A stretch of DNA of 64,000 bases, taken from assembly GCA_033584155.1 (NCBI GenBank), contig CP138355.1:3791826-3855825 (forward strand). Reading direction: 5' to 3'. The notes beneath the pieces were generated by a model. The model worked only from the letters and a program-made list of their open reading frames with translations. It had not been told where the DNA came from and did not search any database. Origin of the DNA: Candidatus Electrothrix scaldis (GTDB lineage Bacteria > Desulfobacterota > Desulfobulbia > Desulfobulbales > Desulfobulbaceae). Positions 1-64,000 of this stretch are shown one piece after another (position 1 is the first letter of the stretch; the number at the start of each line of letters is the position of its first letter). Made by a program: the position numbers and the translations under genes.

Positions 1-1
1 T

Positions 2-1243
2 CAGGGCTGCGCCACCTATATGCGCCGCTATATCATCAGTCATTATAATGAACCCATCGACATTGCCTCCTCCTCTCTTTCCGAGAAAAACGCCATCTAT
101 GGCGGTGGCCCCAACCTGAAAATGGGCTTGACCAATGTGGCGGAGAAATATCGCCCCAAAATGATCGGCATCGCCACCACCTGTCTCACAGAAACCATAG
201 GCGATGATGTTTCAATGTATCTCAAGGAGTACAAAAAAGACACTGAAGGCTCTGAGGGTCTGCCAGAATTTGTTGATGTTTCAACTCCCAGTTATTCCGG
301 CACCCATATGGAGGGCTTTCACGGAGCTATCCATGCGGTCATTAATCAGCGTGCCAAAGGCGGACCCAAAACCGAGACCATCAACCTTTTACCAGGCTTT
401 GTATCCTCAGCAGATTATCGCCTGCTCAAACAAATCACGGAGGACTTCGGACTGGATTGCACTATGCTACCGGATCTTTCCGAAACTATGGATCGACCAG
501 CCCTGCTCGAATACGAGAAAGTAGCCGAAGGTGGAACGCCCCTTGCGGCAATTGAACGCATGGGTTGCAGCCAAGCGACTATTGAATTTGGCCGCACTTT
601 GAGTAGTAAAAAGAGTAGCAGCCTCACTCTGAACGAAAAATTCAATATCCCCCACCATCGACTGGGAATGCCTATTGGCATCGAAGAGACTGATCGTTTT
701 TTTGCCTTACTTTCTACCCTCAGCGGTCGCCCGATACCGGAAAAATACACCAAGGAACGCGGGAGATTGATCGACGCCTATGTGGATGGGCACAAATATG
801 TCTTTGGCAAGAGAGCGATTATCTACGGTGAGGAAGACCTGGTTATCGGCCTGACTGCCTTTTTAGCTGAAATCGGCATATTCCCTATTCTCTGTGCAAC
901 AGGCGGCACATCAGGCAAACTTGGCGAGGCCATCACAGACATTACCGGCGACATCCTCTCTGAACAGCCAGTAATCCATGAGGGCGTTGATTTCTTCGAT
1001 ATCGCCGAAATGGCGGAGGAGTTGGCTCCAGACCTGCTAGTGGGCCATTCCAAGGGATACCCTCTTGCCCGTAAATTAAACATCCCCTTAATCCGGGTGG
1101 GCTTTCCTATTCATGATCGGGTGGGAGGACAGCGCATTAACCATATTAGTTATAGTGGCGCGCAGCAGCTTTTTGATCAGGTTGCCAATGCACTCATTGC
1201 AAAGAAGCAGGCCGACTCTGATGTAGGATATTCATATATGTGA
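2..1243 (+). CDS. nifK: Nitrogenase MoFe protein beta chain, 5'-truncated by window edge
   Basis: The beta subunit of the molybdenum-iron protein holds half of each P-cluster and pairs with NifD. The frame is open from base 2 (QGCATYMRRY) with no start, so the gene begins upstream. Two P-cluster cysteines are visible: the Cys of QGC at bases 8-10 (equivalent to Azotobacter beta-Cys95) and the Cys of TTCLTETIGDD (beta-Cys153). STPSYSGTH and the C-terminal GCSQATIEFGRT are further family signatures. About 413 residues are present, so roughly the first tenth is missing. NifH and NifD are expected just upstream. The identification is firm. Confidence 0.97.
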   Translation, partial: QGCATYMRRYIISHYNEPIDIASSSLSEKNAIYGGGPNLKMGLTNVAEKYRPKMIGIATTCLTETIGDDVSMYLKEYKKDTEGSEGLPEFVDVSTPSYSGTHMEGFHGAIHAVINQRAKGGPKTETINLLPGFVSSADYRLLKQITEDFGLDCTMLPDLSETMDRPALLEYEKVAEGGTPLAAIERMGCSQATIEFGRTLSSKKSSSLTLNEKFNIPHHRLGMPIGIEETDRFFALLSTLSGRPIPEKYTKERGRLIDAYVDGHKYVFGKRAIIYGEEDLVIGLTAFLAEIGIFPILCATGGTSGKLGEAITDITGDILSEQPVIHEGVDFFDIAEMAEELAPDLLVGHSKGYPLARKLNIPLIRVGFPIHDRVGGQRINHISYSGAQQLFDQVANALIAKKQADSDVGYSYM

Positions 1244-1284
1244 ATGGCACTCAAGATATAGAATCCATGAGGCAGAGGGAGGGG

Positions 1285-1316
1285 AAGGGCCGCTGGCAAA
1301 TAAGCTGGTGGCCCTT
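1285..1316 (+). terminator. Possible terminator hairpin after nifK
   Basis: AAGGGCC (1285-1291) pairs with GGCCCTT (1310-1316) about 40 bases after the nifK stop. The loop is long (18 nt) and the following bases are only weakly T-rich, so termination here is tentative. Confidence 0.3.
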
Positions 1317-2158
1317 GTTGTATTTCACATAAACATCTCTTCTGCAGCAGCATTGTTAGGCAAAACCACCCTCTTCCAAACAATAACGTTCTCTGAACTT
1401 CCCTTATCATTCACGTGGTAAAATCTGCTATTATGGTACTTCCGACATTCCGTACGGCACAGACGCATTGTCCGCCCCACGCTTTTCAAGAACCTTAAAC
1501 TCCGAGATCTTTATCGAAGCATTATCGGATACTTTTTCAAAAGCTGAGTGTAACAAAAGTATTGCTATAGTCGACAATAACACAGCAAAATATAATTCTA
1601 TTTTTCCATTCATCAATTTCTCTCTCAAAGAGGGGGCACAAAAAGGGCATTAAAACAAAGTGCTATTCTTGACGCAAAACCAACAACACAAGCCCCCAAG
1701 ATTACCAACTGATTGATTTATCGATCTTATATTACGACTATTTCAACACCCTTAAAAAAACATAAAAACCGTTGGGCATTAAACAAAAAAAATACAATTA
1801 AATCAACAAAAATAATTACATAAAAGAAAAATGTCACGCTAGATAAATGCCAAATTTCCTTGCGCCACAAATAGAAAATAGAATTCATAGCATACAAAAA
1901 AACTCTCCAGCTTCAAAGACGACAAGCAAGGCGTACTGCAAACACCGAGCACAGACCAAGGGTTGACACTAACATCCCACCCTCCCTAACACCAAGCTCA
2001 ATCTTGACAAAAAACAGAAACATCCCCCTACACTCTTCCATTTTGTTTAATCTCTGTTGTTTTCTTCGACCATCTATTCATTTTTATCTACCAGGATATA
2101 TTTTCCACACCTCTACATAAGAACAAAACACGACAAAAACAGTAAAAATGCTCCTTTT

Positions 2159-2174
2159 TGTAAACAACACGACA
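2159..2174 (+). promoter_or_regulatory. NifA-type upstream activator site
   Basis: TGT-N10-ACA matches the classical NifA enhancer. TGT lies at 2159-2161 and ACA at 2172-2174. It is about 90-100 bases upstream of the -24 element at 2261, the usual distance for enhancer-bound NifA acting by DNA looping. The short consensus can occur by chance, but the pairing with a perfect sigma-54 promoter supports it. Confidence 0.65.
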
Positions 2175-2260
2175 ATAGCATTTCCCTCCAACGAGGGACG
2201 CTTACAGCAAAAACACCCTAACCACAGAGAACAAGAGCAAATAAAAACAAAAATAATTAC

Positions 2261-2276
2261 TGGCACAGCTATTGCT
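2261..2276 (+). promoter_or_regulatory. Sigma-54 (-24/-12) promoter of nifB
   Basis: TGGCAC-N5-TTGCT is a near-perfect RpoN promoter, with the GG and GC doublets at canonical spacing. Transcription would start near 2288 and leave about a 100-base leader before nifB. With the upstream activator site, it implies nitrogen-status control through NifA and RpoN. Confidence 0.85.
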
Positions 2277-2388
2277 ATATTACATACAACAAGCATCTCC
2301 ATGAAGAGATAGCAAAACGAACACATAAATAATTCGGGCAGACAGGGAATACTTCCCCAGAGCTCATCTTTTTCATAAGGAGCAATTC

Positions 2389-3666
2389 ATGAACGATAAA
2401 GACTTTAACCGTCATCCATGTTTCAACGCCAAGGTCAAGGGACAGTACGGCAGGGTTCACCTTCCGGTTGCTCCAAAATGTAATATCCAGTGCAACTTCT
2501 GCAATCGTAAATTCGACTGCGTCAACGAATCTCGTCCTGGTGTAACCAGCACCATTTTAACTCCAGAGCAAGCCCTTGAGTACATGGGGAAAGTCCTTGA
2601 AAAAGAGCCCCGCATCTCTGTTGCTGGCATCGCCGGTCCTGGTGATCCCTTTGCCAATGCCGAAGAAACCCTGGAGACCATGCGTCTGATTCGCAACAAC
2701 TTCCCTGATACTATTCTCTGTCTGGCCTCCAATGGTATGAATTTGGCCCCCCATGTAGAAGAATTGGCAGAAATCGGCGTGTCCCATGTCACGGTTACCG
2801 TGAACGGGGTTGATCCGGCAGTAACAGAAAATGTCTACTCATGGGTACGGGACGGTAAAGTTCTTTATAGAGGTCGTCAGGGTGCAGAACTTCTGTTGGC
2901 CCGCCAGCTTAGCGCCATTGAGAAATTAAAAAAGCACGATATCACTGTTAAAATCAACAGCATCCTGATTCCGGGCGTGAATGATCACCATATCATTGAT
3001 ATCGCCAAGAAGATGAAGGATATGGGCGCAGACCTGTTCAACTGCATGGCTATGCTGCCCAATGCAGATACCGTGTTTGAAAACCTGACAGAGCCTTCCA
3101 AAGAAGTTATGAAAGAAACCCGCAATGAGGCGGAAAAATACCTACCCCAGATGCGTCACTGTACCCGTTGTCGCGCTGATGCAGTTGGCCTACTGGACAA
3201 TGACAGGACTGACGAAATGCGTGGCTGCCTGAGCGCCTGCGCCAGCCTGCCCAAGCATTCAGAGGTTGCACGCCCCTATGTTGCCGTTGCTACCCAGGAA
3301 GGTGTTCTGGTCAATCAGCATCTTGGCGAGGCTACCCGCTTTCAGATCTGGGGGAAAAACGAAGAAGAAGGCGGTTACAAACTCATCGAAGAGCGTCAGG
3401 CCCCGTCCGCAGGTGGTGGTTCCCAGCGTTGGCTGAACATCAGCAGAATTCTGAGCGACTGTCAGGCTATCCTGGTCAGTGACCTGGGCGATGGCCCCAA
3501 AGAAGCTCTGAGTAAACGTGGCCTGAAACCAATAACCATGTCCGGTTTTATTGAAAAAGGACTGGAAGCCATCTACACCGGCAAAGGCCTGTCTTCCCTC
3601 CAGGGACGGATGCGAAAATGCTCTTCCAAAGGCGCTTGTCTGGGCACCGGTACCGGATGCGGCTGA
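2389..3666 (+). CDS. nifB: FeMo-cofactor biosynthesis protein NifB
   Basis: NifB is a radical-SAM enzyme that fuses [4Fe-4S] units with an inserted carbide and sulfide to make NifB-co, the precursor of FeMo-co. The 425 residues carry the radical-SAM motif C31-x3-C35-x2-C38 (PKCNIQCNFC), the AGPGDPFAN stretch, conserved cysteines in RHCTRCRADAVG, and a C-terminal NifX/NafY-like domain from about residue 285. The Cys-rich end (KCSSKGACLGTGTGCG) is also typical. The start is fixed by AAGGAG just upstream. It has its own sigma-54 promoter and is followed by strong hairpins, so it looks monocistronic. Confidence 0.97.
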   Translation: MNDKDFNRHPCFNAKVKGQYGRVHLPVAPKCNIQCNFCNRKFDCVNESRPGVTSTILTPEQALEYMGKVLEKEPRISVAGIAGPGDPFANAEETLETMRLIRNNFPDTILCLASNGMNLAPHVEELAEIGVSHVTVTVNGVDPAVTENVYSWVRDGKVLYRGRQGAELLLARQLSAIEKLKKHDITVKINSILIPGVNDHHIIDIAKKMKDMGADLFNCMAMLPNADTVFENLTEPSKEVMKETRNEAEKYLPQMRHCTRCRADAVGLLDNDRTDEMRGCLSACASLPKHSEVARPYVAVATQEGVLVNQHLGEATRFQIWGKNEEEGGYKLIEERQAPSAGGGSQRWLNISRILSDCQAILVSDLGDGPKEALSKRGLKPITMSGFIEKGLEAIYTGKGLSSLQGRMRKCSSKGACLGTGTGCG

Positions 3667-3680
3667 TAGAACACACTGAC

Positions 3681-3741
3681 GCTCGGTAGAAATAGGGCTA
3701 CCGAGCTGACCGCAAGGGCAATACATGCGTTGCCCTTGCGG
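3681..3741. repeat. Two perfect inverted repeats after nifB
   Basis: GCTCGGTA (3681-3688) pairs with TACCGAGC (3699-3706), an 8-bp stem. The 12-bp arms at 3710-3721 and 3730-3741 pair perfectly across an 8-nt loop. They lie just upstream of the U-tailed terminator and may protect the mRNA 3' end. Confidence 0.7.
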
Positions 3742-3747
3742 TGCTTG

Positions 3748-3774
3748 AAGTTTTCCTTTACGGAAAACTTTTTT
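3748..3774 (+). terminator. Rho-independent terminator of nifB
   Basis: The AAGTTTTCC / GGAAAACTT stem (3748-3756 with 3762-3770) has a 5-nt loop and runs directly into a T tract. This is a textbook intrinsic terminator. Confidence 0.9.
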
Positions 3775-3902
3775 ACACTACTCGCTATGTCTTTTCTTCA
3801 TAACGAGAGAAACACAGCTTTTTATTTACCATTCGTTATGTCATAATCTCACAACGGATTATCTCACCACTCCCTTACCTACAAAAATGACCAGACAAAA
3901 AA

Positions 3903-4745
3903 ATGATCTTTTTTACAAGCGAAGAAATTGAACAGTGGATCAATGAAGATGCGCCCTTAGTTGATCTGACCAGCCATCTGCTGGGACTGAATAACCAGCC
4001 CGGTGTCCTCCAGGTCGCAACCCGGCATCCAACCAGAGTCGCCCTAACAGAAGAGGCTGGACGCATCTTTGAAATTCTTGGCTGTAGCGTGCATGATATT
4101 TGCCCTTCGGGCGAAGATGTCCCTGCCCAGACCATCCTGCTCAGGGCAGAAGGACCAGCTGCTGCTCTGCATCGAGGCTGGAAGGTCGCCATGAATCTAC
4201 TGGAATACATGTGTGGGGTAGCTAGCCACACCGCAGAAATGGTCAAAAAGGTGAAAGAGTGCAGTAATATTCCGCTACTGGTGACCCGCAAGCATCAACC
4301 GGGGCTGAGAAAACCGCTGATCAAGGCAACCCTGGCTGGCGGAGCGATTCCGCACCGACTGGGTTTATCCGAAACGATCCTGATCTTTGAAAATCATCTC
4401 AACCTCCTTGGCGGCCGAGATGCCTTACCAACTTTGCTTGCAAATATGAAGGCAACTGCCTGTGAACAAAAGATCACCGTGGAATGCGATGATCTGAACC
4501 AGGCCGTACAGGCGGCAGAGGCTGGCGCTGATGCAGTGCAATTCGACAAGGTTTCTCCCCAGGATCTCAGCATCTGGTGTTCTGAACTCAAAGCCAGCTT
4601 TCCGAACCTGATCATTTTAAGCGCAGGTGGGGTTGGGCCACAAAACGTTCAGGACTACGCCCGCACCGAAGTGGACGGCATTGTGCTCAGCTCAGTCTTT
4701 CATGCCAAGCCTGCGGATCTGGGCGTAACCATTTCGCTCCGCTAA
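3903..4745 (+). CDS. modD: ModD, quinolinate phosphoribosyltransferase-like molybdenum-locus protein
   Basis: ModD belongs to the nicotinate/quinolinate phosphoribosyltransferase fold (280 aa) and occurs in molybdate transport loci. Its exact reaction is not established. Family traits seen are the N-terminal PLVDLTSHLLGL stretch, ATRHPTRVALTE, MNLLEYMCGVAS, the TRKHQPGLRKPLIKA motif (TRKT-like phosphate-binding segment) and the C-terminal barrel motif VECDDLNQAVQAAEAGADAV. Nearby modE, modA and modBC support the ModD assignment over true NadC, whose nadA/nadB partners are absent here. No clear Shine-Dalgarno was seen. Confidence 0.85.
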   Translation: MIFFTSEEIEQWINEDAPLVDLTSHLLGLNNQPGVLQVATRHPTRVALTEEAGRIFEILGCSVHDICPSGEDVPAQTILLRAEGPAAALHRGWKVAMNLLEYMCGVASHTAEMVKKVKECSNIPLLVTRKHQPGLRKPLIKATLAGGAIPHRLGLSETILIFENHLNLLGGRDALPTLLANMKATACEQKITVECDDLNQAVQAAEAGADAVQFDKVSPQDLSIWCSELKASFPNLIILSAGGVGPQNVQDYARTEVDGIVLSSVFHAKPADLGVTISLR

Positions 4746-4762
4746 TACCAGGTACGGAAAAG

Positions 4763-5650
4763 TTACTTTTTCTCTCCCGCAGCCTGACTGACAACCCGAC
4801 TCACGCCGCACCAATCAAGGTCCTGCATACCAGCAGCCATTGCCCGCTGATAAGTTTCATAAACCGCAAGACCTACAGGCATGGGAACAAGGGATTCACG
4901 AGCTAAATCAGCAACAAGGGACATATCCTTATAACCAAGGGACAGCTTAAACAGCGGATCCTCTACATTATCATCAACAATCTGCTTTCCATAGCCCTGA
5001 AACAGCGGACAATTATACACCGTTTCAACCATGAGATTATGCATAACCTGACGATCAACCCCGTTCTTTTCTGCCAGGGCAAAGGCCTCGCTCATCAAGG
5101 TGATAGAAGTTCCGATGGTGTAATTAAAGGCGAGCTTGGCCGCATGGGCAGAACGAACATCCTCACCAAGGTGAAAAACCCAGGAGCCCAAGGACTCCAG
5201 GATAGGCAGGGCACGTGCGCAGGCCGCAGCAGGACCGGAAAGGAGGAAACGCTGCATACGGGATTTAACAAAATCCGGGCGCCCCAGCACAGGAGCGGCA
5301 ACATAGCTGGCACCGTGGGCTGCATGGCGATTTTTTAATTTATCTGCTGTTTTTGGTGAAATAGTGGACATGGAGATATGGACACCGCCCTTGCCTAAGG
5401 CGTGAAGGAAGTCGTCGCTACACACCGCTTCAACTGCCTCATCATTGGCAAGACAGGAAATGGCAATACCACCTCGACAAACAGCATCCTGGGGCGAGCT
5501 GACAGCATGGATGTTTGTACCAACAAGGGCGTCGGCTTTTTTCTGGGTCCTGTTCCAGACAAGGACCTGCACTCCATCTTCTGCAAGATTGAGAACCATT
5601 TCTTGCCCCATCATACCGAGGCCAAGATAGGCGATGTGTTGTGTATCCAT
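4763..5650 (-). CDS. NAD(P)-dependent beta-hydroxyacid dehydrogenase family protein
   Basis: This 295-residue oxidoreductase is of the 3-hydroxyisobutyrate / tartronate-semialdehyde / glyoxylate reductase family. The N-terminal Rossmann motif is GLGMMGQ with VWNRT after beta-2, the substrate-binding segment is STISPKTADKL, and the catalytic Lys sits in AAKLAFNYTIG. The ATG at 5650 is preceded by AGGGAG at good spacing; the open frame continues upstream with a hydrophobic stretch that is not family-like, so that start was rejected. Substrate cannot be set from sequence. It is transcribed convergently to modD and divergently from modE, so a role in Mo metabolism is not implied. Confidence 0.85.
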   Translation of the reverse strand: MDTQHIAYLGLGMMGQEMVLNLAEDGVQVLVWNRTQKKADALVGTNIHAVSSPQDAVCRGGIAISCLANDEAVEAVCSDDFLHALGKGGVHISMSTISPKTADKLKNRHAAHGASYVAAPVLGRPDFVKSRMQRFLLSGPAAACARALPILESLGSWVFHLGEDVRSAHAAKLAFNYTIGTSITLMSEAFALAEKNGVDRQVMHNLMVETVYNCPLFQGYGKQIVDDNVEDPLFKLSLGYKDMSLVADLARESLVPMPVGLAVYETYQRAMAAGMQDLDWCGVSRVVSQAAGEKK

Positions 5651-5781
5651 ATGAAACTCCCTAAGTAGATTTCCTGATAAGTATGCATAACAACTGCGTT
5701 GCGTGAAACATAAAAACAGTACCATTCCAGACAAGAAAAGCAATGCCAAAGGAAGGCAAAAGGAGGAGATAGTCATCCAGT

Positions 5782-6588
5782 ATGTCAAAACACGTCAACC
5801 AAGAAAACAGACCTGAGGATATCCTCTATGAAATCATGGGTTGGGCTGAAGAGAAGCCGACTATCACCCTGCTCCAGGCCCTGGAACGGACCGGCTCCAT
5901 TAATAAAGCTGCCCAGACCGTAGGAATTCAATATCGAACAGCCTGGCAAAAAATCTGCCAGCTCAATAACCTCCTCCCCTACCCTCTGCTCAACAAACGA
6001 GTGGGAGGCAGCGGTGGCGGCGGATCTGCACTCACCGAAGAGGGACAGCTCTTGCTGAATCGGATCAAGCTCCTCCAGCGAGAGTTCACCCAGTTTAAAC
6101 AATTTGCAGCTGAAGATCCCCAAGAGGCCTTGGCCACCATCCAAACACTCCGGAGAATCGAAATGAAACTCAGCGCCCGCAACGTATGGATCGGTCAGGT
6201 TGTCGAAATCCAACACGGTGCTGTAAATAGCGTAGTCCATATCCAGCTTAAAGGACAAGACCGTATCACCTCGATGATCACCGACGCCTCGGTCACCAGA
6301 TTAGGCCTCAAAAAAGGCCTGGAGGTGATGACCATCGTCAAGGCCCCCAGTGTCACCTTGGGCCTGGATATTGATCCGCAAAAAATCTCTGCCCGGAATA
6401 TCCTCACCGGCATAATCAGCAATATCCTTCCCGGTGCAGTGAATGATGAAATCACCATAGAACTCACTGGTGGTAGTACAGTTACCTCCATTATTACCTC
6501 GGCCAGTGTCGAACGCCTGGGATTAACCCTTGGCACACCTGTTTCAGCGATCATTAAAGCCTCGGACGTGCTTCTTGCTGTGGCTTGA
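5782..6588 (+). CDS. modE: ModE-family molybdate-responsive regulator
   Basis: ModE binds molybdate and represses mod genes or activates Mo-enzyme genes. The 268 residues start with a winged helix-turn-helix (about 28-115; ALERTGSINKAAQTVGIQYRTAWQKI) joined by a Gly-rich VGGSGGGGS wing. Two tandem Mop/TOBE molybdate-binding domains follow (about 134-198 and 204-268), each starting SARN and containing the GAVN core. Length and order match full-length ModE. It is divergent from the dehydrogenase and 54 bases upstream of modA, so it probably controls that transcript. GGAGG lies about 15 bases upstream of the ATG, so the start is slightly uncertain. Confidence 0.93.
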   Translation: MSKHVNQENRPEDILYEIMGWAEEKPTITLLQALERTGSINKAAQTVGIQYRTAWQKICQLNNLLPYPLLNKRVGGSGGGGSALTEEGQLLLNRIKLLQREFTQFKQFAAEDPQEALATIQTLRRIEMKLSARNVWIGQVVEIQHGAVNSVVHIQLKGQDRITSMITDASVTRLGLKKGLEVMTIVKAPSVTLGLDIDPQKISARNILTGIISNILPGAVNDEITIELTGGSTVTSIITSASVERLGLTLGTPVSAIIKASDVLLAVA

Positions 6589-6642
6589 GAAGCCCCGAAC
6601 TCATGCGAAAAAAATCTCTTCCATAGAAAAAAGGAAACGCTC

Positions 6643-7392
6643 ATGAAGATAAAAACCCTGATTATTCTGTTCCTCTTCCACCTCTTTCCAGTTGCTGCTT
6701 CGGCAGAGACCGTTTATCTTTCTGCTGCTGCCAGCATGACCGATGCCATCAAAGAGATTATTACCGGCTTTCACGCCAGCCATCCTCAGGTAAAAATCCA
6801 AACCAATTTTGGTTCCTCAGGAGGACTGGCCAAACAGATTGACCAAGGTGCTCCCGGTGATATCTATATTTCCGCCAATCCCAAATGGGTGAACTACCTG
6901 GTGGAAAAGCAACTTATCGCCCCGAAGAACAACCGCATCCTTGCCTATAATAAGCTGGTCTTTCTCGGAGAAAAACGTTCCTCCCCTCTCACCTTAGAGA
7001 AACTTACCGAGCTTGAGCGCATTGCCATCGGCAGCCCGAAGAGTGTTCCAGCGGGCCAATACAGCAAGCAGACCCTGGAGCATGCCAAAATATATACAGC
7101 ACTTAAACAGGCAAACAAGCTGGTTCTGGCCAAAGATGTACGCCAGGCCCTGCTCTATGCAGACCGGGGCGAGGTGGACGGAGCCTTTGTCTACCGAACC
7201 GATGCCCTCATGGCCCGGAATGCAGAAATTCTCTTTACAGTGCCGGACGATTATCATGACCGAGTGGCTTACCCTGTCGGCCTGACCGAGTCCGGCGCAA
7301 AAAACGCAGCAGCAAAGGCATTATATGAATACATGGGCACACCTGATGCGAAAAAAGTATTACAACAGTTTGGTTTTGAGGTGGAAGATTAA
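6643..7392 (+). CDS. modA: Molybdate ABC transporter, periplasmic binding protein
   Basis: ModA captures molybdate (and tungstate) in the periplasm for ModBC. It has a signal peptide with likely cleavage after ASA21, then the family hallmarks SAAASMTDAIKEI, NFGSSGGLAKQIDQGAPGDIYISA and GSPKSVPAGQYSKQ. These Ser/Ala-rich loops form the oxyanion site. The 249-aa length is normal. It follows modE by 54 bases. Unusually, modB lies 4.7 kb further on, so the usual modABC operon is interrupted. Confidence 0.96.
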   Translation: MKIKTLIILFLFHLFPVAASAETVYLSAAASMTDAIKEIITGFHASHPQVKIQTNFGSSGGLAKQIDQGAPGDIYISANPKWVNYLVEKQLIAPKNNRILAYNKLVFLGEKRSSPLTLEKLTELERIAIGSPKSVPAGQYSKQTLEHAKIYTALKQANKLVLAKDVRQALLYADRGEVDGAFVYRTDALMARNAEILFTVPDDYHDRVAYPVGLTESGAKNAAAKALYEYMGTPDAKKVLQQFGFEVED

Positions 7393-7454
7393 CCAGCTCG
7401 GCGATGAGTTGGCTACGAGTTGGAGCATTTTTTTGGAGGGATGCACCGCTCATT

Positions 7455-7655
7455 ATGGAAAGAACAATTATCAGAGAATTACATAAGGCACTTACCCTGC
7501 TTGGCGCGGACAACAGTCTGCTAGGGACAGTCAATTCATGGAAAAGGACCTTACCAGACGACATGGTCCTGAGCAACATTCGGCACTGGAATGAGGTTGC
7601 TGCGGAAAAACTTCAGCAGCGCATTGAGGATTATGATGCCGGGCCGGATGAATGA
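7455..7655 (+). CDS. Small hypothetical protein after modA
   Basis: An unrecognised charged protein of 66 residues if it begins at the ATG at 7455 (MERTIIREL). An earlier in-frame ATG at 7404 would give 83 residues but has no ribosome site. GGAGGG at about 7434-7439 is a little far from 7455. It has no membrane segment or Cys. It sits 62 bases after modA on the same strand and may be cotranscribed. Function unknown. Confidence 0.5.
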   Translation: MERTIIRELHKALTLLGADNSLLGTVNSWKRTLPDDMVLSNIRHWNEVAAEKLQQRIEDYDAGPDE

Positions 7656-7757
7656 TCCCTGACTCGGCCTGCATCTCTCCAGAGTATGTTATCCTGCTCA
7701 TAATCTGAAGCCGACTCTGCCCAGAGAATATTCTACCATCCTTACTGAGGAGCTATC

Positions 7758-9218
7758 ATGATAAACATTCCCCGCTGCATGAGCACCCAGCATCCCGATA
7801 ATGCCTCTATCCCCTTCTTTGCTTCGGGATCAGCGCTGGTTGGTGAAGACGAAATCCGTGAGGCCTACTACGCCTTTTCCCATCTTGGTTGTGATGAACA
7901 GATGTGGGATGTGGAAGGCAAAGAAATCGACACCTACGTCGTCAAGAAACTCCTCTCCTATTACCCTGAGTACTTCCGGGAGAATGTCCTTGGCGAAGAC
8001 CTGCGCATCACCCTTCGGGTACCCAACCCGACTGTGGAAAAGGCTGAGGGCAAAATCCTCCTGGAGACCCTGGAAAGCATCCCTCGCTCCTACGATGCTG
8101 CCCAGCTTTTCTATGAGCGGGACGCGCCTCCGATCTTTGAGGTGATCCTGCCTATGGCGACCTCGGCCTGCTGCATAGACCGCATCTACCGCTATTACGC
8201 AGATCATATCATCGGACGCCAGCAGGAGCGCTTCAGCTGTGGGGATATAACCATTGCCGAATGGATAGGCGAGTTTGCGCCCTCCCGGATTCAGGTCATT
8301 CCCCTGTTCGAGGATGTGGATTCGATGCTCAACTGTGCAGACATTGTTGCTGATTATCTGGCAGATAAGGATGTGGAGGACCAGCGGGTCTTTCTCGCCC
8401 GTTCTGACACAGCCATGAACTACGGCCTGGTTCCGGCTGCCCTTGCCAATAAAATCGCCCTTGAACGCCTGGATGATCTTTCCCAGCATAGCGGTGTGCG
8501 CATCCATCCCATCCTCGGCATGGGCTCGGCTCCGTTCCGGGGCGGTCTTTCCCCGCGAACCGCAGAGCGGGTTGGTCGAGAGTATCCCAGCGTTCCCACC
8601 TTTTCCATCCAGTCGGCCTTTAAATTCGACTATCCCGTGGATGAAGTCCGGGCCGCATGCAGGCATCTTAGAGAACGCACCATTGGCCGAGCGGCTCCCA
8701 TCGATATTGAGCGAGCCGAGTCTGTCATTGCGCGCTATAGCAAGGCCTATCGGCACCGCCTTATTGAGCTGGCGCCCCATATCAACCGGATGGCCAAATA
8801 CATTCCAGGCCGTCGTGCCCGCAAGCTCCATGTTGGTCTATTTGGGTATTCCCGTGAGATCGGCGAGGTGAGCCTGCCCCGTGCAATCTCCTTTACCTGT
8901 GCCTTGTATACCTTGGGCCTGCCGCCTGAATTTATCGCCTTTGAAGAACTCACCAAGGATGATCTTGCCTTTATGCTGGAGGTCTACCCTTCCTTTGCTG
9001 CCAAACTTCAGGATGCCCTCTGCTTTGTCGATTTTGATGGACCGCTGATGACCAATACCCTGCGCGCTGCCCTGGACAATTCAGGCCTGCACTACGAGAC
9101 CAACGAAGAGCATCTTGCCATTGTCCAACGGATTCGTAGTGATCTTCAGCGGGGAGATTCATCGCACACGACAGATATGTTGGTGCGGGCTGCGTTGATT
9201 CGGAAGTTTTTGGGATAA
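7758..9218 (+). CDS. ppcA: Archaeal-type phosphoenolpyruvate carboxylase
   Basis: Converts PEP plus bicarbonate to oxaloacetate, an anaplerotic step. At 486 residues it is about half the size of bacterial Ppc and matches the archaeal-type family (PEPcase_2). The near-invariant N terminus reads PRCMSTQHPDN; others are ILPMATSACC, VFLARSDTAMNYG, GMGSAPFRGGLSP and KYIPGRRARKLHVGLFGYSR. GAGGAG precedes the ATG. The family is common in archaea and scattered in anaerobic bacteria. Its position between modA and modB is odd and suggests the segment was inserted into the mod operon. Confidence 0.95.
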   Translation: MINIPRCMSTQHPDNASIPFFASGSALVGEDEIREAYYAFSHLGCDEQMWDVEGKEIDTYVVKKLLSYYPEYFRENVLGEDLRITLRVPNPTVEKAEGKILLETLESIPRSYDAAQLFYERDAPPIFEVILPMATSACCIDRIYRYYADHIIGRQQERFSCGDITIAEWIGEFAPSRIQVIPLFEDVDSMLNCADIVADYLADKDVEDQRVFLARSDTAMNYGLVPAALANKIALERLDDLSQHSGVRIHPILGMGSAPFRGGLSPRTAERVGREYPSVPTFSIQSAFKFDYPVDEVRAACRHLRERTIGRAAPIDIERAESVIARYSKAYRHRLIELAPHINRMAKYIPGRRARKLHVGLFGYSREIGEVSLPRAISFTCALYTLGLPPEFIAFEELTKDDLAFMLEVYPSFAAKLQDALCFVDFDGPLMTNTLRAALDNSGLHYETNEEHLAIVQRIRSDLQRGDSSHTTDMLVRAALIRKFLG

Positions 9219-9227
9219 AAAGCTGTT

Positions 9228-9587
9228 ATGAACAACATGATATGTTATAAAGAACACTTAGGTTCTGTGCATTACAGTGATGATGACCGGCTATTCTATG
9301 GAAAATTGGAATATATCAAAAGTCTGGTCAACTATGAAGGCACGGATGTTATCGGACTGCGACAGGCTTTTGAGGAAGCAGTTGATGATTACCTGGCCCT
9401 TTGCACAGAAGAAGGTCTGGAGCCGGAACGCCCTTTCAAGGGAAGTTTCAATGTACGGACAGGCTGCGACCTCCATCGCAGGGCGGCAATATATGCGCTA
9501 GAATGCGGCTCGAATCTGAACAAGGTTGTTACTGAGGCGTTGGAACAGTATCTGATGACGCATTCTCCATGCAGCGGCTCTGATTAA
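9228..9587 (+). CDS. hicB: HicB-family antitoxin-like protein (orphan)
   Basis: The 119-residue protein combines a HicB-like partial RNase H fold (SVHYSDDDRLFYGKLEYIKSL, then ALCTEEGLEPERPFKGSFNVR) with a C-terminal ribbon-helix-helix-like stretch (AIYALECGSNLNKVVTEALEQYL). In HicAB systems this protein neutralises the small HicA mRNA interferase and autoregulates. No HicA frame is adjacent: ppcA ends 9 bases upstream and a membrane protein follows. It is probably a solitary HicB homologue or a remnant. ATGs at 9228 and 9237 are both possible starts. Confidence 0.75.
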   Translation: MNNMICYKEHLGSVHYSDDDRLFYGKLEYIKSLVNYEGTDVIGLRQAFEEAVDDYLALCTEEGLEPERPFKGSFNVRTGCDLHRRAAIYALECGSNLNKVVTEALEQYLMTHSPCSGSD

Positions 9588-9612
9588 TTTGCCCCGCCTC
9601 AACCTTTCCCGA

Positions 9613-10167
9613 ATGAACAGACTCTTGTCATACCTCCAGCGCCGTTCGACCGGTAAAGCTGTCCTTGCCTTCTTCATCCCGGCAATGACCGTTTACTTCG
9701 TGATGATGCTGTATACCATTCCTCAGGTAGAGGCCCATGCGCAGGGAATGAAAATATTTGATCTTTCCCCCCTTGGTTATTCGTTCGAGTATGCAAACAA
9801 GTTGTTGCTGACCCTAGGGGAGGAGGGACGACAGAGTTATATGTACCGGCAACTGCCGCTCGATTTTCTCTATCCTGGGCTCTTTGCGATATCCTGCACC
9901 TTGCTTTTAACGTGGCTCTTCCTCAAGTCCAGGGAAGCCAGCTCCAAGGTGTTTTACCTTTGCCTTGTTCCCGCGTTCGCAGGTCTGTTTGATTATCTTG
10001 AGAATCTCTGTATCTTCTCTATTCTCTGGACCTATCCAACCCTATCAAAGACAAGTATCGCCCTCGCAAGCACGATGACTATTGAGAAAAGTACACTCAC
10101 GACCTGCTTCTTTGTGCTTTTACTTTGGGGTATAGCATCACTCTTCTTTCGTAGGCGTGACAAATGA
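9613..10167 (+). CDS. Four-helix membrane protein of unknown function
   Basis: About 184 residues from the ATG at 9613; a TTG at 9589 would add eight. Hydrophobic segments lie near AVLAFFIPAMTVYFVMMLY, FLYPGLFAISCTLLLTWLF, VFYLCLVPAFAGLFDYLEN and TTCFFVLLLWGIASLFF, with a basic RRRDK end. The layout resembles small four-helix inner-membrane proteins, but no family is assigned. No strong ribosome site is seen, so translation may be coupled. Its stop overlaps the start of the next gene (ATGA), implying a functional pair. Confidence 0.6.
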   Translation: MNRLLSYLQRRSTGKAVLAFFIPAMTVYFVMMLYTIPQVEAHAQGMKIFDLSPLGYSFEYANKLLLTLGEEGRQSYMYRQLPLDFLYPGLFAISCTLLLTWLFLKSREASSKVFYLCLVPAFAGLFDYLENLCIFSILWTYPTLSKTSIALASTMTIEKSTLTTCFFVLLLWGIASLFFRRRDK

Positions 10168-10928
10168 AGAACCAGTTTATTGTTCTCCTGTCACTTTTCC
10201 TCTGTCTGCCACCTTGCGTTTCAGCTGAGCAAAACATGGAGCATTCTCCTGAGGAGTACTCCAAACACATTGACGTGACCGAGCTTGATGCAACGCTACC
10301 TTCCACATCATTGCATGATTGGCTGAATGGGCTTGCAAAGGCATCAGAACGAGTTGCATGGGAGTTTAATGATTGCGGAGAGCAAACAGGTTCAGAAGCA
10401 GATAGAGGGCGCGATTTCCCAAAATGCCTTGAAGGGATTATAGAATCACCATCCCATGAGAAAGCCCTAAGCATACAGGTTTATGTGGGAACATGGCAAA
10501 GGGGATTTGTCGGCAAACCAAAGCTTGGTCTTATCTCTTACACCAAGCCTGGCCAGTCAACTGTGGAGGTTCAGGACCTCTCTTCCCTCAATGCCCTCTT
10601 GTCCACAGATACGGTTATTGGTAACGACTATCCTGTGTACTATGAACGAGCTCGCGAAAAAGACTATAGCCTCATCATTTTCACGAGTTCAAAGACATGC
10701 ATCTACCTTAACCGACTTACCCGCAAAGACAATACAACGTGGTTCTACTACGATGACGAAGCAACTTGGGGCTACTATCCTGGAGATAAAGACCAAACCT
10801 TTCATCTCTCACTATGGATAAAGACAACAAAATTCCGTTTTGATTACGTCACAAAAGGCTCAATGCTTGTTGAAGTTGATAAGGCTGGACCACAAGGACA
10901 ATATGTCCGCGTAAAGAATAACAGATAA
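10164..10928 (+). CDS. Secreted protein of unknown function
   Basis: This 254-residue protein has a clear signal peptide (FIVLLSLFLCLPPCVSA, cleavage near residue 21). The mature part is rich in Tyr and Asp, with no repeats and no recognised domain; Cys residues occur at FNDCGEQ, FPKCLEG and SKTCIYLN. It overlaps the preceding membrane protein gene by four bases, so the two are probably made together and may form an envelope complex. Confidence 0.6.
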   Translation: MKNQFIVLLSLFLCLPPCVSAEQNMEHSPEEYSKHIDVTELDATLPSTSLHDWLNGLAKASERVAWEFNDCGEQTGSEADRGRDFPKCLEGIIESPSHEKALSIQVYVGTWQRGFVGKPKLGLISYTKPGQSTVEVQDLSSLNALLSTDTVIGNDYPVYYERAREKDYSLIIFTSSKTCIYLNRLTRKDNTTWFYYDDEATWGYYPGDKDQTFHLSLWIKTTKFRFDYVTKGSMLVEVDKAGPQGQYVRVKNNR

Positions 10929-10965
10929 ACTTAGGACAACTTTTTATATACTTTCGGAATAACAA

Positions 10966-11304
10966 ATGGAATCTGCTATTTTTGGACTCCTATATTTTCC
11001 ATACAAGGCAAAGCTCGCAGAGCAACAGATTAATGAAGTAAATGAATACATAGCTTCACCACCCGATTATAAGGAGACTTTTGAGGAATGTCAGTATCAG
11101 TATGCTACACTTGGTATTGCTGCATGGGAATTGGCGGGCAAATTACGAAAACATGTAAATCTTCCTCAGCGTTCGTCGATAATCAATGGAGACTGGAATC
11201 CTATTAGTTCTATGGAATCCCGCAAGTCCGAAATAGAGTTGCAACGACGATCAAAGCGTACCAATATTCTCCCAATAATGACACCAACCACTCCCCAATG
11301 CTGA
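10966..11304 (+). CDS. Hypothetical protein ending at a rearrangement junction
   Basis: An unrecognised 112-residue frame, mostly helical and charged. Its stop TGA (11302-11304) lies inside the first codons of a truncated modB copy that starts at 11298, so the C terminus (around LPIMTPTTPQC) may be an artefact of the junction. It has no signal peptide and no clear ribosome site. Confidence 0.4.
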   Translation: MESAIFGLLYFPYKAKLAEQQINEVNEYIASPPDYKETFEECQYQYATLGIAAWELAGKLRKHVNLPQRSSIINGDWNPISSMESRKSEIELQRRSKRTNILPIMTPTTPQC

Positions 11305-11396
11305 ACCTATCCCCTGACGACGTCCAAGCCATAAAACTCTCCCTGCAGGTGGCCGTCACCGCGACGGTCGTTGCTCTGCTGCCCGGCTCCGCTGTG
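11298..11396 (+). pseudogene. Truncated, diverged copy of the modB 5' end
   Basis: Thirty-three codons (MLNLSPDDVQAIKLSLQVAV... to GSAV) align gaplessly with the start of the intact modB at 12116. They differ at about six residues and roughly one base in six. Similarity stops abruptly after GCTGTG, where the toxin-antitoxin region begins. The divergence is mostly silent or conservative, so this is not a fresh duplication. It is better explained as the remnant of a former modB left by a foreign segment carrying the TA pair and the present modBC, or as an old partial duplication. Confidence 0.85.
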
Positions 11397-11586
11397 CGGC
11401 TGCCGTGCAATCGGAGTCGGAGCATTGTGCCGAAGGGTTCTCCTGATCTGTCCGCCGAGGCAAAGGAAATCCCTCCTGTTCCCATTGCTTCAACTCTGCA
11501 ACCATTGCCCGGATGCTGTAGTTATGCTTTTTCGCGAATTCATCACGCAGACGGCGTGTTTCTTCAACAATAGGATCATTCCACAT
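11356..11586 (-). CDS. Antitoxin-like protein partner of the PIN toxin, with foreign C-terminal tail
   Basis: The first 45 residues (MWNDPIVEETRRLRDEFAKK... to FPLPRR) look like the small antitoxins that accompany PIN toxins. AGGAGG lies just upstream of the ATG. The remaining ~31 residues are low-complexity, and the last dozen plus the stop are antisense to the modB fragment, so the natural end of the gene seems to have been replaced at the junction. It overlaps the end of the toxin gene by 11 bases. The toxin-first order is opposite to most VapBC operons. Confidence 0.65.
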   Translation of the reverse strand: MWNDPIVEETRRLRDEFAKKHNYSIRAMVAELKQWEQEGFPLPRRTDQENPSAQCSDSDCTAAAQRSRAAEQRPSR

Positions 11587-12064
11587 GATTTCTTCCTCCT
11601 GTCAATTCTTCAGGGGTGCAAAGGATGGGCGGCTCGAAACCGTATTCGCGGCAGACATGCTCAATGAGCGGACGCTTGACCGCATTCGCAATATGCTTGC
11701 AGTTCCAAGTGAGCAGAAAATCAAGACGATGGTAGGCGGCAATGGCGATATGCAATGCGTCTGCCGCCGCCTTTTCCGGAAGTGCCGCCTGCCGAATCAG
11801 AAATTCAGATAACTCTTCAGCTTCCGGTGTAATATCAACCAGAGGAATGCCCCGCAGCCATTGCAATCGGGCCGAAGCTGCTGTAGTATCTCCGGCACTG
11901 GCCTCTTTGAGAACCAAAGCGGAGACGTAAACGGAAAAGTCTTCCCGTTCAGCACTCCACCAGTCATGCGTAAGCTGCTGATGACCTGCTGCGATGAGGT
12001 CACGGCTGGGCCAGGACGCCAGATAGCTGATGATACTTGTTTCAATATAAACCGTTTTACTCAT
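11576..12064 (-). CDS. PIN-domain toxin (VapC-like)
   Basis: A PIN-fold ribonuclease of about 162 residues. The start is the ATG at 12064 (MSKTVYIETSIISYL). Acidic PIN residues are visible: the first in the ETS block (Asp replaced by Glu), the mid-protein Glu of LKEAS, and ADALHIAIAAYHRLDFLLTWN with its Asp and catalytic-site WN. This DALH...LLTWN pattern is typical of the PIN subfamily annotated as VapC or DNA-binding PIN proteins. It likely cleaves RNA when free of its partner. Confidence 0.8.
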   Translation of the reverse strand: MSKTVYIETSIISYLASWPSRDLIAAGHQQLTHDWWSAEREDFSVYVSALVLKEASAGDTTAASARLQWLRGIPLVDITPEAEELSEFLIRQAALPEKAAADALHIAIAAYHRLDFLLTWNCKHIANAVKRPLIEHVCREYGFEPPILCTPEELTGGRNHVE

Positions 12065-12115
12065 AGTTACAGGATAACATCGCCCTTTGTTATTCACAAT
12101 TAAAAAACGTATAAC

Positions 12116-12796
12116 ATGCTCAACCTATCCCCCGACGACATCCAAGCTATTAAACTCTCCATGCAAGTGGCCGTCACCGCGACGATCATTGCCCTGCCGC
12201 CCGGCTTTGCCGTGGCCTATCTCCTGGCCCTGAGTAATATGCGCGGCAAGGCCCTGCTGGAGGGTGTGATTAACCTGCCCCTGGTCCTGCCTCCAGTGGT
12301 GACCGGTTATCTCCTCCTCCTGCTCTTTGGTCGGAACGGCTGGCTGGGCAAACTTTTCGGCCTCTTTGATATCCGTATCATCTTCACCCTGCGTGGGGCG
12401 GTGATCGCCTCGGCAGTGGTAGGTTTCCCCTTGCTGGTCCGCTCCATCCGCATCGGCATGGAGGGCATTGACCGCCAGTACATCCAGGCCTCCCGAACCC
12501 TGGGCGCGAAATGGTGGGATACCCTGTTCACTATCACTGTGCCCCTGTGCAGCCGGGCCATACTTGCCGGAATGACCCTGATGTTTGCCCGCAGCCTGGG
12601 TGAGTTCGGCGCCACCATCGTGCTGGCAGGAAATATCCCCGGTATCACTCAGACCATCCCCCTGGCTATCTACGAGTACACCAGCACGCCGGGCGGCGAC
12701 AGCATGGCTCTGTCCCTCTGCCTGATCTCCATCCTGCTCTCCTTTGCCGTGTTGCTCATCGGCGAGGCAGCCAACCGCACCCTGGCAAGGAGGTAG
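12116..12796 (+). CDS. modB: Molybdate ABC transporter permease
   Basis: ModB forms the membrane channel for molybdate. The 226-residue protein has about five membrane spans. The EAA-type cytoplasmic loop (DRQYIQASRTLGAKWWDTLFTI) docks to ModC, and LGEFGATIVLAGNIPG is diagnostic of ModB. No good ribosome site precedes the ATG, and the upstream DNA belongs to the toxin-antitoxin insert, so its native promoter may be lost or supplied by that insert. modC follows after 3 bases. Confidence 0.95.
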   Translation: MLNLSPDDIQAIKLSMQVAVTATIIALPPGFAVAYLLALSNMRGKALLEGVINLPLVLPPVVTGYLLLLLFGRNGWLGKLFGLFDIRIIFTLRGAVIASAVVGFPLLVRSIRIGMEGIDRQYIQASRTLGAKWWDTLFTITVPLCSRAILAGMTLMFARSLGEFGATIVLAGNIPGITQTIPLAIYEYTSTPGGDSMALSLCLISILLSFAVLLIGEAANRTLARR

Positions 12797-12799
12797 CCC

Positions 12800-13864
12800 A
12801 TGTTTCTCGAAGTAAATGTGACCAAGAACTTCCCCGGCATCACCTGTCATGCCGCCTTTTCCCTGGACAACAAACAATGCGGGGTCTTCGGCCCCTCGGG
12901 CAGTGGCAAATCCACCCTCATGCATATGCTGGCCGGGCTGCTGGAGCCGGATAGCGGCTTTATCCGCCTCAACGGGCGCACCCTGTTTGATCATGAGCAG
13001 AAGATCAGCCTGCCGCCGGATCAACGCCGGGTGGGCGTGGTGTTTCAGCATGCCCATCTTTTCCCACACATGAGTGTAAAGCGAAACCTATTCTACGGCA
13101 TGAATCGCCTACCCAAGGAGGAGCGCACTATTGCCCCGGATCATCTGATCAGGGTTCTGCAAATCGACAAGCTGCTGTCCCGCAACGTGACCAAACTCTC
13201 CGGCGGGGAGCGCCAACGGGTGGCCCTGGGCCGTACTATCCTGGCCAATCCCCAGCTCATCCTGCTGGACGAACCACTCTCAGGTCTGGACGGCACCCTG
13301 AAATATCAGATCATCCCCCAGCTCCAACAGGTCTTTGCCGAGTTTTCCATCCCCATGCTCTTTATCAGCCACAGTCTTCAGGAGCTGCGCATGATGACTA
13401 AGGAGGTTCTGGTCATGCGGCAGGGTAAGCTGGAGCAGCAGCTGGCCACGGAGGAACTTGCCCGCACCAGCTTCGGTACTGGTGGCCAAGGCTACACCAA
13501 TCTCCTTCATCTGGATGATATGGAAGATCTGGGAAAGCTGCTCAGCTGTCGCTGGGGAGAGGTATCTATGATGCTGGTCAAAGCACCAGATCAACGTCCG
13601 GGTGAATTCTCTCTGAACGGACGTGATATCCTCTTATTCAAAAAACATCCCGAGGCCTCCAGTGCCCGTAATATGCTTTCCTGCACCGTGCGCCGGACCT
13701 ATGAGACGGATTGGTTGGTAGGGGTTGAGCTGGAATGTCAGGGCTGTCAGGGCCAGAGCCTGATCGCCGAGATCGTCCCGCAATCCGTGGATGAGCTGGA
13801 TATCCGGCCCGGAAGTGAGGTGGTTGCCGTGTTTAAGGCCTCGGCTTTTCGGCGCTTGTATTGA
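12800..13864 (+). CDS. modC: Molybdate ABC transporter ATP-binding protein
   Basis: ModC powers molybdate import. The 354 residues carry Walker A GPSGSGKST (31-39), Q-loop VVFQHAHLFPH, signature LSGGERQR, Walker B LILLDEPLSGLD and the H-loop ISHS. A C-terminal TOBE/Mop domain from about residue 285 binds oxyanion for feedback inhibition. AAGGAGG overlaps the modB stop and serves as ribosome site, so the two genes are tightly coupled. Confidence 0.96.
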   Translation: MFLEVNVTKNFPGITCHAAFSLDNKQCGVFGPSGSGKSTLMHMLAGLLEPDSGFIRLNGRTLFDHEQKISLPPDQRRVGVVFQHAHLFPHMSVKRNLFYGMNRLPKEERTIAPDHLIRVLQIDKLLSRNVTKLSGGERQRVALGRTILANPQLILLDEPLSGLDGTLKYQIIPQLQQVFAEFSIPMLFISHSLQELRMMTKEVLVMRQGKLEQQLATEELARTSFGTGGQGYTNLLHLDDMEDLGKLLSCRWGEVSMMLVKAPDQRPGEFSLNGRDILLFKKHPEASSARNMLSCTVRRTYETDWLVGVELECQGCQGQSLIAEIVPQSVDELDIRPGSEVVAVFKASAFRRLY

Positions 13865-13999
13865 TCCAGATGCTGCGCTACTACGCTATTGAAAGAAGGG
13901 GGCTCTTGACAGGAGCGCATCCCTCATCAAGAGCACTCAGCGCTGGCTCTTACACTCGTTACAGCAGGAACAAGTCCCACATTTCTTTCTGCTGGCGAC
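13865..13999. other. Convergent gap between modC and the TRAP gene
   Basis: GCTCTTGA (13902-13909) and TCAAGAGC (13927-13934) form an 8-bp stem with a 17-nt loop. It could help end transcription from either side, but there is no T run. Nothing else is evident. Confidence 0.35.
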
Positions 14000-15076
14000 C
14001 TACTTTTCCAACTCCATACTGGTTTTCAGGTAGTTATAGTCAGAAATCACGGTCCATTCCCGGACCTTTTTCATAAAGGTCCGTTGTGAGGCCAGGATTT
14101 CCTTGAACAGGGGATCGCTACTGGCATAGCCCTCCAGAACCTCGTCGGTGGCTTTTTTCATGGCCTTGAGCACCGGCTGGGGAAAAGTCTTGACCTTGAT
14201 ATCAGGATACTCGCTCTTCATCTTATCCCAGGCCTCAGCACTTTCCGCATAATTCTCATAATACATATCAGCGGCAGCAGCCTTCATAGCTGTCTGGAGC
14301 ATGGCTTGATACTCGGGCGGGAGTTTTTTATAGGCTCGTTTATTGATGAGAAATTGCATCTCCGAGGCAGGTTCATGCCAGCCGGTGTAATAATATGGGG
14401 CCACCTTGTGAAAGCCCATTCGAATATCCATGCCCGGCCCCACCCATTCCAGGGCATCAATGGTGCCACGATCCAGGGAGGTATAGAGCTCGCCTGCGGG
14501 GATATTGGTGACATTCACGCCCAGCTTAGCAAAGACCTCGCCAGCCAGACCGGGAATCCGCATCTTGAGGCCCTTCAGATCATCCAGGGAATTGATCTCC
14601 TTTTTAAACCAGCCGCCCATCTGCACCCCGGTGTTGCCGCCTGGATAGCACAGTACCTTGAAGCGGTCATAGACTTGCTGCATGTACTTCATGCCGTCTC
14701 CATAATAGAACCAGGCATACTGCTCAGCCGTGGTCATGCCAAAGGGCACGGTGGTGAAAAAGATCGTATTGATATCCTTGCCCTTCCAGTAATAGGAGCC
14801 GCTATGGCCCATCTGGTACTGTCCGCCCTTAACCATATCCAGGACCGCCAGCGGCGCTTTATGCTTTTCCTTGCCTTCGACACGGATAGTGAATTTTCCA
14901 CCGCTCATTTCCTCGACCATCTTGGCCACCTGCATTGGGGGCGAGGCCAGCGGAGTCAGGTTTGAGGGCCAGGTTTCTGCCAGTTTCCAGCGTACGGTTT
15001 TGGCAGCCAGGGCTGGATGGCCTGTTGTGGTGATGAGCAGGGTTGCTGCCAGTGCAATTTTCAGGATGAATTTCAT
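14000..15076 (-). CDS. TRAP transporter solute-binding protein (DctP family)
   Basis: A periplasmic binding protein for an organic acid taken up by a tripartite ATP-independent transporter. It has 358 residues with a signal peptide cleaved near ALA24. Family motifs are KLAETWPSNLTPLASPP, the ligand-carboxylate Arg segment LKGLKMRIPGLAGEVFAKLGV and TSLDRGTIDALEWVGPG. The LAETWP opening and WVGP segment resemble TakP-like alpha-keto acid or lactate binders, but substrate is not certain. No DctQ or DctM permease gene lies beside it, so its partners must be elsewhere. Confidence 0.92.
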   Translation of the reverse strand: MKFILKIALAATLLITTTGHPALAAKTVRWKLAETWPSNLTPLASPPMQVAKMVEEMSGGKFTIRVEGKEKHKAPLAVLDMVKGGQYQMGHSGSYYWKGKDINTIFFTTVPFGMTTAEQYAWFYYGDGMKYMQQVYDRFKVLCYPGGNTGVQMGGWFKKEINSLDDLKGLKMRIPGLAGEVFAKLGVNVTNIPAGELYTSLDRGTIDALEWVGPGMDIRMGFHKVAPYYYTGWHEPASEMQFLINKRAYKKLPPEYQAMLQTAMKAAAADMYYENYAESAEAWDKMKSEYPDIKVKTFPQPVLKAMKKATDEVLEGYASSDPLFKEILASQRTFMKKVREWTVISDYNYLKTSMELEK

Positions 15077-15166
15077 GGTACCTCCTCTTTTTTCTTCAAA
15101 TAACGATCTGGACTATGATGAAAATGCAGGCCCTATCATAGGCTGAAATCAACATTTCTGGTACCT

Positions 15167-15203
15167 AAAAAAACTAAGGGCGATCAAGAAGATCGCCCTT
15201 AGT
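15167..15203 (-). terminator. Strong intrinsic terminator, minus strand
   Basis: A perfect 13-bp stem (15173-15185 with 15191-15203) with a 5-nt loop is followed, reading leftward on the minus strand, by seven T. It would end transcripts coming from the RelE/Phd and RT-fragment side before they reach the TRAP gene. Confidence 0.8.
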
Positions 15204-15239
15204 CCATCGTAACCCGTTTGAAAATGGTCAAACCTGCCT

Positions 15240-15390
15240 ATCAATCTCCCGCTGTGGCGGGATGAAGGGCGATTCGCCGCCCCTACAACCCCGTTATAAT
15301 ACGGGAAATAATGTAGGGGCAGACCCGCGTGTCTGCTCTGTAACCTCCCTGCTGCGGTGCATAAAGGGGCGACCGCCGGTCGCCCCTACG
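15240..15390. repeat. Cluster of GTAGGGGC-type palindromic repeats
   Basis: Several short palindromes lie in tandem, the clearest with 9-bp arms at 15366-15374 and 15378-15386 (GGGGCGACC / GGTCGCCCC). Similar palindromes occur at 16226-16351, 23710-23731 and near 63806. They resemble REP/MITE-like dispersed elements. No coding content is seen here. Confidence 0.7.
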
Positions 15391-15426
15391 TCGTAACCCC
15401 GTTCCAAAACCGGTCAAGTCCACAAC
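15391..15426. repeat. 36-bp direct repeat, left copy, flanking RelE/Phd
   Basis: The sequence beginning TCGTAACCCCGTTCCAAAAC is repeated at 16352-16387 in the same orientation with one mismatch. The two copies bracket the toxin-antitoxin module and each follows a GGGGC palindrome. Confidence 0.85.
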
Positions 15427-15469
15427 AGCACCCTTTTTTCGCCTAATGAAATCAAGCAACCTATTGATA

Positions 15470-15586
15470 TCAAAATATTTTCAGCGATCCACCTCCTTTT
15501 TTTCTCCGATCCGCCCGAACCTTGTACCAGGCCTGGAGCAGGTTGCTGTCAGTCAGCACCTGTTTGATGATGTACGGGTTTTCCAT
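15470..15586 (-). pseudogene. Possible reverse-transcriptase N-terminal fragment
   Basis: A 38-residue frame (MENPYIIKQVLTDSNLLQAW... then YKVRADRRKKGGG) resembles the opening of bacterial reverse transcriptases (xxLLxAWxKVRANRGxxGVDG) and then goes out of register and stops. It differs from the N terminus of the group II RT at 22662, so it is not a piece of that gene. It starts 24 bases after the RelE stop and is followed by palindromic repeats. The match is short. Confidence 0.35.
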
Positions 15587-15609
15587 GCAGATCTCCCGTG
15601 TGAGTGGTT

Positions 15610-15894
15610 TCAGAGTCGTCCGGCAGCTGCGTCGTATATCTCCTTATCCCGGCGGGGGCCGACTGCCAGCACGTACACGGTCACGGTTGTTTCTGTCACT
15701 TGATACACAACCCGGTAATCCCCGATACGCAATTTCCGAAATACGGACAGATTACCGGAAAGCGGCGCTCCGAACTGTAAAGGAGCAGTGACCAGCTTTT
15801 TGCTGATGGCTTTCAGGATACGCCGGGCAGCGGCAGGCCCGACCCGGTGCAGATCGTCCTCCACTCCGGGATGATAGGTAACATACCAACTCAT
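15610..15894 (-). CDS. RelE/ParE-family toxin
   Basis: A 94-residue RelE-fold toxin, by family likely a ribosome-dependent mRNA interferase or gyrase poison. Visible features are VTYHPGVEDDLHRV, ARRILKAISKKLVTAPLQFGAPL and the C-terminal core FRKLRIGDYRVVYQVTETTVTVYVLAVGPRRDKEIY with its basic residues. Its start overlaps the antitoxin stop by four bases. Confidence 0.88.
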   Translation of the reverse strand: MSWYVTYHPGVEDDLHRVGPAAARRILKAISKKLVTAPLQFGAPLSGNLSVFRKLRIGDYRVVYQVTETTVTVYVLAVGPRRDKEIYDAAAGRL

Positions 15895-16160
15895 GTCTTG
15901 AATTTCTTCAGCATCTCCTCGTGAGAAAGAGCTGTCTCCGGCCTGAAGGTCTGTGACCGGGCAAGGGCGAGAGCACCGAGACGCAGATCCTCCAGCTCTT
16001 CCTCCAGAGCCTGGTAGGCTTCAAAAGAGAGAAGAACCGCTTTGGGGGCGTTATTTTTCAGGATAATCAGTTTGTCTTTTTCCCCCTGTTCCAGGGAATC
16101 GAGAGCAGCGGCTGTTTTTTTGGCCAGAGCTGTGGCGGAAAGATAGTCAGTAGCAGACAT
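15891..16160 (-). CDS. Phd/YefM-family antitoxin
   Basis: An antitoxin of 89 residues from the ATG at 16160, which has GGAGG upstream. The N-terminal DNA-binding part (SATALAKKTAAALDSLEQGEKDKLIILKNNAPKAVLLS) is Phd/YefM-like, and the acidic C terminus should wrap the RelE toxin. The pair is complete and sits between two copies of a 36-bp direct repeat. Confidence 0.85.
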   Translation of the reverse strand: MSATDYLSATALAKKTAAALDSLEQGEKDKLIILKNNAPKAVLLSFEAYQALEEELEDLRLGALALARSQTFRPETALSHEEMLKKFKT

Positions 16161-16225
16161 AGGCGGATCCTCCAAGGGTAATGCACAATCATGCGTATAA
16201 TTATATGCATTGTAGCGCAACAATT

Positions 16226-16351
16226 CGAGCCGGTCAAGCCTGCCCTGTCAATCTCGCGTTGCGGCGGCATAAAGGGCGACCGCCGGTCTCCCCTGCCAAC
16301 CCGTTGTCATTCGAAAATATGAAGGGCACGGCGCGCCGTGCCCCTACGAAG
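16226..16351. repeat. GGGGC-type palindromic repeats, right cluster
   Basis: Includes a perfect 20-bp palindrome at 16324-16343 (GGGCACGGCGCGCCGTGCCC) followed by CCTACG, and an imperfect GGGCGACCGCCGGTC stem just before it. This is the same family as 15240-15390, positioned on the other side of RelE/Phd. Confidence 0.75.
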
Positions 16352-16387
16352 TCGTAACCCCGTTCCAAAACCGGTCAAGCCCACAAC
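16352..16387. repeat. 36-bp direct repeat, right copy
   Basis: Matches 15391-15426 at 35 of 36 positions (C for T at position 29). See the left copy. Confidence 0.85.
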
Positions 16388-16516
16388 CTGAAAAGGAAAA
16401 CGGGATGTTTGTTGTCGAGGGGTACAGCCTGATCACCTGCTCTTTGCTGTACGGCCTGTCGTACAGTTCCTTAGTCAAATCGGGTCAGAGGGAGCCGAAG
16501 CTCCCGTCTGCCCACA

Positions 16517-16546
16517 GAACCGTGCGTACGGGTCCGTACACGGCTC
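16517..16546 (-). ncRNA. Group II intron domain V
   Basis: Minus-strand GAGCCGTG pairs with CACGGTTC around a short distal hairpin and a two-base bulge. This is the catalytic domain V layout, at 30 nt slightly shorter than the usual 34. It lies just downstream of the maturase stop and about 40 bases before the intron end, as expected, with a domain VI-like hairpin (GGGAGC...GCTCCC) following. Confidence 0.8.
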
Positions 16547-16552
16547 CTCATG

Positions 16553-16946
16553 TTATACTCTTATCCATCGATGAAGAGGTAACCAGTGCGAATGCTTTTG
16601 ATTTGACCGTATCTCTTGTCCCTTTTCCTGGATGAACCAAGCAACAGGGTATGCTTTTTCTAACGCAAAAGTATGAGATAAGGCCCATCGACCATTATTC
16701 GAAAATGCCGCGTTTGCTGCACTCTTTCGGCTCACCCCTCTTTTCTTCAGCTTCTTGAACAGATGGCGACGCCTTTTCTGTTGATCCACCAGACGCGCAC
16801 GGAGTCTTCTCCGTATATGCGCTTCGATTTTGCTGAGTTGAGATGGATATTCCGTCATCCGATAATACCCGGCCCAACCGACATACCAACGGTTTATCCG
16901 CTTAATCGTTTTCTCCAGCGGCAGATACGTGCCTCGCGGTGTCAAC
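16553..16946 (-). pseudogene. ltrA: Group II intron RT/maturase, C-terminal fragment (4 of 4)
   Basis: Encodes the maturase (GIIM) region: PRGTYLPLEKTIKRINRWYV, GWAGYYRM and HIRRRLRARLVDQQKRRRHL, then GVSRKSAANAAFSNNGRW. Separated from fragment 3 by the insertion at 16947-18517. Reading across one copy of the GTGTCAAC duplication rejoins ...VKELT-PRGTYLPLE in frame. Confidence 0.9.
16939..16946. repeat. Target site duplication, left copy (IS 16947-18517)
   Basis: GTGTCAAC, identical to 18518-18525 on the far side of the element. Confidence 0.9.
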
Positions 16947-18517
16947 GGGAGCATTCCCAAAAAGTAGGTCAAATGACACTCGCGGCCTTTAGGGAAAAAA
17001 AATGCTCTCTCAACATGTTCCATCGGCCAGCTTTATAGTGCGCTCGTAAATACAACATAGCCTCCGCTGTTTCCTGCAACCAGAACAGCGAAGCGCCCTT
17101 AAGGCGCAGATTAACCACTCTGCGTATCGCGCTCTCGACGGACCCGCTCCCTATCGGTAAACTTTTTTCCGCGACATCGGAATAAAGCATGCGATGCATG
17201 TTGCGGACAAAATAATCCCGCTCTGTTTTGAGCTTTTTATTTCGACTCCTGCGATAAAGCTCTTTTATCGCCTCAACTACTTCCTGACTTCTGCCGTTTT
17301 TCAACATGGCTCTATGTTTCGCAAACCATCGCTTCCTTTGTGCCGGTTTTAATTTTTTCTGCAATCCTGACACCTTGTTTAGATGCTCAGCTGCATGATA
17401 AAAATCGAGAAGTTCATGGCACTGATTGGAGGCAAGGCCGAGTGACGTGAACAGCTTACTGACACGATTCCATATCCATCGGGCACCGTCGGCGACAAAC
17501 AACACTTTCGCTGCCGAGCTCACATTGATCTTTTCAAGATAAAAACGTAGGAGCGAAAAAACAGCATCTGGACCTTTCATACTCGCATCTATAAACGGCG
17601 CAAAGGTCCTGTCAACTTTTCCTTGATCGTTAACCGTATGAATAATCAAAAGCTTAGGTTCTCGCCATGCACCGTGATATCCCGAGCGTCCCTTTTGGGT
17701 TTTAGGACCGCGTTTCTTTTCTCGTATCCGAACACGTCCCCCGTCCACAGAAACAACAACCCGGCAACCGGACAATGTCTCGGAAAAGTTGTATCCTTCA
17801 GTCCGGGCCGACAGCTTCGCACGTTGAGCGTAGCGTCGGCAGGTATTACATATCTTCTTGATAGCAAGGAATATTCCATTCCCCTCCAGAACCTGTCGGG
17901 CTTCAGCATAAGAGCCGACAATGACGGCTGTTGAGCTGACTTCAGAGGCAAGTTTTGGAGTCAGGCGATCATGTATACCCAGGAGAAACAAGCCCGGATA
18001 AATGCCGTTTCTTTTTTTGCGTCTCTTATCTTTTTTGACCGCCCGACTGAAGTAGCTCGCCACTACTGTGATCGTTACACCAAGTGAAGTCGATATGTTA
18101 ACTTCCCGTACACCCTGATTCTTCATTTTTTTAGGAATAGAGCGTACTACTTTCCTTTCCTCGTCCTGTATCTTATCTCTCTTCAGACTTTCCTGTATTT
18201 TCAATGCCAAGATACGAGCAGCAAGCCTGTTTGTTGCTTTAACTATCTGTTGTTCGGCTTTATGCAGGGAAGCAGGGCAGTTGATATGAAATATCTCATT
18301 AATCAGCCATTTAATTTCAAGCTCACTGTCATAGATCTCATTTTCCAATACACCAAGATTTCCTTCGACGGAACACGTTGCCTTTTTCATGATTTGCTGT
18401 CCTGAATTTGAAAGAGTGATTCAGGGCTGTGTTAATTCCATGAATTGATCCTGATGTCTTGCAAAAAACAAATCAGCAGTTAAAAAAAGTACATTCCTAC
18501 TTTTTGGGAATGCTCCC
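16947..18517 (-). mobile_element. Insertion sequence A (1571 bp), complete
   Basis: Perfect 22-bp terminal inverted repeats (16947-16968 and 18496-18517, starting GGGAGCATTCCC) and an exact 8-bp target duplication define the element. It holds one intact transposase gene on the minus strand. The perfect ends suggest recent insertion. Confidence 0.93.
16969..18390 (-). CDS. DDE-type transposase of insertion sequence A
   Basis: An intact 473-residue transposase. The catalytic-type segments are VVVSVDGGRVRIRE, VLFVADGARWIW, HELLDFYHAAEHL and LPIGSGSVESAIRRVVNLR, with the Glu in GSGSVES. The pattern resembles ISKra4-type or related unclassified families; the exact family is not assigned. The stop codon abuts the left inverted repeat and the ATG is 106 bases inside the right one. 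An N-terminal Lys/Arg-rich region (KKDKRRKKR) probably contacts DNA. Confidence 0.88.
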   Translation of the reverse strand: MKKATCSVEGNLGVLENEIYDSELEIKWLINEIFHINCPASLHKAEQQIVKATNRLAARILALKIQESLKRDKIQDEERKVVRSIPKKMKNQGVREVNISTSLGVTITVVASYFSRAVKKDKRRKKRNGIYPGLFLLGIHDRLTPKLASEVSSTAVIVGSYAEARQVLEGNGIFLAIKKICNTCRRYAQRAKLSARTEGYNFSETLSGCRVVVSVDGGRVRIREKKRGPKTQKGRSGYHGAWREPKLLIIHTVNDQGKVDRTFAPFIDASMKGPDAVFSLLRFYLEKINVSSAAKVLFVADGARWIWNRVSKLFTSLGLASNQCHELLDFYHAAEHLNKVSGLQKKLKPAQRKRWFAKHRAMLKNGRSQEVVEAIKELYRRSRNKKLKTERDYFVRNMHRMLYSDVAEKSLPIGSGSVESAIRRVVNLRLKGASLFWLQETAEAMLYLRAHYKAGRWNMLREHFFSLKAASVI

Positions 18518-18525
18518 GTGTCAAC
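18518..18525. repeat. Target site duplication, right copy (IS 16947-18517)
   Basis: GTGTCAAC, matching 16939-16946 exactly. Confidence 0.9.
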
Positions 18526-18981
18526 TCTTTGACTTTCTGCATGGCCGTTTTCATCGATTTCGCTGAAATAGCCAGCGTTCCTTCAACGATAGTCATTCCG
18601 AGAAATTTCACCTCGCTGGAATGAGCGACCTTGCTCTTATCACGGTTGATCTTCAGCTTGAGTTTCTTTTCAATAAATTTACTGATACTGCTCATGACAC
18701 GCTCTGCCGCTTTGGGCGAGCGAACATAGATATTGCAATCATCAGCAAAGCGGCAAAACTCAAGCCCCCGCCGTTCAAGCTCCTTGTCCAGTTCATCAAG
18801 CACTACATTGCTCAACAGCGGACTCAGAGGGCTTCCCTGGGGAGTGCCTTTCTCACTGAGCATCACATCACCGTCCTTCATTATCCCGCTCCGCAGAATC
18901 ATGCCGATTAAACGGAGTACCCGTTTATCATCCACATGCCCTGAAAGAAGATAAATCAAACGATCATGGTTCACTCGGTCG

Positions 18982-18989
18982 AAAAATTT
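18982..18989. repeat. Target site duplication, left copy (IS 18990-20632)
   Basis: AAAAATTT, against AAATATTT at 20633-20640; one of eight bases differs. The right copy preserves the RT codons for Lys-Tyr-Phe. Confidence 0.7.
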
Positions 18990-20632
18990 CGACCTGTGCG
19001 GTTAGATTATTTTTTACTACCCTCACGCGTGATATGTGATTAAAATTATAGAAGGACAGGACTTATATTTCATGCGGAGGGATCAGAATGACTGGGTATA
19101 AAGTGAAAGTAAGCGTTGAACTTGTAGAGTGTAACGAATCTATTAGCGATAGCCCGACAAAGCAGCAAGATGGAAGTTTCAGTATGGTTATCAACGAGAA
19201 AGATGCTGTAAGTATAGACAAGTGCGAAAAAACGATTTTACAAACCGCATATCCGACAATACGGTCTGCTTTATCCGAGCACCTTACCAGGGTGTCTCAA
19301 AAAAAAAGCTGGTGAAATGAGTGAAGCAGGAGAACAAGTAATTCAAAATAGTTGTCCATACAAAGTTGATGGTGAAGCCGGACGATTTACATTCCTTACT
19401 CATAGTATCCTGAAGAATGGCGACGTGCAATACAACACCGGTCGAGATGTTTTTTCGTGCCTGCACGGAAAAGAGTATTATCTAACCGCAGGTTTCAAAG
19501 AAATAGCTTTGATTTACGGTGATACGAAAGAATCATACAGAAAGACAACACGATTGATCAATCGCATCCGGTACCAGGAAAAAGACGGCACTCCATCTCG
19601 TACACTTCATGAAGTTACAGAGCGGGAAGGTACTTCTCTTCTTGAGCATATTACAAGAAAATCTAAACAGATATTATCTCATCACGGCTTTGAAGAGACC
19701 GGGATATACCGAGGACGGAATCCACAGTATACTCAATCCCGCCCCGTCCTTCTGCCTCAGTCCAGGATTGACGAAGCACTCTCTGTTTGTACAGAAGGAT
19801 ATTCCTTTTCTGATGGTTACATAGACAATCCGATAGGCTACGAGAATCCTTCTGAAACAGTCAACATAGCGGTCGATGATGTTAATGTAAAAAGACAGGA
19901 AGACAACAGGATTCCGGGGCAAAAAAGAACCACGCATAAACGGAAATACGCACATAACACAATCGCTCGTCTTTCTCACAACGGGACAAAATATGTCTTA
20001 AATGGGGCGTCCACAACCTCTCTACTTCCCATTATAATGTCTTTTTTTGCTTGCTAACGGTCTTTCCGGGAAACGATTCCAGTTTTTTACTGATGGCCAT
20101 ACAGCCTTGAATACAGCAATCATGAAGTCCTGCTCTTGGAAAAAAAATATGGGAATAATATTGGACTGGTACCATCTTGGTAAGAAGTGTGGGGAGTTGC
20201 TGAGTCAAACAATGAATGGTCGGAAACCACGCAATGAAGTTCTCAATAAAATCAAACCTTTGCTCTGGTACGGTCTCACCGATAAAGCAATTGAGTTTTT
20301 GCGTGAAATTCCAGAGCAGGATATAAAGAACAGTCAATTATTAGAAAAACTTATCGCCTATCTGGAAAGGAACCGACCTTATATTCCCTGTTATGCTGCC
20401 CGAAAAGAACTCGGACTTTGTAATTCAAGTGCTGCCGGTGAGAAGGCGAATGATCTCATTGTGTCAGAACGACAAAAACATAATGGAATGAGCTGGACTA
20501 ACAAAGGAACAGTGGCCTTGGCCACGATTACTGCTCTTGCGCACAATAATGAATACAGAAAATGGTTTGAGGAAAAGGATATTGATTTTAAACTGGCTGC
20601 ATAGACTAAAAAACGGCTAACCGCACAGGTCG
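18990..20632 (+). mobile_element. Insertion sequence B (1643 bp), decayed transposase
   Basis: The 16-bp inverted repeats CGACCTGTGCGGTTAG (18990-19005) and its complement (20617-20632) are perfect. Flanks give an 8-bp target duplication with one mismatch. The transposase is in three frames, unlike insertions A and C. Confidence 0.88.
19088..20604 (+). pseudogene. Transposase of insertion sequence B, two frameshifts
   Basis: Three consecutive frames (19088-19315, 19317-20057, 20047-20604) together make one transposase of about 500 residues. Frame changes fall at a run of nine A (19299-19307) and a run of seven T (20042-20048). Readable blocks include VNIAVDDVNVKRQ, FQFFTDGHTALN, GIILDWYHLGKKCGELLS and AAGEKANDLIVSERQKHNGMSW. 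GGAGGG precedes the first ATG. Shifts at homopolymers could be mutations, programmed slippage or sequencing errors. The family is not assigned. Confidence 0.8.
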
Positions 20633-20811
20633 AAATATTTCGACAAGTCGATGTCCACCACATACTCTTTCCCGCTCTTCACAATCCGCTGGCCGGATTC
20701 CACCGCCTGACGTTGACTACGTCCGGGACGAAAACCAAAGCTGTGATCAGAAAATCCCGGATCAAGTATGGGCTCCAAAAGCTGTTTGATCGTCGCATGA
20801 ACAACCCTGTC
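20633..20811 (-). pseudogene. ltrA: Group II intron RT fragment 2 of 4
   Basis: Encodes VVHATIKQLLEPILDPGFSD, HSFGFRPGRSQRQAV and YVVDIDLSKYF, the RT finger/palm region containing the first catalytic Asp. It is bounded by insertion C upstream and insertion B downstream, and rejoins both neighbours in frame after removal of the insertions. Confidence 0.92.
20804..20811. repeat. Target site duplication, left copy (IS66 element)
   Basis: ACCCTGTC, identical to 22358-22365. Confidence 0.9.
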
Positions 20812-22357
20812 GTAACTAATCACAGGGTAGCTCAAGCGGCCTGTCTGATCCAATCTAAGTCAGGAGTCTGTTGCCTGAAATAAGAACGCACAGCATCAGT
20901 GAGCACCTCAAACGTGGATTTGCCTTGCAATCTGCATGTCTGGCGCAGCGAAAGAATTCGCTCACCCCATCGATTTCCTTTGTCGCTCTTTGTTCCCTGG
21001 CTGCGTTTTCGCCAGAGCACGGCGAAGCGAATCATTCGTTCAGCAAAATTGTTGGTGGGGTCCACGCCCTCCTCAAACAGGAAGGTAAAAAGTGAATCCA
21101 TTTCATCCTCAATATGGCGGACAAACTTCCCCGCATCACTGTCGCAGTCGCGATACAGCGCAATAAGTCGGCAAAGCCGGGCATAAAATGGTGACCATTC
21201 ACCCTGAGTTGGCGGATCCTTCGCCATTTTACACAACCGTCTCAGTTCGGCGGCAGCCCATTTTCCGCATTTGGCAAGCTCCGGGTCATCACGCTCGGAT
21301 AGTCCCTGTGCTCTGCGTATCAGGTGGGCAAGGCAGGTTTGGCGGCCATTGATCCAGCTCTGATAGAGCCTGTAACCGTCACTAACCAGAATACCTTCCC
21401 AGATACCGATAAGCTGTTCAAAGGCTTCCCTGGATCGGTGTCGATGAATCATGAAATAGGCGACCGTCGAATTGGTCATAACCCACAGCCAGTGGAGTTT
21501 GCCGCCTTTTTTCCAGGTGGTTTCGTCGAGATAATTGACATCCTGGCTTTGGGCTACGTCCCGTATGGTTTCATAATGCGGTTTGACCGCTGCCGAGGCC
21601 CGATCAATGATTTTTTGTATAGCTCCAAGGCTGACGGGAACACCGAGGACAGAAGAGCAGAATGTCTGAACGGTCTCGCGACTGTTGCCGTCAATACCGC
21701 TGATCTCGCCGACCAGAGCTGTGAATCTCGGACCGAAGCCAGCCTGGAATTCTCCGGGAACGTATCCTTTACCGGTTTTTCCGCAGCCAGTGCATTCCCC
21801 TTTATACAGGGTGAAATGAATGACCGACATCACGATTTCGGGGAGTTCGATGTGCTGGTGGGTATAGTATGGTTCGAGATTTTTGAAGCTGCTGCAGCCA
21901 CAGGAACAGGTGGAGGGCGTTACATCCTGCGTTTCCGTGGGCGACATGAATTTCTGCCGTGATCCTTTGCGCTTTTTGGGTGGTTTCTGCGATCCTTGCC
22001 CCTTCTTTTTCTTGTCCTCAGTTTCCCCTTTTTCATCGTAGGGAGAATCGGAAGACGGTGGCTTATTGGAATTTGATGAATTCTCTCCGAGCTTGGCTTC
22101 CAGCTCTTCTACCCGCTTGCGCAATGCAGCATTCTCGGCAGCAAGAATCCGCACCAGATCCAATACTGCCGGAGGAGTGGCGGCAAGATCGACTTCGGTT
22201 ATTTTGAGATCGTCGGGTAGAGGATTATCAGCGGACATCAGGGCAAAATTGGATATGTCACGAAAAAAGAGATTACATTATAGTGAATATAACTCTAGCA
22301 GATTACGGAAAGGGCCGCTACTAATTCTTTTAGTTTCGATACCCTGTGATTAGTTAC
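20812..22357 (-). mobile_element. IS66-family insertion sequence C (1546 bp), complete
   Basis: Eighteen-base perfect inverted repeats (GTAACTAATCACAGGGTA at 20812-20829, complement at 22340-22357) begin with the GTAA typical of IS66. An exact 8-bp target duplication, also typical, flanks it. Only the large transposase is present, as in the compact ISBst12-like subgroup without tnpA/tnpB. Confidence 0.95.
20832..22238 (-). CDS. tnpC: IS66-family transposase (TnpC)
   Basis: A complete 468-residue IS66 transposase. The N-terminal leucine-zipper-like coiled coil (ILAAENAALRKRVEELEAKL) is followed by the linker SSNSNKPPSSDSP, a CxC...CxxC zinc-finger region, then the DDE domain with YLDETTWKKGGKLHWLWV, ILVSDGYRLYQ and the Glu in TNNFAERMIRFAVLWRKRSQGT. 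The C-terminal IS66 tail is present. It appears functional. Confidence 0.95.
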   Translation of the reverse strand: MSADNPLPDDLKITEVDLAATPPAVLDLVRILAAENAALRKRVEELEAKLGENSSNSNKPPSSDSPYDEKGETEDKKKKGQGSQKPPKKRKGSRQKFMSPTETQDVTPSTCSCGCSSFKNLEPYYTHQHIELPEIVMSVIHFTLYKGECTGCGKTGKGYVPGEFQAGFGPRFTALVGEISGIDGNSRETVQTFCSSVLGVPVSLGAIQKIIDRASAAVKPHYETIRDVAQSQDVNYLDETTWKKGGKLHWLWVMTNSTVAYFMIHRHRSREAFEQLIGIWEGILVSDGYRLYQSWINGRQTCLAHLIRRAQGLSERDDPELAKCGKWAAAELRRLCKMAKDPPTQGEWSPFYARLCRLIALYRDCDSDAGKFVRHIEDEMDSLFTFLFEEGVDPTNNFAERMIRFAVLWRKRSQGTKSDKGNRWGERILSLRQTCRLQGKSTFEVLTDAVRSYFRQQTPDLDWIRQAA

Positions 22358-22365
22358 ACCCTGTC
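22358..22365. repeat. Target site duplication, right copy (IS66 element)
   Basis: ACCCTGTC, matching 20804-20811. Confidence 0.9.
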
Positions 22366-22662
22366 TTTTACGCAGGGTACTCCAAGCAAACGAACGCCTG
22401 CACCTTTGCCCGGCTTGGGTATTTCAACCCGTCGCACCGGACTCGGTTTATACCTCCAGCCTGCAAGTTCTTTCGCAAGCTGTTCTATCTCTTCTTTCAG
22501 GCTGCTGCCGAATTCTTCGACCGTTACCCCGTCTACTCCCGGGGAGCCGCCGTTCTTCTTCACTGCCTTGAAACCTGCACGCAAAAATCGCACGTCGCAG
22601 AGTTTCTCAAAGAGACTTCTTTCATCAACAAACAGTTCCCTTTGTCTCATTTCACCTTCCAT
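22358..22662 (-). pseudogene. ltrA: Group II intron RT, N-terminal fragment (1 of 4)
   Basis: Begins MEGEMRQRELFVDERSLFEK (an internal ATG at 22650 has a better ribosome site, GGAAGG) and contains NGGSPGVDGVTVEEF and YKPSPVRRVEIPKPGKG, the RT0/RT1 signature, up to VPCVKDRV. The insertion of the IS66 element introduces a stop four codons later. Fragments 1-4 with one copy of each duplication total 1326 nt, exactly 442 codons including the stop. Confidence 0.93.
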
Positions 22663-23326
22663 TTTGCGCTGTTATTTCATCACTCCGCACAGTCTCTGTT
22701 GTCATCGGAAGTATACGTATCCGCTTCAAAGACAGTTCCTAAGGCTGAGCTCATAACAACATCTATTCTGAGAGTCCGGTTCTGATAACATGTTCCGCCT
22801 TTCGGCTCCGGCATTGCTGCCACTTTCCGATAGTTTTACCCTCAGATACGTCACCGCATCCTCATCGGCTATCGATTTTACGCCTACTATGGCTTCATCT
22901 GAAAACCCTCTGTCCATAACAGAAACATTGCTGCTCCGCTTAGGGCACGGCTGTCGCAGTTACAACCGGCCCAGCATACAGACGGCTCTTCACCGGGTAA
23001 GATCACGAGCTTTCATTGCCCCCCCCCACCTCCTCTACTCTACGGAATACGGAAAGGATATCGGGCTTCGGCAGTCGAGGTTGCCTCGCCCTTTCCGTAA
23101 AGCCTACCAGAGGTTCGCACCGAGCTTGGGTGACAAGTTTGATTCAGGCTTCCTTCAGATCCGTCATTGGCTCACAGTTACCGGGTTATCCCTCCTCGGG
23201 CAGCTCCTGTGAGTTTCTTCAGGCACCCTCGGAGTCTGCGCTTACCTGCCATCATCTACATATTCCCTCCTTTCAGGGGTTATGGCTGGACTTCCACCAG
23301 CTAGTTCGTGACCATGCCGGTCACAC
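22663..23326 (-). ncRNA. Group II intron 5' domains (I-III)
   Basis: No gene is supported here; open frames on the plus strand are antisense to the intron. On the minus strand it starts GTGTGACCGGCATGGTCACG and continues with GC-rich pairing segments such as GCTAGCTGGTGGAAGTCCAG and GGGCGAGGCAACCTCGACTG. This fits the ~600-nt ribozyme region that precedes the RT gene. Domain boundaries were not resolved. Confidence 0.7.
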
Positions 23327-23694
23327 CCCCGATTCAGGCCGAGCCCCATTTCCCTGCCGAGAAATTCCAGGGCTGCGTGACAGATAGGAAAATACTGCTC
23401 CGCCCTGCCAAACAGAGTCAATTCGCAGGAAAAGGGATGCCCCGCAGGATAATGTTCTCTGCTGTCCAGAGGCGGCAATAAAACATAAGGCCGGGGAGCA
23501 GCTCCGTCATTGCCGGATGCACAAAGTTCCTGGTAATAAAAAGGGGAAATACGCTTGAGGGCGTGACCAAAGGCACCGTGTAAGGCGCTGCCCTTGTAAG
23601 GTGGAAGACGAAGGGAGGTTTCCGCCCGAAGACGGAAGAGATATTTGGAAACAGTCAGCTGGATGAATCGCTTATTGAGGAGCTGATGATGCAT
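23327..23694 (-). pseudogene. cas6: Cas6-like CRISPR RNA endonuclease, cut by the group II intron
   Basis: About 122 residues from the ATG at 23694 match the N-terminal RAMP part of the Cas6 family that processes pre-crRNA: YLFRLRAETSLRLPPYKGSA, LHGAFGHALKRI, RPYVLLPPLD, then CELTLFGRAEQYFPICHAAL and LGREMGLGLNRG. The intron starts inside the codon after NRG. After the intron (below 16479) the reading hits TGA at once and no Cas6 C-terminal Gly-rich part follows, so the gene is broken. No CRISPR array or other cas gene is present. The ATG lacks a good ribosome site. Confidence 0.6.
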
Positions 23695-23709
23695 GAGCAA
23701 CCTAGCGTA

Positions 23710-23731
23710 GGGGCACGGCGCGCCATGCCCC
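23710..23731. repeat. GTAGGGGC-type palindrome near cas6-like start
   Basis: GGGGCACGGCGCGCC followed by ATGCCCC forms a near-perfect 22-bp palindrome, preceded by GTA. It belongs to the same dispersed family as the 15-16 kb copies and lies between the transketolase stop and the Cas6-like start. Confidence 0.7.
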
Positions 23732-23761
23732 TTCAGGAGATCCCGGAACAGGCAACTGGAA

Positions 23762-25699
23762 TCAGCCAAGCAATTCCTGCACAGTGGCTGCAATGGACGC
23801 ACCATCCAAGCCCTGCTGTTTGTACAGATCTGCCGGGCTACCAGACCCACCATACTGTTTTACCCCAAGGCGACGTAATTTTGGAGAAAGACCCTTATCC
23901 ATCAAGGTCATAGCAACAGAAGCACCCAGACCTGTGTCTGCATGATGATCCTCCGCCGTAATAATGGGACCGATTGTAGCAGCATCGGCAACAGCCTGCT
24001 CATCCAAAGGAATCAGGGAGGCCATATTGAGCACACCCACGGATTTTCCCGCATCCTTCAGAATCTGCCAAGCCTCAATACAGGCCGGGGTGACCGCGCC
24101 GTAGGTAATGATGGTGGCGTCAGTTCCCTGACGCAGCCAGTCTGCTTTACCCGGTGTGAACACGTAGTCGGCATCGTAAAAGACAGAACCGTCCTCTTTG
24201 GTGATGGTCGGGGTTTTCGAACGCCCCATACCAACAAAATGATTGCCCGGCTGGGTGGCGATATAGCGAATAATCCGGTCGGTCTGGTTGGGGTCACAGG
24301 GAATAAAGGCAGAAAAACGAAAGTAGTTTTTCATCAGGCCCAGGTAATCAATACATTGATGGGTGGGGCCGTCCTCGCCCACATCCAGGCCCACATGGGT
24401 AGCCACCACCTTGATATTCGCGTGATTAAAGTCGTTCAAGCGATTCTGATTATAGACCTCAGAGACAGCAAAGGAACCAAAGGTGGAAAAGAAGGTGACC
24501 ATATTCTCACAGCTCATAGCCCCGGCTGTGGCCGCAGCATGATGCTCCTGAATCCCCAGCTCCAGATAGCCACCCGGTGAATGTTTATGAAAACCACCCA
24601 TCTTCACAGAGCTTTCCAGATCACAGGATACCCCGGTAATCACCGGTGGCTGGTCCGGCATATTATTGGCCTCAGCCAGTCCTAACAGAGCATTTCCGTA
24701 ACCGGAACGACAATCTGTTTTTTCATCAGCAGCGTAAACAATGGGTTCACCCGGCTGAATCTCAGGATAATCAGCACGGGGCGGCATGATGGTTGCCGTG
24801 CTTACCGGCTCGTTGCGACGTGCCTTCCATTGCTCAAAATCATTTTCCACACCCAGCTCTGCCAGGGCATCAGCCAGCATATCCGGGGGCAGTGGAGAAC
24901 CGTGGTACTTAGCCTTGTTTTCCATAAAGGAAATGCCCTTGCCCATCACGGTCTTCACCACCAATACCGTAGGCACCCCACTGATATTACGGTAGGCATC
25001 CCGCATGGCCTGATACAGAGCCTGATAGTCATGGCCCTCTTTCACAACAACGGGATTGAATCCCAGGCCGCCGTATAATTTCTGCATGCACTGGGGCATA
25101 ATATCCTCTGTGCTGCCGCAGATCTGGAGCTGGTTACGATCAATAAGCACGGTCAGGTTATCCAGTTTGTACTTGACCGCATGGCGAATGGCCTCAGTGA
25201 TCTGGCCCTTTTGCTGCTCACCATCACCCATCAGGCAGAACACCCGATTCTTCTTACCCTGGATCTTAAAGGCATGGGCCATACCCACTGCGGTCGACAG
25301 GCCCTGGCCCAGATTGCCGGTATCCCATTCCACGCCAGGCACGATGGACTCGACATGACCAGGAAAACCAGAGCCGGTGCGACGGAAGCCGATCAGAAAA
25401 TCCTCTTCACTGAAATAGCCATTCTCGGCCAATACACTGTACACACCTGGGGAAATATGACCGATGGATTCTACCATGCGGTCACGCTCTGCCATACGGG
25501 GGTTGGAGGGATCATGGTTTATCAAACCATAGGCCACCAACAACATATCCAGAGAAGAAAGCGATCCACCGGGATGACCGGATGCTGCCAAAGAAGTGGA
25601 CAGCAGGATGCGTTTTGCACAACGGGTGCGCATATCCTTCAAGGTTGCGATTTCCTCAGCAGTCAATTCAGACGCAGCAGGATTAAATTTTAAAGACAT
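23762..25699 (-). CDS. tkt: Transketolase
   Basis: A thiamine-diphosphate enzyme of the pentose phosphate pathway that transfers two-carbon units. The full-length 645-residue chain has SGHPGGSLSSLDML, the ThDP-binding GDGEQQKGQ...DNLTVLIDRNQLQ, TVMGKGISFMENKAKYHG, the catalytic Glu in LGIQEHHAAATAGAM and HVGLDVGEDGPTHQ. The ATG at 25699 follows GAGGAATTGAGA; a TTG two codons upstream is the only alternative. It appears monocistronic, with the terminator of the polyamine operon just upstream. Confidence 0.96.
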   Translation of the reverse strand: MSLKFNPAASELTAEEIATLKDMRTRCAKRILLSTSLAASGHPGGSLSSLDMLLVAYGLINHDPSNPRMAERDRMVESIGHISPGVYSVLAENGYFSEEDFLIGFRRTGSGFPGHVESIVPGVEWDTGNLGQGLSTAVGMAHAFKIQGKKNRVFCLMGDGEQQKGQITEAIRHAVKYKLDNLTVLIDRNQLQICGSTEDIMPQCMQKLYGGLGFNPVVVKEGHDYQALYQAMRDAYRNISGVPTVLVVKTVMGKGISFMENKAKYHGSPLPPDMLADALAELGVENDFEQWKARRNEPVSTATIMPPRADYPEIQPGEPIVYAADEKTDCRSGYGNALLGLAEANNMPDQPPVITGVSCDLESSVKMGGFHKHSPGGYLELGIQEHHAAATAGAMSCENMVTFFSTFGSFAVSEVYNQNRLNDFNHANIKVVATHVGLDVGEDGPTHQCIDYLGLMKNYFRFSAFIPCDPNQTDRIIRYIATQPGNHFVGMGRSKTPTITKEDGSVFYDADYVFTPGKADWLRQGTDATIITYGAVTPACIEAWQILKDAGKSVGVLNMASLIPLDEQAVADAATIGPIITAEDHHADTGLGASVAMTLMDKGLSPKLRRLGVKQYGGSGSPADLYKQQGLDGASIAATVQELLG

Positions 25700-25729
25700 T
25701 CTCAATTCCTCTTATCTACTCTTATATAA

Positions 25730-25761
25730 TATAAAAAAATTCGGGCAAAGAATTTTGCCCG
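25730..25761 (-). terminator. Terminator of the polyamine/SET operon
   Basis: CGGGCAAA (25742-25749) pairs with TTTGCCCG (25754-25761). On the minus strand the stem is followed by AA and seven T. It lies downstream of the SET gene. Confidence 0.88.
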
Positions 25762-25913
25762 GTTCATTCGTATGTGCTCAGGCAAGAGGTATGCTCCACT
25801 TGCCGTGAGAAATGGCTCGCTGCACCCTGCTATAATACGCAGGGCGTCGAAAAACAATAAGAAAGCAACAAAGTAGTCTATAGATTTCTTCCTTTCTTGT
25901 ATCCCGAGCGTAT

Positions 25914-26306
25914 TCAATCCTTAAATAATTCAGCCCAGTCAGTACGATGATCCTCCACAGAATAATCAACCATCATTTCTGTTCCTTTCGGTATATCCCG
26001 TAAAGCGATATCGACAACGCCTCTTTCTGGGCACGGCCCCATATTAGGATCAAAGCTGTGGTTCATATACTGCCCGTTATCAAGGGATAAGCAGTAATTA
26101 TCCGCACCATAGGGGTAAGGGATAGAAATGTATTCGGCAAACTCCTGCATCACCTCAGGAAGTTCTTTAAATTGATCCGGGGTTAAGATTATATCTACGA
26201 GAGGATTAAACTCCCATATAACTGTTCCTTTTTTGATAAACTCGCTTGCAAAAACACCGATTCCATGAATAGGACTCTTATCAATATAGGTTTTTATCAA
26301 CAACAT
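25914..26306 (-). CDS. SET-domain protein (putative protein-lysine methyltransferase)
   Basis: A compact 130-residue SET protein. Motifs are GIGVFASEFIKKGTVIWEF near the N terminus, NHSFDPNMG (the SAM-binding NHS motif), DIPKGTEMMVDYS and the final Tyr/Asp region. In eukaryotes such domains methylate lysines; bacterial targets are mostly unknown. The post-SET Cys cluster is absent. Its ATG overlaps the stop of the upstream dehydrogenase (TAATG) within a 22-bp tandem duplication. It is the last gene of the operon. Confidence 0.85.
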   Translation of the reverse strand: MLLIKTYIDKSPIHGIGVFASEFIKKGTVIWEFNPLVDIILTPDQFKELPEVMQEFAEYISIPYPYGADNYCLSLDNGQYMNHSFDPNMGPCPERGVVDIALRDIPKGTEMMVDYSVEDHRTDWAELFKD

Positions 26307-26330
26307 TATAGGTTTTTATCAACAACATTA
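26287..26330. repeat. 22-bp perfect tandem duplication at a gene junction
   Basis: Units 26287-26308 and 26309-26330 are identical. They cover the last codons of the dehydrogenase (…NVVDKNL) and the first codons of the SET gene (MLLIKTYI), which are the same DNA read in two frames. Confidence 0.9.
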
Positions 26331-27556
26331 TTTTTCCCTTTTATATATAGCAATTGAGCAGACAAACCTATTTTATCAAGTAGTTCTAAAAAAGGGTCTG
26401 GATTAAGCTCCTCTACATTTTTCATCTTCTGCACATCCCATCGACCATCGGCAATCAAAAGCGCTGCGGCAACCGGAGGAACGCCCGCTGTATAGGATAT
26501 AGCCTGAGCCCCAACCTCTTCATAACATTGCCGATGATCACAAATATTATAGAGAAAGATAGATTTTTCTTTTCCATCCTTTTCTCCCGTAATCAAATTA
26601 CCTATACAGGTCTTCCCTGTATACTCAGGAGCTAAAGAGGAAGGATTGGGCAAGCAGGCTTTAAGGACCTTGAGAGGAACCACTTCCTGCCCCTCATCCG
26701 TTATCACCGGCTTATGGTTGAGCAAGCCTATATTTTTTAGGGTATTAAAACAGTTGAGATAATGCTCACTAAATCCCATCCAGAAGCGGACCGTTTCAAC
26801 ATCAAGGTTGATGGATAAAGAGTGGACCTCATCATGACCCATAAGATAGACCTTCCGCGTGCCGACTTCGGGAAAATCAAACTCCTTTGAACGGGAATGG
26901 GGAGGAAATTCCTTCCACTGCCTATTTTCCCAGCAACCAACCTCTTCGGCAATCTCGCGTAAGTTTATTTCTGGATCAAAGTTGGTGGCAAAATATTTCC
27001 CGTGGTCACCGGCATTGACATCCATGATATCAATTTCCCGGATCGTATCAAATTCATGTTTGGCAGCATAAGCGCAGTAGGCGTTAACCACCCCAGGATC
27101 AAACCCAGCGCCCAAAACAGCAGTCACGCCTTTTTCTTCACAAATTTTTCTTCGCTTCCATTCAAAATGCTTATACCAAGGATACTTGGCATTGACGACC
27201 TCAATGTCCTCATGCACTGCAGTATCAATATATGCTGCTCCGGTTTCGATACAGGCATCCAGAATGGACATATTAACAAAGGCAGTACCAACATTGATCA
27301 CGATATCCGAGTCCGTCTCTCTGATCAACTGCACCACCTTGCCTATATCTTTGGCATCCACTTGTTTGGAAAAAAGTTTCCTGGTTTTATCCTTCAGATT
27401 CCCTTTTTTCCAGACACCGGCTATGATCTCTTCGCACGTGCTTCGCGTTCGCGAGGCGAGGCAAATATCGCCCAGCAGATCATTATGCTGGGCGCATTTA
27501 TGGGCCACAACAGCCCCGACACCACCGGCTCCGATAATCAGAACATTTCTTTTCAT
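26306..27556 (-). CDS. Carboxynorspermidine/carboxyspermidine dehydrogenase, paralogue 1
   Basis: A saccharopine-dehydrogenase-fold enzyme that reductively condenses aspartate semialdehyde with putrescine (or diaminopropane) to carboxyspermidine (carboxynorspermidine). The 416 residues have a GAGGVGAVVAHKCAQH Rossmann motif, INVGTAFVNMSILDACIETG, AAYIDTAVHED, GAGFDPGVVNAYCAYA and ISYTAGVPPVAAALL. The C-terminal extension ending VVDKNL comes from a tandem duplication. It is close to paralogue 2 (28145-29371) over its whole length and shares its operon. Confidence 0.9.
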   Translation of the reverse strand: MKRNVLIIGAGGVGAVVAHKCAQHNDLLGDICLASRTRSTCEEIIAGVWKKGNLKDKTRKLFSKQVDAKDIGKVVQLIRETDSDIVINVGTAFVNMSILDACIETGAAYIDTAVHEDIEVVNAKYPWYKHFEWKRRKICEEKGVTAVLGAGFDPGVVNAYCAYAAKHEFDTIREIDIMDVNAGDHGKYFATNFDPEINLREIAEEVGCWENRQWKEFPPHSRSKEFDFPEVGTRKVYLMGHDEVHSLSINLDVETVRFWMGFSEHYLNCFNTLKNIGLLNHKPVITDEGQEVVPLKVLKACLPNPSSLAPEYTGKTCIGNLITGEKDGKEKSIFLYNICDHRQCYEEVGAQAISYTAGVPPVAAALLIADGRWDVQKMKNVEELNPDPFLELLDKIGLSAQLLYIKGKNNVVDKNL

Positions 27557-27566
27557 GTTGCCAAGG

Positions 27567-28100
27567 CTATTTTGGGGGAGGAATAGATAATTTCACCTTT
27601 CGTAATTTACGAACCCCTACATTATCTTTCAAAACCTCGACAAAAGAGCTGTCTTCGCAAGTCAAAATACCAGCAATTTCTTCCGCATAATTGCACTCAA
27701 AATAGTTAAGCATTTTTTCGATAGTTGCTTCGTCAAAACTTTGAGACAAAAGACAGTTATTCAATACCCACATATCGCCTTGATCAGAATCAAATACAGT
27801 AAAATCAAATGGATGAAGACGACAATCTATAGGCCTCACATCGTATATGGTACAGATTTCCTCTTGCTGATCATAAAAACAGCAACGTCCTACTATTGAC
27901 TTCAGTCTGTAATATAGCTCATCAGCATAACGAGATTTTTTTTCCTCATAAAAATCAACACGCCCTGTAGCAAGTTCAATTTTTTCTATCTCACTCCAAC
28001 TGAGGACTGCCTCTGGGTTAGTAGTTTCAGTTGAAAAAAAACAACATTTTTTAAGGCAACGGTTACATACATCACGATCTGTATTCAGTTCTTGGCTCAT
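27567..28100 (-). CDS. YkgJ-family cysteine-cluster protein
   Basis: A 177-residue member of the YkgJ (UPF0153) family, proposed to bind Zn or an Fe-S cluster through conserved Cys. They are visible in CNRCLKKCCFF, GRCCFYDQQEEICTIYDVRPIDCRLHPFD and NNCLLSQ. The RPIDCRLHPF segment is the family signature. The biochemical role is unknown. It lies 10 bases upstream of dehydrogenase paralogue 1, between the two paralogues, so it may act on or be coexpressed with the polyamine enzymes. Confidence 0.85.
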   Translation of the reverse strand: MSQELNTDRDVCNRCLKKCCFFSTETTNPEAVLSWSEIEKIELATGRVDFYEEKKSRYADELYYRLKSIVGRCCFYDQQEEICTIYDVRPIDCRLHPFDFTVFDSDQGDMWVLNNCLLSQSFDEATIEKMLNYFECNYAEEIAGILTCEDSSFVEVLKDNVGVRKLRKVKLSIPPPK

Positions 28101-28144
28101 TTATACTCTATCTCTTTTTATGATAGGAAGACTATTTGTTCATT

Positions 28145-29371
28145 TCACCGGTACTCTTTTTCTTCGACCTGAGTTGGTAGCCCTATCTTATCCAACAATT
28201 TAATAAGAGGATCTGGGGCCAGCTCTTCCACATTTACCATATGCTGCACATCCCAGTCACCTTGGGCAATCAGCATTGCAGCGGCAACAGGCGGCACGCC
28301 TGCTGTATAGGAGATGGCCTGCGACTCGACCTCCTGATAACATTCTGCATGATCACAGATATTATAGATAAAAACCTCTTTCTTCTTGCCGTCTTTTTGT
28401 CCTTTGACAAGGTTCCCTATACAGGTTTTTCCTGTATATCCGGGAGCCAGAGAGGCTGGGTCTGGCAAACAGGCCTTGACTACCTTCAGGGGAACCACTT
28501 CCAGCCCTTCAGCAGTAACAACAGGCTGTTCGGACAGCAGACCGATATTTTTCAGGATGGTGAAGCAATTAATATAATGATCGCTAAACCCCATCCAGAA
28601 ACGAATACTGTTTGCATCAATATTTTTATAGAGGGAGTGCAATTCATCATGCCCATTCAGGTAGATTGTCTGCTCACCGACCACAGGGAAATCGTAGACC
28701 TGCTTTTCTGAGTGAACAGGCTGAGCAACCCACTGCCTATCAATCCAACTCCAGACCTGACCAGTAAATTCCCTGAAATTAATTTCCGGGTCAAAATTAG
28801 TGGCAAAATATTTGCCGTGGCTGCCAGCATTAACATCCATGATATCTATGCTGTCAATGGTGTCAAAATAATGTTTCACCGCATAGACACAGTAGGCATT
28901 GACCACACCCGGATCAAAGCCAATGCCCAAAATGGCGGTCAGTCCCTTTTCCTCGCAGGCATCCAGATATTTCCATTCATAATTGGCATACCAAGGCGGT
29001 TGCTCACAGATTTTATCCGGCTCTTCATGAATAGCTGTATCGATATAAGCTGCCCCTGTTGCCAAACAGGCCTGCAAAACAGACATATTGACAAAAGAGG
29101 TTCCCAGGTTAATCACGATCTGCGAACCAGTCTCTTCAATTAACTTGCTTGTCGCAGGAATATCCAAGGCATTAATCTGGCGAGAGTAGAGCTGCCCGTT
29201 CGTCTCTTTAAGGCTTCCCTTTTTCTGGACACTCTCAATGATCTCATCACATTTCCCTTGGGTTCTGGATGCGATACAGATATTCCCCAGAATATCGTTA
29301 TGCTGGGCACATTTGTGGGCAGCAACCTTTGCAACGCCACCAGCCCCGATAATTAATACATTTTTTTTCAT
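28145..29371 (-). CDS. Carboxynorspermidine/carboxyspermidine dehydrogenase, paralogue 2
   Basis: Same family as paralogue 1 (408 residues): GAGGVAKVAAHKCAQHN, INLGTSFVNMSVLQACLATG, AAYIDTAIHEE, GIGFDPGVVNAYCVYA, FDPEINFRE and ISYTAGVPPVAAAM. No catalytic loss is visible. Being nearest nspC it is the likelier main enzyme. Two copies could prefer different diamines (putrescine, diaminopropane) or conditions. Confidence 0.9.
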   Translation of the reverse strand: MKKNVLIIGAGGVAKVAAHKCAQHNDILGNICIASRTQGKCDEIIESVQKKGSLKETNGQLYSRQINALDIPATSKLIEETGSQIVINLGTSFVNMSVLQACLATGAAYIDTAIHEEPDKICEQPPWYANYEWKYLDACEEKGLTAILGIGFDPGVVNAYCVYAVKHYFDTIDSIDIMDVNAGSHGKYFATNFDPEINFREFTGQVWSWIDRQWVAQPVHSEKQVYDFPVVGEQTIYLNGHDELHSLYKNIDANSIRFWMGFSDHYINCFTILKNIGLLSEQPVVTAEGLEVVPLKVVKACLPDPASLAPGYTGKTCIGNLVKGQKDGKKKEVFIYNICDHAECYQEVESQAISYTAGVPPVAAAMLIAQGDWDVQHMVNVEELAPDPLIKLLDKIGLPTQVEEKEYR

Positions 29372-29435
29372 CTTGCTCTGAACAATCTCCCTATAACGAC
29401 TGCTATACTTTCAGGAGCCAATAAATCTCGCTACT

Positions 29436-30572
29436 TCAGCCACAACCACCATTCAGGGCAAAGGCATCTGTTCCGAAATTCTGCTTAAAATCCTGGTACG
29501 AAAACGTCTTCACGGTTTCACAGCTCCCATCCAGACGTTTAATCATAATCGAAGGCATTTTCAGGCCATTAAACCAGTTCATCTTCACCATAGTATAGCC
29601 GCCTGCATCAGCGATCTGGACCTGATCTCCAGGCTGCAAAGGAGCATCTGAACGATATTCACCAAAAACATCCCCAGCTAAACAGGATTTACCCGCTATG
29701 AAGTAATGAAATTCTCCATCCTTCAAAGAATTCTTTATCTGTGCTGGTTCCTGATAGATGAGCAGATCAAGCATATGGGCCTCGATAGAACTATCAACGA
29801 TAGCTATATCTCGTTCATTATGCACGATATCAAGCACTGTGGTGACAAGGCTTGTGGAATCAGTAATAGCTGCTTCGCCCGGTTCCAGATACAACTGGAG
29901 CTCAAATTGCTCACTGAATGCCTTGAGTTTTTCGCTGAATTTCTCCAACGGGTAATCATCACGGGTAAAATAAAGACCACCGCCAAGGCTCAACCAATCC
30001 AGATGATAGAGGAGATCCTTATAGCGTTCTCCTATTTGATCTAAGAGAAAAGAAAAATTCTCAAAATCAGCATTCTCACAATTATAGTGCAACATCGCAC
30101 CACTGATCAGCTCTCGTATCTCCAGGGAGGGGACATCAATAAATCCCAGCCTGGAGTATTGTCGAGCAGGATCAGCTAAATCAAAATGAGAATAGCTCAC
30201 CTGAGGATTAAGACGCAACCCCCTGGCAAGATGCTCGGTCTTCTGAGCAAACTGCTGCAACTGAGAAACCGAGTTAAAGATAATTTTGTCAGAGATTGTA
30301 CATAATTCATCAATCTCCTCTTCAGCAAAGGCAACACTATAGGCATGCACTTCTTTACCGAATTCTTCATAGCCGAGCCGTGCCTCGTACAGGGAACTGC
30401 TCGTGGTACCATCCATATATTGACGCATGAGGCCGAAAACAGGCCAAGTGGAAAAACACTTCAGGGCCAGAACTGACCTGGCCCCTGCCTGTTCTCGAAC
30501 ACTTTGAATCCGCTCAAGATTCTTAAGAAGCCTCGCCTCGTCAATAAGATAATAAGGCGTAGCAAGTTTCAT
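29436..30572 (-). CDS. nspC: Carboxynorspermidine/carboxyspermidine decarboxylase
   Basis: A PLP-dependent alanine-racemase-fold decarboxylase that removes the carboxyl group to give spermidine or norspermidine. In its 378 residues the PLP Lys lies in SVLALKCFSTW, the Gly-rich phosphate loop in WLSLGGGLYFT, LYLEPGEAA follows, and the active-site Cys segment is KSCLAGDVFGEY. It overlaps speD by four bases (ATGA), so the pair is translationally coupled. Confidence 0.94.
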   Translation of the reverse strand: MKLATPYYLIDEARLLKNLERIQSVREQAGARSVLALKCFSTWPVFGLMRQYMDGTTSSSLYEARLGYEEFGKEVHAYSVAFAEEEIDELCTISDKIIFNSVSQLQQFAQKTEHLARGLRLNPQVSYSHFDLADPARQYSRLGFIDVPSLEIRELISGAMLHYNCENADFENFSFLLDQIGERYKDLLYHLDWLSLGGGLYFTRDDYPLEKFSEKLKAFSEQFELQLYLEPGEAAITDSTSLVTTVLDIVHNERDIAIVDSSIEAHMLDLLIYQEPAQIKNSLKDGEFHYFIAGKSCLAGDVFGEYRSDAPLQPGDQVQIADAGGYTMVKMNWFNGLKMPSIMIKRLDGSCETVKTFSYQDFKQNFGTDAFALNGGCG

Positions 30573-31000
30573 CGCATTTTTTTATCACAAGCCCTTGCGG
30601 CAAGCTCACATTGCCGAAACGCTCCTCGTTCCGACAAAGTGGCCCCTCGATCCAAAAATGCGGAATAGATCTTTTGTGGAGCAAAATGTTTTTGCACCAC
30701 TTGAATCACAACATCTTCGGAAAACTCCTTACAGGAAAAAACATCTAAATAGGCATCCCGATTATTATCACTAAAATGACCTGTAATTGCAGAGGTCTCA
30801 ATAAGCTGGACCAGGGAGTACCCAGCAGCCTCATAGCTATGTTCAGCAAAATGAACAATCACAGGCTCACCATAGGCCTTCATATCAATAGCTACTACCA
30901 GCTCTCGAACAAAATCGGCAATGGCTTCTTTTTCACAGACATTCGAGTTGCAATCCGCAAGATCAAGGAGCAGATGCTGCCCCCATACGTTATTTTTCAT
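30569..31000 (-). CDS. speD: SpeD-like pyruvoyl decarboxylase (AdoMet decarboxylase family)
   Basis: A 143-residue proenzyme of the class 1b AdoMet decarboxylase family, which self-cleaves to generate a pyruvoyl group. Key residues are at canonical spacing: Ser70 (pyruvoyl precursor), His75 (GHF) and Cys90 (DVFSC). The residue before Ser70 is Thr rather than the usual Glu of ESH. It is first in the operon with nspC and the dehydrogenases, which do not need decarboxylated AdoMet and have no spermidine synthase partner here. It may therefore be one of the SpeD homologues recruited as ornithine or arginine decarboxylases; this is inference. Confidence 0.82.
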   Translation of the reverse strand: MKNNVWGQHLLLDLADCNSNVCEKEAIADFVRELVVAIDMKAYGEPVIVHFAEHSYEAAGYSLVQLIETSAITGHFSDNNRDAYLDVFSCKEFSEDVVIQVVQKHFAPQKIYSAFLDRGATLSERGAFRQCELAARACDKKMR

Positions 31001-31109
31001 AGTCAGTTAATCCCTGTTCTACACAATACATTATCACTGCAAATTGCCTAGGCAGGCAATTTACATCAAACCGAAACAGAAAAGCTTCGGCTTAATATTG
31101 TCCCATAGA

Positions 31110-31130
31110 CCCAAGGGATTTCCCCTTGGG
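31110..31130. terminator. Hairpin between the GGDEF gene and speD
   Basis: CCCAAGGG (31110-31117) pairs with CCCTTGGG (31123-31130) over a 5-nt loop. No T run follows on either strand, so it is only a weak terminator candidate for the diguanylate cyclase gene. Confidence 0.35.
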
Positions 31131-31179
31131 ATGATCAGCTTGATCTCTTCAGGGATTTGCGGTTGCGGATAAGATTTTT

Positions 31180-32772
31180 TTATCCAGAGACTATCTGATT
31201 CCGCCCCTGCTCCTTCGCCTGATAGAGTCGCTTATCTGCCTGAAGCAACAGCTCCTCTGGTTCCTCGTCTGGAAAAATACTAATACCACCGCTGACCGTC
31301 ACCTGCAGTCCCTCATACGGCCATGTTAATTTTGCAACATTCCGTCGGATTTTTTCCCCGGTTTCTTGAGCGGTTTCTCGTCCCTGACCAGGCAGAATAA
31401 CAAGAAATTCCTCACCTCCATATCGCCCGATAATATCCATCATCCCAACAGATGCCCGCAAGGCCTGTGCCACAGCGACTAAAATTTCATCCCCGGCCTT
31501 ATGACCATAGGTGTCATTAATGCGCTTGAAAAAATCAAGATCCAGCATCATAACTGCTAACTCTGGTGTATGATGACTGCATCGCTCAATCTCGCGCTGT
31601 AAATCCTCCATAATCTTTCTATGGTTCAGTAGGCGGGTCAAACCGTCTGTAACAGCCATTTCCTCCAGTTCATTCTGTTGACGTTGTAGATCTCCAAGCA
31701 TCTTATTGTACTGCCTTGTCAGGTGACCGATCTCATCGGATCTTTTCGACTCAATACGCTTAGACAGATCCCCTGTATCTCTAATATTGTTAATATGTTC
31801 AGTGAGCTTAGCAACGGGTTTCACAACGACTTGGTTTAACAGCAAGACGACAACGAGGAGCAACACAATAAGGGAAATCACTATTGACTCCATAGCCGTA
31901 TACAGCGTTGAGCGTCCCTTTTCTATGATTTTTGCCTTTTTGTCAACCTGAACAATGAGGCTCTTTTCTTTATTCGTGTTTACCAGATCAATAGAAACAG
32001 ATAACTCCAAATTTTTTTTCTCCGTGATGGCAACAGAATTATTTTGCGTAATATGCTGTGCCGGGATAAAATTTCTATCTCCGGGTTTGTTTTGTTGCGA
32101 GGCCTGGGTGATCTCAAACTGCACATGGGTCTGTTCTTTAATGCTTTCGATGACCTCTTCATCCAAAAAACGACCCATCGCCAAAATACCATTCTGAGGC
32201 CCCTGCCCGTCACTAGTTAAAACAGGACGGGCAACAAAAAGGATCATTTCACTTTTTGTATTCACTATGCCGGAGATCGTCCAGTCAACTCCTTGCCCCA
32301 CGCGCTTTTCATAAAAAGTCTTAGCAAAAGTACCTTCGGTAAAAACTTCCGAAATAATATTAGGAACGGGGATAAACTCTTCCTTGTCCAAATCAAACAT
32401 TTTGCCCCAAACCTCTTTTTGCTCAGCATCAAAAAAATATATAAAGTTGAGTTCACTGGTAGTAAATGTAGAAACAGGTAGGTTACTCTCGATATATTCG
32501 GTATTGCCATCCTCAACAAATCGGTAGGTATCATCCCAAACCGCCCAGTCTCTACAAATCATATCCAGATGATTTAGCTCATTACTAATTGCATCCGTGA
32601 TACGATTAATATCCTTTTTGGCCTCTTCATACTCTAACTCAACAAAGGCAGGATAGAGGGTTTTCCGATGCATCAAATAGCTGGCAGCACCGTAACATAC
32701 AGCAACCAGAGCTAATATTACTCCAATTTTCCGTCTCAACGTCAATTTACCGACTGTCTTCTCGTTCATCAT
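31180..32772 (-). CDS. Membrane diguanylate cyclase, CHASE4-HAMP-GGDEF
   Basis: Makes c-di-GMP in response to an extracytoplasmic signal. From the ATG at 32772 (AAGAGAG upstream; MMNEKTVG) it has 530 residues: TM1 near the N terminus (KIGVILALVAVCYGAASYLM), a periplasmic CHASE4 domain (MICRDWAVWDDTYRFVED), TM2 (SIVISLIVLLLVVVLLLN), a HAMP domain and a GGDEF domain with active motif RYGGEEF. No RxxD inhibitory site is apparent just before GGEEF. Transcribed alone. Confidence 0.93.
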   Translation of the reverse strand: MMNEKTVGKLTLRRKIGVILALVAVCYGAASYLMHRKTLYPAFVELEYEEAKKDINRITDAISNELNHLDMICRDWAVWDDTYRFVEDGNTEYIESNLPVSTFTTSELNFIYFFDAEQKEVWGKMFDLDKEEFIPVPNIISEVFTEGTFAKTFYEKRVGQGVDWTISGIVNTKSEMILFVARPVLTSDGQGPQNGILAMGRFLDEEVIESIKEQTHVQFEITQASQQNKPGDRNFIPAQHITQNNSVAITEKKNLELSVSIDLVNTNKEKSLIVQVDKKAKIIEKGRSTLYTAMESIVISLIVLLLVVVLLLNQVVVKPVAKLTEHINNIRDTGDLSKRIESKRSDEIGHLTRQYNKMLGDLQRQQNELEEMAVTDGLTRLLNHRKIMEDLQREIERCSHHTPELAVMMLDLDFFKRINDTYGHKAGDEILVAVAQALRASVGMMDIIGRYGGEEFLVILPGQGRETAQETGEKIRRNVAKLTWPYEGLQVTVSGGISIFPDEEPEELLLQADKRLYQAKEQGRNQIVSG

Positions 32773-33320
32773 CTCTCTTTTGTTCTCTTTTTTGTCAGAG
32801 TTGACAATACAGTTAACGCCCTGCCCACCACCGGACAAAACGCTATGACATTCCAACCAGTTACTCGGAAAGACGAGCTATAATCAACCGACTGGACCGT
32901 ACAGGAACCGCAAAAAAAGTCAACCTCCTGCTTCTTTCTACATGCCTATATTTAACGAATATCCTATAAACAAACAAATAAAGAATACCACATAAGGACA
33001 CTTTCCTTCATATCCTTTTCGATCGCCTCTTTTTAAAAATTGACATTTTCATACAAACACAACCCCTTGAGATGAAACAGCGAAACATGCAGGATGTTCG
33101 TTTATATAAAAAATATTGATTGGGTAAATGCCACCTACCCAATATAATAGCTGAAATGCCGTTCTGCTCTTCTCTGCTAAGCCGAAGAAAAAATTCTCCG
33201 CGACAAAGAGAACCATTTTTACAGCAATATAGACAATTATTTGCTATATTTCAACAAGGTATATTTCACTCTGAACAATTCCGTTAAAAAATCTAACAAA
33301 AAAATTTCTTTAAAGCAGCT
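32773..33320. other. Intergenic region between GGDEF gene and dusB
   Basis: About 550 AT-rich bases with no supportable gene. One perfect inverted repeat, ATTGGGTA (33119-33126) and TACCCAAT (33136-33143), may be a regulatory hairpin. Divergent promoters for the flanking genes must lie here, but none stood out. Confidence 0.45.
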
Positions 33321-34253
33321 ATGAAAATAGGCCCAGTTCATTTTGAGAATCCATTTATCCTCGCGCCTCTCGCAGGATATACAGACCTTGCCTTCCGACT
33401 TCTCTGTCGAGAAATGGGTGCCGGTTTAGTCGTCTCAGAAATGATCAGCTGTCATGGTCTTATCTACGGGCAGAAAAAAACCTTAGCCATGTTGCAAACG
33501 GCCCCTGAAGAACGCCCTTGGGCAATCCAACTCTTTGGCAACGAACCTGAACTCATGGGCCAAGCAGCCGTCCTTGTTTCACAACACCCTGTGGATATTA
33601 TTGATATCAACATGGGCTGCCCGGTCCGCAAGGTTATAAAAAAGGGTTCAGGGGCAGCACTCATGAAAAAAGAAAACCTGCAAACAGCCGAGGGAATCAT
33701 TCGGGCTGTGGTCGCTCATACCCATTGCCCGGTCACCGTAAAATTTCGCAGCGGCTGGACAAACGAAAAAATCATCGCCACCGATTTTGCCCAAATGGCC
33801 GAGGCCGCTGGGGCAGCCGCCGTTACCATCCATGCCCGAACCTGGGCCCAGCAATTTGGTGGAAAGGCTGACCGCCAAGTCATTACAGCAGTAAAAACTG
33901 CTGTGAATATCCCTGTCATCGGCAATGGTGATATTCTCTGCTATGAAGATGGATTAGAGATGATGCAGGAAACTGGCTGCGATGGAGTCATGATCGGACG
34001 CGGCGCCTTGGGGAACCCCTGGGTTTTTCGCCCGGAGGGCATGCCCGCTCCTTTATCCGCTCGTCTGCCCGTCATCCTGCGCTACCTGGAACTTACCGAA
34101 AAATATCTCAATATAGAATCTCTGCTTTTTCGCATCAAGAACCATACCTGCCGTTATTTGAGTGGAGTACACAAAGCAGCTGAAATCCGCAAACGGATCA
34201 TTGCCTGTTATTCCCTTGATGAAATACGAGAAATCCTGCATACCCCATCGTAG
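33321..34253 (+). CDS. dusB: tRNA-dihydrouridine synthase
   Basis: An FMN enzyme that reduces uridines in the tRNA D-loop. The 310-residue protein has APLAGYTDLAFRLLCREMGA, the QLFGNEPELM segment, the active-site motif DINMGCPVRKVIKKGSGAAL with catalytic Cys, RSGWTNE, TIHARTWAQQFGGKADR and VIGNGDI...GVMIGRGALGNPW. The IKNHTCRYLSG C-terminal helix fits the DusB type. AAGCAGC upstream is a weak ribosome site. Confidence 0.94.
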   Translation: MKIGPVHFENPFILAPLAGYTDLAFRLLCREMGAGLVVSEMISCHGLIYGQKKTLAMLQTAPEERPWAIQLFGNEPELMGQAAVLVSQHPVDIIDINMGCPVRKVIKKGSGAALMKKENLQTAEGIIRAVVAHTHCPVTVKFRSGWTNEKIIATDFAQMAEAAGAAAVTIHARTWAQQFGGKADRQVITAVKTAVNIPVIGNGDILCYEDGLEMMQETGCDGVMIGRGALGNPWVFRPEGMPAPLSARLPVILRYLELTEKYLNIESLLFRIKNHTCRYLSGVHKAAEIRKRIIACYSLDEIREILHTPS

Positions 34254-34468
34254 TGGCGCTCTCTTTACGAAAGGTACGAGCTCCGTCGTTTTCTCTTTTG
34301 CCCTCAGTTCGGCATTCATGCTCATTTTGCACGGCTTCTTTCATCTTGACAATATTCTAACCTGCTTTTAATCTGAACGGAATCATTCACTGCATGCCCT
34401 CCCTTGTATACTGAGACAGCGGCAGACAGCAGGTTTCTCTCTTTATTTTCTTCAACCAGGAGCTTTTC

Positions 34469-35521
34469 ATGGTGTTTTTCAAGAAAAAAACCCTGACAGG
34501 ACTTGCCCGCACCTGCGGTTGAGCGGCAAAAATTGGTCCGACGGATCTGTCGGACGCGCTTGCCGGGCTCACGCCCCCGAATGACCCGAATCTGCTGGTC
34601 GGCATCGAGACCTCGGATGATGCTGCGGTGTATCGTCTCTCCGACGAGGTTGCCATGATCAACACGGTTGACTTCATCACGCCCCCGGTTGATGACCCGT
34701 ATTGGTTTGGCCAGATAGCAGCGGCCAATTCCATCTCCGATGTCTATTCAATGGGGGGCAAGCCGGTCACGGCCCTCAACGTGGTGATGTTTCCCTCCAA
34801 GCGCCTTGACATGGGCTATCTGCGAGAAATTCTCCGTGGCGGTCATGACAAGGTTGTCGAAGCCGGAGCCAGCCTAGTCGGGGGCCATACTGTTGATGAC
34901 GAGGAACCCAAATACGGTCTCTGCGTAAACGGGGTCGTTCATCCTGAGCGGGTTATCACCAATGCAGGTTCCTTGCCCGGCGACGCCTTAATTCTCACTA
35001 AGCCCCTGGGTTCTGGAGTCCTGTTCAACGCTGTTCGCTCAAAGAAGATGCCTTTTCAAAGGGTTGAACAGGAACTCTTACCTTCATTAGCCGCCCTGAA
35101 TGGCCCGGCTTTGGAAACAGCCCTTCAATTCGGCCTCAGAGCCTGTACAGATATTACCGGATTCGGCATCCTCGGCCACCTGCTGGAGGTAGCTCAGGGT
35201 GCTCAGGCCAAAGTCTTACTCAAGTACAGCGCCTTGCCCTTTTATTCCGGGGCATTAGACATGTACAAAAAAGGCGAAACCACTGGCAGTAATAAGGCGA
35301 ATCGCGCCTTGGTTGCAAAACATCAGGTAGATATACAAACCTCACTTTCAATGCATGAGGAGGAACTCCTCTACGATCCGCAGACTTCAGGTGGCCTCCT
35401 TCTCTCCGTACCAGGTGATCGGGCAGATGCCTTGGTTGCAGCTTTGCACAGCAGCGGGGTCCATTCAGCGGCCCGCATAGGTAAAATCCTAAAGGGCTCA
35501 GCAGGTATTATCGTAGAATAA
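34469..35521 (+). CDS. selD: Selenide, water dikinase, itself a selenoprotein (UGA at codon 18)
   Basis: Makes selenophosphate from selenide and ATP. The real start is the ATG at 34469 (AGGAG upstream), not 34628. The in-frame TGA at 34520-34522 falls in TCG-U-AAKIGP, exactly the catalytic Cys position (U18, three residues before Lys21), so it should be read as selenocysteine. A SECIS-like hairpin follows. Downstream are the ATP-binding GIETSDDAAVYRL, PPVDDPYWFGQIAAANSISDVYSMGG, VGGHTVDDEEPKYGL, TDITGFGILGHLLE and YDPQTSGGLLLSV. At 350 residues it matches normal SelD. selB lies 5 kb away. Confidence 0.95.
34520..34555 (+). promoter_or_regulatory. UGA codon with bacterial SECIS hairpin in selD
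   Basis: After the TGA at 34520-34522, GTCCGAC (34536-34542) and GTCGGAC (34549-34555) form a perfect 7-bp stem with a GGATCT loop. A G at the start of the apical loop, about 20 bases after UGA, fits bacterial SECIS elements recognised by SelB. Confidence 0.85.
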
Positions 35522-35538
35522 GACTGCACAGCAGGCCC

Positions 35539-36639
35539 TCAGACCTGCTCAATAACTCCGTCCTCTGAAGTCACGAGATACACGCTGACCGGGAGACCGG
35601 AGCATTCCTCAGCGTATTGTCGGGCCTTGCGGCAAACCGCCCTCACCAGCTCATCCCTCCTCTGCCCTTGTAAACTCTGCAAAATTTCCCGGGCCGTATT
35701 TGCCTGCTTCATCAAAGCAACCCTATCCTGCTCTAGCCCCAGCTCTCCTAAAAGATCAGCTGCCTGCTCCATTTCTAAGGCGCCGTTACGCACATGGGTC
35801 TGGGGAATACAGAGAGCTCCTTTGAGAATCTTGGCCCACATACCTGCCAAATGTATCTTGCCAAAGCCATATCGACCTGCCGCCTGAAGGGCATATTCAA
35901 GATAGTCTCCCATCATCACTTGGGCTTCTTCCGGTAGCTGGAGAAACTTCTGCGCAGCAGCCTCTGAAGTCCGGCCAGTGGAGAGAACAACCTCCTCCAG
36001 CCCAGCGGCCCGCGCCACCTTCATAGAGGCATCTATGGTATCGGTCCAGGCCTTAGCAGAAACAGGTCGAACGATTCCCGTGGTGCCAAGAATGGAAAGC
36101 CCGCCGATAATACCCAGCCGTCTATTCAGGGTCTTTTCTGCCAGCGCCTCCCCGTCACGCACAGAAATGGTCACGACTAAAGACGGCAAATCTATCGAGG
36201 ATGCTACGGTTTCATTTATCGCTTCAGCCATAGCATCTCGGATCATCTGCCGGGGAACAGGATTAACAGCAGGTTCTCCCACCGGTATGGGAAGGCCAAG
36301 CTTGGTTACTGTCCCCACTCCGGAACCGGCCCTGATGACCACGGCCTCATCGCCCTCCCCTACTTCACCTTTTCTGAATTTACTAACTTTTTTGACGACA
36401 GCAATAATCTCGGCCCCGTTGGTCACATCAGGGTCATCACCGGCATCCTTAATCACTGAGGCCCTTGCTGTCTCACCTTCCAGAAAACAGGTATGGACAA
36501 GGAAGCTATGGCGCTCTCCATTAGGAAAAGGGATGTTCACTTGTTGTGGGGAGCTTCCACCAAGCAGCATCAAAGTTGCCGTCTTAGCCGCAGCCGCAGC
36601 GCAGGCCCCGGTGGTATAGCCGGATCGGAGTTTACTCAT
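35539..36639 (-). CDS. cbiD: Cobalt-precorrin-5B C1-methyltransferase
   Basis: CbiD methylates C-1 of cobalt-precorrin-5B in the anaerobic (early-cobalt) cobalamin pathway. The 366-residue protein starts LRSGYTTGACAAAAAKTA, the family signature. DAGDDPDVTNGAEI, GVGTVTKLGLPIPVGEPAVNPVPR and GGLSILGTTGIVRPVS follow. It is convergent with selD, 17 bases away. No other cbi gene is nearby, so the rest of the pathway is elsewhere. Confidence 0.96.
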   Translation of the reverse strand: MSKLRSGYTTGACAAAAAKTATLMLLGGSSPQQVNIPFPNGERHSFLVHTCFLEGETARASVIKDAGDDPDVTNGAEIIAVVKKVSKFRKGEVGEGDEAVVIRAGSGVGTVTKLGLPIPVGEPAVNPVPRQMIRDAMAEAINETVASSIDLPSLVVTISVRDGEALAEKTLNRRLGIIGGLSILGTTGIVRPVSAKAWTDTIDASMKVARAAGLEEVVLSTGRTSEAAAQKFLQLPEEAQVMMGDYLEYALQAAGRYGFGKIHLAGMWAKILKGALCIPQTHVRNGALEMEQAADLLGELGLEQDRVALMKQANTAREILQSLQGQRRDELVRAVCRKARQYAEECSGLPVSVYLVTSEDGVIEQV

Positions 36640-36642
36640 TGT

Positions 36643-37251
36643 TCAGAACAGATCATCCACAGCAACAGAGAACCCATCAAGTACAAGGGATTCCACCGCA
36701 CCCTTTTTCTCAGCTTCCTGACGCAGTTGAAATTTTCTACCACTATTAGCAAACAGCTCTATACTCTGCAGGTTAATATCAACGATCCAATATTCCAGCA
36801 CACCGCTTTGTTCATAGACCCTGAATTTTGTCCTCAGGTCATGGTAGGCTGATGAAGGAGAAAGCACTTCGACAATACAATCTGGCACCCCTTCTATCAT
36901 CTTCTTCCCTATAATAGAAAGATTGTCTTTACGAATAAACAGAATATCAGGCTGAAAAATATTTTTTCCGTTAAAGGATACATCAAGGGGAGCTACAAAA
37001 ACCTGCCCTAAATCCCTTTCCTTTGCGAACCTGAGCATTTGAAAGGACAATTCCATTATCACAATTTGATGCAAAGGGACAGGTGAAGGTGTCATAATAA
37101 TTTCTCCAGCAATGAGTTGGCAAAGAGTACCTTCAGGCAAGTTAAGAAATTGTTCACGTACGCTTTGCTCTTGTTTGGCTCGACGCATATAATGACGGGA
37201 AGAAACAGTGTTTGGTGGAGGATTATTGATTCTTTTGGATTCTGTTTGCAT
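36643..37251 (-). CDS. Uma2 family (DUF820) putative endonuclease
   Basis: A PD-(D/E)XK-fold protein of unknown role, common in cyanobacteria and deltaproteobacteria. About 202 residues from the ATG at 37251 (AGGAAG upstream). Core elements are PDILFIRKD, PDCIVEVLSPSSAYHDLRTKFRVYEQSGVLEYWIVD (Asp, then ExL-type acidic residue, then Lys). The nuclease site looks intact. It precedes cbiD by three bases. Confidence 0.85.
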   Translation of the reverse strand: MQTESKRINNPPPNTVSSRHYMRRAKQEQSVREQFLNLPEGTLCQLIAGEIIMTPSPVPLHQIVIMELSFQMLRFAKERDLGQVFVAPLDVSFNGKNIFQPDILFIRKDNLSIIGKKMIEGVPDCIVEVLSPSSAYHDLRTKFRVYEQSGVLEYWIVDINLQSIELFANSGRKFQLRQEAEKKGAVESLVLDGFSVAVDDLF

Positions 37252-37302
37252 ATTCTTCCTCCTGCTTACTAGAGTTAAACAACACACGAAAAGAGAGGTG
37301 TT

Positions 37303-37824
37303 TTATCCTTTTTTACCCTCGTGCTTGCGAAGGGCCTTGCTGCATGCCGAGGCTGTCGCCGGGTTGAAGCAACAGACAAAAATGGTTTCAAACTTTCCGG
37401 GATGGGTCCCCAGAAAAGTCATGATTTCTTTAACGGCAATATCTGCGGCCTGCTCAAGAGGGTACCCATAGACACCGCAGCTAATGGCGGGAAAGGCTAT
37501 ACTGCGTAGGTTATGCTCCAAGCCAAGCTCAAGAGAGCTACGGTAGCAACTGGCAAGCAGTTTTGATTCCTGACGATTTCCCCCACGCCAAATAGGGCCA
37601 ACAGTATGGATAACATGACGGGCAGGCAGGTTATAGCCTTTGGTGATCTTTGCCTCGCCGGTATTACAGCCCTTGAGTTGCCTGCACTCTTCCAGGAGTT
37701 CCGGTCCGGCGGCACGATGAATGGCACCGTCGACACCACCGCCTCCGAGTAAAGAGCGGTTCGCGGCATTGACGATAGCATCAACCTGTAAGGTTGTTAT
37801 GTCTGCGTTGATTACTTCGATCAT
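37303..37824 (-). CDS. Macro-domain ADP-ribose-binding/hydrolase protein
   Basis: A 173-residue stand-alone macro domain (YmdB/MacroD type) that binds ADP-ribose and probably removes it from proteins or hydrolyses O-acetyl-ADP-ribose. Motifs: [48 protein letters not shown] and [13 protein letters not shown]. The ATG at 37824 follows AAGGAGG. Confidence 0.93.
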
Positions 37825-37843
37825 ACCCCTCCTTACCTCTCCA

Positions 37844-40669
37844 TCAAACAACAGGCTGCTTCTTTAGAAACTCCGCAAGCCCCTCAGGCGGCAGCGGCTT
37901 ACTGTAATAATACCCCTGGATCTCATCACACCCCATTTTCCTGAGCAAGTCCAGCTGCCCAAGGGTCTCAACACCTTCGGCTACCACCTTAAGATTGAGG
38001 TTCTTCGCCATTGACAAGATAGAGCCAACAATCGCTCCATCATTATTATCCCGGACAATATCAGTAATAAAAGCCTGATCTATCTTTAAGGTATTCACAG
38101 GAAATTTTTTCAGATAGGCCAGCGAGGAGTAACCGGTACCAAAGTCATCAATAGCAATCCTCACCCCCAACCCCCTGATATCTCTTAGCAAACCAGCGGC
38201 CTTATCAGGGTTCTCCATAAGGACACTTTCCGTGATCTCCAGCTCCAACTCCTCCGGCCTCATCCTGTTCTTTCCCAAGGTTGCAATAATCAAACGCAGC
38301 AGCTCAGCATCCTGAAATTGTTTGGAGGAAAGGTTCACCGCCATAGGCACAACTCCCAGCCCTTGCTCCTGCCATACCCTAACCTGACGACATGCCTCTA
38401 ACAAACCCCACTCCCCAATAGTAACAATCAGAGAACTTTCTTCAGCAACAGGAATAAACTCAGCTGGCGAAATAACCCCTTTTTCCGGGTGTTGCCAGCG
38501 CATCAGGGCCTCAACCCCTGCTATTTGCCCAGTGGCAAAGGAATATTGAGGCTGGTAATAGAGAATAAACTCTTCATGCTCCAGGGCATGTCGCAATTCC
38601 CTCTCCACTGTAACCCGATGCACCAGATTTTCATTCATCTGTGCCCGAAAATACTGATAGTTTCCCTGCCCTTTCTTCCGAGCAAAATTAATTGCCGTAT
38701 CTGCATTCTTTACCAGACTCTCCGCATCCTGGCCATCCTCCGGATACACGCTGATTCCTATGCAGGCATCAATAAATACCTCATCGCTACCAAGATGAAA
38801 GGGCTGTTGCAGAACATGCAGTAAACGGCGGGCCAGATGCCCCACACAATCCTTGAGTTTCACTTCGGAAAGCAGGATCATGAACTCATCACCGCATAAA
38901 CGGGACACAGTATCGGTTTCCCGCACGCAGCTGCGGATACGCTTGGAAACCTGGACAAGGAGCTCGTCACCGGCCTTATAACCAAGAGCATCGTTGACAT
39001 CCTTAAAACGATTCAAATCTATACAAAGGAGCACCAAGGGCTCATCATAAAACTGACTGTTCAGCAAGGCCTGGGCAAGAAGCTCTTCAAAGAGAGTCCG
39101 GTTGGGCAAATGGGTTAAGGGATCGTAAAAAAGCAATTTTTTCAACTGCCTTTCCACCTTTCTCCGCTCCGTAATATCAGTAAAGATACCAACATAGTTG
39201 ATTATCTCACCGGTATTATCGTAAATCGCATTGATAGTCAGCCATTTCTGGTACACCTCTCCGTTTTTCCGACGATCGCAAATTTCCCCGGACCATTTTC
39301 CTTTTTCCAGCAGCTCTTTCCACATGGCCACATAAAAGTCCTGATTATGGTGGCCGGACTTACATATCCGTGGATTTTCGCCCACTATTTCCCTCGGCTC
39401 ATAACCGGTAATCCGAGTATAGGCCCTATTGACATCAAGGATCAGTGCATCAGCATCTGTAATAACAATGGCTTCTTCAGTATTCTCCATGATCTTTTGA
39501 TCAAGTTGCAGCTGATACTCCAGCTCTTTTCGATCAGTAATATCGGTTTGAATATAGCCAAAACCGCCGTCCTCCTGTTCACAGGAGGTCAGAGGAAAAC
39601 GGGAGGTCACTAAAACCTTCTTTTCATCATTTACCCAAAGGGTTTCCTCATATTTTTTTTGTCCTCGCAAGGCATCAGAGCCCTTTACTCGTCCTTGCCG
39701 GGCTGGCAAAATATTCTCTTCTACTTTGCCGATAATATCTTTTCCTCGCAAGCCCCAAAAATGAGCAAACCCCTCATTCACCATCACAAAACGTCCATCT
39801 GCATCTTTCAGGGCAATGAAAGAGGGGGAATGCTCCAGAATAGCCGTAAATCTTTTGTTTGTTGTCTCAAGTTCTTGGCTACGTTGCCAGAGCTTTTTTA
39901 TCTCATCATGGCAAGAACCGAGCAGGAAGAGACTACATAGCAGGTAAGCACAAAAAAGCACCAGATGCCCAAACCACCAAAGCATCTCCCAATGAAAAGC
40001 GTACAGGCCAAGAAAAGGCGCCAGGGTAAAAAGAAAAGCACTCTGTGCAAGAAACCGGTTTTGATAGAAAATCCCCTGCGGAGAACGGTGTACTAACGCA
40101 AACCATGCGATAAAAAAACAAAGGCCACCAGCAATGGCAAGTGGTTGGGCAAGCGTACGCAGTCCTTTACCCAGCCCCTGTGCAGGCACAGTCGTAGAGC
40201 AAAAAAACAGGAAGGTCCCCAGCGCAAGACAAAAACTCCCTATCAGCCAAGGAAGGGTTCTCAATCCCCTCCGGGAAAAAAACTTCGGAGGTAAAGCGAA
40301 CAAGGCCAAGGTAGTGCCACCGACAAAAAGTGCCGGGGCATGCAAAGCAGGAGAAGGCAAGTCCGCATAACCCAACTGAAAGCCATCAAGAAGCCCCATG
40401 CCCAACAAAGCGGAAGCTGGCAGGGTTAAGAGTGGATCAGGCTGTTCCTGGTCCCGAACCAAAATCCAGAACAAGGCAGCCAACAGGGCAAGAAAAGAGC
40501 CACCCGTAAGGAGCAACGCATGAAGAGAGGCCTGAAGCCTCTGCTCATTGTCCAGCTCTGTCAGGAAAAAAGCCAGAGCAAAAAGAAGAAGAAAAATGAC
40601 CGGGCCCTCTGCTGCTCGAACAACCTTCCCCCGCAGCCACTCAGATTGCCCTGCCGGTTCGTTGCTCAT
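37844..40669 (-). CDS. Membrane PAS-PAS-GGDEF-EAL c-di-GMP protein
   Basis: A 941-residue signalling protein. A multi-span membrane part (about residues 20-265) is followed by two PAS domains ([40 protein letters not shown]), a GGDEF domain whose active loop reads LCGDEF, and a complete EAL domain ([47 protein letters not shown]). The Cys in place of the first Gly suggests weak or no cyclase activity, so it is probably a phosphodiesterase. It overlaps selB by four bases. Confidence 0.92.
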
Positions 40670-42609
40670 CCTGCACTCTTTCGCAGAATTCGCTTATCAC
40701 CGACACGAATGGTCAGCTTAATTTTATCGAAATACTCCAGTAAAGGAATAGAAAATTTCCTGGTCAGCCCGGTAAGATCTTTGAAACCAGGAGCATCTAT
40801 CTCCCCATTCTTCTTCAAATAATCTTGCAGGCTACCTGCCAAGAAATTGAGCTCTTCAGCATGAAAGAACAGGGCCTCATTGATCTTCACCAAGGTGCCC
40901 TTCTGCAAAAGTAAATCAATAACCTGGCGGATCTGTTTTTCCGGGAAATCTGCAAAGGAAGCCAGCACATCCCTGAGATTCGGAGGACGTAAACCTGCGT
41001 CCTTATACAGTCTGCCGATCTTCTCCTGCATTTCCTGCTCATCCACCTGCAAGGTAACCTCATGGGAGCTGAGCCGAACCTCTGCCCCTTCCTGGACTAT
41101 GAGCTCACTTTTTGCCAGGCTTGTCATCAGATATTGGAACAACTTCTGATCCACGGAAGGCCTGAGCCGGGACCGTACCTCCTCACGGACCAAACCGGTC
41201 TTGAGCGGGTTTTCCCGATGATATTGCTCCAGCAAGTTGAGCACGGTTTGACTGAGCCGATCAACGACCTGGGCAGCAACAAGGCGTTGGCTTTCTGATT
41301 CTACCACCAGGACCTTCTTCGCAGAGATAGGTACCTGTAGCTGTTTCTTCAGTTTTTTGCCAAAAATCCCCAGGCGGGTGGAAAGCTGGTCTGCGGTGAC
41401 CCCCTGCACCCCGCTTTCTTCAAGAAAGAGAAGCATCTTATCAATCAGACCGTCTCCACCACTGTCGGCCTTATAAATAGAAAAAATTTCCCGATTGCGG
41501 GCCTGATCACGCTCTGTGGAGCGCTTTCTCTTGGGAGGCGCACTATTCAAGATAACCCCACCGCCCAAGGTCATCACCGGAGAATAATTGCGCAAAACAA
41601 AACGATCACCTGGCCATACCGCTACCGGTTCCTGGAGGATAAGCTGAATATCTGCGTCTTCACCCGGCTCCACTATATCCTTGTCCGTCAGGACAACTCG
41701 GGCAAGGATTTCCCGAGTCCCTACATGCAAACGCACTTGGGTTCTGTTTTTCATTTTTTTTTCATTATGTGCCAGATAATGAAAATCCGCATCCAACAGA
41801 GTTGAGGCCTGCATGGTACCTGGAGTGGCAGCCAAATCGCCCCGATTGATTTCTTCCTTTTCAATACCTTGCAGATTGATGGCCGTACGATGTCCAGCCT
41901 CGACAATCTCTTGCTCTTTACCGTGTACCTGAATACCCCGAATCTTGGCGGTCAGCCCACCGGGATAAAACATCAGGTCTTCTCCCACAGCAATACGACC
42001 AGAAAGGGAAGAGCCAGTAATAACAGTGCCGAATCCCTTCATGGAAAATACCCGGTCAACAGCTAAGCGAAAGGGACCGAACTCTTCCTGAAATTTGATT
42101 TTACGGACTTTTTCGTCCAGCACCTTTTTTACATCCTCAATGCCCTCGCCCGTGATAGAGGACACCGGCAAAATAGGCGCATCTTCAAGAAAGCTGTCTG
42201 CAAAAAACTCCCTGACCTCTTCCTGCACCATTTCCAGCCACTCTTCCTCAACCATATCCTTTTTGGTCAGGACAATCAGGCCGTCTTTGACGCCGAGCAG
42301 TTTGCAGATATCAAAATGCTCCCTGGTCTGAGGCATAATCCCCTCGTCCGCAGCCACAATAAAGGCCACCATGTCCATACCGGCGGCCCCGGCCACCATG
42401 TTGCGAACAAACTTCTCATGCCCAGGCACATCAACAATTCCCAGGCGATGCCCGCAGGCCAAGTCTATATAGGCAAAGCCCAGCTCAATGGTGATACCCC
42501 GTTTTTTTTCCTCTTTGAGGCGATCGGTTTCAATACCAGTCAGGGCCCGGATTAGACTCGTCTTACCGTGGTCCACATGACCTGCTGTGCCGAGGATTAT
42601 TTCACGCAT
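40666..42609 (-). CDS. selB: Selenocysteine-specific elongation factor
   Basis: SelB delivers Sec-tRNA to UGA codons by binding the SECIS hairpin. At 647 residues it has an EF-Tu-like GTPase domain ([28 protein letters not shown]), the [15 protein letters not shown] switch region, beta-barrel domains and C-terminal winged helices (from about residue 400) that bind SECIS RNA. It serves selD in this window. selA and the tRNA gene selC were not found here. Confidence 0.96.
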
Positions 42610-42621
42610 AAATACTTCTGC

Positions 42622-42954
42622 TTATTTTTCGCTTTTGGCCTTCGTCTTGTTGCGACTGGCCAAATAATAAATAATATCTTCTCGTTCCTGCTGATTCAAA
42701 AAGTCAATCCGATCAGAATAGCGCATCATCTTTGCAACGGTTTGCTCCCATTCGGAGTGTGTTTTATCAGCCCCATGCACTCGCTCTATACTGTGACAGA
42801 CAGTGCATTTTTTCTCAACTAAGGCTTTCCCGACCGGTTCCTTGGGTTTGCTCCCCTTCTCTTCCGCCATTACAGACAAAGGCGCAGTTAAAATCAAGGT
42901 GCAAAGAAGTACGGCACTGGAAAAAACATAAAGTCTCGTTTGTTGCTTTATCAT
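42622..42954 (-). CDS. Small secreted monoheme c-type cytochrome
   Basis: About 110 residues from the ATG at 42954. A signal peptide (FSSAVLLCTLILTAPLSVMA) precedes one heme site, CTVCH, in the motif KKCTVCHSIERVHGADKTHSEW...VAKMMRY. The distal pattern (W, then MM) repeats that of the two heme modules in the gene just upstream, four bases away. It is likely a periplasmic electron carrier paired with that membrane protein. Confidence 0.85.
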   Translation of the reverse strand: MIKQQTRLYVFSSAVLLCTLILTAPLSVMAEEKGSKPKEPVGKALVEKKCTVCHSIERVHGADKTHSEWEQTVAKMMRYSDRIDFLNQQEREDIIYYLASRNKTKAKSEK

Positions 42955-42958
42955 GTCA

Positions 42959-43888
42959 TCACTCCTCTGTTTTCGCCTTGTCCAGCTCAGTCGGACTTTG
43001 CACCTGAGAGGGCTTCCGGTTAGAAAGAAACTCAATAACAGCCTCTTTCTCTTGTTGTGTCAGAAAGTGCTCTTGCTCGGAATATTCGACCATATTTTCT
43101 ATGATCTTAACCCAGCCATCATGATTCTTTTGTGCCATATAGATCCGGTCTAACCCATGACAAAAAGAACATTTCTGTTCAATCAAATTCTTCCCTATCT
43201 TTTCTCTCGTACTGGCGGCCTCAGCAGCTAATTTTTCCCGCCGATGCTGTTGGCTGATCAGATAATTCAATATCTGTTTCCCCTGGGCCTCACTGATATT
43301 AGGCGCATCAAAGGAGAGCATACGTTGAACGGTTTCCTCCCAGCCCTTATCGGTTTTCAGAGCCTTAAAAACACGCTCCAGGGTATGGCATTTTCCACAT
43401 TTCTGCGCCACCAGCTTCTGTCCTTTTTTCTCATCCAGCACAGCAGCATCTTCCTCAGACAAAGACAGCTTACCAATATCACTCTGATGCAAGAAATAAT
43501 AACCAGCCGTCATGCTGTTGAGCAGAAAAAGAGCAAGAAAAACAGCAAGCCCTAATCCGGGAATTTGTTTTTCAAAACGCCTAAAGCGGCGGATAATCAG
43601 AATTTTAATCCCCAAAAGAGGAATAACCAAAAGCGCCAGTGTGATATGCAGGATAGTTCTGGGCGAGAACTCTTCCGAGTAACTTCCAGCCTTGGAAATC
43701 ATCACCGCTAAGATAACCAAAAACAGGGCTATAAAAATATACCCTGTCACCCTATGCGCCATAATCAAACGCTGATTCGCCTTGCTGTCCTTTCTCGGGT
43801 TCCCTCGCAGCTCCAGCATCAGCAACATGGCACAGGCACCGGTCAGGGTGGCTGCCAATCCGGCAAGTGAAGTTATTATCGGATTCAT
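42959..43888 (-). CDS. Membrane-anchored diheme c-type cytochrome
   Basis: A 309-residue protein from the ATG at 43888 (GAGAAGG upstream). Four membrane helices (IITSLAGLAATLTGACAMLL; VTGYIFIALFLVILAVMI; ILHITLALLVIPLLGIKIL; GLAVFLALFLLNSMTAGYYF), with a conserved-looking His in AHRVTGYIF and LHITLALL, precede two soluble heme modules, CGKCH and CSFCH. Each has the same W...M spacing as the monoheme neighbour. The helical part resembles small quinone- or heme-b-type membrane domains. A role in moving electrons across the membrane is inferred. Confidence 0.82.
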   Translation of the reverse strand: MNPIITSLAGLAATLTGACAMLLMLELRGNPRKDSKANQRLIMAHRVTGYIFIALFLVILAVMISKAGSYSEEFSPRTILHITLALLVIPLLGIKILIIRRFRRFEKQIPGLGLAVFLALFLLNSMTAGYYFLHQSDIGKLSLSEEDAAVLDEKKGQKLVAQKCGKCHTLERVFKALKTDKGWEETVQRMLSFDAPNISEAQGKQILNYLISQQHRREKLAAEAASTREKIGKNLIEQKCSFCHGLDRIYMAQKNHDGWVKIIENMVEYSEQEHFLTQQEKEAVIEFLSNRKPSQVQSPTELDKAKTEE

Positions 43889-43970
43889 CAAAGCCTTCTC
43901 TTTCCCTCCATGATCTTCCGTTTGACCGCATGCAACTATCTTACCAGCCGGTTACGAGAAAGGGAACCTC

Positions 43971-44447
43971 CTATAAATCAATATGCGTTGGAAAATCAGG
44001 AACAATCCGGGATTTACCCAGCTCTCCCTGGGAGTCAAAAAAACTCATATCGCCTTGCTCCGTACAGAGCCAAAATTCCCGTGCTCCCTGGTCAAAATAG
44101 AGCTGTCTTTTTTCTTCCATTTCCTTATGTGTATTACTGGAAGAAAAGACTTCAACACAGATTTCTGGACAAACAGAACATTCTATCTCGTTTTTAATGA
44201 CTGAGAAAACAGCATCTGATGCCCAAACAACATCAGCAACCTTTGTACCTTTGCCGGTGGCTATTGCGCATTCAGGCAAAGTCTTTCCTGTTTGCAGCAA
44301 GGATCTCAGAAGAAATTCCAATTCTCCCTGGAAAGCGGAATGAAAGACTTTCACCGGAATCATGATTATTTTTCCGTCTTCATTGAGTTCAATCTTAAAA
44401 GGCAGATTTTTCAACCTCGGATGTTCACAAACTTCCTGCCAGTTCAT
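43971..44447 (-). CDS. Uma2 family (DUF820) putative endonuclease, second copy
   Basis: A 158-residue PD-(D/E)XK-like protein. The core reads KVADVVWASDAVFSVI and ICVEVFSSSNTHKEMEEKRQLYFDQGAREFWLC, with Asp, Glu and Lys at the nuclease-type positions. Shorter at the N terminus than the copy at 36643-37251, and clearly diverged from it. Role unknown. Confidence 0.78.
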   Translation of the reverse strand: MNWQEVCEHPRLKNLPFKIELNEDGKIIMIPVKVFHSAFQGELEFLLRSLLQTGKTLPECAIATGKGTKVADVVWASDAVFSVIKNEIECSVCPEICVEVFSSSNTHKEMEEKRQLYFDQGAREFWLCTEQGDMSFFDSQGELGKSRIVPDFPTHIDL

Positions 44448-44502
44448 AACAGCTCTCTCAGTTCATTGTCATGACGTTTTAAATCCCTGCGCAAAACGGG
44501 TA

Positions 44503-45129
44503 CTAAAAATACGGGTTCCCTTCAGCCTCATCCCCGATAGTGGATTGGAAACCTCCATAGCCATGCCCCGGCCAAACAACGGTTTCCGGTGGCAAGGTCA
44601 ACAGGCGTTCCTTGATAGACTGAGAAAGCTGCGGCATAGAGCCGCCGGGAAAATCGGTCCGCCCAACCCCTCCGACGAAAAGGGTGTCCCCAGTAAAGCA
44701 ATCCGGCTTGTTATAGAGGCAAACCCCACCCGGAGTATGTCCCGGTGTATGGATCACGCTGAGGGTTTCCTCTCCGATAATAATCTGCTCACCGTCTTCA
44801 ATCAGGATATCTGCTGGAGGAGATTCCGGCAAGCCGAGCATAGAAAAATAACTTTTTGCGTCCGATGTGCCGAAAAATTCAGCATCTGCCCGGTGCATAA
44901 TGATCTGTGCTCCTGTGGCCTTCTGAACTGGTCCGTTACCGCATACATGATCAGGATGGCCGTGGGTATTGACGATATACATTACATCAAGGCTATGTTC
45001 CTTACAGGTCGCGAGTATTCTCTCTTCATCCCCGCCTGGATCAATGACAGCTGCCTTCCCTGTTTTTTCACAGGAAACAATATAGCAGCACACGCTCATC
45101 ATACCGACTGTCAGCTGTTGTATTCTCAT
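44503..45129 (-). CDS. MBL-fold metallo-hydrolase (glyoxalase II-like)
   Basis: A 208-residue metallo-beta-lactamase-fold hydrolase with the Zn-binding motif THGHPDH, His in HTPGHTPGG, Asp in CFTGDTLFVGGVGRTD and a final His in WPGHGYGG. It resembles the hydroxyacylglutathione hydrolase-like group. The substrate is not defined by sequence. It lies downstream of the mrp gene with hairpins between them. Confidence 0.9.
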   Translation of the reverse strand: MRIQQLTVGMMSVCCYIVSCEKTGKAAVIDPGGDEERILATCKEHSLDVMYIVNTHGHPDHVCGNGPVQKATGAQIIMHRADAEFFGTSDAKSYFSMLGLPESPPADILIEDGEQIIIGEETLSVIHTPGHTPGGVCLYNKPDCFTGDTLFVGGVGRTDFPGGSMPQLSQSIKERLLTLPPETVVWPGHGYGGFQSTIGDEAEGNPYF

Positions 45130-45168
45130 CGTAACGGAAAACCCTCTTTAAATCTGATAAACATCCAT

Positions 45169-45276
45169 CCCGCCCCTCAAGGGCGGGACAACAAAGCATA
45201 AAAGTTACTCGGTCAAATCGTATAACCTACCAAGTACTCTCATACAAATCAGGACGAACCTGAAGGCAACCTTCAG
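45169..45276. terminator. Two hairpins between mrp and the MBL gene
   Basis: CCCGCCC (45169-45175) with GGGCGGG (45181-45187), and CTGAAGG (45260-45266) with CCTTCAG (45270-45276), are perfect 7-bp stems. Neither has a strong T run on the minus strand, so termination after mrp is possible but unproven. Confidence 0.45.
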
Positions 45277-45310
45277 ATTCATCATATTATTTTTATTTCA
45301 TTTATAGAAC

Positions 45311-46288
45311 TCAGCAATCGCATTTTTCAGGATTACATCCGCCGTCACCGCAACCGCATCCACAGCTTGATGCTGCTGTATTCTCCAACGCAGTGGCCAT
45401 CTTCAAACCGGCTGCGGACTTTTGAATCGGCAAGCGCCGCTCAACAGCCTCTACCACAGCAGTAAAGGCCTTCACTGCCGGACTGTCCTCATCAGAAGAA
45501 AGATAAGGCTTCCCGCTATCCCCGCCGATAACCACCCGGGGATCCATAGGTACTTTACCGAGAAAGGGCAACTCAAAATCACGCGCTGTTTTTTCTCCAC
45601 CACCAGAACTAAAAATATCTACGGTCTCTTCACAGTGGGGACAGATAAAACCGGACATATTTTCAACCACCCCGACAATGGGCATTTCAACGGTCTTGCA
45701 GAAATTTATGGATTTTCGTACATCGGCCAAAGCCACAGCCTGGGGCGTTGTGACAACCACAGCTTGGACATTGGAAACCGTCTGTGCCACGGACAAAGGT
45801 TCATCACCGGTCCCAGGAGGAGCATCAACAACAAGATAGTCCAATTCGCCCCAATCCATATCAGCGACAAACTGTCGAATAGCCTGAATTTTCAAGGGGC
45901 CGCGCCAGATGATAGCCTCATCCCTGTCTCGCATCATATATTCCAGGGAAACCACTTTCACATTTTCATTATATACCAGCGGGGGGATCAAAGCGTTTGC
46001 TGTTTTAGGAGGTTCCATAGACCCGGTCAACTCAAGCATCCGGCAGATATCAGGCCCGTGCAGATCAACATCCATCAGGCCAACCTTATACCCCTTCTTA
46101 GCAAGGCCTAAGGCAAGGTTGACAGCGACAGTGGATTTCCCCACGCCCCCCTTACCACTCATTACCAAAATTTTATGCCTGATTTTCCCGAGTGACCGGG
46201 TAATCGCAATATCCTGCTGAGCAAGCTGCGCATCAGCAGAATGACATTTAGAGTGGTCCTCACTCTCACATGAACCGCATGAACTCAT
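45311..46288 (-). CDS. Mrp/NBP35-type Fe-S cluster carrier ATPase
   Basis: A P-loop ATPase that carries and delivers Fe-S clusters. Starts at the ATG at 46288 (GGAGG upstream; MSSCGSCES), giving 325 residues. Motifs: N-terminal Cys cluster CGSCES, deviant Walker A MSGKGGVGKST, DVDLHGPDI, DAPPGTGDE and the bridging-cluster CPHC in ENMSGFICPHC. The C-terminal tail is unusually Cys-rich (CGCGCGDGGCNPEKCDC), perhaps an extra metal site. Confidence 0.93.
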   Translation of the reverse strand: MSSCGSCESEDHSKCHSADAQLAQQDIAITRSLGKIRHKILVMSGKGGVGKSTVAVNLALGLAKKGYKVGLMDVDLHGPDICRMLELTGSMEPPKTANALIPPLVYNENVKVVSLEYMMRDRDEAIIWRGPLKIQAIRQFVADMDWGELDYLVVDAPPGTGDEPLSVAQTVSNVQAVVVTTPQAVALADVRKSINFCKTVEMPIVGVVENMSGFICPHCEETVDIFSSGGGEKTARDFELPFLGKVPMDPRVVIGGDSGKPYLSSDEDSPAVKAFTAVVEAVERRLPIQKSAAGLKMATALENTAASSCGCGCGDGGCNPEKCDC

Positions 46289-46627
46289 TATATCCTCCAT
46301 ACATATTAAGGTAAACTCGGCGAGTCAGCAATCTTCCTTAAATAATCGCCTGAAAAAACTCATCGCCTTCAGAAGGCAGATCTCACATTGAGCCCTGTCT
46401 CCTTCCCGTTTTCTCCGGAGAACGAAATACACTTATAAGATGACAGAGCCCTTAATGCAGTATGACATTTACGTCACAACAACACGACTTGCATTCTAAC
46501 GCCAAGCGACTGAAAAGCAACAAAAAAACTCCGAGCATTATAAGCATATGCAATCTAAAACAAAAAACATCAGCTCGCAAAACAAGAGCAAGGTGCAAAA
46601 AACAGTATTTCTTAGTAGCGAAGTATT
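46289..46627. other. Intergenic region upstream of mrp
   Basis: About 340 bases between the cti stop and the mrp start. It should hold the mrp promoter. No gene, strong hairpin or repeat was seen. Confidence 0.4.
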
Positions 46628-49015
46628 TTACTCCCGAATTCGAGCCAAGGGATAATAACGATTCAAATCAAAGAGACCTGCCTCAACAGGTTGTTCTTCA
46701 AAAAAACGCTGCTGAAACCAGTCATATTCCTGCCAGAATTGAGGATCTGCCCGATTGATTCCGTATCTGACAAAACGATCCACCTCCTCCTCACTCACCT
46801 GCTCTTTTGCCGATAACAGGGCAAGAAAGTCTGGGAGATCTTTTTCATGGATTTTGAAAAAATAATTCGGATAAGAGCCGACAAAGCCAGGTAGAATATC
46901 CATTCTATCCTTTGAGGCATTCAATACTCTTTTTTCAAGGATCATGGCATAATAGGAGACATTATCATGCCAGCGATTGACAACCAAAGTAAAGCAGGCA
47001 TCTTTTCTGTTTTCCCGCTCAATGCGCACAAAAGCGAGATTAGCATTATAACTGTTAAAATACGACAAAAGTGCTGAATTCGGTCCTGTCACCGAACGAA
47101 AGCCACGCAATATATCCTGATCTGTCTCTAAGTGAGCAGGACCTTGATTGTACCTCCCATCATCCTTGAGATAGTTGATCGGGTCAAAGCCTATTCCTGC
47201 AGAGGCTGGAATTTCCTTGGTAACGATATGCTCAATAAATTCCCTTTTCGGATCATCAGAAGTAAAGGAAATAGCAGCAGGCATAAAGGGGGCCATAGCA
47301 TCAACCTGCGTGTCCTCCGCACCGATATACCAAGCACTTTGCATTTCCCCACGCTTTTCTACAGGCATGAAGTTGAGAAAACCAAGCTCTCCTTCCCGGC
47401 GTAACTTATCCATATATAGCCGTACCGATGTCTGATGCCCCAAGGTTCCATACACATCAAAACCGGCGACCAGAGAATAATAAATACGCTCCAGCAAAGG
47501 ATAATCGATAACCCAAAGCGTACGGGGAAGGCCTCCCAAAACACCCCGGTGAACGGACGCACTGTCAAAATGACGATACACCGTCAATAAGGGAGCATCT
47601 GCACTTCGCTCACCTTTCCAGATGGCGTTATACCCCAGTCCTTCATCGTAATTGGCTGTATAAAAATCCTGGCGGGAACGAAGGTAACGAAGAGAGGCCT
47701 GGTGATACTTATTATTATGGATCACATGATTGAGCAAACGGCTAATAGGAAATTGAGAGCCACGTTCAATGGGCATGACCAAGTTCTCCTGATTCATGCG
47801 CAGAAAGCCGGGAAATTTTACGCTCAGGTCATATTCCGGATCAAGAAACATTACCCAGAAATGATCATGAATCACATTCAGAGCGACCTGCCCACGACAG
47901 ACTGGCCCACGAATGAAGGTCATGATAATATAATGGGCGTTATCCAGAAGAAATCGATACCGCGACACAGGCGGAATTTGCTCAAAAGCAATAAAGGGAT
48001 TGGCACTCAGGTGAACATCGTAACCAACCTCATGCGGTTCCTCCTGCCACTGCGGCCTGATAAACAGTTCCTGAAAACGGGCCAGCATCCACCGGTCAAA
48101 ATGAACCACCATATGCGTTTTATGGACGATGGTAGAGTGAATTTTGCGAAAACGATAAAAGAAGGTGTCCGTCTCAGGGTCATCATAAGGCCGCACTGTG
48201 GCAATCACATCCACAGGCTTTCCCGGAGCTGTTCTCGAACGGACGAGTTCATAATATTCACCCGTAGTTGTCCCGAATTTGATATGGGCAAGAAAATAAT
48301 GCTCATAGAGATAACGAGCTGTCATCCTATGCTTCGGATCAGTACGATTGAGAAAGGACTCCCAGCGATTGATTTCCCTCTGATCTGCTAGTTTCGGCGT
48401 GATCAATTTTTGTTGTTGTGCCGGAGTTGGCCCCTTCCCTCCCTGGGCGAGCCAGCCAGCAATGAGCTGAAACTCATCCTCTTGTAATGGCGGAAAACCA
48501 AAAGGCATTCCACGGTTAGGATGCTTGTCAAGATAACTTCCCAGCTCAGCCCCATCCTCAGCACAGGTCAAATCCTCAGCCTCTGGTTGATACGTACCAC
48601 TACTCTCAGGGTGATCCATCTTATGAGCAAGTAGCTGAAGCAGAATGGAGTCATTCAACCCAGGCTCGGCCTTATTCTCTGTCACCGTATGAAATCCCTT
48701 CGTCCGCCATTCTTCAGTCGATTGTGCATCAAAGAAAAGCCGCGAAGGATCCATAGTTTTCAGACGTTGAGCATTATAAACTGCCTCTTTGGAGGCCCCC
48801 CGGTCAAGCCCCTCGTAGGAGCTGAGCTTGAGTTGACAGGGTGAATTATAGCAGGAATGGCAGACCACGCAGCGTTTGTCCAGGATGGGCTTTATTTCAC
48901 GCAAATAATCAATAGAATGGTCTGGAATCTGCACGTGAAGAGGAGGAGGCGGAACAGCGCAGGCTGTCAGCAACAGGTAGAGTAAGGTATACAAAAGAAG
49001 ATTATTTGCGGACAT
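46628..49015 (-). CDS. cti: Periplasmic fatty acid cis/trans isomerase
   Basis: A heme-containing enzyme that converts cis- to trans-unsaturated fatty acids in membrane lipids, stiffening membranes under solvent or heat stress. The 795-residue chain has a lipoprotein-like leader (LLLTAC at 16-19) and the family heme motif CVVCH (49-53) in LDKRCVVCHSCYNSPCQLKL. Conserved blocks include NRGMPFGFPPL, WLAQGG, RYLYEHYFLAHIKF and FIRGPVCRGQVALNVIHDHFWVMF. Well known from Pseudomonas and Vibrio. Monocistronic. Confidence 0.95.
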   Translation of the reverse strand: MSANNLLLYTLLYLLLTACAVPPPPLHVQIPDHSIDYLREIKPILDKRCVVCHSCYNSPCQLKLSSYEGLDRGASKEAVYNAQRLKTMDPSRLFFDAQSTEEWRTKGFHTVTENKAEPGLNDSILLQLLAHKMDHPESSGTYQPEAEDLTCAEDGAELGSYLDKHPNRGMPFGFPPLQEDEFQLIAGWLAQGGKGPTPAQQQKLITPKLADQREINRWESFLNRTDPKHRMTARYLYEHYFLAHIKFGTTTGEYYELVRSRTAPGKPVDVIATVRPYDDPETDTFFYRFRKIHSTIVHKTHMVVHFDRWMLARFQELFIRPQWQEEPHEVGYDVHLSANPFIAFEQIPPVSRYRFLLDNAHYIIMTFIRGPVCRGQVALNVIHDHFWVMFLDPEYDLSVKFPGFLRMNQENLVMPIERGSQFPISRLLNHVIHNNKYHQASLRYLRSRQDFYTANYDEGLGYNAIWKGERSADAPLLTVYRHFDSASVHRGVLGGLPRTLWVIDYPLLERIYYSLVAGFDVYGTLGHQTSVRLYMDKLRREGELGFLNFMPVEKRGEMQSAWYIGAEDTQVDAMAPFMPAAISFTSDDPKREFIEHIVTKEIPASAGIGFDPINYLKDDGRYNQGPAHLETDQDILRGFRSVTGPNSALLSYFNSYNANLAFVRIERENRKDACFTLVVNRWHDNVSYYAMILEKRVLNASKDRMDILPGFVGSYPNYFFKIHEKDLPDFLALLSAKEQVSEEEVDRFVRYGINRADPQFWQEYDWFQQRFFEEQPVEAGLFDLNRYYPLARIRE

Positions 49016-49358
49016 AGGATACTCCGGTTATATTTCGTTGACTAAAATCTCCTCCATATACTACTTTTCCATAGACAAGTTCGTCAAGTCTTTGCCAAAC
49101 CATATATCAATACTGTAACAGCACCCGCTTGTTTCAGACGCATTGAAGACATATGACTTTTTATTATATGGATTGAGCAATGCAGCACAGGGCTCATCCA
49201 CCCTAGCCCTTCCTTACCCACTGTTTTCATGTTATAATAATAAGTTATTAACAAACCAGCCCCTGTATATTCGATATATTTATAGTGAAGGGCTCCATAA
49301 CCATCAAAACAAAACCAAATAAATCTTTTTATTTTCAACCCCATAGAGTTGGTAAAAT
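49016..49358. other. Divergent intergenic region cti / hesB-like
   Basis: About 340 AT-rich bases with no supportable gene. Promoters for both divergent genes should be here. None is convincing enough to annotate. Confidence 0.4.
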
Positions 49359-49766
49359 ATGCTGAGCGTAACAGAACAAGCACTTGAGGCCCTCCGAGAA
49401 CAAATTCCAAATCGTAACGTCAACACTGCTATCCGAATATATGTCCAGGGCGGTTGTTGCTCCGGGCCTCATCTTAAAATCTGCGTGGATCAAGCAAAGG
49501 AAGATGATCATATCGTCGATTTTATGGACCTCCGTTTTGTTATCAATCGGGACCTAATTACCTCCTGTGGCAGTATGACTGTGGATTTCATGCAGGAACG
49601 AACAAAATGCCGGTGTAGTGGCGGCTGTGGAGGTTTTTGCCTTAGCGGAAAAAAAAAATTCCTTTTCAGTGAACGATGTGATGGCACGGGACAATGCATG
49701 AAAATGTGCAAATGTGACGATCAATATGCAGAAGAGAAGCAACAATCCAAACATACAACCATTTGA
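49359..49766 (+). CDS. HesB/IscA-like protein with extra cysteines
   Basis: A 135-residue A-type Fe-S scaffold-like protein. MLSVTEQALEALREQIP and the Cys-rich GGCCSGPHLKICVD loop match the HesB-like group, which in some anaerobes contains selenocysteine at this loop; here both positions are Cys (no TGA). The C terminus adds many Cys (KCRCSGGCGGFCLSG, CDGTGQCMKMCKCDD), more than a standard IscA, perhaps an additional cluster or metal site. No partner gene is adjacent. Confidence 0.78.
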   Translation: MLSVTEQALEALREQIPNRNVNTAIRIYVQGGCCSGPHLKICVDQAKEDDHIVDFMDLRFVINRDLITSCGSMTVDFMQERTKCRCSGGCGGFCLSGKKKFLFSERCDGTGQCMKMCKCDDQYAEEKQQSKHTTI

Positions 49767-49822
49767 TTTTGTATATATTAAAAACAGCCACCACCAATAA
49801 ACACTGCTTTTTCGTCCTATCC

Positions 49823-49829
49823 GTCGTCA
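49823..49829. repeat. 7-bp target duplication, left (IS4-like element)
   Basis: GTCGTCA, identical to 51496-51502 at the other end of the element. Confidence 0.75.
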
Positions 49830-49911
49830 CTCGTGAGTCGCGAGTTTTCACTTCGCTTTAAAATATAAAAAGTACAAAATAGGAAGACTTCTCTAAAGAG
49901 AAAATATAAAA

Positions 49912-49975
49912 GAGCATACAAACTGTAAATGTCTACCAAACATTTAATCTTCACGATGAAGGAGTTTGTATGCTC
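49912..49975 (+). promoter_or_regulatory. Hairpin sequestering the transposase start codon
   Basis: GAGCATACAAACT (49912-49924) is the perfect complement of AGTTTGTATGCTC (49963-49975). The right arm contains the ATG (49970-49972) and abuts the AAGGAG ribosome site. In transcripts entering from outside, the stem would hide the start; a transcript initiating inside the element would lack the left arm. Confidence 0.75.
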
Positions 49976-51418
49976 ACATATCTATATGACTCACTATACG
50001 GTTTTCGTAAAGTATTTTCCCGTCATCGCACCTGGTTAATCTTTGTGATGATAGTTTTGGGGTTCATCGGTAGCAGCGAAATGACAGGAGTTTCTTCCTT
50101 CTGCCGTTTTTGGCTGATAGACAATCAAGGGTACTCTAAGTTACTGGGACTTTTTCGTTCTTCAGCCTGGGAATTAAGTGGCTTGCTGGAATACTGGTCT
50201 GTTTTTGCTGTCTACCAACAACAGTCTGTTTTTTCGCAAGGTAGACTGGTTACACTGGGAGACCATACATATGTCCCCAAGGAAGGTCGCCGAATGCCCG
50301 GTGTTGTAACTTTACGCCAAGACTCTGAAACACAAAGCAAACCCTCGTATTTCAGAGGTCAGTGCTGGGGAGGCCTGGCTTTGGCCGTTGGCAGTTTGAC
50401 AACTCCTTTTGCACTACCGTTAAATTTACGTCTGCATCAAGGCTCCATTCATTTAGGGGAAGCCAGAGAATCATCTTTGACTTTGGGAGAGCAGATGGTT
50501 CAAATGGCGATTGATTTTGCTCTTCAAACGAACCAGGGTGTTGTCTTGGTTCTGGATGCTTTTTTTTCTGTAGGTCCGGTGTTTCTGCTGGCTCAGGCAA
50601 CCTGGCTGACGTCAATTGAAGCTCCTGCTGTTCATATTATTACAAAGGCAAAGAAGAATTATGTCGCATACTTCCAGGCGGATCCATCTCATTATACAGG
50701 AATAGGTCGTCCCTGTAAGTATGGAGAGCATATTCATCTGGCGGAAGTTTTTGACCATCTCCATTTGTTTCATAAAGTATCGGTCCGTATCTACGGACAT
50801 ATGGAGGAAATTTATATTTTTCACCTGGATTTATTATGGAAATCTACTCAAGGGCTGCTTCGTTTTGTTTTTGTCAAAACGTCACGTGGCCCCATTGTTC
50901 TTATGTGCAGTAACCTCGACCAGGACCCGATTGCTGCAATCGAACTCTATTGTCTCAGAACCCGCATAGAAACCATGTTCGATATGCTGAAAAATGTTCT
51001 CCATATCTTCCAATGTCACTTCTGGTCGAAAAAAATGCCGAAACATTCGAGGAAACCCAAAAGCAATAAAAATCAAAAGGCTCCACAGGCAGAAAACCAG
51101 AAAACGGTTCAAGCTTGCTGGGATGCTACTGAACGTTTTGTTAACCTTGGAGCAGTTTCCCTTGGTTTGCTTCAGTTAATCGCCCTCAAATTTCCAGAAG
51201 AAATATGGAGCAGATTTGAAGGATTCTTGCGGACCCGTTCTCGGGATATCCCTTCCGAGAGAACTGTCAAAATGGTGATTGCTAATTTTTTGGTACAGGA
51301 TTTTCTCAAAGTCGCGCCAACAGCGACAATGCGAGAAATTCGTGCCAAGATTCTCAAGGGCGAATTTAAGAAAAAATTCCCTCAAACTGAACACCCCGTT
51401 AATCAACGGGCAGCTTGA
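49970..51418 (+). CDS. IS4-like transposase
   Basis: An intact 482-residue DDE transposase. Candidate catalytic blocks are RLVTLGDHTYVPKEGRRMPG (first Asp), VVLVLDAFFSVGPVF (second Asp) and a Y-(2)-R-(3)-E-(6)-K-like signature, LYCLRTRIETMFDMLKNVL, with the third acidic residue. That signature supports the IS4 superfamily; subgroup not determined. AAGGAG is at the start. Confidence 0.87.
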   Translation: MLTYLYDSLYGFRKVFSRHRTWLIFVMIVLGFIGSSEMTGVSSFCRFWLIDNQGYSKLLGLFRSSAWELSGLLEYWSVFAVYQQQSVFSQGRLVTLGDHTYVPKEGRRMPGVVTLRQDSETQSKPSYFRGQCWGGLALAVGSLTTPFALPLNLRLHQGSIHLGEARESSLTLGEQMVQMAIDFALQTNQGVVLVLDAFFSVGPVFLLAQATWLTSIEAPAVHIITKAKKNYVAYFQADPSHYTGIGRPCKYGEHIHLAEVFDHLHLFHKVSVRIYGHMEEIYIFHLDLLWKSTQGLLRFVFVKTSRGPIVLMCSNLDQDPIAAIELYCLRTRIETMFDMLKNVLHIFQCHFWSKKMPKHSRKPKSNKNQKAPQAENQKTVQACWDATERFVNLGAVSLGLLQLIALKFPEEIWSRFEGFLRTRSRDIPSERTVKMVIANFLVQDFLKVAPTATMREIRAKILKGEFKKKFPQTEHPVNQRAA

Positions 51419-51495
51419 AAATTCATAGTTTTAAGCAAAATTGATTGACACGGCTGTTTCATCATGTGGAGCAGTACAAACTCACGACTGTCGAG

Positions 51496-51502
51496 GTCGT
51501 CA
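51496..51502. repeat. 7-bp target duplication, right (IS4-like element)
   Basis: GTCGTCA, matching 49823-49829. Confidence 0.75.
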
Positions 51503-51662
51503 AAACATAGAGATGACAAGCTTTTCATCAAAAGACATGCTCTTCTGTCATTTTTCCAGAATATAAAAAGATAGACAGGGTAACAACAGGCAATGCCAGG
51601 TCTTCATCCAAGCTTTCTGGTCATAGCCTGAAAATCAAACCTCACTATACAAGGAGCCCCCC

Positions 51663-51974
51663 ATGAAGAAACAAACTGCTCTCTTCATCTTAGCTTTATT
51701 AAGCATCTGTTCTGTTCATGCTTTTGCTGCAAATGATGATTCACGTCGTGGAGAAAGACGGCAAAGACAACCACCGCCAGAGGCCTATACAGCCTGTGAG
51801 GGAAAGAAGAGTGGGGATACGGCTGAGCTCACAGGACCAAGAGGAGACACTGTCACAGGCACCTGTGTGCAGGAGAAGGATGGGGACCGTCTCTTCCTCC
51901 GCCCGGACAAACCACCCAAGGGAGAGCGTCCCAGACGACAGGAGGGAGGAGAAGATAACGGCCCAAGGAGATAA
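51663..51974 (+). CDS. Small secreted protein, two Cys, Pro/Arg-rich
   Basis: A 103-residue protein with signal peptide (LFILALLSICSVHAFA). The mature part PPPEAYTACEGKKSGDTAEL...TGPRGDTVTGTCVQEKDGD has two Cys likely forming a disulfide, then a Pro/Arg/Glu-rich tail. This ACEGKxxGDxxxxTGPRGxxxxGTC pattern recurs in small periplasmic proteins of unknown function in proteobacteria. AAGGAG precedes the ATG; a hairpin follows the stop. Confidence 0.7.
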   Translation: MKKQTALFILALLSICSVHAFAANDDSRRGERRQRQPPPEAYTACEGKKSGDTAELTGPRGDTVTGTCVQEKDGDRLFLRPDKPPKGERPRRQEGGEDNGPRR

Positions 51975-51985
51975 TCCACTCCAAA

Positions 51986-52018
51986 AACCTCCTGATTGCT
52001 GGAATCAGTCAGGAGGTT
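51986..52018. terminator. Bidirectional terminator hairpin
   Basis: AACCTCCTGA (51986-51995) pairs perfectly with TCAGGAGGTT (52009-52018). On the minus strand it runs into a T tract, ending the DsbC-like gene; on the plus strand it follows the small secreted protein. Confidence 0.82.
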
Positions 52019-52039
52019 CGTTCATATCAAGGTTAGAGA

Positions 52040-52849
52040 TCAATCCTTTTCCTCTTCTTTTTCTTTAAGAGAATTTATAATTTGATCAGCCTTCTTAAAA
52101 CCGGGAAGAACTCGTCCGTCAGGCATGATTAATGTCGGGGTGGAAGCAATGTACAGTTCCTTAGCCAAGACGATATTCTTATCAACAATATCAGATTTGC
52201 ACTCAGCTTTTGGCAGCTCTTTCTTGCTCAAACTATCTTCAAGAAGTTGCAATGCTTTGTCATTCTCGCCTTTCAGCTTGGTGCAAACAATAGTTTGTGC
52301 TTTTCCTTTAGCATTAGGATGCATAGCCAAGGGAAACATTTTAATCAAAAAGGTAATGTCAGGACGCTGCTTAACAACCTTTTTCATTTCTGAGTGCAAC
52401 TTACTACAGTATGAACACTCTGGATCGTCAAAAACAATAATCTTATTTTCCGCAGCAGCATCACCAAGAACAAGTGCATCATCCAGAGATATCTTTGCTC
52501 TATCAACCTTGTTCATTTTAACAAAGTTTTCCTGAGTGACATTCTCGTTATTTTTCAATCTGATCACATTACCGCTGATTAAATACTTCTTGGAAAAATC
52601 CATATAAAACGGAATCTTTTGACCATTATAAACAGCTTCAATATCCCAGAGTCCTGGCACTTCACTTCGCTTGACATCCAGAACCTCTGTTACCTTCCCT
52701 TTAAGCAATTGGGCGACCTCATCCCGATTAACAGAATGACAGTCACGGCAATCACCAGCTCCGCACCCTGCTTCCTGAAAGGCCATAGCTTGACCAGCTG
52801 AAAATAAGGTAATAAGAAACAAAGAAAGAAAAATTTTATTGCAATTCAT
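52040..52849 (-). CDS. DsbC-like thiol:disulfide interchange protein
   Basis: A secreted thioredoxin-fold protein of about 269 residues (ATG at 52849; two nearby upstream starts are possible). A signal peptide (IFLSLFLITLFSAGQAMA) is followed by CGAGDCRDCHSVNRDEV, containing a CxxCH that could bind heme or metal. Next comes a DsbC-type N-domain and then the thioredoxin domain with active site FDDPECSYCSKLH and cis-Pro ASTPTLIMPDG. It probably isomerises disulfides or handles apocytochromes. Confidence 0.85.
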   Translation of the reverse strand: MNCNKIFLSLFLITLFSAGQAMAFQEAGCGAGDCRDCHSVNRDEVAQLLKGKVTEVLDVKRSEVPGLWDIEAVYNGQKIPFYMDFSKKYLISGNVIRLKNNENVTQENFVKMNKVDRAKISLDDALVLGDAAAENKIIVFDDPECSYCSKLHSEMKKVVKQRPDITFLIKMFPLAMHPNAKGKAQTIVCTKLKGENDKALQLLEDSLSKKELPKAECKSDIVDKNIVLAKELYIASTPTLIMPDGRVLPGFKKADQIINSLKEKEEEKD

Positions 52850-53018
52850 AATAACCATCACTATACGTTGTTCTTTTTGTTTAAGTAAACGATGAAAATT
52901 TTTTCCAACATCCGCTGGTAACTATTCAGAAAAGCAGTCAAGAACACATAAAGAAAACTATAAGACCGTGTCCTCAACCATATTTAAGAGAAGCATGAAC
53001 GTTCTCTTGAAAGCCAAG

Positions 53019-53249
53019 CTATTTTACTTTTTCGATTCGGACATCTAGGCCTGCCTTGCGATAAGCCTGAGAAAATTTCTCTACTTTTGCTTTATCTTCA
53101 GAGCTAAAGAGTTTGCGAGTCCGTCCGTTCAATATCATCTTCCGCACCTGATCCTCAGATAGCTTTGTGATGCGCTGAATCATGACTATACATTCCTTCT
53201 CTTTGGCTCCGGCAAACAAACGCCCCTGCGAAATTAAATGATATTCCAT
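53019..53249 (-). CDS. Small protein of unknown function
   Basis: A 76-residue basic protein. The pattern SQGRLFAGAKEKECIVMIQR, LSEDQVRKMILNGRTRKLF, then AKVEKFSQAYRKAGLDVRIE resembles a small alpha/beta module found at the N termini of some bacterial membrane proteins. Here it stands alone. No signal peptide; function unknown. The ATG lacks an obvious ribosome site. Confidence 0.55.
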   Translation of the reverse strand: MEYHLISQGRLFAGAKEKECIVMIQRITKLSEDQVRKMILNGRTRKLFSSEDKAKVEKFSQAYRKAGLDVRIEKVK

Positions 53250-53381
53250 CGACAGCCCCTATATTTAAACTCAGTTAAAGATGTGACAGCTCTATTAAAA
53301 CGTGCTTACTGATACGAAACGATTTATCTTACAGGCTTTGGTTATTTCCAGCAACAATCTTCTTTCACTGTGCTTTCTTCG

Positions 53382-55772
53382 TCATTTCACCCGCAACACC
53401 TTTACTCTACGCTGTATCTCGCTATTTTCAGGATCAAGCACCGCAGCTTGCTCATACTGTTTGATCGCGAGCTCTTTCTTCCCCCTCTTTAAATATATCT
53501 CACCGAGAAGGATATGAAAAGGAGCATAATCCGGTAAGTAGCGCAAAGCGACTTGGAGTACATTTTCAGCCTTTTCATCTTTTTTTTGGGTTCGATAATA
53601 CTGAAAAACCTCAGAAAAATACTGCGGCAGCACCCTGGAATCATTATCGATAAAATCCAGTGCATGTTCTATAATAAAATGGAACTCACTTGATCGTTTT
53701 TCATTCTTGACTTTATTCCAGAAACCTAGCCAAGATGATGTTTTTTGTGGTAGCATTTCTGCAACGTATTTTTGATTCACCTGATACTTAATTAATACTT
53801 GATAAAGCGAAGCAAGCATTCTGGGGTCACGCTCAACTTCCCTTCTTAACCTGACTCTTCCCTCTTTCCCTGTTCGCTGGCTGAGCTCAAAGGCTGCCCA
53901 GGTTTGAAAGGCAAGCTTCTTTTGATCAGCTCTTTCATATCCTCTTTTCAAGAGGTTTCGTGCCAGCTCCAAATCAGTAGCTGCGACAACATGACCAAGC
54001 TGCTGGAGAAAGGTAAAGCTCATGGGTTGTTGCCTTACGGCTTCTGCTGAGAGCCTCACCGCCTGTTTATCCTGCCCCTGTAAGCTTTTTAACTTTGCTA
54101 ATGTATGGGAATACAACCCTGTGACAGGATCAAAAGCCCTTGCTTCTTCAAGGAGCATAGACATTTTTTCTACCCGATCAACAGGAGTAAAGCGTTCCAG
54201 AGAGGAAACCTGCCTTGCTTTACGATATTTCCTTTCTGCCCAGACCTTTCTTCCTTGATAAAATAAGGTTGCGCCGAAAAAAGCCAGTATCGCAGTAAAG
54301 ACCAAGATGTTGCGCCAATAATTTGGTTTCAGAAGAGGCAGTAATGTCGGTGAATCCTGGTAATAGCGTCTGGTGTTTCCAGCAGAAACAAGCAAACCAG
54401 CCAGGAAAAAGAAATAGAGTCCATTAGCTCCATTATGAAGATTGAAATCAAATCCACTATAAACTAACAGGCCAGCCAGACCACTGAACGCTCCTACTGC
54501 GGGAAAGACAGAAAAGCTGTCTTTTCGTAAACGAATCATTTTATATCCGGCATGTAGTACACTTACGATAAACCACCCTCCCAACAGCCCAGCAGGTACG
54601 CCACCATCGCTAAGTAACTCCAAAAAATCGTTATGCGCGTGGTCATAGAAGAGGTCATCAGGAAGGGTTTTATAGCTTGGGAAAATATCTGCAAAAGTCC
54701 CAAATCCACTCCCTGTCAGAGAAAAATCTTTTATTATCCGAAAAGTATCTTGCCAAATCAGCAGCCGATCATCCTGTATTCTGCCAGTTTTACTGTCGAA
54801 AAGGGTGAGAAAGCGTTCACTTATTGGCTCCCAGTTGTACCAACCAACGAGAACGAGAAAACCCGCAAAAAGAATAAGCAACTGAACTTTGCCCATTCTT
54901 TCCTTTTGTCGAAAAATGAGAAATAAAAAAAACAACAGGCTGAAAATAATACTTAGAATACCACCGCGCGACTGGGTAAGAAAAACTGAGGCAAAAATAA
55001 CAATACTGCCAAAACCCCAGCCCAAATACAGAGCCGTTTTGCTCTCTGAAAAAAAGGCGACTATTTTTCCTCTGAGCGTATCCGCCCTCCCATATACAGG
55101 TCGATACAAAAAAAACTGGGACAACACAAGGGGACAGAGCATAACCATAAAACCAGCATAATGGTTTTTATATACCCAGGGACCGAATGCTTGCTTTCCA
55201 TCTGACAACTTACGGAACCAGAAAAGTGTATCAGGTGCTGTTATTCGCTGTAATATAGCAAAGAAAGCTATGCAAATAGCTAAGCCTGTGACGAGCGTAA
55301 TTGTTAAGCGCAGCTTCCTACTGCTCGTGAGCAGTTGAATGGTCAACACATAAAAAAGTGCATAGGAGCTTAGTCGAAGTACCTCAAGCAGAGTCTCCTT
55401 ATAATTAACGGTAAGAGGAAGCCAAGTATAAAGATCACCTAGAAGATCACCTAGAGTCGGCAAGGTGAGAATCGGTTGATATGCCTGATAAATGTTTGGC
55501 GCAACTATGCGCACAAGAGAGAGAGGAAGAGGAATGAGCTGTAACAGCATCCAAGCCAAAAGCAGAAGCAAAGGAAGTATGCCCGGAACTCGATAATAGT
55601 TTGAGCTTGCTTTTTTACCAGCAGAAGGGAGAAAATAAAAAATGCCTGCAAGAGCGACAAGAAGCTCTACGGTGATGATTGACCAGTTCTCGGTCGTGCC
55701 AAAAGCAAGCGGTGCAAAAAATAACGTGGCCAGAAAAAGGAAAAAGGATATTGCTTCACTCCGAACCTGCAT
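53382..55772 (-). CDS. O-antigen ligase/polymerase (Wzy/WaaL) with TPR tail
   Basis: A 796-residue polytopic membrane protein. Around a dozen helices (residues ~10-470) carry the Wzy_C/O-antigen ligase motif, with TGSGFGTFADIFPSYKTL and HAHNDFLELLSDGGVPAGLL in the large periplasmic loop. The C-terminal third is a helical repeat (TPR) domain ending YLKRGKKELAIKQYEQAAVLDPENSEIQRR. It polymerises or ligates the polysaccharide made by this locus. A 12-bp in-frame tandem repeat (55431-55454) gives LGDLLGDL. It lies 7 bases downstream of the wzc-like gene. Confidence 0.9.
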   Translation of the reverse strand: MQVRSEAISFFLFLATLFFAPLAFGTTENWSIITVELLVALAGIFYFLPSAGKKASSNYYRVPGILPLLLLLAWMLLQLIPLPLSLVRIVAPNIYQAYQPILTLPTLGDLLGDLYTWLPLTVNYKETLLEVLRLSSYALFYVLTIQLLTSSRKLRLTITLVTGLAICIAFFAILQRITAPDTLFWFRKLSDGKQAFGPWVYKNHYAGFMVMLCPLVLSQFFLYRPVYGRADTLRGKIVAFFSESKTALYLGWGFGSIVIFASVFLTQSRGGILSIIFSLLFFLFLIFRQKERMGKVQLLILFAGFLVLVGWYNWEPISERFLTLFDSKTGRIQDDRLLIWQDTFRIIKDFSLTGSGFGTFADIFPSYKTLPDDLFYDHAHNDFLELLSDGGVPAGLLGGWFIVSVLHAGYKMIRLRKDSFSVFPAVGAFSGLAGLLVYSGFDFNLHNGANGLYFFFLAGLLVSAGNTRRYYQDSPTLLPLLKPNYWRNILVFTAILAFFGATLFYQGRKVWAERKYRKARQVSSLERFTPVDRVEKMSMLLEEARAFDPVTGLYSHTLAKLKSLQGQDKQAVRLSAEAVRQQPMSFTFLQQLGHVVAATDLELARNLLKRGYERADQKKLAFQTWAAFELSQRTGKEGRVRLRREVERDPRMLASLYQVLIKYQVNQKYVAEMLPQKTSSWLGFWNKVKNEKRSSEFHFIIEHALDFIDNDSRVLPQYFSEVFQYYRTQKKDEKAENVLQVALRYLPDYAPFHILLGEIYLKRGKKELAIKQYEQAAVLDPENSEIQRRVKVLRVK

Positions 55773-55779
55773 TTATCCC

Positions 55780-58074
55780 TTATTTTTTACCTTCTTCCGT
55801 ATAGTACCCCCCTTTACCTTTACGAGAGTAGTAGGAATAATATCCGTAGTAGCCCTGCCCTGCATGCTTTTTGGTTACACGATTGAGCACCAAGCCCAAC
55901 ATATGTGCGTTGCTTTCACGCAACTTTTTGATTCCACTATCAAGCATATCAAAAGTAGTTTTTCCCGCCCGGAGGACAGTAACTGTCCCATCAACTAAGC
56001 TAGCCAAAAGCAGGCTATCAGTTACCTGTTGTACAGGTGGTGAATCCAGAAGAACAAAGTCAAAGCGCTCCATAGATTTGCTCAGCAATGTTTTCATCCG
56101 CTTAGAACCTAGTAGCTCCGCAGGATTGGGAGGAATAGGCCCTGATGGGAGTACAGATATCTTGCTATCTGGTATTTGTTGAATCAAAGCAGGTTGCTGT
56201 TCATCAGTATTACCAGAAAGATAATTACTCAGTCCATAGGAGTTATCCACCCCAAACATAGAATGCTGTCTGGGACGGCGCATATCGCAGTCAACAATTA
56301 ATATCCTCTTATCATTCTGAGCCAGAATAGTGGCGAGATTCTTGGTTGTTGTACTTTTCCCTTCTTGCTGCATCATACTTGTGACTAGAAGAGTTCGAGG
56401 AGGATGATCTGGTGTGGACAAAAGTAAGCTGGAGCGAATCAACCTATAGCTCTCTGCAAATGCTGAAAGGGGGTTCTCCTGAATAAACGTTTCAACGTTC
56501 TTTCCTTTTTTGGGCAGATCTTCCACCGCACCAAGGACTGTGAGACCATAGCGTTTTTCCAACTCTTCTGCTGAGCTTGCTGTATTATCAAGGAAATCCA
56601 GAAAAAAGACTAAGGCTACGCCTACACCTAGTCCTATAAACAGCCCGAGCATTAATTCTTTCTTCTTATTCGGAGTGGTGGGGTAAGTAGGAAGGTCGGC
56701 CTTCTTGATTGCCCAGATTCTGATATCCATAGCCTGGGCTGTGACGTTCGTCTTTTTTATACTGCTCGACAACGCATCGTACACCGTTCTATTCATTTCC
56801 TTATCACGATTCAGGATACTAAATTGAACAGAAAGCTCATTCATATCCTGCAACTCTGCCTTTGTCTCCTTCAGCATTTTGGTCAAATCTTTGACCCGAG
56901 TTTTGGCAAGTTCATAATTATTTTTTGCCACCTCAATGACTCGCTCAACTTCCATACTTTTCTTTTTTAACAAAAGTTCCTGGTCAGCCCGAGCCTTTAT
57001 CATCATTGGGTGTTTTTCACCATACTTTTTGGACAACTCTCTGATATTCTGTTCAGCAGTAAAAAGTTCCCCCCGCAGGGCCTGCAGCTCTGCATTATCT
57101 GCAAGCAGGGGGATTGCTTCGAGTTTTTTATCATTCTTCCCTACGGCCTTTATTTGACGATAAACAGCCGCATGCTTCTTTTCCTCTGTCTGCGCAGCAG
57201 AAAGAGCTGAACTGAATTGTGAAAGACGTTCAGGGAGTACACTCAGCTTATTCTCTACAGTCACGATATCGCTTTTTCGCATATATTCCTGCAAAGCCTT
57301 TTCTGACTCCTCAAGCTTTTTTCTTTCTTCATCAGCTTTGAGTGTCATCCAATTCAGGCTATGTTTTGTGGTACTCGTCTTTATATCTAAAGTTTCTTCA
57401 ATATATGCCTGCACCACACCATCAGCAACAAGCTGAGCAATTTTCGGAATCCGATGTGTATAGCTTACATTGACTATTTTTGTATCACGCACAGGGGTAA
57501 GGGCAAGAGACCCTTGAATCATACCTGCAATTCTTTCCGCATCAGTTTTTTGCTCGTTCGGAAATATCGTTTTATCTTGCAGAGATGGGTCAGTAGAAAT
57601 ACCCTGGTCAGAAAGTTGCTCATTCTCTATTATTGAAGCCAGGAAACTTTTTCCAGAAGAAATAGCTTCAGAAAGGAATGATGTAATAATATGAGCAATA
57701 CCAGGACGACCAGTTGGTTTCTCAGAAAAATATTGTTTGTACTTAGTGTCAAGCTCCTGATTTTTTACCACTCTGAGGGCTACATTAAAACTCCGGATAA
57801 GCTCAAATTGTGTTGCCTTGAAATCAGGATCCCACCTCATATATGTTGCCAACCCTTCGAGCTGGGCTTTTTCTTGATTTTTTTCAATCAAAACCTGAGT
57901 AGTTGCAGTATAAAGCGGTATTTTCGAAAAAGTAAATAGCGTACTCGTCAAAAAAATAATAACAGCGACAGCGATGATCAACCATTTCCGCTTTTGCAGG
58001 ACACGGATGTAATCAATCAGGTGTTTTGAACGTACTTGTTGCGAAGGCTCTATTATGGATTCTTCTGGATACAT
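55780..58074 (-). CDS. Wzz chain-length determinant / BY-kinase fusion
   Basis: Controls polysaccharide chain length and export by cycles of tyrosine autophosphorylation. The 764 residues comprise a Wzz domain with TM1 (LIIAVAVIIFLTSTLFTF), a long coiled coil (~250-430), TM2 (ELMLGLFIGLGVGVALVFFL) and a cytoplasmic kinase: Walker A TSMMQQEGKSTTTKN, Walker A' ILIVDCDMRRP and Walker B DFVLLDSPPV. The Tyr-rich tail GYYGYYSYYSRKGKGGYY is the autophosphorylation cluster. A key component of the EPS export machine. Confidence 0.93.
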   Translation of the reverse strand: MYPEESIIEPSQQVRSKHLIDYIRVLQKRKWLIIAVAVIIFLTSTLFTFSKIPLYTATTQVLIEKNQEKAQLEGLATYMRWDPDFKATQFELIRSFNVALRVVKNQELDTKYKQYFSEKPTGRPGIAHIITSFLSEAISSGKSFLASIIENEQLSDQGISTDPSLQDKTIFPNEQKTDAERIAGMIQGSLALTPVRDTKIVNVSYTHRIPKIAQLVADGVVQAYIEETLDIKTSTTKHSLNWMTLKADEERKKLEESEKALQEYMRKSDIVTVENKLSVLPERLSQFSSALSAAQTEEKKHAAVYRQIKAVGKNDKKLEAIPLLADNAELQALRGELFTAEQNIRELSKKYGEKHPMMIKARADQELLLKKKSMEVERVIEVAKNNYELAKTRVKDLTKMLKETKAELQDMNELSVQFSILNRDKEMNRTVYDALSSSIKKTNVTAQAMDIRIWAIKKADLPTYPTTPNKKKELMLGLFIGLGVGVALVFFLDFLDNTASSAEELEKRYGLTVLGAVEDLPKKGKNVETFIQENPLSAFAESYRLIRSSLLLSTPDHPPRTLLVTSMMQQEGKSTTTKNLATILAQNDKRILIVDCDMRRPRQHSMFGVDNSYGLSNYLSGNTDEQQPALIQQIPDSKISVLPSGPIPPNPAELLGSKRMKTLLSKSMERFDFVLLDSPPVQQVTDSLLLASLVDGTVTVLRAGKTTFDMLDSGIKKLRESNAHMLGLVLNRVTKKHAGQGYYGYYSYYSRKGKGGYYTEEGKK

Positions 58075-58203
58075 TATAAGATGTTATGCATAATAAAAAA
58101 ACTCCACCAAGGTAAAGTTTTTCATGTGATATTGTATCGATCAACTAACAAACAGGACGTTGAACCAAAAAAAAACTAGCGAACAAAAGCGGTAAGATAT
58201 AAT

Positions 58204-59883
58204 TTAGAAAAAACTTTCAGGCACGACAATAACATCCTCCGGCTGAACCAGAGCATCATGCTCAACATCTTCAAGTACTTGTTTTTCCCCATTAACCATA
58301 CGATTAATGGTAATACTTGATTCCGATGCGATACCGGTAAAACTACCAGCTAATGAAACCATTTTAAGGACTGTAGTGTTGCGACCGCAGGGGTATGCTC
58401 CAGGCCTGTTAACCTGGCCTGTGATATAACAAACGGCTTCTTTTTTCGCAGCACTGGCTGGCACAACGACTACATCATCAGGACGAAGTAAGGTATCTTG
58501 GTTAACATTTTGAAAAATTTGTTTGCGCCCATTCACCTGTCGATTAATTTGAATCCCAGACTCCAAGGCCTTATCAGTAAAGCCTCCCGCCCTGGTCAAT
58601 AATTTCAAAATACTGGTACTATCCGAACATGGGTAGGCTCCGGGTCGAGTTACTTCACCAGTAATGTAGCAAACAGCCTCTTTTTTCACAGCACTTACTG
58701 GAACGACGACTATATCCTCTGGTAGAAGTACAGTATCTCTATTGACACTTTTTAAAACCTGCTTCACACCATTAATCGTTCGATTAACCTCAATTCCTGA
58801 CTCTAAAGCAGAGCTTGTGAGGCCACCAGCTCGAGTCAATAACTTAAGTATACTTGTGTTGCTGGAACAGGGATAAGCACCAGGTCGATTTACTCCTCCA
58901 GTAATATAGCAAAGCCTTTCTTCTTCTTTGCTAATAGTACGCTCTGGTACAATAATAACATCATCAGGTTGCACCAGCGTATCCTGGTTTACATTTGGTA
59001 CAACTTTCTTCACCCCATTAATCGTTCGATTAATCTTAAGTCCAGCTTCCAGGGCGTTTTCAGTGAAGCTTCCTGCCTGAGAGACAACTTTAAGGACTGT
59101 CGTATTACGACCACATGGATATTCCCCGGGCTGATTAACCGCACCAGTAATAAAGCAAACAGCCCCTTCAGCAATGGTTACGGTATCTCCGCCTTGAACC
59201 AAAATATTCTGTCGCGAATCGCCTGTTCTTATGAGCCGATCAAGATCAACAGGTATATTTTCCTGTATACCATTTTTCTGCCTCTTGATCATTGCGGTTT
59301 GTCCGGCATTTTCTTTCAAACCACCTACCTGGGAAATAAGCTCCAGCAACGTTGTTGGTCCATTTAATTCAACAAGACCTGGTGTATGTACAGGACCAAG
59401 AACAACAACTTTCTTACTTTTAAATTGCTCTATGAATATAGTAACCTGGGGTTCAACAATATACCCATTAGCTAAGGCTGACTCTATACGTTCAGCAGCA
59501 GCAGAGATACCTTGGCCTCCGACATCAACCTGACCAATCAAAGGAAATTCTATTGTGCCTCCCTCTGAAACCCGAACTTTTACCGTTAACTCCTCATGGT
59601 CATAAACCTTAATAGAAAGGACATCTCCTGCTCCAATAGCATATTCGCTCTTTTTTTGCACCGCTGGCTTCTCATGCAGCTGCTGCGGTGACCGTGACAC
59701 ACTACTTAGTGAAGGAAATGTCAGCTGTGGCACCTGAGGGGCCGTATTACCTAAGGCACCAGGATAATTAGCAGCAAAAGAGAACGTCGAAATCGTTAGT
59801 GAAATCAGAATAAAAATAATGAACAATACTACCTGTAATCTCACTGTTTTTTGGGAAATACAGTGCACTCTTCTTCTTAACAT
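58204..59883 (-). CDS. Polysaccharide export protein with four Cys-paired SLBB repeats
   Basis: A Wza-like outer-membrane export component of 559 residues from the ATG at 59883. After a signal/anchor (LQVVLFIIFILISLTISTFS) comes the Poly_export domain (YAIGAGDVLSIKVYDHEELTVKVRVSEGG), one standard SLBB, then four near-identical ~80-residue SLBB repeats to the C terminus. Each begins CYITG (or CFITG) and has a second Cys in PGxYPC 14 residues later (243/257, 325/339, 405/419, 485/499). Typical family members have one or two SLBB domains without Cys. Lies 129 bases upstream of wzc. Confidence 0.9.
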   Translation of the reverse strand: MLRRRVHCISQKTVRLQVVLFIIFILISLTISTFSFAANYPGALGNTAPQVPQLTFPSLSSVSRSPQQLHEKPAVQKKSEYAIGAGDVLSIKVYDHEELTVKVRVSEGGTIEFPLIGQVDVGGQGISAAAERIESALANGYIVEPQVTIFIEQFKSKKVVVLGPVHTPGLVELNGPTTLLELISQVGGLKENAGQTAMIKRQKNGIQENIPVDLDRLIRTGDSRQNILVQGGDTVTIAEGAVCFITGAVNQPGEYPCGRNTTVLKVVSQAGSFTENALEAGLKINRTINGVKKVVPNVNQDTLVQPDDVIIVPERTISKEEERLCYITGGVNRPGAYPCSSNTSILKLLTRAGGLTSSALESGIEVNRTINGVKQVLKSVNRDTVLLPEDIVVVPVSAVKKEAVCYITGEVTRPGAYPCSDSTSILKLLTRAGGFTDKALESGIQINRQVNGRKQIFQNVNQDTLLRPDDVVVVPASAAKKEAVCYITGQVNRPGAYPCGRNTTVLKMVSLAGSFTGIASESSITINRMVNGEKQVLEDVEHDALVQPEDVIVVPESFF

Positions 59884-59946
59884 GACCACTAGCGTTGGTT
59901 AGACATTACTTGAGAATGAATATAGATATTAGACGGTTTTACAACA

Positions 59947-61473
59947 TTAGAATGTGCCACGAGCACTAATACCTACGATATTGGTTTCATAATCCAGCTC
60001 ATCATAATTGGAATCTTTCTTGTCAAAGCCGTAATACAGGGAGAATGTAAGCCACTTTCTAAAAGCGTAGTCAAGGCTTGGGCTAAAATTCCATCGCTCA
60101 TCAAGACGGGAGTCTCCATCAAACTGAGCATAGTCAGAGTCCTCGTAAATAAAATTCAGCGCACCTCTCATGCGACCAGTAAAACGATACCCATAGGCAA
60201 GACGAGATGCCCAGACTGTTTTATTCAAAGCATACTCGCTATCAGACTGCTCAATGCTATATTTTGAGTTCAACAAAAATTCACTTTTCCGGGTGGCCAG
60301 CCACGTCCCCTGCATTTCGAAGGAAAAACTATCTTCCCCGTCATTTAAGGTATCAGCAACTCCCTCAGCTCCGTCATCATTCCAATCTTCATCATAATCC
60401 ACCATCTGGTACCCAGCACTGAACTTGAATCCAGTCTTCACAGTAGCCTGCCAGTTCATTCCCGCCTGAAGAAAAATATTATCATTATCCGGCATATCAT
60501 CTTCTTCATAAGCAGCTTTCAGTAACGAACCACTAACAAAGAAGCTCGTCTTCGGGCTGTAATCATAGGCCAAGGAACCATCAAATCCATGATCTGAGCG
60601 ATCCATGAAGTTATTAACATCAAGATCATAGATTAATAAATGGTTCGTATAGCCTACTCGCGCTGAAACTTTATCGGAAATTCGCCAGTCAACGCCGCCT
60701 TTAAACACATTGGTGTCATACACACGATCATTTTCAGCATTTGCTTCAGCAATATTAAAAATATCCTGACTGTGTGAGTAATTATCCATGAGTTGCAAGG
60801 TCAAACGTTCATAGGGTTTATATACCACCTGCCCCTGAAGCCCACCTTCTGCATGATTAAGCTCTGAATCTGCCGAATAGGTCATGAAATCCATTTTTCC
60901 AGCAAAATAGAATTCTACCTTGTTATAAACATCATATTCATTCTGACTGTACTGCAATCCTCCCACTGAGGTATTATCCGCAGCAACCTGCAAAGGACGT
61001 CTGCTCCTTCTTGGCCAAGTCAACCACACAGAAGGAGAAATAGTGGTAAGAAAATTTTCTTCTTTATCTGTATCGGTATTATACAGGTTATCGCTCCATT
61101 CTCCGTTTACCCCTAAGGAAGCATGAAAATATCCATTGCGATAGCCAAATACCCTTCCATCAGCGTCTATCCTTTCTTCTTCATCGATTTGCATCCTCTG
61201 ATAACCAATGGGATCGTTTGCCAGTATTGTTGTATCAGCAGGAGCAACAGGAGTCACGATAGACGGCATGTCTTGTTTTTGCACTGTACTCGCCGGAGAT
61301 GAGGAAGTATTCTTGCCTGGGATTTCATCATTATAAATTACAGTTGCCATTGGCAGATCTGCTCGTAATGATTTATCAGCTTTATTATATTCCTGAGCTT
61401 CTACAATATTAGCCTGTGAACTCAAGAAGAGAAACAAGGCACTGCTTATGTACTTTTTAGACCGGCTTTCCAT
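59947..61473 (-). CDS. Outer-membrane beta-barrel of the EPS locus
   Basis: A 508-residue secreted protein predicted to form a beta-barrel. It has a signal peptide (YISSALFLFLSSQANIVEA), an N-terminal linker, then alternating Tyr/aromatic strands such as NGYFHASLGVNGEWSDNLYN, FSAGYQMVDYD and WLTFSLYYGFDKKD, ending in an aromatic residue (SARGTF), as outer-membrane barrels do. Proteins like this occur in exosortase-type and other EPS clusters and may form the export pore. Confidence 0.82.
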   Translation of the reverse strand: MESRSKKYISSALFLFLSSQANIVEAQEYNKADKSLRADLPMATVIYNDEIPGKNTSSSPASTVQKQDMPSIVTPVAPADTTILANDPIGYQRMQIDEEERIDADGRVFGYRNGYFHASLGVNGEWSDNLYNTDTDKEENFLTTISPSVWLTWPRRSRRPLQVAADNTSVGGLQYSQNEYDVYNKVEFYFAGKMDFMTYSADSELNHAEGGLQGQVVYKPYERLTLQLMDNYSHSQDIFNIAEANAENDRVYDTNVFKGGVDWRISDKVSARVGYTNHLLIYDLDVNNFMDRSDHGFDGSLAYDYSPKTSFFVSGSLLKAAYEEDDMPDNDNIFLQAGMNWQATVKTGFKFSAGYQMVDYDEDWNDDGAEGVADTLNDGEDSFSFEMQGTWLATRKSEFLLNSKYSIEQSDSEYALNKTVWASRLAYGYRFTGRMRGALNFIYEDSDYAQFDGDSRLDERWNFSPSLDYAFRKWLTFSLYYGFDKKDSNYDELDYETNIVGISARGTF

Positions 61474-61511
61474 CTGTGTTCTCTCACCTCTTTAAAATAA
61501 AAAAGATAACC

Positions 61512-61532
61512 TACCCGCCCAAAGGACGGGTA
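61512..61532 (-). terminator. Terminator upstream of the barrel gene
   Basis: TACCCGCCC and GGACGGGTA form an imperfect 9-bp stem with an AAA loop. On the minus strand a T-rich stretch (CTTTTTTATTTT) follows about 8 bases on. It would end the 61581-62117 transcript. Confidence 0.6.
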
Positions 61533-61580
61533 CAGAAAATATCATTTCAATAACTGTAAGCAACCTGAATATTTTTTTAT

Positions 61581-62117
61581 TCAGGGGCTGGAAGGACTGG
61601 CTGGGCGAGGTCTTGTGGGGGGATCTACATGCTCTGGCAAGGTCACGTGCTCTGGGATGGGAACAAGTTCTCGATCACCTAACCCAAGCCTTCTACCTGG
61701 TCCACCATCAATAAGATCACGATCACTCAGCCCAAGTCTTTTACCAGGTCCACCATCAAAAAGATCGCGGTCACTCAAGGTTTTTTTGTCCCCACACTCC
61801 GCGATGCTTTCTTCAAGTGCGACACTCAGATCTTCAACTGTAATGCCAAGTTTATTTGCCGCCTCACGAACTGCATCCCTATCAGCCCCTGCGCAGTAGA
61901 GAGCTTTCAATCCTACTTTCGTTTGAAATTTTTCACTGTGACTTATAATAAAACTCAAAATTTCATCAGGAGTTATATCATTATGTAAAGCCTCTTCCAC
62001 AGCGACACTCATACCGAACTCATCATAATCCGACACAAAATCGTCCTGCCAGTTCGCCTGAGCAATCCCGGCTCCAAACAAAATCATCAGCACCGTAATG
62101 CAAAGAATCTTCTTCAT
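61581..62117 (-). CDS. Secreted protein with DRDLxDGGPGxRLGL repeats
   Basis: A 178-residue protein from the ATG at 62117 (GGAGGG upstream). Signal peptide (ILCITVLMILFGAGIAQA), a helical domain with two Cys (LYCAGAD, IAECGDK) and then tandem copies of LSDRDLFDGGPGKRLGL, LSDRDLIDGGPGRRLGL and a degenerate LGDRELVPIPEHV, followed by a Pro-rich end. The family is not recognised. Its place beside the EPS block suggests a cell-surface or matrix role. Confidence 0.7.
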   Translation of the reverse strand: MKKILCITVLMILFGAGIAQANWQDDFVSDYDEFGMSVAVEEALHNDITPDEILSFIISHSEKFQTKVGLKALYCAGADRDAVREAANKLGITVEDLSVALEESIAECGDKKTLSDRDLFDGGPGKRLGLSDRDLIDGGPGRRLGLGDRELVPIPEHVTLPEHVDPPTRPRPASPSSP

Positions 62118-62254
62118 GTTCCCTCCAGCCAATCTTTATTTTTTTCTTCACCCGTATAAAAATTTAAATTATTCTATCCGGTAAATAAACAAAAGTAAAT
62201 ATATCTTTCTTCGATTTTATCTTGCATAAGGAGCTGACGACCTGTCTCCATTTT

Positions 62255-62755
62255 TTACCATTCTTCACTGAATGCAAGCAGCACTGTTTTACGCTGACTC
62301 TTAAACTGTCTATACTCAACCCCAGACTTTTCCAGCATAATTTTCGAGGCTCTCACTGTATCAGTATCCCTATATTTATCAGACAAATAGATAATCTCTT
62401 CTATTCCTGACTGAATAATCACTTTGGTGCATTCATTACAAGGGAAGAGCGCCACATAGATACGGCAACCTGAAAGGTTACGCGAGGTTGCATTCAGAAC
62501 CGCATTTAATTCAGCATGACAGACATAAGGATACTTGGTATCCAGATACGCTCCTTCACGATTCCAAGGCAGTTCATCATCAGAGCATCCCCAGGGGAAT
62601 CCGTTATATCCAACGCCGACAATCTTGTTATCAGAGTCCGCCACACAGGCACCTACCTGCGTATTCGGATCTTTTGAGCGCTGCCCAGAAAGCAACGCCA
62701 CTGCCATAAAGTACTCATCCCAGCTCAGGCAATCAGTCCGCTTTCCCGTTTCCAT
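62255..62755 (-). CDS. dCMP deaminase family protein
   Basis: A 166-residue zinc deaminase converting dCMP to dUMP for thymidylate synthesis. The Zn/active-site motif is CHAELNAV (His-Ala-Glu) with FPCNECTK (PCxxC). The N terminus DEYFMAVALLSGQRSKDPNTQVGA and GYNGFPWGCSDDELPW match ComEB/dCMP deaminases. Apparently monocistronic. Confidence 0.94.
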   Translation of the reverse strand: METGKRTDCLSWDEYFMAVALLSGQRSKDPNTQVGACVADSDNKIVGVGYNGFPWGCSDDELPWNREGAYLDTKYPYVCHAELNAVLNATSRNLSGCRIYVALFPCNECTKVIIQSGIEEIIYLSDKYRDTDTVRASKIMLEKSGVEYRQFKSQRKTVLLAFSEEW

Positions 62756-62842
62756 ATTCTCCGGTTAATCCCACCACATCAATACACATACTCTCGCTAC
62801 CGGAATCACACCGGGGTACGGTCGTTACTCTTCTTGCTCTTT

Positions 62843-63781
62843 TCACTGGCTTGGCTGCTCAGCAGAGCTCGCCCTTTTTTGAAACTTCTTTCTGCGATTT
62901 CGCCAATCCGAATCACCGGTGCTTTTCTCAATAAATTGCTGAATAGCCATGAAATAATATTTTCCACCAATACTGATCAGAGAATTATGATCAGCACCTG
63001 GAACAACCTGTAACTCCTTGACACGAGCCCCACTTTCTGCGTGTAATTTTTCTGCCTGCCAAAGAGGAATAAGGGTATCCAATTGGCCGTGGAGAAGAAA
63101 TGTAGGTTTGGTTACATTCTTAATTTTACCTACATTATTAAAGGCCTGTTCCTCAGTAATATCAATTGAGGATATATCTGCCCCAAGTGTTTCTGCTAAA
63201 GGTAAGGTTTCAGCAAAACCGCTTTCAATGATCATCCCACTGATTTCATCATTATATGAACGGGCAAGCTCAATGGCTGAGGCAGAGCCCAAAGATCGCC
63301 CCATAATAAAGATGACGTTTCGATATTCCCGCTCTGTCAGCATTCTTTTCAGCTCTGCATACAACACATGACAGTCGGCAAGCAAAGAGGAAAAAGAGGG
63401 CGTTCCATCACTCCAACCATAGCCACGATAATCTGTAACCAGCAAATTGAGTCCGTATCGCACATATTCCGGGCCAATCATATCATAATCAGCAACGACC
63501 TCACCGTTGCCATGAAAAAAAAGAATGGTTGGCCTGTCTTTGCCTGCTACATAAAAACGACACCCGATCCCAATGCCAGGTTCGACCTCAATCTCAATAT
63601 CTTCAGCATTGGGAGGTAAAGGTGTTCGCGCTGTTGTACGGGGATGAAAAAGAATACGCTGTACTTCCGGGCGATCCATAGGGTTCTCCACTGATGTTTC
63701 CTGACGGCCACAGCTCCATAACAGCGTCCATATCAACAAAAGGAAAAACGCCGGGAGCAGTGTCAGTCGGAATGAGTTCAT
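62843..63781 (-). CDS. Lipoprotein alpha/beta hydrolase
   Basis: A 312-residue hydrolase from the ATG at 63781. The leader (LLPAFFLLLIWTLLWSCG) ends in a lipobox-like WSC, so it is probably membrane-anchored. The fold is shown by TILFFHGNGEVVADY (oxyanion HGNG), the nucleophile elbow MGRSLGSASAIELA, Asp in HGQLDTLIPLWQAEK and His in GADHNSL. It resembles the BEM46/ABHD13 group. The substrate is unknown. Confidence 0.85.
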   Translation of the reverse strand: MNSFRLTLLPAFFLLLIWTLLWSCGRQETSVENPMDRPEVQRILFHPRTTARTPLPPNAEDIEIEVEPGIGIGCRFYVAGKDRPTILFFHGNGEVVADYDMIGPEYVRYGLNLLVTDYRGYGWSDGTPSFSSLLADCHVLYAELKRMLTEREYRNVIFIMGRSLGSASAIELARSYNDEISGMIIESGFAETLPLAETLGADISSIDITEEQAFNNVGKIKNVTKPTFLLHGQLDTLIPLWQAEKLHAESGARVKELQVVPGADHNSLISIGGKYYFMAIQQFIEKSTGDSDWRNRRKKFQKRASSAEQPSQ

Positions 63782-63805
63782 TACAATACTCAGGGGTTTC
63801 GGGAT

Positions 63806-63882
63806 GCTGTAGGGACAGGTCCCCTGTGCCTGCCCGGTAAGCAAGGGCGAACACAGGGATTCCCCCCTACGCTGCTGTCATT
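63806..63882. repeat. GTAGGG palindromic repeat
   Basis: Starts TGTAGGGACAGGTCCCCTGT and ends CCCCCCTACGCTG, with internal inverted segments. It looks like a degenerate copy of the palindrome family seen at 15-16 kb and 23.7 kb. The rest of the window (to 64000) has no supportable gene. Confidence 0.5.
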
Positions 63883-64000
63883 CTTGACCAATCCGAGTCG
63901 CTGTTTTAAGCCGAACCAGCTTATACAACAAGACCACAAAGGGGGCACTATGATATAACAAGTCAAAAATGTCAATCGGTCTCACTAAGGTCCCATTTGC

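Follow-up and report, generated by a model that had tools for sequence, protein, structure and literature searches.

A class-3-type polysaccharide export protein with tandem cysteine-paired SLBB domains in Candidatus Electrothrix scaldis

The export locus and the class of its OPX protein

The stretch of DNA analysed here (the window) comprises 64,000 nucleotides of the single-contig, 5.09-Mb genome of Candidatus Electrothrix scaldis (contig CP138355.1). The genus group of this genome includes Candidatus Electrothrix gigas, a cable bacterium, of which AU1_5 (QYLO01000003.1) also has the gene described below. On the reverse strand of the window lies a gene for a polysaccharide export (OPX) protein of class-3 type (58204..59889), open over 561 codons from a GTG at 59889; the ATG at 59883, two codons downstream, gives 559 codons and is the preferred start, and residues are numbered here on the 561-residue frame. 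A putative signal peptide (59770..59883), read by eye and modelled as an N-terminal helix, ends at about SFA-A without a lipobox cysteine. It is followed by a Poly_export domain (D1; PF02563; residues 78-153, 59431..59658; 76.8 bits against a Pfam cut-off of 28), a cysteine-free SLBB domain (D2; SLBB_2, PF22461; residues 159-239, 59173..59415), and four SLBB domains that each carry two cysteines: repeat A (residues 245-319, 58933..59157; C245 and C259), repeat B1 (residues 327-401, 58687..58911; C327 and C341), repeat B2 (residues 407-481, 58447..58671; C407 and C421) and repeat C (residues 487-561, 58207..58431; C487 and C501), the last of which ends the protein with VPESFF. A ninth cysteine, at residue 10, belongs to the signal peptide, and all eight of the mature protein are paired at i, i+14 (C-x13-C), one pair per repeat. 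The Pfam family PF10531 (SLBB) matches five stretches in total (162.3 bits); the four extra repeats of a preliminary description of the locus are thus present, with the cysteine spacing of 14 residues that it gave, and their start-to-start distances of 240, 240 and 246 bp agree with its period of about 240 bp.

The neighbouring genes are transcribed in the same direction. Upstream is a gene for an outer-membrane beta-barrel protein (Pfam BBP2_2; 59947..61473), the presumed pore partner, and downstream are genes for a PCP/tyrosine autokinase with hits to Wzz, GNVR and AAA domains (55780..58074) and for a Pfam Wzy_C (O-antigen ligase/polymerase) protein with C-terminal TPRs (53382..55772). In the loci of the best 80 of 135 relatives, Candidatus Electronema sp. 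KV (JAPEVH010000063.1) among them, a beta-barrel homologue adjoins the OPX gene in 65 of the 67 loci with more than 1.2 kb of upstream DNA, a PCP gene lies no more than 400 nt downstream in 76 of 80 (in three of the other four the sequence ends there), and Wzy_C homologues are found in most of the longer loci; judged by these comparisons, the gene order barrel-OPX-PCP is old. A small secreted protein encoded at 61581-62132 (reverse strand) has no Pfam or NCBIfam hit, and its gene contains a 48-bp tandem repeat (61665-61778). Its homologue lies upstream of the barrel gene in 31 of the 57 loci with enough DNA (again among the best 80 of 135 relatives), and it may be a conserved part of the exporter.

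The features found are those of a class-3 OPX protein: a Poly_export domain, at least one SLBB domain, neither Wza_C nor GfcC among Pfam hits at E 0.001, and a BBP2_2 beta-barrel encoded nearby. The barrel-OPX-PCP order and the absence of Wza_C and GfcC hits indicate a class-3 arrangement (compare PMC9603273 and PMC9601211), as judged by Pfam and the C-terminal end of the structural model, whereas the survey in PMC9603273 used HHpred as well. Other class-3 proteins (PMC9603273), among them EpsY/EpsX (PMC9601211) and WzaB (9n9a), likewise combine Poly_export and SLBB domains, lack a membrane helix and are encoded next to a barrel and a PCP; WzaB also ends in VPESFF. The window protein differs from them in having five SLBB domains, four of them cysteine-paired, whereas the Myxococcus class-3 members consist of D1 and D2 only (PMC9601211). 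Wza of Escherichia coli (PDB 2j58 and 2w8i) shares the fold of D1, D2 and D3 but has a C-terminal membrane helix of its own (PMC9601211), whereas the window protein has none and possesses three more D3-like domains. The preliminary description took one or two SLBB domains to be typical of Wza-type proteins, which is true of Wza but not of the wider survey, where class-3 proteins have one to seven and class-1 proteins one to 14 (PMC9603273); by these counts, OPX proteins with many SLBB domains are already known as such. The main text of that survey makes no mention of cysteines or disulfides. Among the titles and abstract beginnings of the literature matches listed, none concerned cysteine-paired SLBB domains in polysaccharide export, which falls short of proving absence, and no paper was found that joins 'cable bacteria' with 'polysaccharide export'.

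The window protein exceeds the curated cut-off of the NCBIfam EpsE model TIGR03028 (276.2 against 262.65 bits) with three repeat stretches summed, whereas its relatives L040 and L065, with one repeat each, reach 168 and 172. EpsE belongs to an XrtB/PEP-CTERM-type locus, whereas the window genome has no exosortase match; an exosortase/PEP-CTERM system was considered and rejected (PF09721 in 0 of 1 genome, control rings 1 of 14).

Copy number and descent of the repeats

At E 1e-25, the repeat region was matched in 61 of the 257 genomes of the order, comprising seven of the eight genomes of the genus and 54 others; the eighth (G004, 89% complete) has no match. The seven genus genomes have three to five copies of the cysteine-paired SLBB domain. 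The five complete proteins contain three (G002), four (the window, G005 and G001) or five (G003) copies, with the middle type, B, present once, twice or three times, respectively. G006 has three copies up to a contig end, the first of them cut at its start and left out of the identity figures below, and in G007 the arrangement A-B-B-C is split among three frames. The OPX gene of G007 (near 1819411-1821123 of contig C1; L114, 8912-10645) falls into several frames, with the breaks close to the repeat linkers; this may represent a pseudogene, contingency switching or sequencing error, indistinguishable from one another.

Outside the genus, the OPX open frames in the 54 genomes with a match are 258-325 residues long, and none of these genomes has a protein with more than one domain carrying both cysteines (CC). 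The last SLBB domain (56 proteins in the 54 genomes) is CC in 45 proteins from 43 genomes, has a single cysteine in eight genomes and neither in three. Single-repeat OPX proteins of Desulfobulbales (L035, L038 and L039) have the same locus order and the same cysteine pair in their terminal SLBB domain, but only one such domain against the three to five of Electrothrix. In a sample of the phylum, 11 of 395 genomes match at E 1e-22, with frames of 267-363 residues apart from the window's own; the view beyond the phylum is that of the locus list (best 80 of 135 relatives), Nitrospirota included. The multi-copy array is found in several assemblies and in only one genus among the genomes searched.

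The preliminary description considered the repeats highly alike at the DNA level, and saw in this near-identity a basis for changes in repeat number by recombination. Compared over 75 codons, the four copies in the window have DNA identities of only 59-68% and protein identities of 52-69%, their best ungapped 182-nt stretch is 70% identical, and Tandem Repeats Finder gives no call for the array; near-identity is therefore not a property of the window copies, nor a basis for change among them. Repeat number does change between species, as the comparison among genomes bears out. The suspicion of an assembly artefact, which tandem repeats within a single-contig genome may arouse and which the preliminary description tied to the case that no relative shows the architecture, has next to no probability: A-B-B-C recurs in G005, also a single-contig genome, and in G001, a separate assembly, G003 and G002 have the same type of arrangement, and the window copies are unlike at 32-41% of DNA positions. 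Misassembly of the window array was rejected on this divergence and recurrence.

A tree of the repeats has few columns, and 41 of its 74 inner forks are open, but type A, the first repeat, occupies one side of a branch with support of 95, and type B has support of 98. Type C, the last repeat, lies closest to the lone domains of relatives (mean identity of 52%, versus 42-43% for A and B); the tree neither establishes nor rejects it as a single clade (p-AU 0.63). In G003, the three B copies cluster together (support 94). A and C are orthologous between species, and B varies from one to three copies. The simplest history would start from one terminal domain, the forerunner of C, with A and B arising in the ancestor of the genus and B duplicating further. 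We regard the evolutionary statements about the amplification as firm.

Two other OPX proteins are long without comparable cysteines. G005 encodes a second OPX protein of 703 residues with six SLBB stretches and no cysteine pair (L028, 1036-3144), an independent lengthening, and a relative in Desulfobacterales encodes one of 439 residues with four SLBB stretches and no cysteine past residue 45 (L036, 65-1381), another lengthening. In both, Poly_export is followed by several SLBB domains, and it is the missing cysteine pair that sets their repeats apart from those of the window protein.

These two lengthenings, and the DNA identity of 92-94% among the three middle copies of G003, would suit neutral drift, in which recombination enlarges and shrinks the array and the exporter is unaffected. 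We give this explanation little credence, as A and C are present in every complete protein of the genus, a second CC domain is absent from all 54 other genomes of the order with a match, and both cysteines are retained as the remaining sequence diverges (22 repeats share 16 invariant positions out of 75, but were picked by a motif that includes the cysteines).

The cysteine pair

Among 105 distinct proteins and fragments, read with an HMM made from the window repeats, the last SLBB domain has both cysteines in 55, neither in 41, only the first in seven and only the second in two. The pair is widespread in Desulfobulbales, including genomes outside the cable genera. Loci without either cysteine belong mostly to Nitrospirota, Desulfobacterales and Desulfuromonadales, and have pairs like F/Y, Y/Y or V/V at the two sites; CC also occurs under Myxococcota (four) and Pseudomonadota (one), placed as titled in metagenome-assembled genomes such as 'Deltaproteobacteria bacterium'. 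When cysteines past residue 45 were counted (six of the 105 rows left out), 39 of 46 full-length single-repeat CC proteins had exactly two, and 33 of 37 single-repeat proteins without either had none at all. All five complete proteins of the genus have two cysteines in each repeat and none elsewhere past residue 45, and the HMM found no D3-type repeat without a pair in them. On a tree of the N-terminal part, four and three changes suffice for the two sites, and a paired test of change, with only four pairs, gave none in the same direction, one opposite and three unchanged; the coupling of the two sites is thus accounted for by a single origin, or a few, and by itself tells little. In the Electronema genus group (g10; L174/L040, L126 and L143), all three genomes have a broken pair (CW, CW and AC) and one ring.

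In the AlphaFold model, the first cysteines of the repeats (245, 327, 407 and 487) lie within strands 244-249, 326-331, 406-411 and 486-491, and the second (259, 341, 421 and 501) directly after strands 255-258, 337-340, 417-420 and 497-500, so that in four of four repeats the pair sits at facing ends of the first SLBB hairpin. While A, B and C diverged, the pair was kept, and both cysteine codons are in use at each site. This geometry and this retention make a disulfide within each domain likely. The window genome has two DSBA matches and one VKOR match, with the VKOR and DSBA-type domains sharing an open frame (G000:C1:3725255-3726334; L181 and L180); DsbB has no match in it. The disulfide-pinned SLBB domains of the preliminary description are therefore supported but not proven, by the modelled hairpins, the lack of unpaired D3-type repeats and the DsbA-type and VKOR proteins.

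The cysteines may instead be thiols lining the collar, with a role in metal binding or in reversible redox switching. Cable bacteria meet sulfide as well as oxygen (PMC10580974), and one cysteine alone is kept in eight of the 54 genomes of relatives; yet the pair is common in Desulfobulbales outside the cable genera, its spacing spans one hairpin, and where it is missing the sites are mostly filled by bulky hydrophobic residues (for example F/Y, Y/Y or V/V), as neighbours across a hairpin would be, all of which makes metal or redox chemistry quite improbable.

Less has become of the suggestion that a nearby DsbC-like protein (52040-52861; DsbC_N domain, CSYC site) services the OPX protein. In the window, G005, G003 and G007 its gene comes after the cluster, and in G002 it is on another contig, but among 37 relatives the protein was found in 11. 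It was not found in G001, G009, G010, G020 and G034, all of which have the cysteine pair, but was found in G031, G032 and G035, where the OPX protein has no match. A dedicated partnership was rejected, as presence does not track the pair, within the limits that incomplete assemblies set to this comparison. An IS701-like transposase (49970-51418, forward strand), scoring under its curated cut-off, is encoded beside the DsbC-like gene.

Stacking of the domains and reach of the exporter

The AlphaFold monomer (mean pLDDT 84.3, pTM 0.44) has last strands that reach residue 556 of 561. Over residues 78-317 it resembles Wza (rmsd of 3.3 over 234 at Z 17.2; Foldseek E 3e-21) and the solved class-3 protein WzaB, for which Foldseek gives E 5.7e-16, although the rmsd is 6.9 at Z 15.4. 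The matches of repeat A are ComEA (rmsd of 0.9 over 60, Z 10.5) and GfcC (rmsd of 1.6 over 70, Z 10.2), and GfcC structures turn up in Foldseek through the common beta-grasp fold. In VIA-align, the model ranges 157-244 and 482-561 alone are spanned by at least a fifth of the rows. Repeat A joins D2 without a low-confidence linker, but pLDDT falls below 50 at the linkers B1-B2 (400-403) and B2-C (480-483); with the pTM, these linkers leave the relative placement of the repeats unsupported.

They would also be consistent with the extra domains being flexible beta-grasp binding arms beside the conduit, rather than rings, holding peptidoglycan, the fibre sheath or the glycan as it grows, and the varying number of middle copies would suit beads on a string. 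However, A and C are orthologous while B varies, as expected if both ends dock, A follows D2 as D3 follows D2 in Wza, and a single-chain model tells little about an oligomer. Binding arms are, on this evidence, rather unlikely.

The length of the PCP bears on a stacked arrangement. Measured between hydrophobic peaks by simple hydropathy, in rows that are not independent, the stretch between the two membrane segments has a median of 442 residues (427-447) in seven loci of the genus and 430 (378-443) in 70 single-repeat loci. In the model of OPX+PCP bridging, a short OPX protein is offset by a long PCP (PMC9601211). As PCP length was kept, every extra domain most likely supplies one more ring, which in Wza measures about 30 Å; the Wzc-Wza conduit has an estimated length of about 160 Å (PMC9601211). 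If the domains stack, simple arithmetic would give about 180 Å for six OPX domains and about 90 Å for the three-domain relatives. The tall periplasmic collar of the preliminary description is plausible to this extent: SLBB number rose without shrinkage of the PCP, and the stacking itself is presumed. Whether the added domains make a taller conduit is, in our estimation, evenly balanced.

The preferred interpretation is that hairpin-stapled SLBB domains are stackable spacers, which lengthen the periplasmic conduit of a class-3 OPX exporter, and it is on balance somewhat probable. The OPX protein would be the periplasmic subunit of a Wzx/Wzy-type exopolysaccharide exporter in Candidatus Electrothrix and, having no membrane-spanning C-terminal helix, may hand the polymer to the adjacent beta-barrel, by analogy with other class-3 systems. 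In Desulfobulbales, the cysteine pair at the two ends of the first beta-hairpin of the terminal SLBB domain is most likely an intradomain disulfide staple. In Electrothrix, the stapled domain would have been duplicated into three types: A adjoins D2, C, whose C-terminal VPESFF is conserved, probably meets the beta-barrel, and B, in one to three copies, would act as a spacer between the two. Every additional domain would most likely contribute one ring, presumably octameric, to the conduit. Counted against stapled spacers are the pTM of 0.44 and the weak linkers, the few independent cysteine changes and the outcome of the paired test (0/1/3), the genomes outside the genus with one cysteine (8/54) or none (3/54), the lack of a DsbB match, and the second, Wza-like OPX protein of the genus, which is not enlarged (frames of 352-426 residues versus 353-365 in four other genomes).

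The fibres of cable bacteria are about 50 nm wide and lie in periplasmic ridge compartments (PMC6307468). The number of B domains could conceivably be a molecular ruler that fits the reach of the exporter to an envelope widened by these conductive fibres, with the disulfides rigidifying the column or sensing sulfide, a distinctly speculative and doubtful extension. The second OPX protein, of similar length in this genus and in four other genomes, and the Electronema group, with one ring and no intact pair in three of three genomes, speak against a simple ruler. In an Electronema strain the membranes are mostly inseparable between fibres, and in an Electrothrix strain the fibres are more rectangular (PMC11976967); if the ruler were true, Electronema, the other cable genus, would differ from Electrothrix in the site or manner of surface-polysaccharide secretion.

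With three to five cysteine-paired domains, an unshortened PCP and single-repeat relatives as controls, the genus offers a natural series for the bridging of the periplasm by OPX and PCP proteins. The locus also points to a putative surface-polysaccharide exporter in cable bacteria, for which gliding has been reported and polysaccharide excretion discussed in connection with it (PMC10580974).
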